A stretch of 41,604 bases of DNA from Rhodoferax sp. (GTDB lineage Bacteria; Pseudomonadota; Gammaproteobacteria; Burkholderiales; Burkholderiaceae_C), in assembly GCA_021738345.1 (NCBI GenBank), contig JAIPCE010000008.1, positions 1 to 41,604 on the forward strand. Direction: 5' to 3'. Of this stretch, positions 1-41,604 are shown in pieces; the first letter of the stretch is position 1, and every line of letters starts with the position of its first letter. The position numbers and the translations under genes are program-made. The notes under the pieces were generated by a model. The model did not search any database and was not told the origin of the DNA. It worked only from the letters and a program-made list of their open reading frames with translations.

Positions 1-1
1 C

Positions 2-349
2 AAGCACGCGGCCTTACGCGCCATCGCACGCGAGTTTCTCAACGACTGGGATGTCATCATGCGCGTGTTGGCAGACCCACTGCTGCCCCTGACCAACAAC
101 GCAGCCGAGCGCCAACTGCGCCACTGGGTTATCGCACGGAGAATCAGCTTCGGTACGCGCAATTTGGTGGGCTCCAACAGCCTGGCCTTGTTGGCCAGCG
201 TCATTGATACCTGCCGGGTGCGAAAAGCCAGCACGACTGAATTGCTGGCCCGAGCCATCCATGCCGCCCGACTGGGTCTGCCAGCACCTGCCCTGCCGCC
301 CATTCCAGCTGAATTGCTGGGACGACATGGGGCGCTGGTGGGGATGTGA
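2..349 (+). CDS. IS66-family transposase, C-terminal part (cut by window start)
   Basis: The reading frame is open from base 2, so the N-terminal part lies outside the window. The visible 115 residues match the end of IS66-type transposases (TnpC): the segment PLTNNAAERQLRHWVIARR carries the glutamate that is the last acidic residue of the DDE catalytic triad, followed by the conserved ISFGT...GSNSLALLASVIDTCR stretch. IS66 enzymes move DNA by cut-and-paste or copy-paste transposition. It sits in an integrase-bounded island, where such elements are common. I could not identify the right terminal repeat of the element in the 260 bases that follow, so whether the IS is intact is unknown. Confidence 0.9.
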   Translation, partial: KHAALRAIAREFLNDWDVIMRVLADPLLPLTNNAAERQLRHWVIARRISFGTRNLVGSNSLALLASVIDTCRVRKASTTELLARAIHAARLGLPAPALPPIPAELLGRHGALVGM

Positions 350-609
350 ACGTGGGGTTCTAAACGACTACCTATAACCGTTTAATCTAAGTATTTCATT
401 TAAACGATCATCGGTTAAGGTCTTACTATTTACTGATTCGACGATTGAATCAATTATTGAATCTGCGTGTTCCATTTTGCGTTTCCTGTAACGCACCTGA
501 TAAGGTGCCAGCGCCGCCGGGTCAGGGTGTCCCGGTTTTCGCCAGCGGGTAATTAGTCCGTGGCTAGGCGTGGCAAAACTGTTAAGCGATTGCTACCCTT
601 CAATCAACA

Positions 610-1851
610 TCATGCAGCCGCCCGAATGGGTATCACGTCCGCGCCGTTGGTCAACTTGTCGAGGTAGTCGGCCCATTGTTGAATCTGATCAAACCGCTGC
701 CGTAAGTACTGCGTCCGGTTGTAGCTGCGTCCATTGGCATCTTTTACCGCGTGGGCTAAATTTGCTTCAATGGCGAGGGGGTCTAAATTGAGTTGATCGA
801 CTAGCATGGTCCGTGCACTCGCCCGGAACCCGTGCCAAGTCTGCTCTTTTCCGAATGACAGTGCATAAAGTGCACTTCTAACGGAGTTGTCAGAAATTGG
901 GTTCTGTCGATTGCGCTCGCCAGGGAAGACGTATCGGCCCTTACCCGTAATCGTTCGCACTGACTCCAACAGGGTGATTGCCTGTCGTGGTAATGGCACT
1001 GCGTGCGCTTCGCCCTGTTCCTTTTCCAGTTTGGTGCGCTTCATCTTCGCACTAGGGATGGTCCAGAGTGCCGCGTCTAGGTCTAGCTCGGTCCATTCCA
1101 TCATTCGAAGGTTTGCCGGTCTTTGGTAGAGCATGGGTGCAAGTTGCAGCGCCGCGCGAACTATCGGCCCGCCCTTGTATCCCTTGATTGCGCGCAAGAG
1201 CTCACCAAATCTTTTGGGGTCTACGATAGCCGCAAAGCTTTTCACCCGGTACGGTGTCAATCGGGCTTTCAATCCGTCGGTAATGTTGCGTTGCTGCACT
1301 GGTGCAGTCGGTAGCCAGTATTCCCATACCTGACGCGCCAGCATCAAGGCCCGGTCCGCTGTCTCCAGTGCGCCGCGTTCCTCGATCTTGTGCAGCGCTG
1401 CGAGTAGCTCCATGGGGCTAATGTCGGCAATGTTCCTGGTTCCAATGTAGGGGAACAAGTCGCGGTCAAATTGCCTCAGCATGCGCTGTGCATGGCTCGC
1501 GCTCCATTGTGGGGAGCGTTTACGGTACCAATCCAGAGCAACATCTTTAAACGTGTCTCCGGCGGATATGGTCGCCTTGAGTTTTCCCGCCTTGCGAAGG
1601 TGTACCGGGTTTAAGCCTTGGGACTTTTGCAGCTTTGCCGCGTCACGTGCTTTCCGAGCTGCCGTGAGAGTTACAGCCGGATAGCTGCCCAGAGCGATGC
1701 GGCCCTCTTTGCTGTCGGTGTAGGTTTTAAAGAACCATCGTCTCGATCCAGAAGGACTTACCTCTAGATAAAGCCCAGTCGAGTCTGTCAGCCGCTGCCG
1801 TTTCTTACCCGGTGGGCATGTTGCGTTACGGCACTGCGCATCAGTCAGCAT
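610..1851 (-). CDS. Tyrosine recombinase, P4-type phage/island integrase
   Basis: This 413-residue protein is a site-specific recombinase that would insert and excise the island at the ssrA gene. An N-terminal arm-binding domain of the DUF4102 type (about residues 1-90, with LTDSTGLYLEVSPSGSRRW) precedes a core-binding domain (about 100-190) and the catalytic domain. The catalytic residues are visible: Arg244 in LYQRPANLR, a lysine near 269-274, His340 and Arg343 in HGFRASART, His367 in LAHAVKD and the nucleophile Tyr377 in SYNRTQYLRQR. Length and motif order match P4-like integrases. It is transcribed away from ssrA, and its start lies 209 bases from the ssrA 3' end, as expected for an integrase beside its own attachment site. 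It appears intact. Confidence 0.93.
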   Translation of the reverse strand: MLTDAQCRNATCPPGKKRQRLTDSTGLYLEVSPSGSRRWFFKTYTDSKEGRIALGSYPAVTLTAARKARDAAKLQKSQGLNPVHLRKAGKLKATISAGDTFKDVALDWYRKRSPQWSASHAQRMLRQFDRDLFPYIGTRNIADISPMELLAALHKIEERGALETADRALMLARQVWEYWLPTAPVQQRNITDGLKARLTPYRVKSFAAIVDPKRFGELLRAIKGYKGGPIVRAALQLAPMLYQRPANLRMMEWTELDLDAALWTIPSAKMKRTKLEKEQGEAHAVPLPRQAITLLESVRTITGKGRYVFPGERNRQNPISDNSVRSALYALSFGKEQTWHGFRASARTMLVDQLNLDPLAIEANLAHAVKDANGRSYNRTQYLRQRFDQIQQWADYLDKLTNGADVIPIRAAA

Positions 1852-1884
1852 GGCTCTGTTTCTCCATTGGTGAAAGAGTGGAAA

Positions 1885-1979
1885 CCGGGGAACAAAAACA
1901 CCGGGGAACCGCCTTGTCCCGGTTTGTTCCCCGGTTTGTTCCCCGCTTTTGGTTTGGCTGTCCTTGTCGGTCCTTGTCG
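1885..1979. repeat. Iteron-like short repeats upstream of the integrase gene
   Basis: Four copies of a GGGGAAC-containing motif lie just upstream of the integrase start: two in plus orientation (CCGGGGAAC at 1885-1893 and 1901-1909) and two inverted (GTTCCCCG at 1926-1933 and 1938-1945). They are followed by two direct copies of TCCTTGTCG (1961-1969 and 1971-1979). By position these could be integrase arm-type binding sites or an operator for the integrase promoter. The repeats are seen directly; the function is inference. Confidence 0.5.
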
Positions 1980-2012
1980 CTCATTGTAGGCTAAGCCGTT
2001 GATTTACCAATG

Positions 2013-2048
2013 AAAAAGGCCGTCAAGTGGTTGTCCTTGGCGGCCTTT
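2013..2048 (-). terminator. Rho-independent terminator of ssrA
   Basis: Bases 2015-2027 (AAAGGCCGTCAAG) pair with 2036-2048 (CTTGGCGGCCTTT) with one mismatch and an 8-base loop. Read on the minus strand the stem is followed by a run of five T residues, placing a terminator 12 bases after the end of ssrA. It lies on the island side of the presumed attachment site, so the island seems to supply the terminator. Confidence 0.75.
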
Positions 2049-2059
2049 GTTTGTCGGTC

Positions 2060-2090
2060 TGGTGGAGCTGGGGAGATTTGAACTCCCGTC
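2060..2090. other. Probable attachment site (att) at the 3' end of ssrA
   Basis: The island integrase abuts the T-arm and CCA end of ssrA, a classical integration target for tyrosine recombinases. The exact crossover core cannot be set because the partner repeat would lie to the left of the window. Position and integrase type support the call; no second copy of this sequence is present here. Confidence 0.55.
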
Positions 2091-2325
2091 CGCAAGCCTT
2101 TTTCGAGCAGTTCTACATGTGTAGCCGTCTGATTTGAGTCTCGCCTTTTGCATCGCGCAGTGGCACGCTATGCAAAACGCCAGTAACCTATTTTCTTGAC
2201 CTGCCCTAAGTTACCCAGGGCAGACCCAGCCAAATGAGATTACCCCGCAGCCTGGACTACTCGGCCTTGCGGCTTCGTAACCCTTGCCCAGCCTATTGGC
2301 TTGCTGTTGCGAGGCTCACGCGCAA

Positions 2326-2358
2326 TTAAGCGGCGAGTGCGAAACGTTCGTCGTTTGC
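2326..2358 (-). other. tmRNA tag-peptide reading frame (ANDERFALAA)
   Basis: On the minus strand the codons GCA AAC GAC GAA CGT TTC GCA CTC GCC GCT TAA encode ANDERFALAA and a stop. This is the degradation tag added to nascent chains; the terminal ALAA is the recognition signal for ClpXP-type proteases. The resume codon is GCA at 2356-2358. Confidence 0.95.
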
Positions 2359-2458
2359 AGTTAGTTTTTTTCTGCTGTTTTACGAGGTGACAGAACCTCG
2401 ACATGCCCTGCTGCGCGTCCGAACCCACGTCGAAACCAGTGCAGCCCCTTGAAATTAC

Positions 2459-2485
2459 ATTTTAGGCGATTGCCAGCAATTTCAA
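2459..2485 (-). promoter_or_regulatory. Candidate ssrA promoter overlapping the gph stop codon
   Basis: On the minus strand TTGAAA (2480-2485) and TAAAAT (2459-2464) lie 15 bases apart, ending 10 bases before the tmRNA 5' end. The -10 hexamer overlaps the gph stop codon at 2462-2464. The spacing is shorter than the ideal 17, so the assignment is tentative; read-through from gph is the alternative. Confidence 0.4.
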
Positions 2486-3127
2486 GAGCTCCAAGGGGGA
2501 ATTTATATGGGCGTGTGCTCCCCATGCTTTGGCGTTCGCATTTGCACCGAGGTATCCGTACTCGGCAACCACCGTGCGCATGCCGGCCGCCAGGCCGGCC
2601 ACCACGTCTCGCTCATCGTCACCAACATAGATGCACTGGTCTGCCGAAACCTTTAATCGGCGTGCCGCCTCCCTGAGTGGCTCAGGGTGCGGCTTGGCAA
2701 AAGGAGTTGTATCTCCGCTCACAACAACTCCCGCGCTAGCCAAGTGGGTGATGGACTGTATAAGTGGTACAGAAAAGCGTGAAGATTTGTTGGTCACGAT
2801 CCCCCAAGGTATTTGTAAGTGCGCAATCGCCGCCAGCAGTTCTGGAACCCCGCCAAATGGCAGCGTCCGTTGCGTCATGCAGCGTTCGTAGCCGACAAAA
2901 AATTCTTCGCGCAGGGACTCAAAGTCTGGTTGATCCGGTCCCAGACCCAAGGCCACTCCTAACATGCCCCTGGCACCTGCGCCTGTCATGGCGCGGTAGG
3001 CGGCGGCGGGTAAAGGTGCCATTCCGCGAACGGTACGCATCTGATTTGCAGCGGCTGCCAAATCTGGCGCACTGTCGATCAGAGTCCCATCCAGATCAAA
3101 GAGGATGGCGGCAACTTCAGAAAACAC
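2462..3127 (-). CDS. gph: Phosphoglycolate phosphatase, HAD superfamily
   Basis: The enzyme hydrolyses 2-phosphoglycolate to glycolate, clearing a product of DNA repair and oxygenase side reactions. HAD motifs are all present: ILFDLDGTLIDS with the nucleophile Asp near the N-terminus, VTNK, the lysine in FAKPHPEPL, and YVGDDERDVVAGLAAG. I chose the GTG at 3125-3127, giving about 221 residues: it lies 5 bases after the ubiG stop and has an AGG upstream. A longer frame starting at 3268 would run back inside ubiG and its extra 47 residues do not resemble the family. ubiG and gph form a tight operon, a pairing common in Burkholderiales. Confidence 0.9.
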   Translation of the reverse strand: MFSEVAAILFDLDGTLIDSAPDLAAAANQMRTVRGMAPLPAAAYRAMTGAGARGMLGVALGLGPDQPDFESLREEFFVGYERCMTQRTLPFGGVPELLAAIAHLQIPWGIVTNKSSRFSVPLIQSITHLASAGVVVSGDTTPFAKPHPEPLREAARRLKVSADQCIYVGDDERDVVAGLAAGMRTVVAEYGYLGANANAKAWGAHAHINSPLELLKLLAIA

Positions 3128-3132
3128 CCGCG

Positions 3133-3852
3133 TCAACCTTGGGCATGCGGTTTTTGGGTCGCAAAAAGATAATTGACCGAAGTGTCCGCATTCAATGCAT
3201 AACGTTTGGTAATGGGGTTGTACTGCATGCCACGGGTGTGCCAGACGTTCAGACCTGCTCGCCTGCAATAACCCGCCAATTCGCTCGGGCGTACCATCTT
3301 GGCGTACTCATGGGTCCCTTTGGGAAGCATATTGAGTACGTATTCGGCACCAATAATGGCAAAAAGAAAGGATTTCGGATTTCGATTGAGCGTCGAGAAA
3401 AATACCCAACCGCCAGGTTTGACCAGAGTTGCACAGGCCTGTACCACCGATGCAGGATCTGGCACGTGCTCGAGCATCTCCATGCAAGTGACCACGTCAA
3501 ACTGGCCGGCAGCCTCCGCTGCAAGTGCCTCTGCACTGACCTCGCGGTAGTTGACCCGTGGAGTGCTTGCTTCCAACGCATGCAACTGGGCAACCTTTAG
3601 CGCCTTGGACGATAAATCGATGCCCAGGACCTGCGCGCCCTTGCGCGCCATGGAGTCGGCAAGGATACCCCCTCCACACCCAACGTCCAGCGCCTGCAAC
3701 TCCCGCAGTGAACATATGCTGTCAATCCAGGCCAGGCGCAAAGGGTTGATCTGGTGCAGCGGACGAAACTCGCTTTCAGCGTCCCACCAACGGTGGGCGA
3801 GCTCGGAAAACTTGGCCAATTCGGCCGGATCAGCGTTGATGGTTTTATGCAT
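3133..3852 (-). CDS. ubiG: Ubiquinone biosynthesis O-methyltransferase
   Basis: UbiG carries out both O-methylation steps of ubiquinone synthesis with S-adenosylmethionine, at the cytoplasmic face of the membrane. The 239-residue length is typical. Glycine-rich motif I reads [18 protein letters not shown] (about residues 55-72) with the acidic motif GIDLS after it, and the family N-terminus [20 protein letters not shown] is clear. The C-terminal [22 protein letters not shown] is also typical. It lies upstream of gph, 5 bases apart, and downstream of an OmpA gene that has its own terminator, so it is probably transcribed separately from that gene. Confidence 0.96.
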
Positions 3853-3941
3853 GGTGCAATTATGGCTAAGATCAGCGTTGCATGCGACGGCTTGCCAATC
3901 ACGGTGTGAGCGCCTGCCCTGAGTGAGATAGGCGTCAAAAC

Positions 3942-3970
3942 AAAAAACCCGCCGAAGCGGGTTTGTTTGA
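3942..3970 (-). terminator. Rho-independent terminator downstream of the OmpA-like gene
   Basis: AAACCCGC (3946-3953) and GCGGGTTT (3957-3964 region) form a strong hairpin with a tetraloop of CGAA type, followed on the minus strand by a T-rich run. It ends the OmpA-like transcript before ubiG. Confidence 0.85.
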
Positions 3971-3986
3971 AAAAAGACAGTTCAGA

Positions 3987-4649
3987 TTATTTGGCGCGCG
4001 TTCCGACCACCTCGATCTCCACGCGACGGTTCTTTGCCTGGCCTTCTCTGGTCTTGTTGTCGGCGACGGGGCTCTTCTCACCCTTGCCTTCAGTGTAGAT
4101 GCGGTTCTTCTCGATACCCTTAGACACCAGATAAGCCTTTACCGCCTCAGAGCGGCGAACCGACAGCTTCTGGTTGTAGGCTTCAGTTCCGACCGCGTCA
4201 GTGTGACCCACGGCAATGATCACCTCAAGGCTGATGCCCTTGACCTTACTCACCAGGTCGTCGAGCTTTGCCTTGCCCTCGGCCTTCACAACAGCCTTGT
4301 CAAAATCAAAGAAGGCGTCGGCAGCATAAGTGACCTTGCTTGCAGCCGCAGCGGGTGCCGGCGCGGCAGGTGCTGAAGATGGTGCAGAAGCGGGCGCAGC
4401 GCCGGAATCGGGAGCCGGTGCTGGAGCACGGGGAGCGGGAGCGGAAGGCGCTGCAGCGGGCTTGATAGCACCGTCACAATCCGTCGCGGCGGTTGCTGGG
4501 GTCCAATTGGAATCGCGCCAGCAGTCACCAACCGAATTTTTCCAGACTTGACCAGAAGAATCTTTCCAGTTGTGGATTTCCTGTGCTCCGGCCACAGAAG
4601 CGAGGGCTGCAGCAGCGACGAGGAGGGCTACTTTTTTAAACTGTTTCAT
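3987..4649 (-). CDS. OmpA-family outer-membrane/peptidoglycan-linking protein
   Basis: The protein has 220 residues. A signal peptide (MKQFKKVALLVAAAALASVAGAQ) leads to a short tryptophan- and cysteine-containing segment (NWKDSSGQVWKNSVGDCW), a Pro/Ala-rich linker (about residues 62-100), and a C-terminal OmpA-like domain that binds peptidoglycan: FFDFDKAVVK, VGHTDAVGTEAYNQKLSVRR and the closing NRRVEIEVVG. No beta-barrel domain is visible, so it is an OmpA-domain protein rather than full OmpA. I chose the ATG at 4647-4649: an AAGGA lies just upstream and a signal peptide follows directly, whereas the longer frame to 4772 lacks these. A strong terminator follows. This arrangement upstream of gyrA is usual in Comamonadaceae. 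Confidence 0.92.
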   Translation of the reverse strand: MKQFKKVALLVAAAALASVAGAQEIHNWKDSSGQVWKNSVGDCWRDSNWTPATAATDCDGAIKPAAAPSAPAPRAPAPAPDSGAAPASAPSSAPAAPAPAAAASKVTYAADAFFDFDKAVVKAEGKAKLDDLVSKVKGISLEVIIAVGHTDAVGTEAYNQKLSVRRSEAVKAYLVSKGIEKNRIYTEGKGEKSPVADNKTREGQAKNRRVEIEVVGTRAK

Positions 4650-4881
4650 GATTTTCCTTTTTCGGAACAAACTGCAGCAGCGCTGCGAAAAAACGTGTGA
4701 CGCCACAAATGCACCGATTTGCAGCGTTCGCCCAATTGTGCCACAGCCGAGGCTCAGATTGAGGCTCGCCAAGTCTGTAACGGCCAGACCTTAGTTTCAC
4801 ACCGCTCTCCATGTTGCATGCAAGCGACACAACCCAGACCGTAGAATCGACTATTGCCCCCGACCTCGCGACATATTATCC

Positions 4882-7551
4882 ATGACCCAGTTTGCCAAAG
4901 AAACACTGCCCATCAGCCTCGAAGAGGAGATGCGGCGCAGCTACCTTGATTACGCAATGAGCGTGATCGTGGGTCGAGCACTGCCTGATGCACGGGACGG
5001 GTTGAAGCCGGTGCACCGACGTGTGTTGTTCGCGATGCATGAGCTCAACAACGACTGGAATCGTCCGTACAAAAAGTCCGCCCGCATCGTGGGCGACGTC
5101 ATCGGCAAATACCACCCCCATGGCGATCAGTCGGTGTACGACACCATCGTGCGCATGGCACAGGACTTTTCCATGCGCCACATGCTGGTGGATGGCCAGG
5201 GCAATTTTGGGTCGGTGGATGGTGACAGTGCGGCTGCCATGCGTTACACCGAGATCCGGCTCGCCAAGATTGCCCACGAGTTGCTGGCCGATCTGGACAA
5301 GGAGACAGTCGATTTCGGCCCTAACTACGACGGCTCAGAGCAAGAACCTTTGGTGATGCCAACCCGTATCCCCAATTTGCTCGTGAACGGCTCAGGCGGC
5401 ATTGCGGTCGGCATGGCCACCAATATTCCGCCACACAACCTGAACGAAGTGGTCGATGCCTGCCTGCACCTGTTGCGCAATCCTGAGGCTTCGATTGATG
5501 AGCTCATGGAAATCATCCCGGCACCCGACTTCCCAACCGCCGGAATCATCTATGGCATCTCCGGGGTGAAGGACGGTTACCGCACTGGTCGCGGCAAGGT
5601 GGTCATGCGTGCCAAGTGCCACTTCGAAGACATCGACAAAGGCCAGCGCCAATCGATCATCGTCGACGAACTGCCCTACCAGGTGAACAAGAAAACGCTC
5701 CAGGAGCGCATGGCCGAGCTGGTGCACGAAAAAAAGCTCGAAGGCATCAGCCACATTCAGGATGAATCAGACAAGTCCGGCATGCGTCTGGTCATCGAGC
5801 TCAAGCGTGGCGAAGTTGCTGAGGTGGTGCTCAATAACCTGTATAAGCAAACCCAGTTGCAAGATACCTTTGGCATGAACATGGTGGCGCTGGTCAACGG
5901 CCAACCCAAGCTCTGCAATCTGAAGGACCTGATTGAAGTCTTTCTGCAGCACCGACGCGAGGTCGTCACGCGGCGCACTGTGTTCAACTTGCGCAAGGCC
6001 CGCGAACGCGGACACGTGCTCGAAGGTTTGGCCGTCGCACTGGCCAATATTGATGATTTCATCCGCATCATTCGCGAGTCGCCGACACCGCCGGTGGCCA
6101 AGCTCGAGTTGATGAGCCGTCCCTGGGATAGCAAACTGGTGCGCGAAATGCTCACCCGGTCCCGGGCCGACGGCGGCATCATCAATGCCGATGACTACCG
6201 ACCCGATGGCCTCGAAAAAGAATTTGGTATGGGGGCCGATGGCCTGTATCGACTGTCCGAGACACAGGCGCAAGAAATCTTGCAAATGCGCCTGCAACGT
6301 TTGACCGGGCTGGAGCAGGACAAGATCGTGGCCGAATACAAAGAGGTCATGGCCGAGATCGAAGATCTGCTGGACATTTTGGCCAAACCCGAGCGTGTTT
6401 CGACCATCATCAGTGACGAGTTGGGCCATATCCGGCAAGAGTTTGGCCAGTCCAAGGTGGGCGCTCGCCGCAGCCAGGTCGAGCACAGCTCGTTCGACTT
6501 GTCGACCGAAGACCTTATCACTCCCACCGACATGGTCGTCACCCTCAGCCACAGTGGTTATATCAAGAGCCAGCCGCTTGGGGAATACCGAGCCCAAAAG
6601 CGCGGCGGACGCGGCAAGCAGGCCACAGCAACGAAAGAAGACGATTGGGTCGACCAGTTGTTCATCGCCAACACGCACGATTACATTCTTTGTTTTTCCA
6701 ACCGTGGCCGCCTGTATTGGCTCAAGGTGTGGGAGGTGCCGCAGGGCTCACGCGGATCACGCGGACGCCCGATTGTCAACATGTTCCCGCTGCAGGAAGG
6801 CGAAAAAATCAATGTGGTGTTGCCACTGACCGGCGATAAGCGCAGTTTCCCGGCCGATCAGTACGTGTTTATGGCCACCAGCATGGGCACGGTCAAAAAG
6901 ACGGCGCTTGATGAATTCAACAACCCCCGCAAGGTAGGCATCATTGCCGCAGTGTTGGACGAGGGGGATTACCTGATTGGAGCCGCGCTGACCGATGGCA
7001 AGCACGATGTCATGTTGTTTAGCGATGGTGGCAAGGCGGTGCGTTTTGACGAGAACGATGTGCGTCCGCTGAGCCGCAATGCGCGCGGCGTGCGCGGCAT
7101 GACGCTGGACGAGGGGCAAGGCGTGATCGCCATGCTGGTGGCACCCGATGAGCAACAAATCGCCAAGGAATCCGAGGCAACCCGAACCAGCGTCCTTACT
7201 GCCACTGAAAATGGCTATGGCAAACGCACCAGCATTTCCGAATACACCCGGCACGGCCGAGGTACCAAGGGCATGATCGCAATCCAGCAATCCGAACGTA
7301 ACGGCAAGGTGGTGGCGGCGACCCTGGTGCATGCCGATGACGAAATCATGCTGATTACCGACAAGGGTGTCCTGGTTCGTACCCGGGTGAGCGAGATCCG
7401 CGAACTCGGCCGCGCCACCCAGGGTGTCACCCTGATCGGCCTCGACGAAGGCTCCAAGCTCAGTGGGCTGCAGCGCATTGTCGAGAATGATGCCAACGCC
7501 GGAGAGCCTGATGGCAGCAGCAACGACGACGGCGACTCGTCACCCACGTAA
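4882..7551 (+). CDS. gyrA: DNA gyrase subunit A
   Basis: GyrA breaks and rejoins DNA in the A2B2 gyrase that introduces negative supercoils. The 889-residue length is normal for beta-proteobacteria. The catalytic tyrosine is Tyr122 in [10 protein letters not shown]. The quinolone-determining region reads [15 protein letters not shown], with Gln at position 83 where E. coli has Ser, and Asp87 retained. The C-terminal wrapping domain starts near residue 530 and contains the GyrA box QKRGGRG. The tail is acidic (NDDGDSSPT). It opens a long plus-strand run; pheA begins 59 bases downstream. serC, which often separates gyrA and pheA in Burkholderiales, is not here. Confidence 0.98.
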
Positions 7552-7610
7552 GGCAGCCCAACTTGCGTCACCTCGCGCGCCACTTCCTTAACGCCTGACC
7601 CCCAAAACCC

Positions 7611-8708
7611 ATGAGCCAACCCCAGCAGTCCGATTCACTGGCCGACTTGCGCATTCAAATAGACTCCCTGGACCAGCAACTGCTGTCCCTGGTCAATCAG
7701 CGTGCCAAGGTGGCTGAAAAGGTGGGGGAGCTCAAGCGCCGGGAAGGCTCACCGTTCTTTCGGCCGGACCGTGTGGCACAGGTCATTGACAAAATCCAGC
7801 GCGCCAACCAGGGCCCTTTGCTTAACCAGCACGTAGGGTCCATCTGGCGCGAAATCATGTCGGCCTGCCTGGCGCTCGAAGCCCCACAGCGGGTGGCCGT
7901 GCTGGGACCCCAAGGGACCTTTTGCGAACAGGCCGCGATTGAATACTTTGGCAGTGCGGCCGACCTGATCTATTGCACCAATTTTGACGAAGTTTTCCAT
8001 GCAACCTCGGCTGGAACTGCCCAATTTGGGGTGGTAGGTATGGAAAACTCAACAGAAGGCGTGGTCGCACGCTCGCTGGACTTGTTTCTGCGCTCGCCCG
8101 TCCATGTGGTCGGCGAGGTCAGCCTGCTGGTGCGCCACAATCTGCTGCGCCAAAACAATTCGCTTCAGGGTATTGAAGTCGTGCTGGCGCACCCACAGGC
8201 GTTGGCGCAATGCCAGGGCTGGCTTGCGCAGCACCTGCCGCAGATAGAGCGCCGCGCCGTTTCCAGTAACGCCGAAGGTGCACGCCTGTGCGCCGACAAC
8301 CCGCACTGGGCCAGTCTGGCAGGCGAGCGTGCCGCCGCGCAATTTGGGCTGCACATTGTGGCCCACGCCATTCAAGACGAGGCCTATAACCGCACCCGTT
8401 TTGCCGTGATCTGCCTGCCCCAGACTCTGGCCATGCCACCCGCGACTGCCAAAGATTGCACCAGCCTGGTGGTGTCGGTGCCAAACCGCCCAGGTGCCGT
8501 GCACGACCTGCTGGTGCCGCTCAAGAATAACGGGGTATCCATGACCCGGTTCGAGTCTCGGCCGGCAAAATCGGGGCAGTGGGAGTATTATTTTTATATC
8601 GATATCGCCGGACATCCTTCGCAGCCGCACGTCGCAGCAGCCCTGCTGGAGCTGCAAGGTCTCTGCGCCTTTTACAAGGTGCTGGGTGCTTATCCGGTTA
8701 GCGAGTGA
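7611..8708 (+). CDS. pheA: Bifunctional chorismate mutase / prephenate dehydratase (P-protein)
   Basis: The protein converts chorismate to prephenate and then to phenylpyruvate, the committed route to phenylalanine. The 365 residues divide into an N-terminal chorismate mutase (about 8-90, LRIQIDSLDQQLLSLVNQR), a prephenate dehydratase domain (about 95-275, VAVLGPQGTFCEQAA with the catalytic TRF in YNRTRFAVI) and a C-terminal ACT domain (about 285-362) with the Phe-binding ESRP motif, so feedback inhibition by phenylalanine is expected. I see no good Shine-Dalgarno sequence before the ATG, so translation may be weak or coupled. tyrA follows after 43 bases. Confidence 0.97.
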   Translation: MSQPQQSDSLADLRIQIDSLDQQLLSLVNQRAKVAEKVGELKRREGSPFFRPDRVAQVIDKIQRANQGPLLNQHVGSIWREIMSACLALEAPQRVAVLGPQGTFCEQAAIEYFGSAADLIYCTNFDEVFHATSAGTAQFGVVGMENSTEGVVARSLDLFLRSPVHVVGEVSLLVRHNLLRQNNSLQGIEVVLAHPQALAQCQGWLAQHLPQIERRAVSSNAEGARLCADNPHWASLAGERAAAQFGLHIVAHAIQDEAYNRTRFAVICLPQTLAMPPATAKDCTSLVVSVPNRPGAVHDLLVPLKNNGVSMTRFESRPAKSGQWEYYFYIDIAGHPSQPHVAAALLELQGLCAFYKVLGAYPVSE

Positions 8709-8751
8709 CACCGGTCGCTCCACGCATTTTTACTGACCACGTGAGCATCTT

Positions 8752-9627
8752 ATGTTTGAACAGCTAGGTTTGATTGGCTGCGGCCTGATGGGCGGATCGT
8801 TCGCAATGGCGTTGAAGCGCGCCGGTTTGGTCAAGCGTGTGGTGGGCTACAGCAAATCACCTAGCACCACAGAGCATGCGCGCATCATGGGTGTAATTGA
8901 CGTGGAGGCACCGTCGGCCTTGTTGGCCGTGTCGGGTGCTGACATTGTGCTGATTGCGGTTCCGGTTGCGGCCACGGAAGCGACCTTCAAGGCCATCAAG
9001 CACCTCGTCACGCCCAACATGCTGGTCATGGACGTGGGGTCGACCAAGCGCGAGGTCATTGATGCGGGGCGGCGTGCACTGCGCGAGCAGATCGGCTCCT
9101 TTGTGCCCGCCCATCCCATCGCAGGAAAGGAAGTTTCAGGGATTGAGAACGCGGACCCGGACCTTTACAATGGTCGTCAAGTCATACTGACACCCATTGA
9201 GCGAACCCTCACCGCCCAACTGCAGAAGGCGGTCGAAGTCTGGACCCGGCTGGGTTGCCGGGTGCAAAAAATGTCGCCCGAACAGCATGACGCAGCTTTT
9301 GCGGCGGTCAGCCACTTGCCCCATCTGATCGCGTTTGCCTTGATGAACGCGATCTCCCGCCAGCCACAGGGCCAGGACTTCCTCTCGCTGGGGGGACCCG
9401 GCTTCCGGGATTTCACCCGAATCGCAGCCAGTGACCCGAAGATCTGGCGTGACATACTGATCTCCAACCGCGAGGAATTGCTCGAACAGTCCAAGATTTT
9501 CCAGCGCAATCTCCAAGCCTTGGAGCTTGTCATCTCCAATGGCAACGTGGAGGCGCTGGAAGATTTGCTGCAGCAAGCCAGCGAAACCCGCGCCCACTGG
9601 AGTATGACCTCCAAGCACAACCCCTAA
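8752..9627 (+). CDS. tyrA: Prephenate dehydrogenase
   Basis: TyrA oxidatively decarboxylates prephenate to 4-hydroxyphenylpyruvate for tyrosine synthesis, using NAD(P)+. The 291-residue protein starts with a Rossmann nucleotide-binding motif GLIGCGLMGGSFAMAL and carries the conserved HPIAGKEVSG segment (about residues 120-130) and SHLPHLIAFAL. It has no fused chorismate mutase or ACT domain, so it is the simple beta-proteobacterial type; some relatives also use arogenate (cyclohexadienyl dehydrogenase). The hisC-type aminotransferase often found between pheA and tyrA in Burkholderiales is absent. Confidence 0.95.
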   Translation: MFEQLGLIGCGLMGGSFAMALKRAGLVKRVVGYSKSPSTTEHARIMGVIDVEAPSALLAVSGADIVLIAVPVAATEATFKAIKHLVTPNMLVMDVGSTKREVIDAGRRALREQIGSFVPAHPIAGKEVSGIENADPDLYNGRQVILTPIERTLTAQLQKAVEVWTRLGCRVQKMSPEQHDAAFAAVSHLPHLIAFALMNAISRQPQGQDFLSLGGPGFRDFTRIAASDPKIWRDILISNREELLEQSKIFQRNLQALELVISNGNVEALEDLLQQASETRAHWSMTSKHNP

Positions 9628-9858
9628 GGGATGCGGAAACAGCCAATGGTCCGTTTCTGGCAGCACTGACGGGCGCATTGCGTTGTTACCCTTCGTTTAT
9701 GTGGTCAGCCACACTGCACTCAGGGCGTCTAGCACTGCACCCCGCCAGCACCACCATAAACGGTACATCCGTTGTTTCCACATCCCTAATTTGTGCATTG
9801 ACATCAAGCCATCAGGCCAAGCGCTCTGACGGGCTTTATCGCCGAGGAGCTTTGCATC

Positions 9859-11865
9859 GTGTTTTCGACTGAATTTTTGGATATTCCCCCTCTCGGCAGC
9901 GCCTCAGGCACAGTGCAATTGCCGGGGTCAAAAAGCATTTCCAACCGCGTCTTGCTGCTCTCGGCGTTGTGCCAGGGCACGACCCTCATCCATGACTTGC
10001 TCGACTCGGACGACACCCAGGTGATGCTGGAGGCGCTGCGCTCGCTCGGATGCGGTGTCGATACCGATAACGGCCGTGCGACGATTAAAGGGCTGGGCGG
10101 GAAACTGGCCGTTCAAAAGGCCGCTTTGTTTTTGGGCAACGCGGGCACGGCCATGCGGCCACTGACGGCGGCGCTGGCAGTGCTGGGCGGCGACTTCGCG
10201 CTCACCGGCGTTGCGAGAATGCACGAGCGCCCGATTGCGGACCTGGTCGATGCGTTGCGGCAATTGGGTTGCCAGATTGATTACCTGGGCCATGAGGGCT
10301 TTCCGCCCCTGCGCATTGGCCGACCCCAACTGCACTTGGATGCGCCGATCCGTGTGCGTGGCGACGTGTCAAGTCAGTTTCTCACCGCATTGCTCATGTC
10401 CTTGCCCCTAGTCGCCCATAAGGACATCGTGATTGAGGTGGTGGGCGCGCTTATTTCACGCCCCTACATCGCAATCACACTCAAACTCTTGGCACGCTTT
10501 GATGTTCAAGTACAGCGCGAAGGCTGGCAGCGCTTCACCATTCCTGCGGGCTCGCGCCTGCGCTCTCCGGGAACGATCCATGTGGAGGCAGATGCATCCT
10601 CAGCAAGCTATTTTGTGGCGCTCGGTGCCATTGCGGCAGCGGGCGGATCGCACAATAGCGTCAGGATCATGGGGGTCGGTGCCGACTCGATTCAAGGCGA
10701 CATTCGATTCGTCGACGCCGCAAGGCAAATGGGTGCCGAGATTACCAGTGGCCCCAACTGGCTGGAGATTTCGCGCGGTCAATGGCCGCTGAGGTCGATT
10801 GATCTCGACTGCAACCACATTCCAGATGCCGCCATGACGCTGGCCGTGATGGCCCTGTATGCAGATGGCACCAGCATGCTGCGCAATATCGCCAGCTGGC
10901 GTGTCAAGGAAACCGACCGTATAACCGCCATGGCGACAGAGTTGCGCAAGCTTGGCGCGACCGTGCTGGAAGGCGCAGATTTCATTGCGATTACGCCACC
11001 TGCCGACCCGAAGGACTGGCGCGCGGCACGCATCCACACCTATGACGACCACCGGATTGCCATGTGTTTTTCTTTGGCGGCCTTCAATCCTGCGGGCATT
11101 CCTGTGCGGATTTTGGACCCCAAATGCGTTGCAAAAACATTTCCGGAGTATTTTGAAGCGCTGTTCTCGCTCACGCATGCGGTGCCAGGTGACATACCGG
11201 TGATTTGTGTGGACGGCCCCACCGCATCTGGCAAAGGCACGCTAGCGGCAGAAATTGCGAGGCAACTGGGCTACCGTCTGCTCGATTCAGGTGCGCTGTA
11301 CCGCATCACTGCATGGGCCGCGCTGCAAGCTGGCTTGCGCCTGGAGCCCGCGCAGGAACGAGAGATTGCCGATCTGGTGGGCCGCTTGCAAATTCGCTTC
11401 GAGGCAGATCGGGTGCGCGTGGATGGTCACGACGTGACTGAAGCTATTCGCACCGAAGAGGCCGGCATGCAGGCGTCAAAGGTCTCCGCATTGCCCCTGG
11501 TACGGCAGGCGCTGGTGGCGTTGCAGCACAATTTTCGCCAGCTTCCGGGCCTGGTAGCCGATGGTCGCGATATGGGAACGGTGATCTTTCCCGATGCCCC
11601 GCTCAAGATATTCCTCACCGCAAGCGCAGAAAAGCGTGCAGAGCGCCGGTATAAGCAGTTGATTTCAAAGGGCATTTCGGCTACACTCCCGGCTCTTCGC
11701 GCAGACCTCGAAGCGCGCGACGCGCGGGATACCTCTCGCAACGTCGCTCCACTGAGGGCAGCAGAAGACGCCAGCTTGCTAGACAACTCGGATTTGACCG
11801 TACAAGAGTCGGTCAACCTGGTGTTGACCTGGTGGCAAGGCAAACAACCGTTCAGCACCTGTTGA
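9859..11865 (+). CDS. aroA-cmk: Fused 3-phosphoshikimate 1-carboxyvinyltransferase (EPSP synthase) / cytidylate kinase
   Basis: One 668-residue protein joins two enzymes. Residues 1 to about 435 are EPSP synthase, the sixth shikimate step: [35 protein letters not shown] (phosphoenolpyruvate/glyphosate-site motif with Gly and Pro conserved) and RVKETDRI are visible. Residues from about 445 to the end are cytidylate kinase, which phosphorylates CMP and dCMP: the P-loop is [17 protein letters not shown], with LLDSGALYR and [15 protein letters not shown] after it. The start is GTG at 9859 with GAGGAG nine bases upstream. There is no stop or frame change at the junction near residue 440. The fusion is known in some Comamonadaceae. 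rpsA follows. Confidence 0.97.
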
Positions 11866-11877
11866 TCGGTTACCGGC

Positions 11878-11918
11878 CCAAAAAGCTCCTTTCGCGCGCC
11901 AGCGCTTTGGCTTTTTGG
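11878..11918 (+). promoter_or_regulatory. Hairpin in the cmk-rpsA intergenic leader
   Basis: CCAAAAAGC (11878-11886) can pair with GCTTTTTGG (11910-11918), with a 23-base interval between. It could be an attenuator or a structured rpsA leader; it lacks a trailing T-run, so it is not a clear terminator. In enterobacteria the rpsA leader is structured and autoregulated by S1; the equivalent here is inference. Confidence 0.3.
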
Positions 11919-11955
11919 TTCAAAACTTAACCCTGTGGGTCAAACCCCATCACAC

Positions 11956-13635
11956 ATGTCAGAATCTTTCGCCGCCCTATTTGAAGAATCCCTGCAACGC
12001 TCAGAAATGCGTACCGGGGAAGTCATTACCGCTGAAGTCGTTCGCATTGAGCACAGCTTCGTCGTTGTCAACGCCGGACTCAAGTCCGAAGCCTATGTGC
12101 CCATCGAAGAATTCAAGAGTGACAAGGGCGAAATTGAAGTCCAGGTCGGCGACTTTGTCTCGGTCGCCATCGACTCGGTAGAAAACGGCTATGGCGATAC
12201 CATTTTGTCGCGCGACAAGGCCAAGCGTCTGGCCTCGTGGATGAGCCTCGAAAAAGCACTGGAGTCTGGTGAGTTTGTCACCGGCACCACCAGCGGTAAG
12301 GTCAAGGGCGGTCTGACCGTTCTGGTCAACGGCATCCGCGCCTTCCTGCCGGGTTCGCTGGTGGACACGCGCCCGACCAAGGACTTGTCTCCGTACGAGA
12401 ACAAGACCATGGAGTTCAAGGTCATCAAGCTCGACCGCAAACGCAACAACGTGGTGCTGAGCCGCCGTGCCGTGGTGGAAGCCTCCATGGGCGCCGAGCG
12501 CGCCAACCTGATGGCCACCCTCAAAGAAGGCTCAGTGGTGCAAGGCGTGGTCAAGAACATCACTGAATACGGTGCGTTCGTGGACCTCGGTGGTATCGAC
12601 GGCCTGCTGCACATCACCGACATGGCCTGGCGCCGTGTGCGTCACCCGTCCGAGGTGGTGCAAGCTGGTCAGGAAATTACCGCCAAGATTCTCAAGTTTG
12701 ACACCGAGAAAAACCGTGTCTCCCTGGGACTCAAGCAAATGGGCGACGACCCCTGGATGGGCGTCAACCGCCGCTACCCCCAAGGCACCCGCATGTTCGG
12801 CAAGATCACCAACATCGCCGACTACGGCGCTTTTGTGGAACTCGAACCCGGCATCGAAGGCCTGGTCCACGGGTCCGAGATGGACTGGACCAACAAGAAC
12901 GTGGCACCTTCCAAGATCGTCGCACTGGGTGACGAAGTCGAAGTCATGGTCCTGGAAATCGACGAAGACAAGCGCCGTATTTCCCTGGGCATGAAGCAAT
13001 GCAAGGCCAATCCTTGGCAAGAATTTGCGCAGAACACCAAGCGTGGTGACCGCGTCAAGGGCCCGATCAAATCGATTACCGACTTCGGCGTGTTTGTCGG
13101 CCTGGCTGCCGGCATTGACGGCCTGGTGCACCTGTCTGACCTTTCCTGGAACGAAACCGGTGAAGTAGCCGTGCGCGAATACAAGAAGGGCCAAGAAGTT
13201 GAAGCTCTGGTGCTGGCCGTGGATGTCGACCGCGAGCGCATTTCCCTGGGTATCAAGCAGTTGGATTCCGACCCGTTCACCACCTTTGTCTCGATCAACG
13301 ACAAGGGCCAGGTCGTCACCGGCAAGGTCAAGACGGTGGACCCCAAAGGTGCTGAAGTCGATCTGGGCAACGATGTCATTGGGTATTTGCGCGCCTCCGA
13401 GATCAGCCGCGACCGTGTCGAAGACGCCCGCAATGTGCTCAAGGAAGGCGACGAAGTCACCGCTGTCGTCGTCAATGTGGATCGCAAGACCCGCAACATC
13501 CAGTTGTCCATCAAGGCCAAGGATGCAGCGGACCAGAGCGAAGCCATGGCGACTCTCAGCCAGCAATCGGCCCGCGAAAACGCAGGCACGACCAGCCTGG
13601 GTGCCTTGCTGCGTGCCAAGCTCGACAACAACTAA
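11956..13635 (+). CDS. rpsA: 30S ribosomal protein S1
   Basis: S1 binds mRNA and brings it to the 30S subunit; it is essential for most messages. The protein has 559 residues and six S1 RNA-binding repeats in a row, seen as recurring blocks such as [44 protein letters not shown] and [26 protein letters not shown] with the following [14 protein letters not shown] ends. I chose the ATG at 11956 ([20 protein letters not shown]), which matches the family N-terminus, rather than the in-frame GTG seven codons upstream. It is followed by ihfB after 79 bases, the conserved order. Confidence 0.97.
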
Positions 13636-13714
13636 GCCAAAGCACAATCGCACCAAGCTCAGGGCCGCCTTTGCATTCCATCGGCGGCTCTGTTGCACAA
13701 CACATTGGGAACCC

Positions 13715-14026
13715 ATGACGCGCTCCGACCTGGTGGAAGAACTGGCGAACCAGTTCACCCAACTTACGCACCGCGACACGGAGTTTGCGGTAAAAGCCAT
13801 TCTGGATGCCATGAATGACGCTTTGGTGCAGGGTCACCGAATCGAAATACGTGGCTTTGGCAGTTTTTCGATCAATCGCAGGCCTCCCAGGCTTGGGCGC
13901 AACCCACGCACCGGTGAGAGTGTGGCAATTCCTGAAAAGCGGGTACCCCACTTCAAACCTGGCAAAGCGCTGCGTGTGGCCGTGGATCAACGCAATTCAG
14001 AGCTGGAGTCCCCTTCCAAGACCTGA
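13715..14026 (+). CDS. ihfB: Integration host factor subunit beta
   Basis: IHF-beta pairs with IHF-alpha to bend DNA sharply at specific sites, serving replication, recombination and transcription. The 103-residue product carries the HU/IHF fold: [21 protein letters not shown], the [25 protein letters not shown]-binding arm with its conserved proline, and [11 protein letters not shown]. The start ATG has GGGA upstream. The frame continues upstream through rpsA as an unrelated shadow, so only the last 103 residues are the gene. lapA follows after 42 bases. Confidence 0.96.
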
Positions 14027-14068
14027 AGACTCACCGTTAGAATCACTCCCACACCGAGGATTCTTAAC

Positions 14069-14368
14069 TTGAAACACATTGCATGGCTCTTTAAGTGGAC
14101 ACTTAAGGTAGCCATTTTTTTTACCCTGTTTGCATTTGCTCTCAATAACCAGCACGATGCCAATGTTCGATTCTTCTTTGGACAGCAGTGGACTGCACCC
14201 CTCGTCCTCGTTGTCTTGAGCGCATTTGCGGCGGGGCTGGTCATTGGTGTACTGGGCATGTTGCCACGCTGGTGGCAGCAGCGAAGAGCCGCAGCGCTGG
14301 CACGCCAGGAAGTGGGTGCACTCAACCATTCAGGCAGTCCGTCGGTGCCCTCCAGCCATGGAAATTGA
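14069..14368 (+). CDS. lapA: Lipopolysaccharide assembly protein LapA (DUF1049)
   Basis: LapA is a small inner-membrane partner of LapB in controlling LPS synthesis through LpxC proteolysis. The 99-residue product has two transmembrane segments (about residues 8-28 and 43-65), separated by the short loop NNQHDANVRFFFGQQW that is typical of the family, and a basic cytoplasmic tail after the second segment (PRWWQQRRAAAL). The start is TTG at 14069, with GAGGA eight bases upstream; no in-frame ATG fits. Its end overlaps the lapB start by 11 bases, which suggests translational coupling. Confidence 0.88.
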   Translation: MKHIAWLFKWTLKVAIFFTLFAFALNNQHDANVRFFFGQQWTAPLVLVVLSAFAAGLVIGVLGMLPRWWQQRRAAALARQEVGALNHSGSPSVPSSHGN

Positions 14369-15515
14369 GGTCACCTGGATTTTGCTGGGGCTGCCGGTCG
14401 CCTTTGCCCTGGGCTGGTTCGCCTCGCGCATGGATGTAAGGCAACTGCGAATAGAGAACCGGCAGGCGCCCAAAGCGTATTTCAAAGGCCTGAATTTTTT
14501 ACTTAACGAACAGCAGGACCAGGCGATTGATGCATTTATCGAAGCCGTGCAAAGTGACCCGGATACTTCGGAACTGCACTTTGCACTGGGAAATTTGTTT
14601 CGCCGCCGAGGTGAGTATGAACGGGCAGTACGGGTGCACCAACACCTATTATCCCGTGGCGACTTGAGCCAGGACGACCGCCACCGCGCACAGCACGCAC
14701 TGGCACTCGATTTCCTCAAGGCAGGTCTGCTCGACCGAGCCGAGGCAGCCCTGGTGAAACTCGAAGGCACGCGGTTCGAGGCACAGGCGCGCTTGGCGCT
14801 GCTCGCCAATTACGAGCGGTCCCGCGACTGGGAGCACGCCGCCAGCATTGCCCAAAAGCTCGAATCGTCTAACCAGGGAAGCTTCAGTGGGCGTTTGTCG
14901 CACTACCTGTGCGAACAGGCGGCCAGTGGTTTGGCGACTGGCGACACCGAGACTCCCATGAAGCACCTGAGTTCAGCAATCAAGATAGCGCCCGACGCAC
15001 CACGCCCCCGTTTGGATCTGGCGCGCCTTCAGTTCAGCCTGGGCGCAGCTGCAAGCGCCTGCAATACGCTGTTGCAGGCGCTCGCAGCTACGCCACAATC
15101 GGTGGCCCTGATCGCGCCCGCCTTGGCACAGTACGCCATTGCGTCCGACCAGGGCACAAAAGTGCTGGCAGAACTAAAGTGCGCCTACGAGCAATCACCG
15201 CTGCTCGACGTACTCGATGCCATCGTGAGCCTGGAGGCTGCCAGTGCGGTCCCAAGCGCCAGTGCTCGCGAGTGGTATGTGCGGCATCTCGAGCGCGAGC
15301 CATCCCTGGTCGCAGCTGCCAAATGGATTGCGGGAGAAAAACTCGAACATGAACAGTTTCACCCCCAGGTCCAGCGCGCACTGGACCAAGCCGTCAAACC
15401 CCTCACCCGCTACCGCTGCGCCGCCTGCGGCTTTGAGGCCAAACAACATTTCTGGCAATGCCCCGGCTGCCAGGCCTGGGACAGCTACCCAGCCCGGCGC
15501 GTCGAAGAACTTTAG
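14358..15515 (+). CDS. lapB: Lipopolysaccharide assembly protein LapB (TPR and rubredoxin-like domains)
   Basis: LapB (YciM) links LPS transport and synthesis and promotes FtsH degradation of LpxC. The 385-residue protein has an N-terminal membrane anchor (WILLGLPVAFALGWFASR), then a long run of TPR helices (about residues 40-330) including YFKGLNFLLNEQQDQAIDAF, and a C-terminal rubredoxin-like metal site with two CxxC pairs (CAACGFEAKQHFWQCPGC). The ATG at 14358 gives the membrane anchor directly; the longer frame starting at 14226 overlaps lapA and is not family-like. Next comes the heptose pair hldA/hldD, so the block is devoted to LPS. Confidence 0.95.
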   Translation: MEIEVTWILLGLPVAFALGWFASRMDVRQLRIENRQAPKAYFKGLNFLLNEQQDQAIDAFIEAVQSDPDTSELHFALGNLFRRRGEYERAVRVHQHLLSRGDLSQDDRHRAQHALALDFLKAGLLDRAEAALVKLEGTRFEAQARLALLANYERSRDWEHAASIAQKLESSNQGSFSGRLSHYLCEQAASGLATGDTETPMKHLSSAIKIAPDAPRPRLDLARLQFSLGAAASACNTLLQALAATPQSVALIAPALAQYAIASDQGTKVLAELKCAYEQSPLLDVLDAIVSLEAASAVPSASAREWYVRHLEREPSLVAAAKWIAGEKLEHEQFHPQVQRALDQAVKPLTRYRCAACGFEAKQHFWQCPGCQAWDSYPARRVEEL

Positions 15516-15597
15516 CTATGGCACACCCCCGGCTTGCTCGCTGCGCGTAGCCGCTCTGAGCGAATACACTTGACCGGGTGTAGCTGAATCAATAAAG

Positions 15598-16530
15598 ATG
15601 AAACCGATTTCCAAAGAAAAGATGGCCGCTGCCAACGTACTGGTGGTGGGCGATGTCATGCTCGACCGCTACTGGTATGGCGCGGTGGACCGCATCAGCC
15701 CGGAGGCGCCGGTACCGGTGGTGCGCATTACCCGTGAAGAGGACCGCAACGGCGGAGCCGCCAACGTGGCCTACAACGTGGTCAGTCTGGGCGCGCACGC
15801 CTCGTTGCTTACGGTGGTGGGCGAAGACGAAGCAAGCCACAAACTCGAAGCCTTGGTGGCTCAGACCGGAATTCGGCCCCATTTTGGCCGCGATGCCGAC
15901 CTCAAGACCACGGTCAAACTCAGGGTCATTGGCCGCCAGCAGCAGTTGCTGCGCCTGGACTTTGAGAACACCCCAAAAAACGAATTACTGGCGTCGCAGA
16001 CTGCCACCTTTGAGCGTCTGCTGCCCGACCATCAGGCGGTATTGTTCTCGGATTACGGCAAGGGCGGTCTGGCCCATGTGAGCGACATGATTAGCAAGGC
16101 GCGTCAGGCCGGCAAACCGATATTGATTGACCCCAAGGGTAGCGACTATTCCCGATACCAGAAGTGCACCGTCATAACCCCCAACCGCGCCGAGCTGCAG
16201 CAGGTGGTTGGGGGCTGGAACACCGAGGACGAACTACGCACCAAGGCGCATCGGTTGCGCGAAGCGTTGCAGCTCGAAGCCGTGCTACTGACCCGCAGCG
16301 AAGAAGGCATGACGCTGTTCGATGCCCATGGCCAACTGCACGTGAGCGCCCAGGCGCGAGAGGTGTTTGACGTCACCGGCGCGGGCGACACCGTCATAGC
16401 CACCATGGCCGCACTGGTCGCGGCTGGAATCGGCCTGCGCGAGGCCTTGCCTGTGGCCAACCGTGCAGGCGGCCTGGTGGTGGGAAAATTTGGAACCGCT
16501 TCTGTCACTTACGAGGAACTTTTCGCATGA
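15598..16530 (+). CDS. hldA: D-glycero-beta-D-manno-heptose-7-phosphate kinase
   Basis: The enzyme phosphorylates heptose 7-phosphate at C1 on the way to ADP-heptose for the LPS inner core. At 310 residues it contains only the PfkB-type kinase domain: [13 protein letters not shown] at the N-terminus, [11 protein letters not shown], and the closing [15 protein letters not shown] with the catalytic aspartate. The adenylyltransferase half found in the E. coli fusion HldE is missing, so a separate hldC must be elsewhere. The stop overlaps the hldD start by 4 bases (ATGA), indicating coupling. Also known as rfaE1. Confidence 0.94.
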
Positions 16531-17546
16531 CACGCATTGTGGTGACCGGCGCGGCCGGCTTTATTGGCAGCAACCTTATTGCCGGCCTGAACGTCCGGGG
16601 TATTGACGACATCATTGCCGTTGACGACATGACACAGGGGGACAAATTCCGCAATCTGGCCGACCTGCAGATTGCGGACTATGTGGACGCTGACACTTTT
16701 TATGATGACTTTGCCAGTGGTCGCTACGGGCTGATTGAGGCGGTATTTCATGAAGGCGCCTGCAGCGACACCATGGAACTCAATGGCAAGTACATGATGT
16801 CCAACAATTACTCCTTGTCATGGAACCTGTTCCAGGCCTGCCAAAAGCGGGGTGCGCGCCTGCTTTATGCATCGTCGGCTGCCACCTATGGCGGCTCCAG
16901 CACTTTCAAAGAAGACCCTCAGTTTGAGTTACCGCTCAATGTTTACGGCTACTCCAAGCTGCTGTTCGACCAGCGCATGCGGCGTGAATGTGGCTACGAC
17001 TTCCAGCGCACCAAGGCAGGCAAGACCAACCAGGTGGTGGGATTTCGCTATTTCAACGTGTATGGACCGCGCGAACAGCACAAGGGCCGCATGGCCAGCG
17101 TGGCCTTTCACCAGTTCAACCAGTTCAAAGCCGATGGCAAGGTCAAGCTGTTTGGCGACTATGGCGGTTATCCGGCGGGTGGGCAGATGCGCGACTTTGT
17201 CTTTATCGACGATGTGGTGGCGGTCAACCTGTGGTTTTTTGACCACCCTACCGAATCGGGCATATTCAACCTAGGCTCGGGACGCGCCCAACCTTTTAAC
17301 GACGTCGCCTGTTCGGTCGTCAATGCCCTGCGTCAACTTCAGGGGCAAGACACCTTAGACCTGGAGCAGATCGTGCAGCAAGGGCTGGTCGAATACATTG
17401 GTTTTCCCGATGCCTTGCGTGGCAAGTACCAGTGCTTTACCCAGGCCGACCTGTCCGGGCTGCGATCCACCGGCTGCGACTACCAATTTGTGGATGTGCA
17501 AACCGGGGTTGCCAAATACGTGCAGTGGCTCTCAGCCCGTAGTTGA
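16527..17546 (+). CDS. hldD: ADP-L-glycero-D-manno-heptose-6-epimerase
   Basis: HldD (RfaD) inverts C6 of ADP-heptose, giving the isomer used by heptosyltransferases. The 339-residue protein is an extended short-chain dehydrogenase: NADP-binding [11 protein letters not shown] at the start, ASSAATYGG, and the catalytic [12 protein letters not shown] tyrosine-lysine pair, followed by [11 protein letters not shown]. It is translationally coupled to hldA. Both act in sequence, so this pair plus lapA/lapB gives a coherent LPS segment. Confidence 0.96.
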
Positions 17547-17561
17547 AGTAAACGCTTCGTC

Positions 17562-17867
17562 ATGCTTCATGTAATGTTCAAAACCACCTTGCTCAGTGCG
17601 GCGCTGTGGCTGCCGGTGGTCTGTGGTGCAATCGATGTCAACGTGGCCACCGAGGCAGAACTCGACAGCATCAAGGGTCTGGGGCCCAGCAGCACCGCGC
17701 GCATCCTCAAAGCCCGTGACCAAGGTCCCTTCAAGGATTGGGCCGATTTCATGGCGCGGGTCAAGGGCATCAAGCCATCTGCCGCCAGCAAACTCTCGAG
17801 TGCCGGGCTCACGGTCGGAGATGCAGCGTTTGCTGCACCGGCAAAGCGCCCAGCGCCGACTCAGTGA
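17562..17867 (+). CDS. ComEA-like secreted helix-hairpin-helix protein
   Basis: A small exported DNA-binding protein of the ComEA type, which in competent bacteria holds incoming DNA in the periplasm. The product is 101 residues from the ATG at 17562, or 97 from the ATG at 17574, which I favour because it begins a clean signal peptide (MFKTTLLSAALWLPVVCGA). Two helix-hairpin-helix segments follow: DVNVATEAELDSIKGLGPSSTARIL and FMARVKGIKPSAASKL. Neither start has a strong Shine-Dalgarno sequence. The DNA-uptake role is known for the family; here it rests on domain match only. Confidence 0.82.
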   Translation: MLHVMFKTTLLSAALWLPVVCGAIDVNVATEAELDSIKGLGPSSTARILKARDQGPFKDWADFMARVKGIKPSAASKLSSAGLTVGDAAFAAPAKRPAPTQ

Positions 17868-17910
17868 CGCGCAGTTTCGGTTCGACGCGGCAAGCGAACC
17901 GTCTTTTCGT

Positions 17911-20900
17911 TCAAGAAGCGCCAAACCCGCCACCCCCGGGCGTATGAATTTCAAACACATCGCCTGCCTGCATGTCAGCCTGACCGATGTGGCCCAGCAC
18001 CTCAGTACGACCGTCCGCACGCACCACCTGGTTGAGCCCCACTTCCCCGGCCTGCCCACCGGCCATGCCAAAAGCTCCATGCACGCGGCCATTGGACAAG
18101 ATGCTGGCCGTCATGGACTCAAGAAACTGCACGCGACGTACCCCGCCATTGCCACCCTGCCATTGCCCCGCCCCGCCCGATCCATGGCGAATTTGGTAGC
18201 TTTCCAGACGCACCGGAAAACGAAACTCCAGCACCTCAGGATCGGTCAGGCGTGAATTGGTCATGTGGGTTTGCACCACACTGGTGCCATCAAACCCACC
18301 CACCCGGTGCCCGGTCGCATCAAACACTCCCCCCGCACCCGATCCACCCGAGATGGTCTCGTAGTATTGGTAGTGCGCATTGCCAAACGTAAAGTTGTTC
18401 ATGGTGCACTGGCTCGAAGCCATGGTGCCCAGCGCGCCCAGCAAGGCGTTTGTGATGCAACTCGAAGTCTCCACGTTGCCCGCCACCACCGAGGCCGGTG
18501 GATTCGGATTGAGCATGGAGCCTGGCGGTATGATGACCTTGATGGGCTTGAGACAGCCCGCATTGAGCGGAATGTCATCATCGACCAGCGAGCGAAACAC
18601 ATACAGCACCGCCGCCATGCACACCGCGGTTGGCGCATTGAAATTATTGCTTTGCTGCGGTGACGTCCCGGTGAAATCAATCTCCGCGCTGCGCGTCACC
18701 GCATCCACCCGCACCGCCACCTGAATCTGCGCCCCATTGTCAAGCGGCAGCGTGAAAGAATTAATGGGGGTCAGATTCCAATTCTTTTTCTCACCCGAAT
18801 TTTTTTCGTGCATTAATTGGAATCTGACCCCAATTTGCGCGATGGCCCTGCGGACCGATTCTTCGGCGTTGTCTTGCACATGGACCATATAGGCTTGCAC
18901 CGTGCCCAGGCCGAACTGCTCGACCATCTTGCGCAGCTCTTGCACGCCTTTTTCGTTGGCGGCGATCTGGGCCTTGAGGTCGGCCATATTTTGCTGCGGG
19001 TTGCGCGACGGGTAGCGGCCGCTTTGCAACAAGTCCAGCATGGTTTGTTCCTGGAGAATGCCCCGTGCTACCAGCTTCACGTTATTGATCTGTACCCCTT
19101 CCTCTTCAATGCAGGTCGAGAACGGCGGCATGGACCCTGGGGTGGTGCCCCCAATGTCCGCATGGTGGCCGCGGGAGCCCACGTAAAAAAGCGGCAACTC
19201 AGGTGACGGCGCGGTAGCGGCTGGGTGGTTCGCACCAGACACCTCCAGATACACCGGCGTAATGACCGTAATGTCGGGCAAATGCGTGCCGCCGTGGTAT
19301 GGGTCGTTGAGCACATACACATCGCCAGGCTGCATGGTGCCGGCGTTTTCACGAATCACGGTCTTGATGCTCTCGCCCATGCTGCCCAGGTGCACCGGCA
19401 TGTGCGGGGCATTGGCAATCAGGTTGCCTTCGGCATCAAACAGCGCACAGCTAAAGTCCAGACGCTCCTTGATATTGACCGAGTAAGCTGTGTTTTGCAG
19501 TTGCAAACCCATCTGCTCCGCGATATTCATGAACAGGTTATTGAAAACTTCGAGCAGCACCGGGTCCACCGCCGTACCCGCCGCAAACTGGATCACCCGT
19601 GCAAGTCGTCGCTCTATCACCAGATGGTCCAGCGCGCTTAAATGGGCTTCCCAACCGGGTTCCACCACGGTCGTGGCGTTTTTCTCGGCAATGATCGCGG
19701 GGCCTGCGATCACATCGCCCGGACGCAGGTCTTCGCGCACCACCAGGGCGGCCGCGTGCCACTGCCCGCCCGAATACATGCGCACGGTCTCCCGGCGCGG
19801 TACTTCGCGACGCGCTTGCAAAGGCAATCGCGGCTCGTCAGGCGCATCGCCTGCCACTACGGCCTCGACCGACACCGCCTCCACTACCAGTGATTTACCC
19901 TGCATCAGGAACGCAAAACGTTGCCGATAAGCTGCCTCAAAACCGGCCTCGATTTCACCCAGGCTGCCAAACGCCACCACGAGGGCGGAGTCGGTCCCTG
20001 CATAACGCACATGCACGCGCTTGAACAGGGTCACCTTACCCTCGCCCGCTTGCTGGCGTTGCAGTTCGCCGCTTGCCACCTCGGCCAGGGCTGCCAGCCG
20101 ATCAGCAATGTCGGGCATCGCCTGTGCCGACAGCGTCAACTCCACCGCCTGCTCCTTGATCACATTCTGGTCCGCCAAGCCCATGCCATAGGCAGACAGC
20201 ACTCCGGCCAGCGGATGCACCAGCACCCGCGTCATGCCCAGCGCGTCGGCCACCAGACAGGCATGCTGCCCGCCCGCGCCGCCAAAACACTGCAGGGTGT
20301 AGCGGGTGACATCGTAGCCCCGTGCCACCGAAATTTTCTTGATCGCATTGGCCATTTGTTGCACCGCAATCGCGATAAAGCCCTCTGCCACGGCCTCGGG
20401 CGCACGTCCGGTTTGCTGCGCCAGCGCATCAAACTGTGCCTTGGCCGCGTCATAGCTCAGGGCTTCATTGGCATCCGGGCCAAACAGCCTGGGAAAATAC
20501 TGGGGCTGCACCTTGCCAACCATGACGTTGGCATCGGTCACGGCCAGGCTGCCACTGCGCCGGTAGCAGGCGGGCCCCGGGTTGGCCCCCGCGCTTTGCG
20601 GCCCGACCCGAAAGCGCTCGCCATCGAACTTGAGCAAAGATCCCCCGCCCGCCGCCACGGTATGGATGCTCATCATCGGTGCGCGCATGCGCACACCGGC
20701 CACCTGGGTCTCGAATTCGCGCTCAAACTCCCCGGCATAGTGCGACACATCAGTGGAGGTCCCGCCCATGTCAAAGCCAATCACCCGGATCGGCTCGGGC
20801 TGCAAGCCGCCCTCTTGATCGGGTCGTTGCGCCGCAGAAAAATCGCGAAAGGCCAGCTCAGCGGTCCGTGCCATGCCCACAATGCCGCCCGCAGGTCCGC

Positions 20901-21711
20901 TCAAAATCGCGTCCTTGCCCTGAAAGGCGTGCGCATCGGTCAAGCCACCTGAAGACTGCATAAAGAAAATCTTGACCCCCGGCATTTCACCCGCCACCTG
21001 GTCCACATAGCGTCGCAAGATCGGCGATAAATAGGCATCCACCACGGTAGTGTCTCCCCGGCTGACGAATTTCATCATGGGACTGACTTCGTGCGAAGTG
21101 CTGATTTGGCTAAAGCCGACTTCTTGCGCCATGCCCCGGGCGGCTTTTTCGTGGGCCGTGTAGCGATAACCGTGCATGAAAACAATCGCCACGCTGCGCA
21201 GGCCTTGGGCGTAGTGTGCCTGCAAGTCAGCCTTTAATTGCGCTTCGTCGAGCGCCTGCACCACGTCTCCGTGCGCCCCCATGCGCTCCTGCGCCTCAAT
21301 CACCGCGCTGTACAGCAATTCGGGCAAAAGAATTTTGCGGTCAAACAGACGCGGGCGATTTTGGTAGCCAATGCGCAGCGCATCGCGAAAACCACGCGTG
21401 GTCACCAACAGCGTAGACTCGCCTTTACGTTCCAGTAGCGCGTTGGTGGCCACGGTGGTGCCCATCTTGACGCACTCCACCACTTCGGGCGTGATAAGTT
21501 CTCCGGCCTGCAAGCCCAGCAGATGGCGAATTCCAGCCACCGCAGCATCCCGGTACTGCTCGGGACTCTCGGACAGCAATTTGTGGGTCATCAGTGAAAA
21601 TCCGCCGTGACCATCGGGCTTTTTAGCCACAATATCGGTAAATGTGCCGCCCCGGTCGATCCAGAACTGCCAGCGTTGTTGGTGGGGAGTGCTCATAGGT
21701 TTTGGTGACAT
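17911..21711 (-). CDS. Fused HyuA-HyuB hydantoinase / 5-oxoprolinase (ATP-hydrolysing)
   Basis: The enzyme opens cyclic amides with ATP; the fused two-domain form is typical of 5-oxoprolinase, which turns 5-oxoproline into glutamate. The protein has 1266 residues. Residues 1 to about 690 are HyuA-like ([35 protein letters not shown], a phosphate-binding [16 protein letters not shown]). From about 705 to the end it is HyuB-like ([51 protein letters not shown]). A short palindromic element at 18767-18831 lies in frame and adds about 23 residues (separate entry). The start may be 21711 or the ATG at 21694-21696; neither has a clear Shine-Dalgarno. The gene faces away from a regulator and TRAP genes that may share its substrate. 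A hydantoin or other lactam as substrate remains possible. Confidence 0.9.
18767..18831. repeat. Short palindromic (REP/MITE-like) element inside the oxoprolinase gene
   Basis: Bases 18767-18783 (GGGGTCAGATTCCAATT) and 18815-18831 are a perfect 17-bp inverted repeat around a 31-base AT-rich interval. The frame stays open through it: the encoded stretch between AQI and [12 protein letters not shown] includes [16 protein letters not shown] and NWNLTPIN, which is charged and unlike the surrounding HyuB sequence. A related half-motif (ATCTGACCCC) recurs at 31804-31813. Ends of this kind recur between genes in beta-proteobacteria as far as I recall, but I could not check that. Confidence 0.75.
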
Positions 21712-21791
21712 AAGTTGCTTGGAATCAGCGTGAAACGGACTCCGTCATGCCACGCTGGCGTGAGTGACGGACAAGTTGAGGACACAGTCAA

Positions 21792-22361
21792 TCACAGGCT
21801 CGCCGCAGAACGGGCCGCCTGGTCATAAATGCCGGAGAGCAGGCGCAGTAAGCGGGCCAATTCTCCAATGTCGCGGTTCAGTCCTTCATTAGCATTGAGC
21901 GCATTGATCAGGCAGGACTCACGGATGGCGCGGTAACGGTCCACATAGTCGCGCCCGCTGTCCGTGGAGGCATAAGTAACGTCCTTGCCACTTTTGCTCG
22001 ATGCCACCACCCGCAGTCCCTGCAGCTTCTTGAGCGAGTAGTTGATCAGGTGCGTGTCTTCCACATTCATGATGAAGCAAATATCGGCCAGGCGCTTGTT
22101 GCGCGCGCGGTGCGTCACATGGTGCAGCACCAGCACGTCCAGCGGCATCAGGTCTTTCAGGCCTGCCGCACTCATGCAGTGCACCACCCAGCGGTGAAAG
22201 GCGTTGCCCGCCACGATGAGGCCGAACTCAAACTCGCTCATTTCAGCGCTGCGCGGCGACACCAGGTGGGCCGAGGAGACGATCGGCATCGCCATTGCGC
22301 CCGAGCTGCCCGAGGCATCAGGGCCGCGCGGCCCCAAGGGGTCTGGTTTTAGGGTTGCCAT
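21792..22361 (-). CDS. MarR-like winged-helix transcriptional regulator
   Basis: A 189-residue DNA-binding protein of the predicted MarR-type group (COG5631-like). After a poorly conserved, proline/glycine-rich N-terminus (about 40 residues), the helical core begins FGLIVAGNAFHRWVVHCM, then the winged helix-turn-helix: LMPLDVLVLHHVTHRARNKRLADICFIM and NYSLKKLQGLRVVASSKSGKDVTYASTDSG. I chose the ATG at 22359-22361, preceded by GAGG, over an upstream in-frame ATG at 22412. It lies between the oxoprolinase gene (same strand) and the TRAP genes (opposite strand), so it probably controls one or both. The ligand is unknown. Confidence 0.85.
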   Translation of the reverse strand: MATLKPDPLGPRGPDASGSSGAMAMPIVSSAHLVSPRSAEMSEFEFGLIVAGNAFHRWVVHCMSAAGLKDLMPLDVLVLHHVTHRARNKRLADICFIMNVEDTHLINYSLKKLQGLRVVASSKSGKDVTYASTDSGRDYVDRYRAIRESCLINALNANEGLNRDIGELARLLRLLSGIYDQAARSAASL

Positions 22362-22395
22362 AGGAACCTCAGGTTTGGCATCTTTGTTGCATGCG

Positions 22396-22420
22396 ATTAA
22401 TGATAGACACATTAATGATA
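22396..22420. promoter_or_regulatory. Direct repeats in the divergent regulator-dctP intergenic region
   Basis: ATTAATGATA occurs twice, at 22396-22405 and 22411-22420, with start points 15 bases apart, in an AT-rich stretch between the divergent regulator and TRAP genes. This is a plausible operator for the MarR-like regulator. The repeats are seen; the binding is inference. Confidence 0.45.
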
Positions 22421-22533
22421 ATTTATCGACAATTTGTTGACGATTAGGGAAAACACTAACGACAAGTCCGTACCGGGTCGCTACATTTATGTGTCTGTAT
22501 CTGGTCCCAATTTATCAACCTTTCGGAGTTTTT

Positions 22534-23514
22534 ATGCAACGTCGAATTTTTTCTCTCGCTGCCACCGCCGCAGTCTTCGCCCTCACTGCAGGCCTGGCCC
22601 AAGCGCAAACCAAGTGGGACCTGGCCGCAGCCTACCCGGCGACCAACTTCCACTCCGAAAACATGGTGCAGTTTGCCAACGACATTGACAAGGCGACCGG
22701 CGGCAAGCTCAAAATCACGGTGCACTCCAACGCGTCCCTGTTCAAAGCACCAGAAATCAAGCGGGCGGTACAAGGCGGGCAAGCCCAGGCAGGGGAAATC
22801 ATTTTTGCCAACTTTCAAAATGAATGGCAAATTTACGGTGCCGATGGCCTGCCCTTCCTGGCCGACAGCTACGATGAGTCGGCCAAGCTCTACAAGGCAC
22901 AAAAACCCCTAATCGAGAAGAAACTTGCCGAACAAGGCATGTCGCTTCTGTACTCGGTGCCATGGCCGCCGCAGGGCATCTACACCAAGAAGCCGCTCAG
23001 TTCTGCCGCAGACCTCAAAGGTGTCAAGTGGCGCGCCTACAGCCCCGCGACCAGCCGGATTGCCGAACTGGTCGGTGCCCAACCCGTGACGGTGCAGGCC
23101 GCTGAGCTGTCACAGGCCTTGGCTACCGGTGTGGTCGAATCCACCATGACCTCGGGCGCAACCGGTGTCGACAGCAAGCTGTTCGAGCACCTGAAGTACT
23201 ACTACGACATGCAGGCCTGGCTGCCCAAAAACGCCGTTCTGGTCAACAAAAAAGCGTTTGATGCGCTCGACAAGGCGACCCAAGATGCGGTCTTGAAGGC
23301 CGCTGCAGATGCCGAAGTGCGTGGCGTGGCCGCCAGCAAGCGCGTCAACACCGACACCCTTGAGAAACTCAAGGCCAACGGCGTGCAAGTACTTGCCCCC
23401 TCGGCACAGCTCAAGGCGGATATGAAAAAGGTCGGAGACACCATGATCAAGGAATGGCTTGAAAAGGCCGGCCCAGAAGGTAAAACCCTGCTCGACGCAT
23501 TCAATAAGTCCTAA
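22534..23514 (+). CDS. TRAP transporter substrate-binding protein (DctP type)
   Basis: The periplasmic receptor of a tripartite (TRAP) transporter, which catches an organic acid and passes it to the membrane subunits. It has 326 residues: a signal peptide (MQRRIFSLAATAAVFALTAGLAQAQ) and a DctP fold, including the VKWRAYSPATSRIAELVG segment whose arginine normally pairs with the substrate carboxylate, and SGATGVDSKLFEHLKYY. The start at 22534 has CGGAG upstream and begins the signal peptide; the frame from 22489 is longer but lacks these. dctQ follows after 3 bases and dctM after that, so the three form one operon. The substrate cannot be named from sequence; 5-oxoproline or a related compound is suggested by the neighbouring oxoprolinase. 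Confidence 0.93.
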   Translation: MQRRIFSLAATAAVFALTAGLAQAQTKWDLAAAYPATNFHSENMVQFANDIDKATGGKLKITVHSNASLFKAPEIKRAVQGGQAQAGEIIFANFQNEWQIYGADGLPFLADSYDESAKLYKAQKPLIEKKLAEQGMSLLYSVPWPPQGIYTKKPLSSAADLKGVKWRAYSPATSRIAELVGAQPVTVQAAELSQALATGVVESTMTSGATGVDSKLFEHLKYYYDMQAWLPKNAVLVNKKAFDALDKATQDAVLKAAADAEVRGVAASKRVNTDTLEKLKANGVQVLAPSAQLKADMKKVGDTMIKEWLEKAGPEGKTLLDAFNKS

Positions 23515-23517
23515 GCC

Positions 23518-24027
23518 ATGCGGCGCCTGTTGAACTTTTTATACAACGGTGCCGCTGCGGTGGCGGCACTGTGCATGGTGGGCTTGCTGAGCATGGTCGT
23601 CCTGTCGATCGTGAGCCGCCAAATGGGGTTCAACGTGCGGGGTATTGACGCGTACGCGGGCTACCTGATGGCCGGTGCCGGGTTTCTGGCGCTGGCCCAT
23701 ACCCTCAAGATGGGCGAACACATTCGTGTCACGCTGGTTCTCAATGCCTTGGGTGGCGGTCCACGCCGCGCACTCGAGGTCTGGAGCCTGGGTGTGGCGT
23801 CTTTACTCAGCTGCCTGCTGGCGTATTACAGCTGCAAACTGGCCTGGCAATCACTAGAGTTCAATGATGTCTCCACCGGCAACGACGCGACCCCCTTGTG
23901 GATACCGCAGCTCACCATGGCTCTGGGTACGGTGGTGTTTGCGATCGCCTTTGTTGACGACTTCATCCTGGAAATTCTGGGAAAACGCACCCAACACGCA
24001 AGCAGTGAAATGCTGCGCAACGAATAG
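23518..24027 (+). CDS. TRAP transporter small membrane subunit (DctQ type)
   Basis: The 169-residue subunit has four predicted transmembrane helices (about residues 10-33, 46-66, 88-108 and 130-152). The sequence SRQMGFNVRGIDAYAGYLMAGAGFLALAHTL followed by GEHIRVTLV matches the DctQ family core. It starts 3 bases after the dctP stop and ends 18 bases before dctM, as expected for the middle gene of a dctPQM operon. It associates with DctM in the inner membrane. Confidence 0.92.
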   Translation: MRRLLNFLYNGAAAVAALCMVGLLSMVVLSIVSRQMGFNVRGIDAYAGYLMAGAGFLALAHTLKMGEHIRVTLVLNALGGGPRRALEVWSLGVASLLSCLLAYYSCKLAWQSLEFNDVSTGNDATPLWIPQLTMALGTVVFAIAFVDDFILEILGKRTQHASSEMLRNE

Positions 24028-24045
24028 TTTGACCGGAGCTTTCGC

Positions 24046-25347
24046 ATGAATGACTTGGTAATTACCGGGCTGTTGGTCGGCTCGCTGTTTCTGATTTTGG
24101 GCAGCGGTGTCTGGATCGGCCTCACGCTCTCGGGCGTGGCCTGGATCGGCATCCAGATCTTTTCGGCCCGACCCGCCGGCGACGCCATGGCCGTCACTAT
24201 CTGGGGCTCATCGTCGGGCTGGACCCTTACTGCCCTGCCACTGTTTATCTGGATGGGTGAAATCCTGTTTCGCACCCGCCTCTCGCAGGACATGTTCAAA
24301 GGTCTGGCACCCTGGATGCAGGCCTTGCCGGGCCGCTTGCTGCACACCAATGTGGTGGGCTGCGCCATTTTTGCCGCAGTTTCAGGCTCGAGCGCTGCCA
24401 CGTGCGCCACCATTGGAAAAATGACATTGCCCGAGCTCAAGCGGCGCGGCTACCCTGAAGACATGACGATAGGCACACTGGCGGGTGCTGGTACCCTGGG
24501 TCTGCTGATTCCGCCGTCCATCATCATGATTGTGTATGGGGTGGCGGCCGATGTATCGATTTCGGACCTGTTCATTGCCGGGGTCATTCCTGGAATCTTG
24601 CTTGCCGCACTGTTTTCCGGCTACATCATGGTCTGGTCGCTGCGCCACCCGGACCAAATACCGCCGCGCGATGCGCCCATGCGCCTGGCCCAAAAGCTCA
24701 AGGAGTCCGGCAGCCTCATACCCGTGGTGTTGCTGATCACTGCAGTGCTAGGTTCGATCTATGCCGGCTTTGCCACCGCCACCGAAGCTGCAGCCGTGGG
24801 CGTGGTGGGTTCGCTGGTTCTGTCAGGTCTGCAAGGCTCCATGAACTGGGCCACCTTTCGCGATGCACTCATGGGCGCCACCCGCCTCTACTGCATGATC
24901 GCCATGATTCTCGCAGGTGCGGCCTTTCTGACACTGTCCATGGGCTATATCGGCTTGCCACGGCATCTGGCAGAGTGGATCAGCGGCTTAGGCTTAAGCC
25001 AATTCGGCCTCATCATGGCGCTCATGGTGTTTTTCATTATTTTGGGTTGTTTTCTGGACGGCATCAGTGTGGTGGTACTGACCATGGGCGTGCTCATGCC
25101 CACGGTGCTGGCGGCTGGTATTGACCCGATCTGGTTTGGCATCTTTGTGGTGCTGGTCGTGGAGATGGCGCAAATCACCCCTCCGGTCGGGTTCAATCTG
25201 TTTGTACTGCAGGGCATGACGGGCAAAGAGTTGCCGTATATCGCACGGGTTGCTCTCCCGATGTTTTTTTTGATGGTGGGTGCTGTGCTGCTCATCTATT
25301 TTGTGCCCGGCATCGTCACCTGGCTGCCGCAGCAAATGAAGCAGTAG
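24046..25347 (+). CDS. TRAP transporter large membrane subunit (DctM type)
   Basis: The sodium-coupled permease of the first TRAP system, in the inner membrane. It has 433 residues and about 12 hydrophobic helices. Family signatures include the SGSSAATCATIGKMTLPELKRRGYP loop, GAGTLGLLIPPSIIMIVYG, and the second repeat ending LVVEMAQITPPVGFNLFVLQG. GGAGC stands upstream of the ATG. The operon closes here; crcB follows after 51 bases, unrelated in function. Confidence 0.95.
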   Translation: MNDLVITGLLVGSLFLILGSGVWIGLTLSGVAWIGIQIFSARPAGDAMAVTIWGSSSGWTLTALPLFIWMGEILFRTRLSQDMFKGLAPWMQALPGRLLHTNVVGCAIFAAVSGSSAATCATIGKMTLPELKRRGYPEDMTIGTLAGAGTLGLLIPPSIIMIVYGVAADVSISDLFIAGVIPGILLAALFSGYIMVWSLRHPDQIPPRDAPMRLAQKLKESGSLIPVVLLITAVLGSIYAGFATATEAAAVGVVGSLVLSGLQGSMNWATFRDALMGATRLYCMIAMILAGAAFLTLSMGYIGLPRHLAEWISGLGLSQFGLIMALMVFFIILGCFLDGISVVVLTMGVLMPTVLAAGIDPIWFGIFVVLVVEMAQITPPVGFNLFVLQGMTGKELPYIARVALPMFFLMVGAVLLIYFVPGIVTWLPQQMKQ

Positions 25348-25398
25348 CAGGCGCGCACGACACCCTATTTCCCCTGGACGCCGACTTACCCCTTATTT

Positions 25399-25794
25399 AT
25401 GACCCACGTTCTTGCCATTTGCCTGGGTGCCAGCTTCGGCGCGTTGGCACGTTGGCGGCTCGGACTGTGGCTCAATCCCGCCGGCATCGCCGGCACGGTG
25501 CTGCCGCTGGGCACCCTGGCCGCCAACCTCATTGGAGGCTACCTGGTTGGCGTCTGTGTGACGGTATTTCAAGCGCTGCCGCAATTGGACCCGGTGTGGC
25601 GCTTGGCCCTGGTCACCGGATTTCTCGGAGCACTCACCACTTTTTCGAGTTTCTCGGCCGAGGTCATAGCCATGTTGGCGCAACAACGTTATGCCCTCGC
25701 CTTGGCAGTATCCAGCCTCCACTTGGTGGGCTCATTGATGCTGACGGTTGTCGGCATCTGGTCCGCTTCATTTTTTGCCAACGCAAGGGGATAG
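25399..25794 (+). CDS. crcB: Fluoride ion channel/exporter CrcB (Fluc)
   Basis: CrcB lets fluoride leave the cell and protects enzymes from it. The 131-residue protein has four transmembrane helices and the Fluc motifs: GASFGALARWRLG at the N-terminus, GTLAANLIGGYLVG with its conserved Asn, and GFLGALTTFSSFSAE carrying the phenylalanine-rich pore segment. It would act as an antiparallel homodimer. I saw no fluoride riboswitch in the 51 bases upstream. Confidence 0.95.
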   Translation: MTHVLAICLGASFGALARWRLGLWLNPAGIAGTVLPLGTLAANLIGGYLVGVCVTVFQALPQLDPVWRLALVTGFLGALTTFSSFSAEVIAMLAQQRYALALAVSSLHLVGSLMLTVVGIWSASFFANARG

Positions 25795-25940
25795 CGGCGA
25801 GTGCAACAAGGGTTTTCCCCCAGATACATCGCTTAACGGCTTTGATTTTTACGAGTTTCTGACTCGGTTACGCGCTAGACTTCGCGGGTTGCACGCGAAC
25901 CCGCAACAGCACTTCCAAAAATATCCTCTACGGAGACTTC

Positions 25941-26540
25941 ATGAACGCTTTGCTCAAGTTTTCCAAAGCCGTCGACTGGCTCAACGGCCAGATTGGCAAG
26001 TATGTCATCTGGCTCATTCTGGCCTCCACCTTGATCAGCGCGATCAATGCCGTAGTGCGCAAGGCCTTCAACGTGGGCTCGAACGCGTTTTTGGAAGTGC
26101 AGTGGTATTTGTTTGCCGCCTCATTCATGCTGGCCTCGGCCTACACCTTGCTTAACGGCGAGCACGTCAAGATCGATGTGATTTCGAGCAAGCTGTCCAA
26201 GCGGGCGCAGATCTGGATTGATGTGTTTGGTTTCACTTTTTTCCTCACTCCTGTGTGTTTAGCCATTCTCTGGTACGGCATACCCTTTTTTCTCAAGGGC
26301 TACCACACCGGCGAAATGTCCTCCAACGCCGGTGGCCTGATCCGTTGGCCGGTTTACTTGATGATGCCGCTGGGGTTTGGGCTGATCCTGCTGCAGGGCT
26401 GGTCTGAGCTGATCAAACGCCTCGCCTTCCTGCAAGGCCTGATAGACGACCCGACCGTCAAGAAGATCGAGAAGACCGCCGAAGAAGATCTGGCTGAGGC
26501 GATACGCCAGCTGGCCGAAGCCAAGAGTAAAACCGCCTGA
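25941..26540 (+). CDS. TRAP transporter small membrane subunit, TakP/FcbT type
   Basis: The 199-residue DctQ-like subunit of a second TRAP system. Four hydrophobic helices are visible (about residues 22-42, 55-75, 96-118 and 140-158), with NVGSNAFLEVQWYLFAASFMLASAYTL and NGEHVKIDVI typical of the mannitol/chloroaromatic TRAP group. A charged C-terminal tail (KKIEKTAEEDLAEAI) extends past the last helix. The ATG has GGAGA upstream and follows a 146-base gap after crcB. The large subunit starts 14 bases downstream. Confidence 0.92.
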   Translation: MNALLKFSKAVDWLNGQIGKYVIWLILASTLISAINAVVRKAFNVGSNAFLEVQWYLFAASFMLASAYTLLNGEHVKIDVISSKLSKRAQIWIDVFGFTFFLTPVCLAILWYGIPFFLKGYHTGEMSSNAGGLIRWPVYLMMPLGFGLILLQGWSELIKRLAFLQGLIDDPTVKKIEKTAEEDLAEAIRQLAEAKSKTA

Positions 26541-26554
26541 CCGGAGCACACGCC

Positions 26555-28351
26555 ATGGAATTTATCACCACCAATATGGCCCCGATCATGTTTATGGGGC
26601 TCATCGTTTTTCTGCTACTGGGTTTTCCGGTCGCCTTTAGCCTCGGGGCTTGCGGCCTGTTCTTTGGGTTTATCGGGGTGCAACTGGGCATGCTGCCCGA
26701 GGCGCTGTTGCAAGCATTGCCGCTGCGCCTGTTTGGCATCATGCAAAACGACACCCTCCTGGCGATTCCGTTCTTTACCCTTATGGGGTTAATACTCGAG
26801 CGCAGTGGCATGGCCGAAGACCTGTTAGAGACGATTGGTCAGTTGTTTGGCCCGATACGCGGTGGTTTGGCGTTTGCGGTGATTTTTGTCGGCGCCCTGC
26901 TCGCAGCAACCACCGGGGTGGTCGCGGCATCGGTCATCTCCATGGGTCTGATCTCGTTGCCCATCATGTTGCGCTACGGCTACGACCGGCGCCTTGCTTC
27001 CGGGGTCATTGCCGCGTCAGGCACGTTGGCGCAAATTATTCCCCCTTCATTGGTGCTCATCATCCTAGCCGACCAAATGGGCCGCAGCGTGGGTGAAATG
27101 TACAAAGGTGCCTTCATTCCTGGCTTCATGCTGACTGGCATGTACGTAGGGTATGTGGTGCTGGTGGCTATTTTTCGCCCCAATTGGGTTCCGGCCATGC
27201 CGATCGAAGCCCGCACGATCCGGGAGGACAATGGCAGCAGCGGCTTGGCCTCGTTGCTGGTTCTGACCATTGTTACCACTGCGGTAGCCGTCTTTTTTGG
27301 TCAGCACTACGCCGACGTATACAGCTGGTTCAAGGGTGAAACGGTTACAAGTGTCGCAACCGACGAAACGATTGTGGTCTCGATGTGTGCTGGCGTGATG
27401 CTGGCCTTTGTGATTGCCTCGATCAACAAGGTGACCCGCCTGGGCCTGTTGTCGCGCATGGCAGAGCGCGTCACCTTTGTACTTATTCCCCCGCTGCTAC
27501 TGATTTTTCTGGTGCTGGGAACCATCTTTTTGGGCATTGCCACGCCCACCGAGGGCGGTGCCATGGGGGCTCTGGGCGCGTTTGCCATGGCCATGGCGCG
27601 TGGCCGTTTGAATTTGAAGCTGCTCAAGCAAGCGCTGACCAGCACGACCAAGCTGGCGAGCTTTGTGGTCTTCATTTTGATTGGTTCGACCATGTTCAGC
27701 CTGGTGTTTCAAGGGGTGGACGGTCAAAAGTGGGTGGAGCATCTGCTAACGGGACTGCCAGGCGGACAAACTGGCTTCTTGATTGTGGTCAACATCATGG
27801 TGTTCTTCCTGGCGTTCTTCCTCGATTTCTTCGAACTCGCCTTCATTGTGGTGCCGCTGCTGGCGCCGGTTGCAGAAAAACTGGGGATCGATTTGATCTG
27901 GTTCGGAGTGCTGCTCGGTGTCAATATGCAAACCTCGTTCATGCATCCGCCATTTGGCTTTGCGCTGTTTTACTTGCGCAGTGTCGCGCCGGCCATCGCC
28001 TACACCGACCGGCTTACCAAAAAGTTGATTGAACCGGTCACCACCATGCAGATTTACTGGGGTGCCGTGCCTTTTGTGGTGATTCAGGTCATCATGGTCG
28101 GCTTGATCATCTTCTTCCCGGGCATCGTATCAAGCGGGCTCGACAAGGCCGAAGTGTTCGATCTGGACAAGGTTGGTGCCGAGATGCAGGCCGACATGCC
28201 TGCTGGTGTACCAGACACCCTGGAGCCCGCGGTAGGCGCACCCGCCACCGACGGCACACCCACCCCTGCAGGAGGAGCACCGGCACCCGCCGATGTCGAC
28301 CCCATGAAGGCGATGTTAGAGGCCGCTGAGAAAGACAGCAAGAAGCCGTAA
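26555..28351 (+). CDS. TRAP transporter large membrane subunit, TakP/FcbT type
   Basis: At 598 residues it is much longer than ordinary DctM (about 430). The length comes from extra helices in the middle (about residues 205-310) and from a cytoplasmic Pro/Ala-rich tail of about 60 residues (GAPATDGTPTPAGGAPAPAD). The core carries the family loop AATTGVVAASVISMGLISLP and IIPPSLVLIILADQMG, and near the end DFFELAFIVVPLLAPVAEKLG and NMQTSFMHPPFGFALFYLRS. Such long forms belong to the mannitol/chloroaromatic (FcbT3) group. GGAG precedes the ATG. Its binding protein is encoded convergently at 28625-29707. Confidence 0.94.
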   Translation: MEFITTNMAPIMFMGLIVFLLLGFPVAFSLGACGLFFGFIGVQLGMLPEALLQALPLRLFGIMQNDTLLAIPFFTLMGLILERSGMAEDLLETIGQLFGPIRGGLAFAVIFVGALLAATTGVVAASVISMGLISLPIMLRYGYDRRLASGVIAASGTLAQIIPPSLVLIILADQMGRSVGEMYKGAFIPGFMLTGMYVGYVVLVAIFRPNWVPAMPIEARTIREDNGSSGLASLLVLTIVTTAVAVFFGQHYADVYSWFKGETVTSVATDETIVVSMCAGVMLAFVIASINKVTRLGLLSRMAERVTFVLIPPLLLIFLVLGTIFLGIATPTEGGAMGALGAFAMAMARGRLNLKLLKQALTSTTKLASFVVFILIGSTMFSLVFQGVDGQKWVEHLLTGLPGGQTGFLIVVNIMVFFLAFFLDFFELAFIVVPLLAPVAEKLGIDLIWFGVLLGVNMQTSFMHPPFGFALFYLRSVAPAIAYTDRLTKKLIEPVTTMQIYWGAVPFVVIQVIMVGLIIFFPGIVSSGLDKAEVFDLDKVGAEMQADMPAGVPDTLEPAVGAPATDGTPTPAGGAPAPADVDPMKAMLEAAEKDSKKP

Positions 28352-28381
28352 GCACGTCAGCTACCTGTCGAGGGGGGTGCA

Positions 28382-28500
28382 TGATGCGATTCAAAGTGAT
28401 GCGCCCCTCATATCTGTGGTGGCAATCCCGACCCTGGTGTCGGCGCCATCTCCCTATTTCCCAGACCAATGTGCAGACACAACACTCTGAATCGCAACCA
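28382..28500. repeat. Degenerate MITE-like element, relative of the 33696-33883 element
   Basis: TGCGATTCAAAGTGATG at 28385-28401 and its inverted counterpart at 28480-28496 match with two mismatches. The left arm is identical over 17 bases to the left end of the element at 33696. The interior is unrelated and I see no target duplication. It lies in the gap between the large TRAP subunit and the convergent terminator. Confidence 0.6.
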
Positions 28501-28572
28501 TCAAAGGAGCGATGTTGGGTTACGCCAAAGCCTTACCCGACCCACCGAGGGGATGGGATTCTTTTCAACCAC

Positions 28573-28604
28573 GTAAAAAAGCCCCGCGAGCGGGGCTTTT
28601 TTTA
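28573..28604. terminator. Bidirectional Rho-independent terminator between convergent TRAP genes
   Basis: GTAAAAAAGCCCCG and CGGGGCTTTTTTTAC form a stable GC stem with A and T runs on each side. It would end both the plus-strand dctQM transcript and the minus-strand binding-protein transcript. Confidence 0.9.
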
Positions 28605-28624
28605 CAATCGGACGAACGGGCGGA

Positions 28625-29707
28625 TTACAGTTTTTGCTGCGCCATAAAGCTATCAAAACGCGACTCGGCGAAGCGGAACCACAGCACCTGGTCGCGCTGG
28701 AAGCCACGGAGATCGGCGTAGATCTTCTTCCACTCGGGGCTCTTGGCGTCGTTCTCGGCGAAGACTTCCATAGCGGCTTTGAAAGACGCGTCTAACACCT
28801 GTTGCGAGAACGGCAGCACCTTGGTCTTGGCAGCGACCAATTGCTTCAGTGCCTTGGGGTTGAAGGCGTCGTACTTGGCCAACATGTCGGTGGCAGCGAA
28901 TTGGCTAGCGGCTTCAATGATGGCTTTGTTTTCTGCGGACAAGGCGTCAAAGGCCTTTTGGTTGACAAAGAAATCAACCTCAGGGCCACCCTCCCACCAG
29001 CCAGGGTAGTAGTAGAACGGAGCCACCTTGTTAAAGCCCAGCTTTTGGTCGTCGTAGGGTCCCACCCACTCGGCTGCGTCGATCGTGCCTTTTTCGAGCG
29101 CCTGGTAAACCTCGCCACCCGGAATGCTTTGCGGTACTGCACCAAGCTTTTGCACCACTTCGCCCACCAGAGCCCCACCCATACGCATCTTCAGGCCCTT
29201 GAAGTCGGCCACCCCTTTGATCTCCTTACGGTACCAGCCGCCCATTTGTGTACCAGTATTGCCACCGGCAAAACTGACCATGTTGTAGCCCGCATACAGT
29301 TCATTCATGAGCTTGCGACCATTGCCGTGCATCATCCAGGCAGTCATCTGGCGCGCATTCAGCCCAAACGGCACTGCAGATCCCAGCGCAAAGGCGGGGT
29401 TCTTGCCATAGAAATAATAGGGCACGGTATGGGTCATCTCAACGGTGCCGTTTTGCACTCCGTCGACCACACCAAACGGCGGCATCAATTCACCACCTGC
29501 ATGAACCGAGATTTCGAACTTGCCACCCGACATCGCCTTGACGGCCTTGGAAAAAACCTCAGCCGCACCAAAGATGGTGTCAAGCGATTTGGGGAAACTA
29601 GATGCCAGACGCCAGCGCACTGCCGCTTGCGCGTGCACTGCGGGGGCAGCCCCTGCCGCCAAGACACCCGCAATACCTGCATTTTTGATAATTGAACGAC
29701 GATCCAT
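28625..29707 (-). CDS. TRAP substrate-binding protein, TakP type (alpha-keto acid), Tat-exported
   Basis: The periplasmic receptor for the second TRAP system, 360 residues. The N-terminus MDRRSIIKNAGIAGVLAAGAAP has a twin-arginine motif, so it is probably folded before export by Tat. Family markers are FKGLKMRMGG (carboxylate-binding Arg), GTIDAAEWVGPYDDQKLG and FYYYPGWWEGG, which match the TakP/FcbT1 group known for alpha-keto acids such as pyruvate and for chloroaromatic acids. GGAG precedes the ATG. It is transcribed towards its presumed membrane partners, an unusual arrangement since these genes normally form one operon. Confidence 0.93.
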   Translation of the reverse strand: MDRRSIIKNAGIAGVLAAGAAPAVHAQAAVRWRLASSFPKSLDTIFGAAEVFSKAVKAMSGGKFEISVHAGGELMPPFGVVDGVQNGTVEMTHTVPYYFYGKNPAFALGSAVPFGLNARQMTAWMMHGNGRKLMNELYAGYNMVSFAGGNTGTQMGGWYRKEIKGVADFKGLKMRMGGALVGEVVQKLGAVPQSIPGGEVYQALEKGTIDAAEWVGPYDDQKLGFNKVAPFYYYPGWWEGGPEVDFFVNQKAFDALSAENKAIIEAASQFAATDMLAKYDAFNPKALKQLVAAKTKVLPFSQQVLDASFKAAMEVFAENDAKSPEWKKIYADLRGFQRDQVLWFRFAESRFDSFMAQQKL

Positions 29708-29888
29708 GGGAATTACTCCGGTTTTGTTGTAAAAAACGCTTGCACCGCAGACCTACATCGGTAGAGCAAGGACTGTCTAAGTCAGCGCAGATTGTAAGAA
29801 TCTGACTCAGTTTGGTCGTTCGGGTTTACCCTTGAACAGATGATCGAACGCAACAGATTCGCAATTATCGGGCTGTAAACGCGCCATA

Positions 29889-31775
29889 TCAGTTGTTTTG
29901 GGCGCTGTCGGCGAACAGGCTGGCGAATCGCCGCGTGATGGACACCTGCAGACCCGCTGCGTCAAGTCCCTGCATTTGCAGCAGCTTGCCCGGGTCACCA
30001 TGCTCCACAAACAGGTCCGGCAGACCGAGCTGCAGTACCGGCATGGCGAGACCCTGCGCAGAGAGTGCCTCTGTCACGGCGCTACCGGCTCCACCCATGA
30101 CACACGCCTCCTCCACCGTCACGATCGCCTGATGGCTGCCGGCCACCTGCAGCAACAATTCCAGATCGAGAGGTTTGGCCCAGCGCATGTCGACAACGGT
30201 GGTGTCGAGCACTTCTGCAGCCTTCAAGGCAGCGTGCAACAAAGTACCAAAAGCCAGGATGGCCACGCGACGTCCCTGCCGCCGCACCACTCCCTTGCCA
30301 AATGGCAGTCCCTCGAGGCTGGCTTGCACGGCGATTCCGGCACCTGCTCCGCGCGGATAACGCACGGCCACAGCATGGTTCTGGGCGAATGCGGTGCTGA
30401 GCAACTGGCGACACTCGTTTTCATCAGAAGGACAGGCAATGCTGATGTTGGGGATGCAGCGCAAGTAAGCAATGTCGTAAGCCCCGGCGTGGGTGGCGCC
30501 ATCGGCGCCCACCAGGCCCGCGCGGTCCAGCGCAAACACTACCGGCAGATTTTGAATTGCCACATCGTGAATCAGTTGGTCATAAGCGCGCTGCAAAAAG
30601 GTCGAATAGATCGCGACCACCGGCTTGAGCCCTTCGCAGGCGAGTCCGGCTGCGAAGGTGACCGCATGCTGCTCGGCAATGCCCACGTCAAAATAGCGAT
30701 CAGGGAAGCGTTGCTCAAACTCCACCATGCCCGAACCCTCGCGCATGGCGGGCGTGATGCCCACCAGTCTCTGGTCCTGCGCCGCCATATCGCACAACCA
30801 TTGTCCAAACACCTGGGTAAAGCTGGGTTTGGCCGGTACAGCGGGCTTTAACAGCCCCACGCTGGGGTCGAACTTGCCAGGTCCATGGTACGCCACTGGA
30901 TCAGCTTCAGCCAACTTGTAACCCTGGCCTTTTTTGGTCACCACATGGAGGAACTGTGGTCCCTTCAGCAGCTTGATGTTCTCTAGCGTGGGAATCAGTG
31001 ATTCGAGATCGTGGCCATCAATCGGACCAATATAGTTGAAGCCAAATTTCTCAAACAGCGTGGCCGGCACCACCATACCCTTGGCGTGTTCTTCGAGGCG
31101 TTTGGCGAGCTCAAAAAGGGGCGGCGCGCTCTTGAGCACCGTCTTGCCGACGTTCTTGGCCGCAGCGTAAAACCGGCCACTGAGCAACTGTGCAAAATAA
31201 CGGTTGAGTGCCCCCACCGGCGGGCTGATGCTCATGTCGTTGTCATTCAGAATCACGAGCAAATTGCAGTCCGCCACACCCGCATTGTTCAGCGCCTCAA
31301 AGGCCATGCCGGCGGTCATTGCTCCATCGCCGATGATGGCCACCGAATGCCGCTCAACACCCTGAATTTTTGCCGCTAGGGCCATGCCAAGCGCGGCAGA
31401 AATCGAGGTGCTGGAGTGCGCCGTGCCAAAGGTGTCAAATTTACTTTCAATACGCTGTGGAAACCCGCTCAGGCCGCCGAGTTGCCGCAATGTGGACATG
31501 CGATCGCGACGTCCGGTAAGAATCTTGTGCGGATAGGTCTGGTGACCTACATCCCAGACCAATCGGTCCTCTGGCGTGTTAAACACATAGTGCAATGCAA
31601 CGGTAAGTTCCACCGTACCCAGGTTGGAGCTCAGATGGCCCCCCGTTTTGGCAACGCTGTCGAGCAGGTAGGCGCGCAACTCATCGGCAAGATCATGCAA
31701 CTGGGCGCGAGGCACCTTGCGCAGATCGGCAGGGCTATGGATGGTGTGCAGCAAGGGTGACAATTGTTTCGGCAT
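29889..31775 (-). CDS. dxs: 1-deoxy-D-xylulose-5-phosphate synthase
   Basis: DXS joins pyruvate and glyceraldehyde 3-phosphate with thiamine diphosphate, the first step of the MEP isoprenoid route. The 628-residue length is normal. Visible signatures are His47 in [11 protein letters not shown], the ThDP motif [18 protein letters not shown] (about residues 149-166), [17 protein letters not shown], and in the second half [16 protein letters not shown] chose the ATG at 31773-31775 ([19 protein letters not shown]); the longer frame to 31979 runs into ispA. No strong Shine-Dalgarno is seen. ispA lies upstream on the same strand, 43 bases away; together with ispH in this window, three isoprenoid genes are present. 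Confidence 0.96.
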
Positions 31776-31803
31776 ACGCAGTATGAATAAGTGCTGCTTT
31801 CGG

Positions 31804-31813
31804 ATCTGACCCC
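31804..31813. repeat. Half-motif of the oxoprolinase palindromic element
   Basis: ATCTGACCCC matches 10 bases of the right arm of the inverted repeat at 18815-18831. It sits in the 43-base gap between ispA and dxs, and may be a relic. A match of 10 bases can also arise by chance. Confidence 0.3.
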
Positions 31814-31818
31814 GAAGC

Positions 31819-32742
31819 TTAGCAGGAGCGGTTAACCACCATATCCGCCAGCGCCCGCAAGGCATGTGCGTGGGTAAGGCCGCTGGCATCGAGCGCGTCC
31901 AGGGCCTCGCGCAACAGCGACTGTGCATAGTCTCGGCTCGCCTGGAGCCCCAGCAACGAGACATAGGTAGGTTTGTCATTGCTGGCGTCTTTGCCGGCCG
32001 TCTTGCCCAGCGTGCTCGAGTCGGCGGTCACATCCAGAATGTCATCCACAACCTGAAACGCCAATCCGAGCGCAGCGCCAAAGGTCTTCAATGCAGTAAC
32101 AACCTGCGCGCTGGGCTCACCACAGGCCGCACCCATCATCACACTGCCCTGCAGCAGTGCGCCGGTCTTGAGCTGGTGCATTTGACGCAACTGGCATTCA
32201 GACAAGGGTTTGCCGACGCTGGCAAGGTCAATGGCCTGCCCGCCTGCCATGCCGGCACTACCGGCTGCTCTGGCCAATAGCCCACACATTCGTGCCTGAA
32301 GCGCCGGTGCCACTGTGTCATTTTGGGGCGTCAGCAACTCAAACGCGAGCGCCTGCAGCGCATCCCCCGCAAGCAGGGCACTCGCCTGACCAAACCGCAC
32401 ATGCACAGTAGGTTTCCCACGCCGCAGCACGTCGTTGTCCATGCAGGGCATGTCGTCATGCACCAGAGAGTAGGCGTGGATCAATTCGACCGCACAAGCC
32501 GCGCGCAAGGCCGCACCGTCCTCAGCATTGGCAGGTGATTCTGCAAGCGCTTCATAGGCTGCCAGAACCAGCAAAGGGCGCAACCGTTTGCCGCCATCCA
32601 GCACCGCATAGCGCATGGCATCCACCAGTTGCGCTGGCGCACCATGGTTCAATCCCGAGGGTATCTCGGCGGTCACCCACCGATCCAGTGCCCGCTCTAC
32701 CCGATCCAAATGCGTGCGGCTCCACTGCTCCAGGTCAAACAT
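31819..32742 (-). CDS. ispA: Farnesyl diphosphate synthase (short-chain polyprenyl synthase)
   Basis: IspA adds isopentenyl units to make farnesyl diphosphate, the precursor of ubiquinone side chains and undecaprenyl carriers. The 307-residue protein shows the first aspartate-rich motif in [20 protein letters not shown] (about residues 93-112) and the second in [14 protein letters not shown], plus [17 protein letters not shown]. The start at 32740-32742 ([20 protein letters not shown]) fits the family; the frame extends upstream without homology. xseB, which usually precedes ispA in this group, is not found upstream. Confidence 0.95.
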
Positions 32743-33106
32743 TGGTGCACTGGCACAGTCTAAAACGGACGTTGGGAGCATGTAAAAAGTTGGGGAGATG
32801 GCGGGCTGAACTACAGCGAAGCAGGCTATTTTAGGCGCTCTAACGAAGCCCTCTGGGGAAACCCCAGAATTGCCGACACCGTAACGCCAAACACCCTGGT
32901 CACCCCACTGGGAGAAACTCGTAACAAACGCTGAACTTTGTACTGACGGATCAAGGCGGATCACAAAAGAATCGCTGCCATTCCCACGGACAGATTTCCG
33001 AGCGCTGCGCAGGATTCGAGAAGTACCGAAGCTTCCAATCCATGCTTTGATAGGACCATAAAAAGACTTTCTTCATCTTTAGTCTTTCAAGTTTTAGGGG
33101 ACAGCC
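32743..33106. other. Gene-free stretch upstream of ispA
   Basis: I see no coding sequence with support here, and no xseB on either strand. It must contain the ispA-dxs promoter on the minus strand, but no clear -35/-10 pair stood out. It borders the decayed toxin-antitoxin locus. Confidence 0.6.
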
Positions 33107-33381
33107 ATGCGCTACTCATCGAGGTCAAGCCCATCATCTGTCTCAAAGCCAACCCTGCCGAGGTTCTGACGCAGCTCGCGGGGCAGCGTGAACCAATGTT
33201 CATCACCCAAAACGGAGAGGCCAAGGCCGTCCTGCAGGACGTCGCTTCGTTCGAAGAGACGCAAGAAAAACTGACCCTGCTAAAGCTCCTTGCGCTAGGG
33301 ACTCAAGATGTGACCGCTGGCAAGGTTAAGCCTGTGGCTGACGTCGTTGGCCGCCTCCGCGCCAAGCGCGCCTCAGTCTGA
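33107..33381 (+). pseudogene. Phd/YefM-type antitoxin, frameshifted near the N-terminus
   Basis: The antitoxin of a type II toxin-antitoxin pair would bind the toxin and repress the operon. The frame from 33115 on reads IEVKPIICLKANPAEVLTQL, then PMFITQNGEAKAVLQDVASF and ends RLRAKRASV, typical of the Phd/YefM family. The expected start, ATG at 33107 with AGGGGA five bases upstream, is in another frame: its product stops at 33167 after 20 codons. One extra base near 33120 would give MRYSS joined to EVKPI, the family N-terminus. As it stands the only in-frame ATG is 33196, which gives 61 residues lacking the DNA-binding part. A base-call error would explain the shift equally well. Confidence 0.7.
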
Positions 33382-33754
33382 TGGGTGGCACCTCTGCGAG
33401 GTTCGAAATCCACTCACCGAGGGCGCGGAGCAGGACTTTGAGGCCATCCACGACTACATCTCCGAATTCGACTGCGTCGTCAACGCCAACTATGTGCTGG
33501 ATCAGTTGATGAACGTTGCGCAGGGCGTGACGAGATTCCCGGAACGTGGTGGCTGTCCGAAGGATCTGGCCAGTCTCGGTATCAAAGAATACCGCCAGAC
33601 CTTCTTCAAGCCGTACCGCGTGGTCTACCGTGTCGCAGGCAGTAAAGTCACCATCTACCTGATTGCAGATGGGCGTCGTGAAATGCAATCCGTGCTGGGT
33701 GCGATTCAAAGTGATGTGGACTCCTATTCCCTCGCCCCAGCGGGGAGAGGGTGA
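33381..33754 (+). pseudogene. RelE/ParE-type toxin, frameshifted and with its 3' end replaced by a MITE
   Basis: The toxin partner would be a RelE/ParE-fold protein acting on translation or gyrase. The body reads LTEGAEQDFEAIHDYISEF, LDQLMNVAQGVTRFPERGG and FFKPYRVVYRV followed by IYLIADGRREMQSV, a clear match. The natural ATG at 33381 shares one base with the antitoxin stop (TGATG), but is out of frame with the body; one extra C near 33414 would join ARFEIH to LTEGAEQD. The only in-frame start without repair is a TTG at 33347 inside the antitoxin gene. From 33696 the coding sequence is MITE, giving the foreign ending GAIQSDVDSYSLAPAGRG. Confidence 0.75.
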
Positions 33755-33890
33755 GGGTGAGGGTTGATGTTTTGCATTATTGAAAGAATCCTGGACCCTG
33801 TGGCAGCCCCCCCACCCCAGCCCTCCCCCCGCTGGGGCGAGGGGGCAAAAACCGAATTGCCACATCGCTTTGAATCGCACCCATCCGTGC
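33689..33890. mobile_element. MITE with 24-bp terminal inverted repeats and 7-bp target duplication
   Basis: The element spans 33696-33883 (188 bp). Its ends, 33696-33719 (starting TGGGTGCGATTCAAAG) and 33860-33883, are inverted repeats of 24 bases with one mismatch. Inside lies a second perfect 17-bp inverted repeat, 33729-33745 and 33827-33843, in a GC-rich arm. The identical heptamer TCCGTGC flanks it on both sides (33689-33695 and 33884-33890). It has no room for a transposase, so it must have moved with an enzyme encoded elsewhere. Confidence 0.9.
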
Positions 33891-33916
33891 TTGCGCGTCG
33901 TCTCCTTGGCGGGTGA
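33884..33916 (+). pseudogene. Displaced 3' end of the toxin gene
   Basis: Read after the right-hand target duplication, the codons TCC GTG CTT GCG CGT CGT CTC CTT GGC GGG TGA give SVLARRLLGG and a stop. Joined directly to the toxin body at the left duplication, this restores MQSVLARRLLGG, a usual ending for this toxin family. It shows where the gene ended before the MITE arrived. Confidence 0.85.
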
Positions 33917-34247
33917 TTCAGCGCCACCTGCAAGGCTTGGCGCAGGGAATTCGACCAGCGTCAGATCTTCAAGTCACGCGTATTTCCGAAGCGCACAAGC
34001 GCAATCGCCGCAATTATTGACATCCGCTCAATGATCCTGGATTTCTCACTTGACCGCTTACTTTTGTTAGTAACTCCGCATGAATACTCACTTTATTGGC
34101 CTTCAACCTAAGTGGGGTTGTGGGTGCTCTCCACATCCAGCCCCACATAAAAAAATGTGCTTGAAAAAACCAAATGATATTGGGTGATTCGAAATCCCCT
34201 CGTAGAGAGGTCGATTTATGTGGGGTTGGGAAAGCTTTTGAGCGAAA
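33917..34247. other. Gene-free stretch between the toxin remnant and tRNA-Ser
   Basis: No supported gene on either strand. It holds one imperfect inverted repeat (34137-34229, separate entry). Short ORFs here lack homology that I recognise. Confidence 0.6.
34137..34229. repeat. Imperfect inverted repeat, possible small palindromic element
   Basis: CCAGCCCCACATAAA (34137-34151) is the reverse complement of 34215-34229 with one mismatch, over a 63-base AT-rich interval. This resembles the ends of a small non-autonomous element, but no target duplication is seen. A partial third copy of the GTGGGGTTG motif occurs near 34112. Confidence 0.4.
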
Positions 34248-34270
34248 AAAACCCCGATAAACGGGGTTTT
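34248..34270 (-). terminator. Rho-independent terminator after tRNA-Ser
   Basis: AAAACCCCG and CGGGGTTTT form a nine-pair stem around ATAAA, followed on the minus strand by a T run. It directly abuts the encoded CCA end of the tRNA gene. Confidence 0.85.
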
Positions 34271-34359
34271 GGCGGAGCGGGTGGGATTCGAACCCACGGA
34301 AGGGTTGCCCCTTCGCTTGATTTCGAGTCAAGTACATTCGACCACTCTGCCACCGCTCC
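34270..34359 (-). tRNA. tRNA-Ser, anticodon CGA
   Basis: On the minus strand the RNA begins GGAGCGGTGGCAGAGTGG and ends GGGTTCGAATCCCACCCGC with an encoded CCA. The acceptor stem GGAGCGG pairs with CCGCTCC. The anticodon stem-loop CTTGACTCGAAATCAAG puts CGA at 34323-34325, reading UCG codons. The long variable arm (GCGAAGGGGCAACCCTTC) is the class II hallmark of serine tRNAs. It lies just downstream of serS, whose product charges it. Confidence 0.96.
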
Positions 34360-34429
34360 TTCAATTACAGTGTCTGGACGAAGGCAGCATTCTAGCAGGC
34401 TCGAAAGCCTGCGATTACGGTCTTGACTG

Positions 34430-35782
<1,353 letters not shown>

Positions 35783-35847
35783 TCAGTACCTATTTTCGCT
35801 GATGTCGAAACCAGACAACGGGCTTGTAAAGGTGCTGAGACCTTGAT

Positions 35848-35889
35848 CCTAAGTCCTAAGTCCTCAGACCTCAGACCTCAGACCTCAGT
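35848..35889. repeat. Heptanucleotide tandem repeat at the ispH 3' end
   Basis: Six consecutive 7-base units: CCTAAGT twice, CCTCAGA three times and CCTCAGT once. The ispH stop codon (35871-35873) lies inside the tract. Unit gain or loss by slippage would leave the protein almost unchanged except when it hits the last three units. No function is evident. Confidence 0.8.
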
Positions 35890-36806
35890 CCCTTGGGGAG
35901 GGGAAACTTCACGGTCTCTTCTATGCCGTTAAGCTTGCGCACCGACACGGCACCAAGCGCCTTGATACGTTCGATTACTGCAGTTACAAGCACCTCTGGC
36001 GCAGAGGCACCGGCCGTAAGCCCCACCCTTTGCCGGCCCAAAAACCAATCGGGCTGTAATTCTGCGGCGTTATCGACCATATAACTCGCTGTACCGAGCT
36101 TGCGCGCCAGTTCGCGCAGGCGGTTGCTATTGGAGCTGGTGGGGCTGCCGACCACAATCACCACATCGACTTGCGAACTCAGCAACTTGACCGCATCCTG
36201 CCGATTTTGCGTGGCATAGCAAATATCTTGCTGCTTCGGCTCGCGTACTTTCGGAAAACGTACCTTGACGGCGGCAGCGATGTCGGCGGCATCGTCCACG
36301 CTCAACGTCGTCTGGGTCACAACCGCGAGCTTTTCGGTCTGCAGCGGTCGAAGCCGGGCCACGTCCACCACGTCTTCCACCAGATGAATTCCACCGTCGA
36401 GCTGGCCCATCGTGCCTTCGACCTCGGGATGACCCTTGTGGCCGATCATGATGAATTCGAAACCTTCCTTGTGCAGCTTGGCGACCTCGACATGCACCTT
36501 GGTGACTAAAGGACAAGTGGCATCAAACACCCGGAAACCGCGCTGCTCAGCTTCACGTTCGACTGACTTCGGTACCCCATGGGCCGAAAAAACGAGGGTT
36601 GCTCCTGCAGGAACATCGTTGAGCTCTTCGATGAAGATGGCGCCTTTTGCCTTGAGGTCGTTGACCACATAGGTGTTGTGCACGATTTCGTGGCGCACAT
36701 ACACCGGTGACCCAAATTTTTGCAACGCCCGCTCCACAATCTCGATGGCCCGGTCCACCCCGGCGCAAAACCCACGGGGTTCGGCCAAAACAATTTCCTG
36801 CGTCAT
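35871..36806 (-). CDS. ispH: 4-hydroxy-3-methylbut-2-enyl diphosphate reductase
   Basis: IspH (LytB) makes isopentenyl and dimethylallyl diphosphate, the last MEP step, using an iron-sulfur cluster. The 311-residue protein has all three cluster cysteines: Cys14 in [10 protein letters not shown], Cys98 in [11 protein letters not shown] and Cys196 in QQDICYATQ. The substrate-binding His43, His76 and His126 and the catalytic Glu128 (GHPEVEG) are visible. Its start overlaps the fkpB stop by 4 bases, so the two are translationally coupled. The stop is inside a heptamer repeat. Confidence 0.97.
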
Positions 36807-37258
36807 AGGATCCCAATCACCTGTACTTCAAAAGTCACCGCCTGTCCCGCCAGCGGGTGGTTGAAGTCAAACAGCACAGCGCCGTCTTCGGCCAACTGCA
36901 CCACCACGCCGGCAAACTTCCCGTGTCCATCGGGCGTGGGGAACTGGACGGCATCGCCCACACGGTAGGTTTCCGTGGGATCGCCCATCTGCTGCAACAC
37001 CTTGCGCGCCAGCCACTGCTGCATGGCCGGATTACGTTCGCCAAACGCGGTACCAGGCGGCAAGTCAAAACTGCGGTGGGCGCCCTCTTCGAGCCCGAAC
37101 AAACACTGCTCCACGGCAGGCGAGAGCTCGCCAGTGCCCAGGCTGAGCGTAGCGGGTTTGCCACCAAAGGTGTTGATGACATCTCCGGCAGGGCCACTTA
37201 AGCGGTAATGCAGGGTCAAAAAGGATGCCGGCTGGACCCGGGTGATCGTTGTGGTCAT
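36803..37258 (-). CDS. fkpB: FKBP-type peptidyl-prolyl isomerase, SlpA/FkpB type
   Basis: A cytoplasmic proline isomerase and chaperone. The 151-residue protein has the split FKBP core typical of SlpA/Sly[16 protein letters not shown], then [24 protein letters not shown], an insert-in-flap domain, and the closing [20 protein letters not shown]. No signal peptide. The fkpB-ispH pair is conserved across many proteobacteria, and here the stop and start overlap. It faces radC across a 65-base divergent promoter region. Confidence 0.94.
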
Positions 37259-37323
37259 AAAAGTCCCGATAAACTGTGCCCTATTGTAGAAACCCAGCGG
37301 CCGCCCCTGCTGACGAGCCCTTC

Positions 37324-38031
37324 ATGTCCCTCAAAGACCTCCCTACCGACTCCCAACCGCGCGAAAAATTGTTGGCGCGCGGCCCATCGGCTTTGAGCGA
37401 CACCGAGCTGCTTGCCATTTTGCTGCGCACTGGCATCCAGGGCAAGGGCGTATTGCAGCTGGCCGAGGAACTGCTCAAATTTCGCGGCACCCGCAGCGGC
37501 GAGCACAGCGACGGTTTTGGCGGCTTTGCGGGTTTGCTCAGCGCCAGTACCGAAGATTTGCTGAGTATCAAGGGATTGGGGCCGGCCAAGTGCTCTGAAC
37601 TCATCGCGGTCTTGGAGCTAGCGCGCCGGGCCATGGCTGAGCGCATGCGTGAGCGTACCGTCTTTTCCGACCCGAGCACCATCAAGGAATACCTCAAACT
37701 TCACCTTGCGAGCCGCGGCTACGAGGTCTTTGCGGTGGTGTTTCTGGATGTTCAGAATCGGCTGCTCGCAATGGACGAAATGTTTAGGGGTACGCTGACG
37801 CAGACCAGCGTCTATCCGCGTGAAGTCATACTGCGCTCTCTGCAACACCAGGCTGCTGCCGTGGTTCTGGCGCACAACCACCCCAGCGGCAGCGTACAGC
37901 CCAGCCGAGCCGACGAGGCCCTGACCCAGACCCTGAAAACTGCACTGGCATTAGTGGATGTGCGCGTACTAGACCACATTATTGTGGCCCAAGGTCAAGC
38001 ACTTTCCATGGCAGAAACGGGGTTGCTATAA
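37324..38031 (+). CDS. radC: RadC family protein (JAB/MPN metalloprotein)
   Basis: RadC was once linked to DNA repair; its role is still unclear. The 235-residue protein has an N-terminal helix-hairpin-helix region ([24 protein letters not shown]) and a C-terminal JAB domain with the metal motif [19 protein letters not shown]. The ATG at 37324 ([20 protein letters not shown]) matches the family; the longer frame from 37276 does not. An Smr-domain gene follows after about 11 bases. Confidence 0.95.
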
Positions 38032-38042
38032 ACGCCAAGCCT

Positions 38043-38687
38043 TTGCGGGTTGGCGCCCTGGCTGATCTGCACCACGTCAAGCGCGAGATCGAAGCGCGCT
38101 CAAATGCCCATGTGCTGGCCGAAACGCAACGCGCGCAAGTGCAAAAAGTCGTCAACGCCCAACGCAACCTGTTTCATGCCGCGGTGGGCGCAGTACAGCC
38201 GCTCAACCATTTGCGCAGAGCCAATTTGCTGCCTGCACCGCCTCAGCCAATCCCCAAGCAGCAATTGCGCGATGCTGCCGAAGCACTGCGTGAGTCCATC
38301 AGCGACACGGTGGACATCAGCAGCATGCTCGACACCGATGAGCAACTGAGTTATCGGCGCAACGGGGTGGGTCCGGAAGTGACCGCCAAATTGCGCCGTG
38401 GCGAATGGACGGTCCAACGCCAGATTGACCTGCACGGCCTGCGCAGCGATGAAGCGCGCGACGCACTGGCGCAATTCATAAGCACATCGCACAAACAAGG
38501 CATTCGTTGCGTGCGCGTGGTGCACGGCAAAGGGCTAGGTTCGCCAGGCAAGGCACCGGTACTCAAGCAAAAAGTGTTGCGCTGGCTGGTACAAAAGGCC
38601 GCCGTGCTGGCCTTTGTCCAGGCCGCACCGGCGCAGGGCGGAGCTGGCGCGCTGCTGGTGCTGCTGCAACCGGTACGGGCCGGGTAA
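38043..38687 (+). CDS. Smr-domain protein (possible endonuclease)
   Basis: The Smr domain (MutS2 C-terminal type) has nicking or RNA-cleaving activity in studied members. The 214-residue product has a poorly conserved, helical N-terminal half and a C-terminal Smr domain from about residue 125: QIDLHGLRSDEARDALAQF with the LDLHG motif, and VRVVHGKGLGSPGKAPVLK with the HGKG motif. The start is uncertain: no ATG fits, and I use the TTG at 38043, 11 bases after radC stops. Confidence 0.88.
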   Translation: MRVGALADLHHVKREIEARSNAHVLAETQRAQVQKVVNAQRNLFHAAVGAVQPLNHLRRANLLPAPPQPIPKQQLRDAAEALRESISDTVDISSMLDTDEQLSYRRNGVGPEVTAKLRRGEWTVQRQIDLHGLRSDEARDALAQFISTSHKQGIRCVRVVHGKGLGSPGKAPVLKQKVLRWLVQKAAVLAFVQAAPAQGGAGALLVLLQPVRAG

Positions 38688-38693
38688 GCCTTT

Positions 38694-41243
38694 TTACGAT
38701 GCCACTGCGCGGCGCAGGGTTTCGACCACCGGGCGACGCAGCACATCGCGCAGGCCCCACCAACCAGCCGCCAAAGCCAGCACCGCACCCGCCAGTGCGC
38801 CCACCAGCGGCACCCAGAGCGCCACAGTCCATTCAAATTCAAACACAAAGCGTGCCATGGCCCAGCCCACCGCCGAGGCCACGACCGATGCCAGAAAGCC
38901 CGCCAGCAAGCCCACGCCGGCCAATTCGGCACGTTGCACCTGGCGCAGCAGACTAGCCCGCGCACCCACCGCCCGCATGATGGCGAATTCGCGTGCGCGC
39001 TCCTCGCGCGTCGCCGTCACGGCGGCAAACAGCACCACCAGTCCGGCCGCCAGCGTGAACACAAACAGGAATTCGACCGCCCCGATCACCTGATCGAGCA
39101 CGCGCTGCACCTGGGCAATCGTGGTGGTCATGTCCACATTGGTGATATTGGGAAACTGGCGCACCAGCGCATTGTCAAAGCCGGGGGTGGCGGGGGCCTT
39201 ATATGCACCCATAAAGGTGGTGGGCAGATCGTCGAGCCGGCTCACCGGGTAAATGACAAAGAAATTGGCGCGCAGAGAGCCCCAATCGACCTTGCGCAGC
39301 GAAGTCACCCGGGCCTCGGACTGCATGCCGCCGACATCAAAGCGCAGTGTGTCGCCAAGCTTGACGTTCAGCGTGTTGGCGATGCCTTCTTCCATGCTGA
39401 TGGCGCCCGCCTCTTCCTCTTGCCAGCGCCCGGCCACCACTTCATTACGTTCGGGCAGTTTGAGGCTGTAGGACACATTGAACTCGCGATCAACCAGGCG
39501 TTTGGCGCGGTCCTCCAGATAGTCGTCGGGCGACACGGTGCGTCCGTTCACGGCCACCAGACGGCCCCGAATCATCGGATACCAGTCGTATTTGCTGACG
39601 CCAGATGCCTTTAAACTTTCCTGGAATGCAGCTTCCTGATCGGGCATGACGTTGATGACGAAGCGGTTGGGTGCGTCCGGTGGCGTGGCCTTGCGCCAGC
39701 TATTGATTAGATCGGTGCGCAACAGCACCAGCAGCACCAGCGCCAGCAGACCGACGGCCAGGGCACTGACCTGGACCACGGTGTAGGCCGGGCGCGCCGA
39801 CATTTGCCGGGTCGCCAGTACCAACCAGCGCGGGGCGGTCGACTCATTGACTGTTAAGCGCAGCAATTTGACCGCTAACCAGCTCAACCCGGCAAAAATC
39901 AGCACCGCCGCAGCAAAGCCACCGACCGCAATCAGTCCCAACTTCAGGTCACTACTGACTGCCAACAACAGCGCTGCAAAGCCAGCCACGCCCACCGTCA
40001 ACACCCCGAGGGAGGCCGGCTTGAGGTTTCCCACGTCACGCCGGATCACCCGCAGCGGTGGCACCTGCGCGAGTTGCAGCACCGGTGGCAACCCAAAAGC
40101 CAGCAACAGCGTCAAGCCCATGCCGAGCCCAAGCAACAAAGGCCACACGGTGGCAGCAGGCAGACTTGCGTCCACCAGGCCCGCCAACAGCAACACAAAC
40201 AGACTCTGAACTGCATACCCGATCGCAGCACCCAAAGCACTGGCAAACAGCCCCACCAGCGTAAACTCCAGGGTATAGGCGCTGGCAATGGTGCGCTGCG
40301 AGAGACCGAGCACGCGCAGCATGGCGCAGTCGTCCAGATGGCCGGCGGCAAACGCACGCGCCGCCAGCGCTACTGCCACTGCACTGAGCAGGGCCGCCAG
40401 CAAGGCGATCAGGCTCAAAAACTTCTCAGCCCGATCCAGGGTCTGGCTCATCTCGGGTCGGCCACTCTGCAGCGACTCGATACGGGCACCCCGCACCTGC
40501 GCCGAGCGCCCGGCACCCGTTGCCGCAGCGGGTTTGACCTGCACATCGGCCCAATCGACAAACTGCCGGACCGCCGGGTCTTCGCCCGCCACGGCCATAC
40601 GGTACGTCAGGCGGCTGGCGGGCTGCACCAGCCGGGTTGCCGCAATATCGGCAGAATTGACCATAACGCGTGGTGCAAAACTCATGAAACCGGCACCCCG
40701 GTCGGGCTCGAGCACCAAGATGGCGGCAATCGTGAGGCGTGCGTCGCCCAACAGCACCGGATCTCCCACCTTGAGTCCCAGACCTTCGAGCAGGGCAGCA
40801 TCGACCCAGGCCTGACCCGGTGCGGGTATGTCACGGGTTGGCGCATCGGGGGTAGCGGGTGCCTTGGCAATACGCAGGGTGCCACGCAAGGGGTAGCCAG
40901 CCTCCACCGCCTTCAAGGCGACGAGTTTGGCCGCCCCACCCTGCGTGTCCTGTGCCCGGGCCATGGTGGGAAAACCCAGGGTCCCCACGACCGACAAACC
41001 CAGCGCGCGTGCTTTCTCGACAAATACCGCAGGGGTCGGGTTGTCACTCGACACTACCGCATCGCCGCCCAACAACTGCCGCGCGTCGCGCTGCAAGCCG
41101 CCCTTGAGCCGGTCCGCAAAAAAGCCCACTGCCGTGAGCGCGGCCACCGCAAGGGTCACGGCCACCATTAACAGCCGCAGATCGCCCGAGCGCAAATCGC
41201 GCCAGAGGGTGCGCCAGCCCAATTGCCAAAAAGAAATAGTCAT
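38694..41243 (-). CDS. ABC transporter permease, YbbP type (FtsX-like)
   Basis: A large inner-membrane permease of the MacB/FtsX-like class (COG3127, YbbP). The 849-residue protein has an N-terminal helix (LRLLMVAVTLAVAALTAVGFFADRL) followed by a big periplasmic region (about residues 45-265), a group of helices, a second periplasmic region (about 520-690) and a final set of helices (ending near 830). Each half has an FtsX domain. In E. coli, ybbP is beside its ATPase ybbA and tesA; neither is here, so the ATPase must be elsewhere. It shares a strand with fdhD, and its stop faces the Smr gene. Confidence 0.9.
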   Translation of the reverse strand: MTISFWQLGWRTLWRDLRSGDLRLLMVAVTLAVAALTAVGFFADRLKGGLQRDARQLLGGDAVVSSDNPTPAVFVEKARALGLSVVGTLGFPTMARAQDTQGGAAKLVALKAVEAGYPLRGTLRIAKAPATPDAPTRDIPAPGQAWVDAALLEGLGLKVGDPVLLGDARLTIAAILVLEPDRGAGFMSFAPRVMVNSADIAATRLVQPASRLTYRMAVAGEDPAVRQFVDWADVQVKPAAATGAGRSAQVRGARIESLQSGRPEMSQTLDRAEKFLSLIALLAALLSAVAVALAARAFAAGHLDDCAMLRVLGLSQRTIASAYTLEFTLVGLFASALGAAIGYAVQSLFVLLLAGLVDASLPAATVWPLLLGLGMGLTLLLAFGLPPVLQLAQVPPLRVIRRDVGNLKPASLGVLTVGVAGFAALLLAVSSDLKLGLIAVGGFAAAVLIFAGLSWLAVKLLRLTVNESTAPRWLVLATRQMSARPAYTVVQVSALAVGLLALVLLVLLRTDLINSWRKATPPDAPNRFVINVMPDQEAAFQESLKASGVSKYDWYPMIRGRLVAVNGRTVSPDDYLEDRAKRLVDREFNVSYSLKLPERNEVVAGRWQEEEAGAISMEEGIANTLNVKLGDTLRFDVGGMQSEARVTSLRKVDWGSLRANFFVIYPVSRLDDLPTTFMGAYKAPATPGFDNALVRQFPNITNVDMTTTIAQVQRVLDQVIGAVEFLFVFTLAAGLVVLFAAVTATREERAREFAIMRAVGARASLLRQVQRAELAGVGLLAGFLASVVASAVGWAMARFVFEFEWTVALWVPLVGALAGAVLALAAGWWGLRDVLRRPVVETLRRAVAS

Positions 41244-41296
41244 AGCGCTACCTTAGCGCATAAGCGCAAGTACTTGCCGCTCAGTGGGGATTTTTG

Positions 41297-41604
41297 TCAG
41301 GCCACTGCCCGCAGGCGGACGCCGGCCAGTTCGGGCTGCAACCGTAGCCGCTCGAAGGCGCTGTAGCAAAGAAAACGCCGGTTTGTGGCGCGACCTATGG
41401 CGCACAAACCGAGCTTTTGCGCAACCTCCAGGCCCATTTCGGTAATTCCGCTGCGCGACACCGCAATCGGGACGCCCATCTGAGCCGACTTGATGACCAT
41501 CTCGCTAGTCAGGCGTCCGGTGGTGTAAAAGACCTTGTCGGTGCCCCGAATGCCGGTTGACCCGGCACCGGCGCGCACCAAGGCAAAGCGCTCACCCTCA
41601 ATGG
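41297..41604 (-). CDS. fdhD: FdhD sulfurtransferase for formate dehydrogenase, C-terminal part (cut by window end)
   Basis: FdhD passes sulfur from IscS to the molybdenum cofactor of formate dehydrogenase. The N-terminus is beyond the window. The visible 102 residues include FYTTGRLTSEMVIKSAQMGVPIAV, then SRSGITEMGLEVAQKLGLCAIGRA, which match the family's C-terminal half. The DVGRHNA motif and the catalytic cysteine pair would lie outside. ybbP follows 53 bases downstream on the same strand. Confidence 0.85.
   Translation of the reverse strand, partial: IEGERFALVRAGAGSTGIRGTDKVFYTTGRLTSEMVIKSAQMGVPIAVSRSGITEMGLEVAQKLGLCAIGRATNRRFLCYSAFERLRLQPELAGVRLRAVA

What the first reader, a model, noticed from the sequence alone, without database searches (positions are those of the whole stretch)
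33689..33916. A MITE with a clean target duplication interrupts a RelE-type toxin and the empty site can be read directly
The 188-bp element (33696-33883) has 24-bp terminal inverted repeats with one mismatch, an inner perfect 17-bp inverted repeat and an identical 7-base flank TCCGTGC on each side. Deleting the element plus one duplication restores MQSVLARRLLGG and a stop, a normal toxin ending. The insertion has swapped seven residues for GAIQSDVDSYSLAPAGRG without losing the frame. This is a non-autonomous element remodelling a toxin C-terminus.
Basis: seen in the sequence. Interest (0 to 1): 0.8.

Follow-up and report, generated by a model that had tools for sequence, protein, structure and literature searches.

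The report
Small jumping element in toxin gene
A short non-coding jumping element, one of dozens of copies in this bacterium and matched by its ends to a known transposase family found in related bacteria, landed in the last codons of a toxin gene that also seems to be broken near its start, so it is a well-documented but ordinary insertion.

Summary
The insertion is real; its borders need correcting. The genome has at least 40 places of this size class, plus 74-131 bp relatives. 22 of 30 copies show a 9-bp duplication with at most one mismatch (shifted controls 0-1 of 29-30). In 9 of 10 toxin relatives the flanks meet with exactly 9 bp overlap, well supported in five. Transposases with matching ends exist: one element in Gallionella and one in a genome of the same order combine an ISKra4-family transposase, GGGTGCGATTCAAA(G/C)TGATGTGG ends and 9-bp duplications, with the two-ORF layout of the ISMich2 group. 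None was found in the window's own draft assembly. 'Remodelling a toxin' is not supported: the starts of antitoxin and toxin lie in a different frame from their bodies, so the operon looks decayed (or misassembled), though one homologue shares the window's extended frame. The tail swap removes a conserved C-terminus. This is a new MITE of a known kind; transposase-free, gene-carrying elements with nearly the same ends in a same-genus genome are the more interesting side-finding.

The parts
33697..33882 (.). MITE, 186 bp, almost one long hairpin; too short for a transposase gene
33697..33719 (+). left terminal inverted repeat, 23 bp
   Evidence: identical to the left end of the ISKra4-family element in L162
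33860..33882 (-). right terminal inverted repeat, 23 bp, one mismatch to the left one
33688..33696 (.). target duplication, left copy ATCCGTGCT
   Evidence: 9-bp overlap of flanks in relatives
33883..33891 (.). target duplication, right copy ATCCGTGCT
33729..33745 (.). inner perfect 17-bp inverted repeat, left arm
33827..33843 (.). inner perfect 17-bp inverted repeat, right arm
33347..33754 (+). toxin reading frame as it stands (PF05016 ParE_toxin, residues 23-112); last 18 codons and stop lie in the element; the first ~10 codons of most homologues match another frame
33107..33381 (+). Phd/YefM antitoxin remains; first ~6 codons out of frame with the rest
33892..33916 (+). stranded former 3' end of the toxin gene
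   Evidence: matches the uninterrupted 3' ends of relatives, best in L050 and L051; L050 at E = 1.1 only

Best explanation
A non-autonomous ISKra4-family MITE, most like the ISMich2 group (Mutator-like DDE transposases), was mobilised in trans by a transposase that recognises GGGTGCGATTCAAAGTGATGTGG ends. It inserted into the last eight or so codons of a RelE/ParE toxin gene, making a 9-bp duplication. In the reading frame it removes a conserved seven-residue C-terminus and supplies 18 residues and a stop from its own TIR and stem. The host operon is most likely a decayed toxin-antitoxin pair, so the insertion is tolerated, not adaptive. Shown: element, ends, duplication, copies, uninterrupted relatives, transposases with matching ends elsewhere. 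Inferred: that such a transposase moved it here, that the operon is dead, and the order of events.
For: At least 40 genome places match, 39 besides the window. 22 of 30 copies have a duplication of at most 1 mismatch, controls 0-1 of 29-30. In 9 of 10 toxin relatives the flanks overlap by exactly 9 bp, the tenth (L052) not placed. Elements with these ends and an ISKra4-type transposase: L162 Gallionella, 1409 bp, duplication 8 of 9, NF033572; L220, 65% identical transposase, 1421 bp, perfect duplication CGTTGTGGC; L221-L223 end pairs without a matching duplication. Two ORFs in -1 register meeting at an A8 run in L162, L220 and L223 fit the ISMich2 group, and prokaryotic Mutator-like elements make 8- or 9-bp duplications with 18-39 bp ends (PMC3942029, passages). 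Frame breaks near both starts.
Against: No transposase with these ends was found in the window's own genome: 0 matches to the L162 transposase; its one full-length ISKra4 match (L031) has other ends. That assembly is a draft in 346 contigs at 90.8% completeness. Only 10 of 399 order genomes carry an L162-like transposase. The L162 score (190 bits) is below NF033572's cut-off of 205. 8 of 30 copies lack a recognisable duplication. ISMich2 membership rests on layout, not on a tree. Decay of the operon rests on one assembly, and homologue P0001 shares the extended frame. None of ten relatives' loci (up to 1.5 kb of flank) shows the window's neighbourhood.
Confidence: 0.83

Rival explanations
1. 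The insertion remodelled a working toxin: the protein with the new 18-residue tail is made, perhaps from an upstream start, and has changed activity or antitoxin affinity.
For: The Pfam toxin domain (residues 23-112) is untouched and the frame runs into the element without a break. The best homologue, P0001 (126 aa), aligns with the window in the domain frame from its residue 7, across the start region.
Against: In six of eight homologues the first ten residues match another frame; the antitoxin start is out of frame too; the lost ending is kept in some form in all 120 listed homologues and none has the new tail.
Confidence: 0.1
2. The element is mobilised by the ISKra4-family transposase that the own genome does hold (C91, L031).
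For: It is the only full-length ISKra4 match in the genome; its right end begins GAGAGCGATCCAAA, sharing 11 of 14 positions with GGGTGCGATTCAAA (read by eye).
Against: The inner half of the ends differs, no 9-bp duplication is evident at L031 by eye, and elements elsewhere match the whole 23 bp.
Confidence: 0.07
3. REP/BIME-like hairpins or Tn3-derived miniature elements (TIMEs) rather than an IS-derived MITE.
For: Strong GC-rich inner hairpin.
Against: Defined 23-bp ends, 9-bp duplications, transposase elements with the same ends. REPs make no such duplication and Tn3-type elements make 5 bp (both recalled).
Confidence: 0.01

Closest known systems
ISKra4 family, ISMich2 group (p-MULT 4; PMC3942029, passages seen)
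   Same: Nearly or fully the same ends in elements coding an ISKra4-type transposase; 9-bp duplications; two ORFs meeting at an A8 run in three of them
   Different: The element has no transposase; no MITE of this group was seen in what searches listed; placement in the group not tested by a tree
Rickettsia palindromic elements (PMC10969869, passages seen)
   Same: Small repeated element that can add element-coded residues to a host protein
   Different: Here the element ends the frame instead of sitting inside it; one clear case; target looks dead; 9-bp duplication
Mobile insertion cassettes (recalled; search listing only)
   Same: Elements L100 and L103, with nearly the same ends, carry genes but no transposase
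   Different: ISKra4/ISMich2-type ends; seen in a same-genus genome, not in the window's

Membership tests
MITE | terminal inverted repeats | tested here: met
   23 bp, one mismatch
MITE | target-site duplication | tested here: met
   9 bp exact here; at most 1 mismatch in 22 of 30 copies
MITE | short, no transposase gene | tested here: met
   186 bp, at most 62 codons
MITE | many dispersed copies | tested here: met
   at least 40 places; 181 TIR hits
ISKra4-family MITE | ends shared with an ISKra4-family element | tested here: met
   L162 left end and L220 right end identical over 23 bp to the MITE consensus; L162 transposase NF033572 6.1e-56, 190 bits against a cut-off of 205, downstream ORF alone
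ISKra4-family MITE | 8- or 9-bp duplication, 18-39 bp ends | tested here: met
   criterion from PMC3942029
ISMich2 group | transposase in two ORFs in -1 register | tested here: met
   L162, L220, L223 of five elements examined; L221 and L222 not clearly so
ISMich2 group | transposase branches within the group | not tested
   no tree built
ISKra4-family MITE | moved in trans by that transposase | not testable with these tools
   needs a transposition assay; no such transposase found in G000
RelE/ParE toxin | toxin domain | tested here: met
   PF05016 4.1e-11; NCBIfam RelE_StbE only below cut-off
RelE/ParE toxin | continuous frame from the usual start codon | tested here: not met
   start and domain in different frames against six of eight homologues; P0001 differs
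Tn3-derived TIME | 5-bp duplication (recalled) | tested here: not met
   9 bp

The most novel reading that the evidence does not exclude
ISMich2-type ends serve in freshwater betaproteobacteria as a general, transposase-free carrier system. One end sequence mobilises bare hairpins of 74-190 bp, gene-carrying cassettes of about 1.4-1.6 kb with different passengers, and can append element-coded tails to host proteins, all driven in trans by rare ISKra4 elements that come and go.
Probability: 0.25. Interest if true: 0.5.

Novelty: new member of a known kind. Interest (0 to 1): 0.3.

Why it matters
It ties an abundant, apparently undescribed MITE family to a named transposase group by ends and duplication, and corrects a reading in which a probably dead gene looks remodelled. 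The patchy spread (20-base end pattern in 6 of 103 genus genomes, the own one included) and the gene-carrying relatives make transposase-in-trans mobilisation by ISKra4 elements testable.

Tried and rejected
Rejected: the 7-bp duplication and 188-bp borders. Rejected: Rfam microRNA matches below gathering score, taken as hairpin artefacts. L150 (2837 bp, PF21804 transposase, perfect duplication) looked like an autonomous partner, but inner inverted repeats near its ends (seen by eye) suggest another IS nested in a roughly 130-bp copy; it is not used as the partner. The own ISKra4 copy L031 was rejected as partner because its ends differ. ISKra4 loci of other same-genus genomes (L042-L048) hold no such ends within three mismatches. 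ORFs running into copies: of 10 given to Pfam, one weak match below cut-off (L020), so recurrent tail-making is not shown; 8 of the 18 ORFs listed, the window's among them, were not in that call. Identities from unoriented copies were discarded and redone. Plasmid search: three Azospirillum records with partial matches only.

Full report
What is there. The 186-bp element occupies 33697-33882. It is flanked by a perfect 9-bp direct repeat, ATCCGTGCT, at 33688-33696 and 33883-33891, the only two places of that 9-mer in the window. Its 23-bp ends differ at one position, and an inner perfect 17-bp inverted repeat lies at 33729 and 33827. RNA folding draws almost the whole element as one hairpin.

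It is a family. The window's genome (G000, 4.87 Mb in 346 contigs, 90.8% complete) holds at least 40 places of this size class, counting the window (40 of 109 candidates were scored). The 15-base end occurs 181 times at up to two mismatches, against 4 for the reversed pattern. Shorter relatives of 74-131 bp share the ends and, by eye, parts of the stem. Thirty-three loci were examined for the large class; one (L024) gave no end pair in the size limits, leaving 32. Two lacked a full 9-bp flank, leaving 30. Of these 30, the window included, 10 have an exact 9-bp duplication, 12 have one mismatch, and 8 have five or more mismatches. Shifted controls gave 0-1 of 29-30. The 32 oriented copies have a median pairwise identity of 90%; the window copy is 93.6% identical to the consensus.

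The empty site. Blastn aligned relative L050 to both sides of the insertion, the right side at E = 1.1 only. Placing each flank separately on the ten best same-genus toxin loci (of 27 rows besides the own) gave a 9-bp overlap of the two flanks in 9 of 10; in L052 the right flank was not placed. The right-flank match clearly beat the next best position in L050, L051 and L054, narrowly in L056 and L057, and not convincingly in the other four, two of them ties. These loci do not share the window's neighbourhood (no hits to 31701-33080 or 33931-36900), so they show the uninterrupted gene, not the same chromosomal site.

The transposase. Of these, 44 have paired ends (second end within three mismatches, within 7 kb) and 56 do not; 24 have paired ends and a 9-bp duplication of at most one mismatch, against 0 at six shifted positions. 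L162 (Gallionella sp. S40-4, JANLIB010000237.1) is a 1409-bp element with an ISKra4-family transposase: NF033572, 6.1e-56, for the downstream ORF alone and below the curated cut-off; its duplication matches at 8 of 9 positions. Its protein found relatives in 10 of 399 genomes of the order, none in G000. L220 (65% identical transposase) is 1421 bp with a perfect duplication, CGTTGTGGC. L221, L222 and L223 have end pairs at 1415-1447 bp without a matching duplication, the ends of L223 differing in their inner half. L224 and L225 show one end within one mismatch; of the further fragments some show one end within two to four mismatches and some none. L162's left end and L220's right end equal the MITE consensus over all 23 bp. 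In L162, L220 and L223 two ORFs meet at an A8 run in -1 register, the layout that PMC3942029 describes for the ISMich2 group; the same paper gives 8- or 9-bp duplications and 18-39 bp ends for these transposases (passages only). In the genus, ISKra4 matches were found in 5 of 100 genomes, own included; the loci other than L031 carried no such ends within three mismatches. L031 has different ends.

What it does to the gene. The toxin frame keeps the whole PF05016 domain (residues 23-112) and runs 18 codons into the element. All 120 listed homologues of 3180 keep the ending lost here in some form, and none of the 120 has the element's tail. Eight homologues were compared with the window piecewise. 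In seven, residues 12-106 match one frame; in six of these, residues 1-10 match 33381-33410 in another frame (E 0.016-0.056), while P0003 gave no such separate match. The eighth, P0001, matches from residue 7 to 119 in the domain frame, start region included; so a protein with a similarly extended frame is predicted elsewhere, and an upstream start cannot be excluded. The antitoxin's start is out of frame with its body against relative L051; for L050 only residues 6 onward matched. Neighbouring frames of 696, 440 and 311 aa (by recall of their look dxs, serS, ispH; not tested) are open, which argues against a generally poor assembly but does not exclude local errors. I read this as a decayed operon that tolerated the insertion. 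The order of events is unknown.

Spread and relatives. In the genus, the 20-base end pattern at up to one mismatch is in 6 of 103 genomes, own included, and 104 of its 120 hits are in G000. L106 (G076) holds 145 bp of the same MITE at 91% at a contig end. In G046 nearly the same ends bound two larger elements with different passenger genes and no transposase seen. L100 is 1584 bp, with a duplication of one mismatch and a 206-aa ORF, lipoprotein-like by eye, that has 7 hits in the protein search (the first identical to it). L103 is 1362 bp, with a perfect duplication and a 144-aa ORF, exported-looking by eye. The 206-aa ORF and a 123-aa piece of the other matched no Pfam or NCBIfam family at E 0.01.

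Literature. What searches listed shows no paper describing an ISKra4/ISMich2-type MITE or a Rhodoferax MITE; one search showed 15 of 348 papers. Four papers hold both 'ISKra4' and 'MITE'; I saw only their listing, and their titles concern resistance surveys and a general IS survey. The library lacks most subscription papers. That MITEs make in-frame fusions is known (PMC10969869, passages), so the tail itself is not a new principle.

Noticed in passing
window 33107-33412: Antitoxin and toxin each have their first codons in a different frame from the rest; a decayed operon or two assembly errors.
   Followed up: partly
window 28382-28499: A second, degenerate pair of similar ends (2 mismatches each, 118 bp overall) without a 9-bp duplication; only weakly above chance.
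   Followed up: partly
L100:1001-2584, L103:1157-2518, L101, L107, L108: Transposase-free elements with nearly the same 23-bp ends, carrying different genes, or end fragments sharing their backbone, in two same-genus genomes.
   Followed up: partly
L123:3209-7945: Left end of the same backbone and a matching right-end segment 4.6 kb further on at a contig end, with several ORFs between; no transposase seen by eye among ORFs of 120 aa or more.
   Followed up: partly
L150:2085-4921: PF21804 transposase with its own inner inverted repeats, apparently nested in a copy of about 130 bp.
   Followed up: partly
L031:1286-2596: ISKra4 transposase in the own genome with ends GAGAGCGATC..., related to but distinct from the MITE ends.
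   Followed up: partly
L207:1696-2194: 499-bp element with these ends and a one-mismatch duplication in the named strain Rhodoferax antarcticus ANT.BR.
   Followed up: no
L034, L040 (G038); Azospirillum plasmid hits H1-H3: The GC-rich inner stem, without the ends, matches repeats in other bacteria: 5 of 40 relatives (pieces of 34-43 bp) and three plasmids; unexplained.
   Followed up: no
L103:2485-2919 (-): A neighbouring frame, esterase-like by eye, ends in GAIQSDVAFG, an element-derived tail like the one here.
   Followed up: no
window 2060-2448 (-), 495-574 (-): tmRNA gene and an int-alpA RNA match.
   Followed up: no
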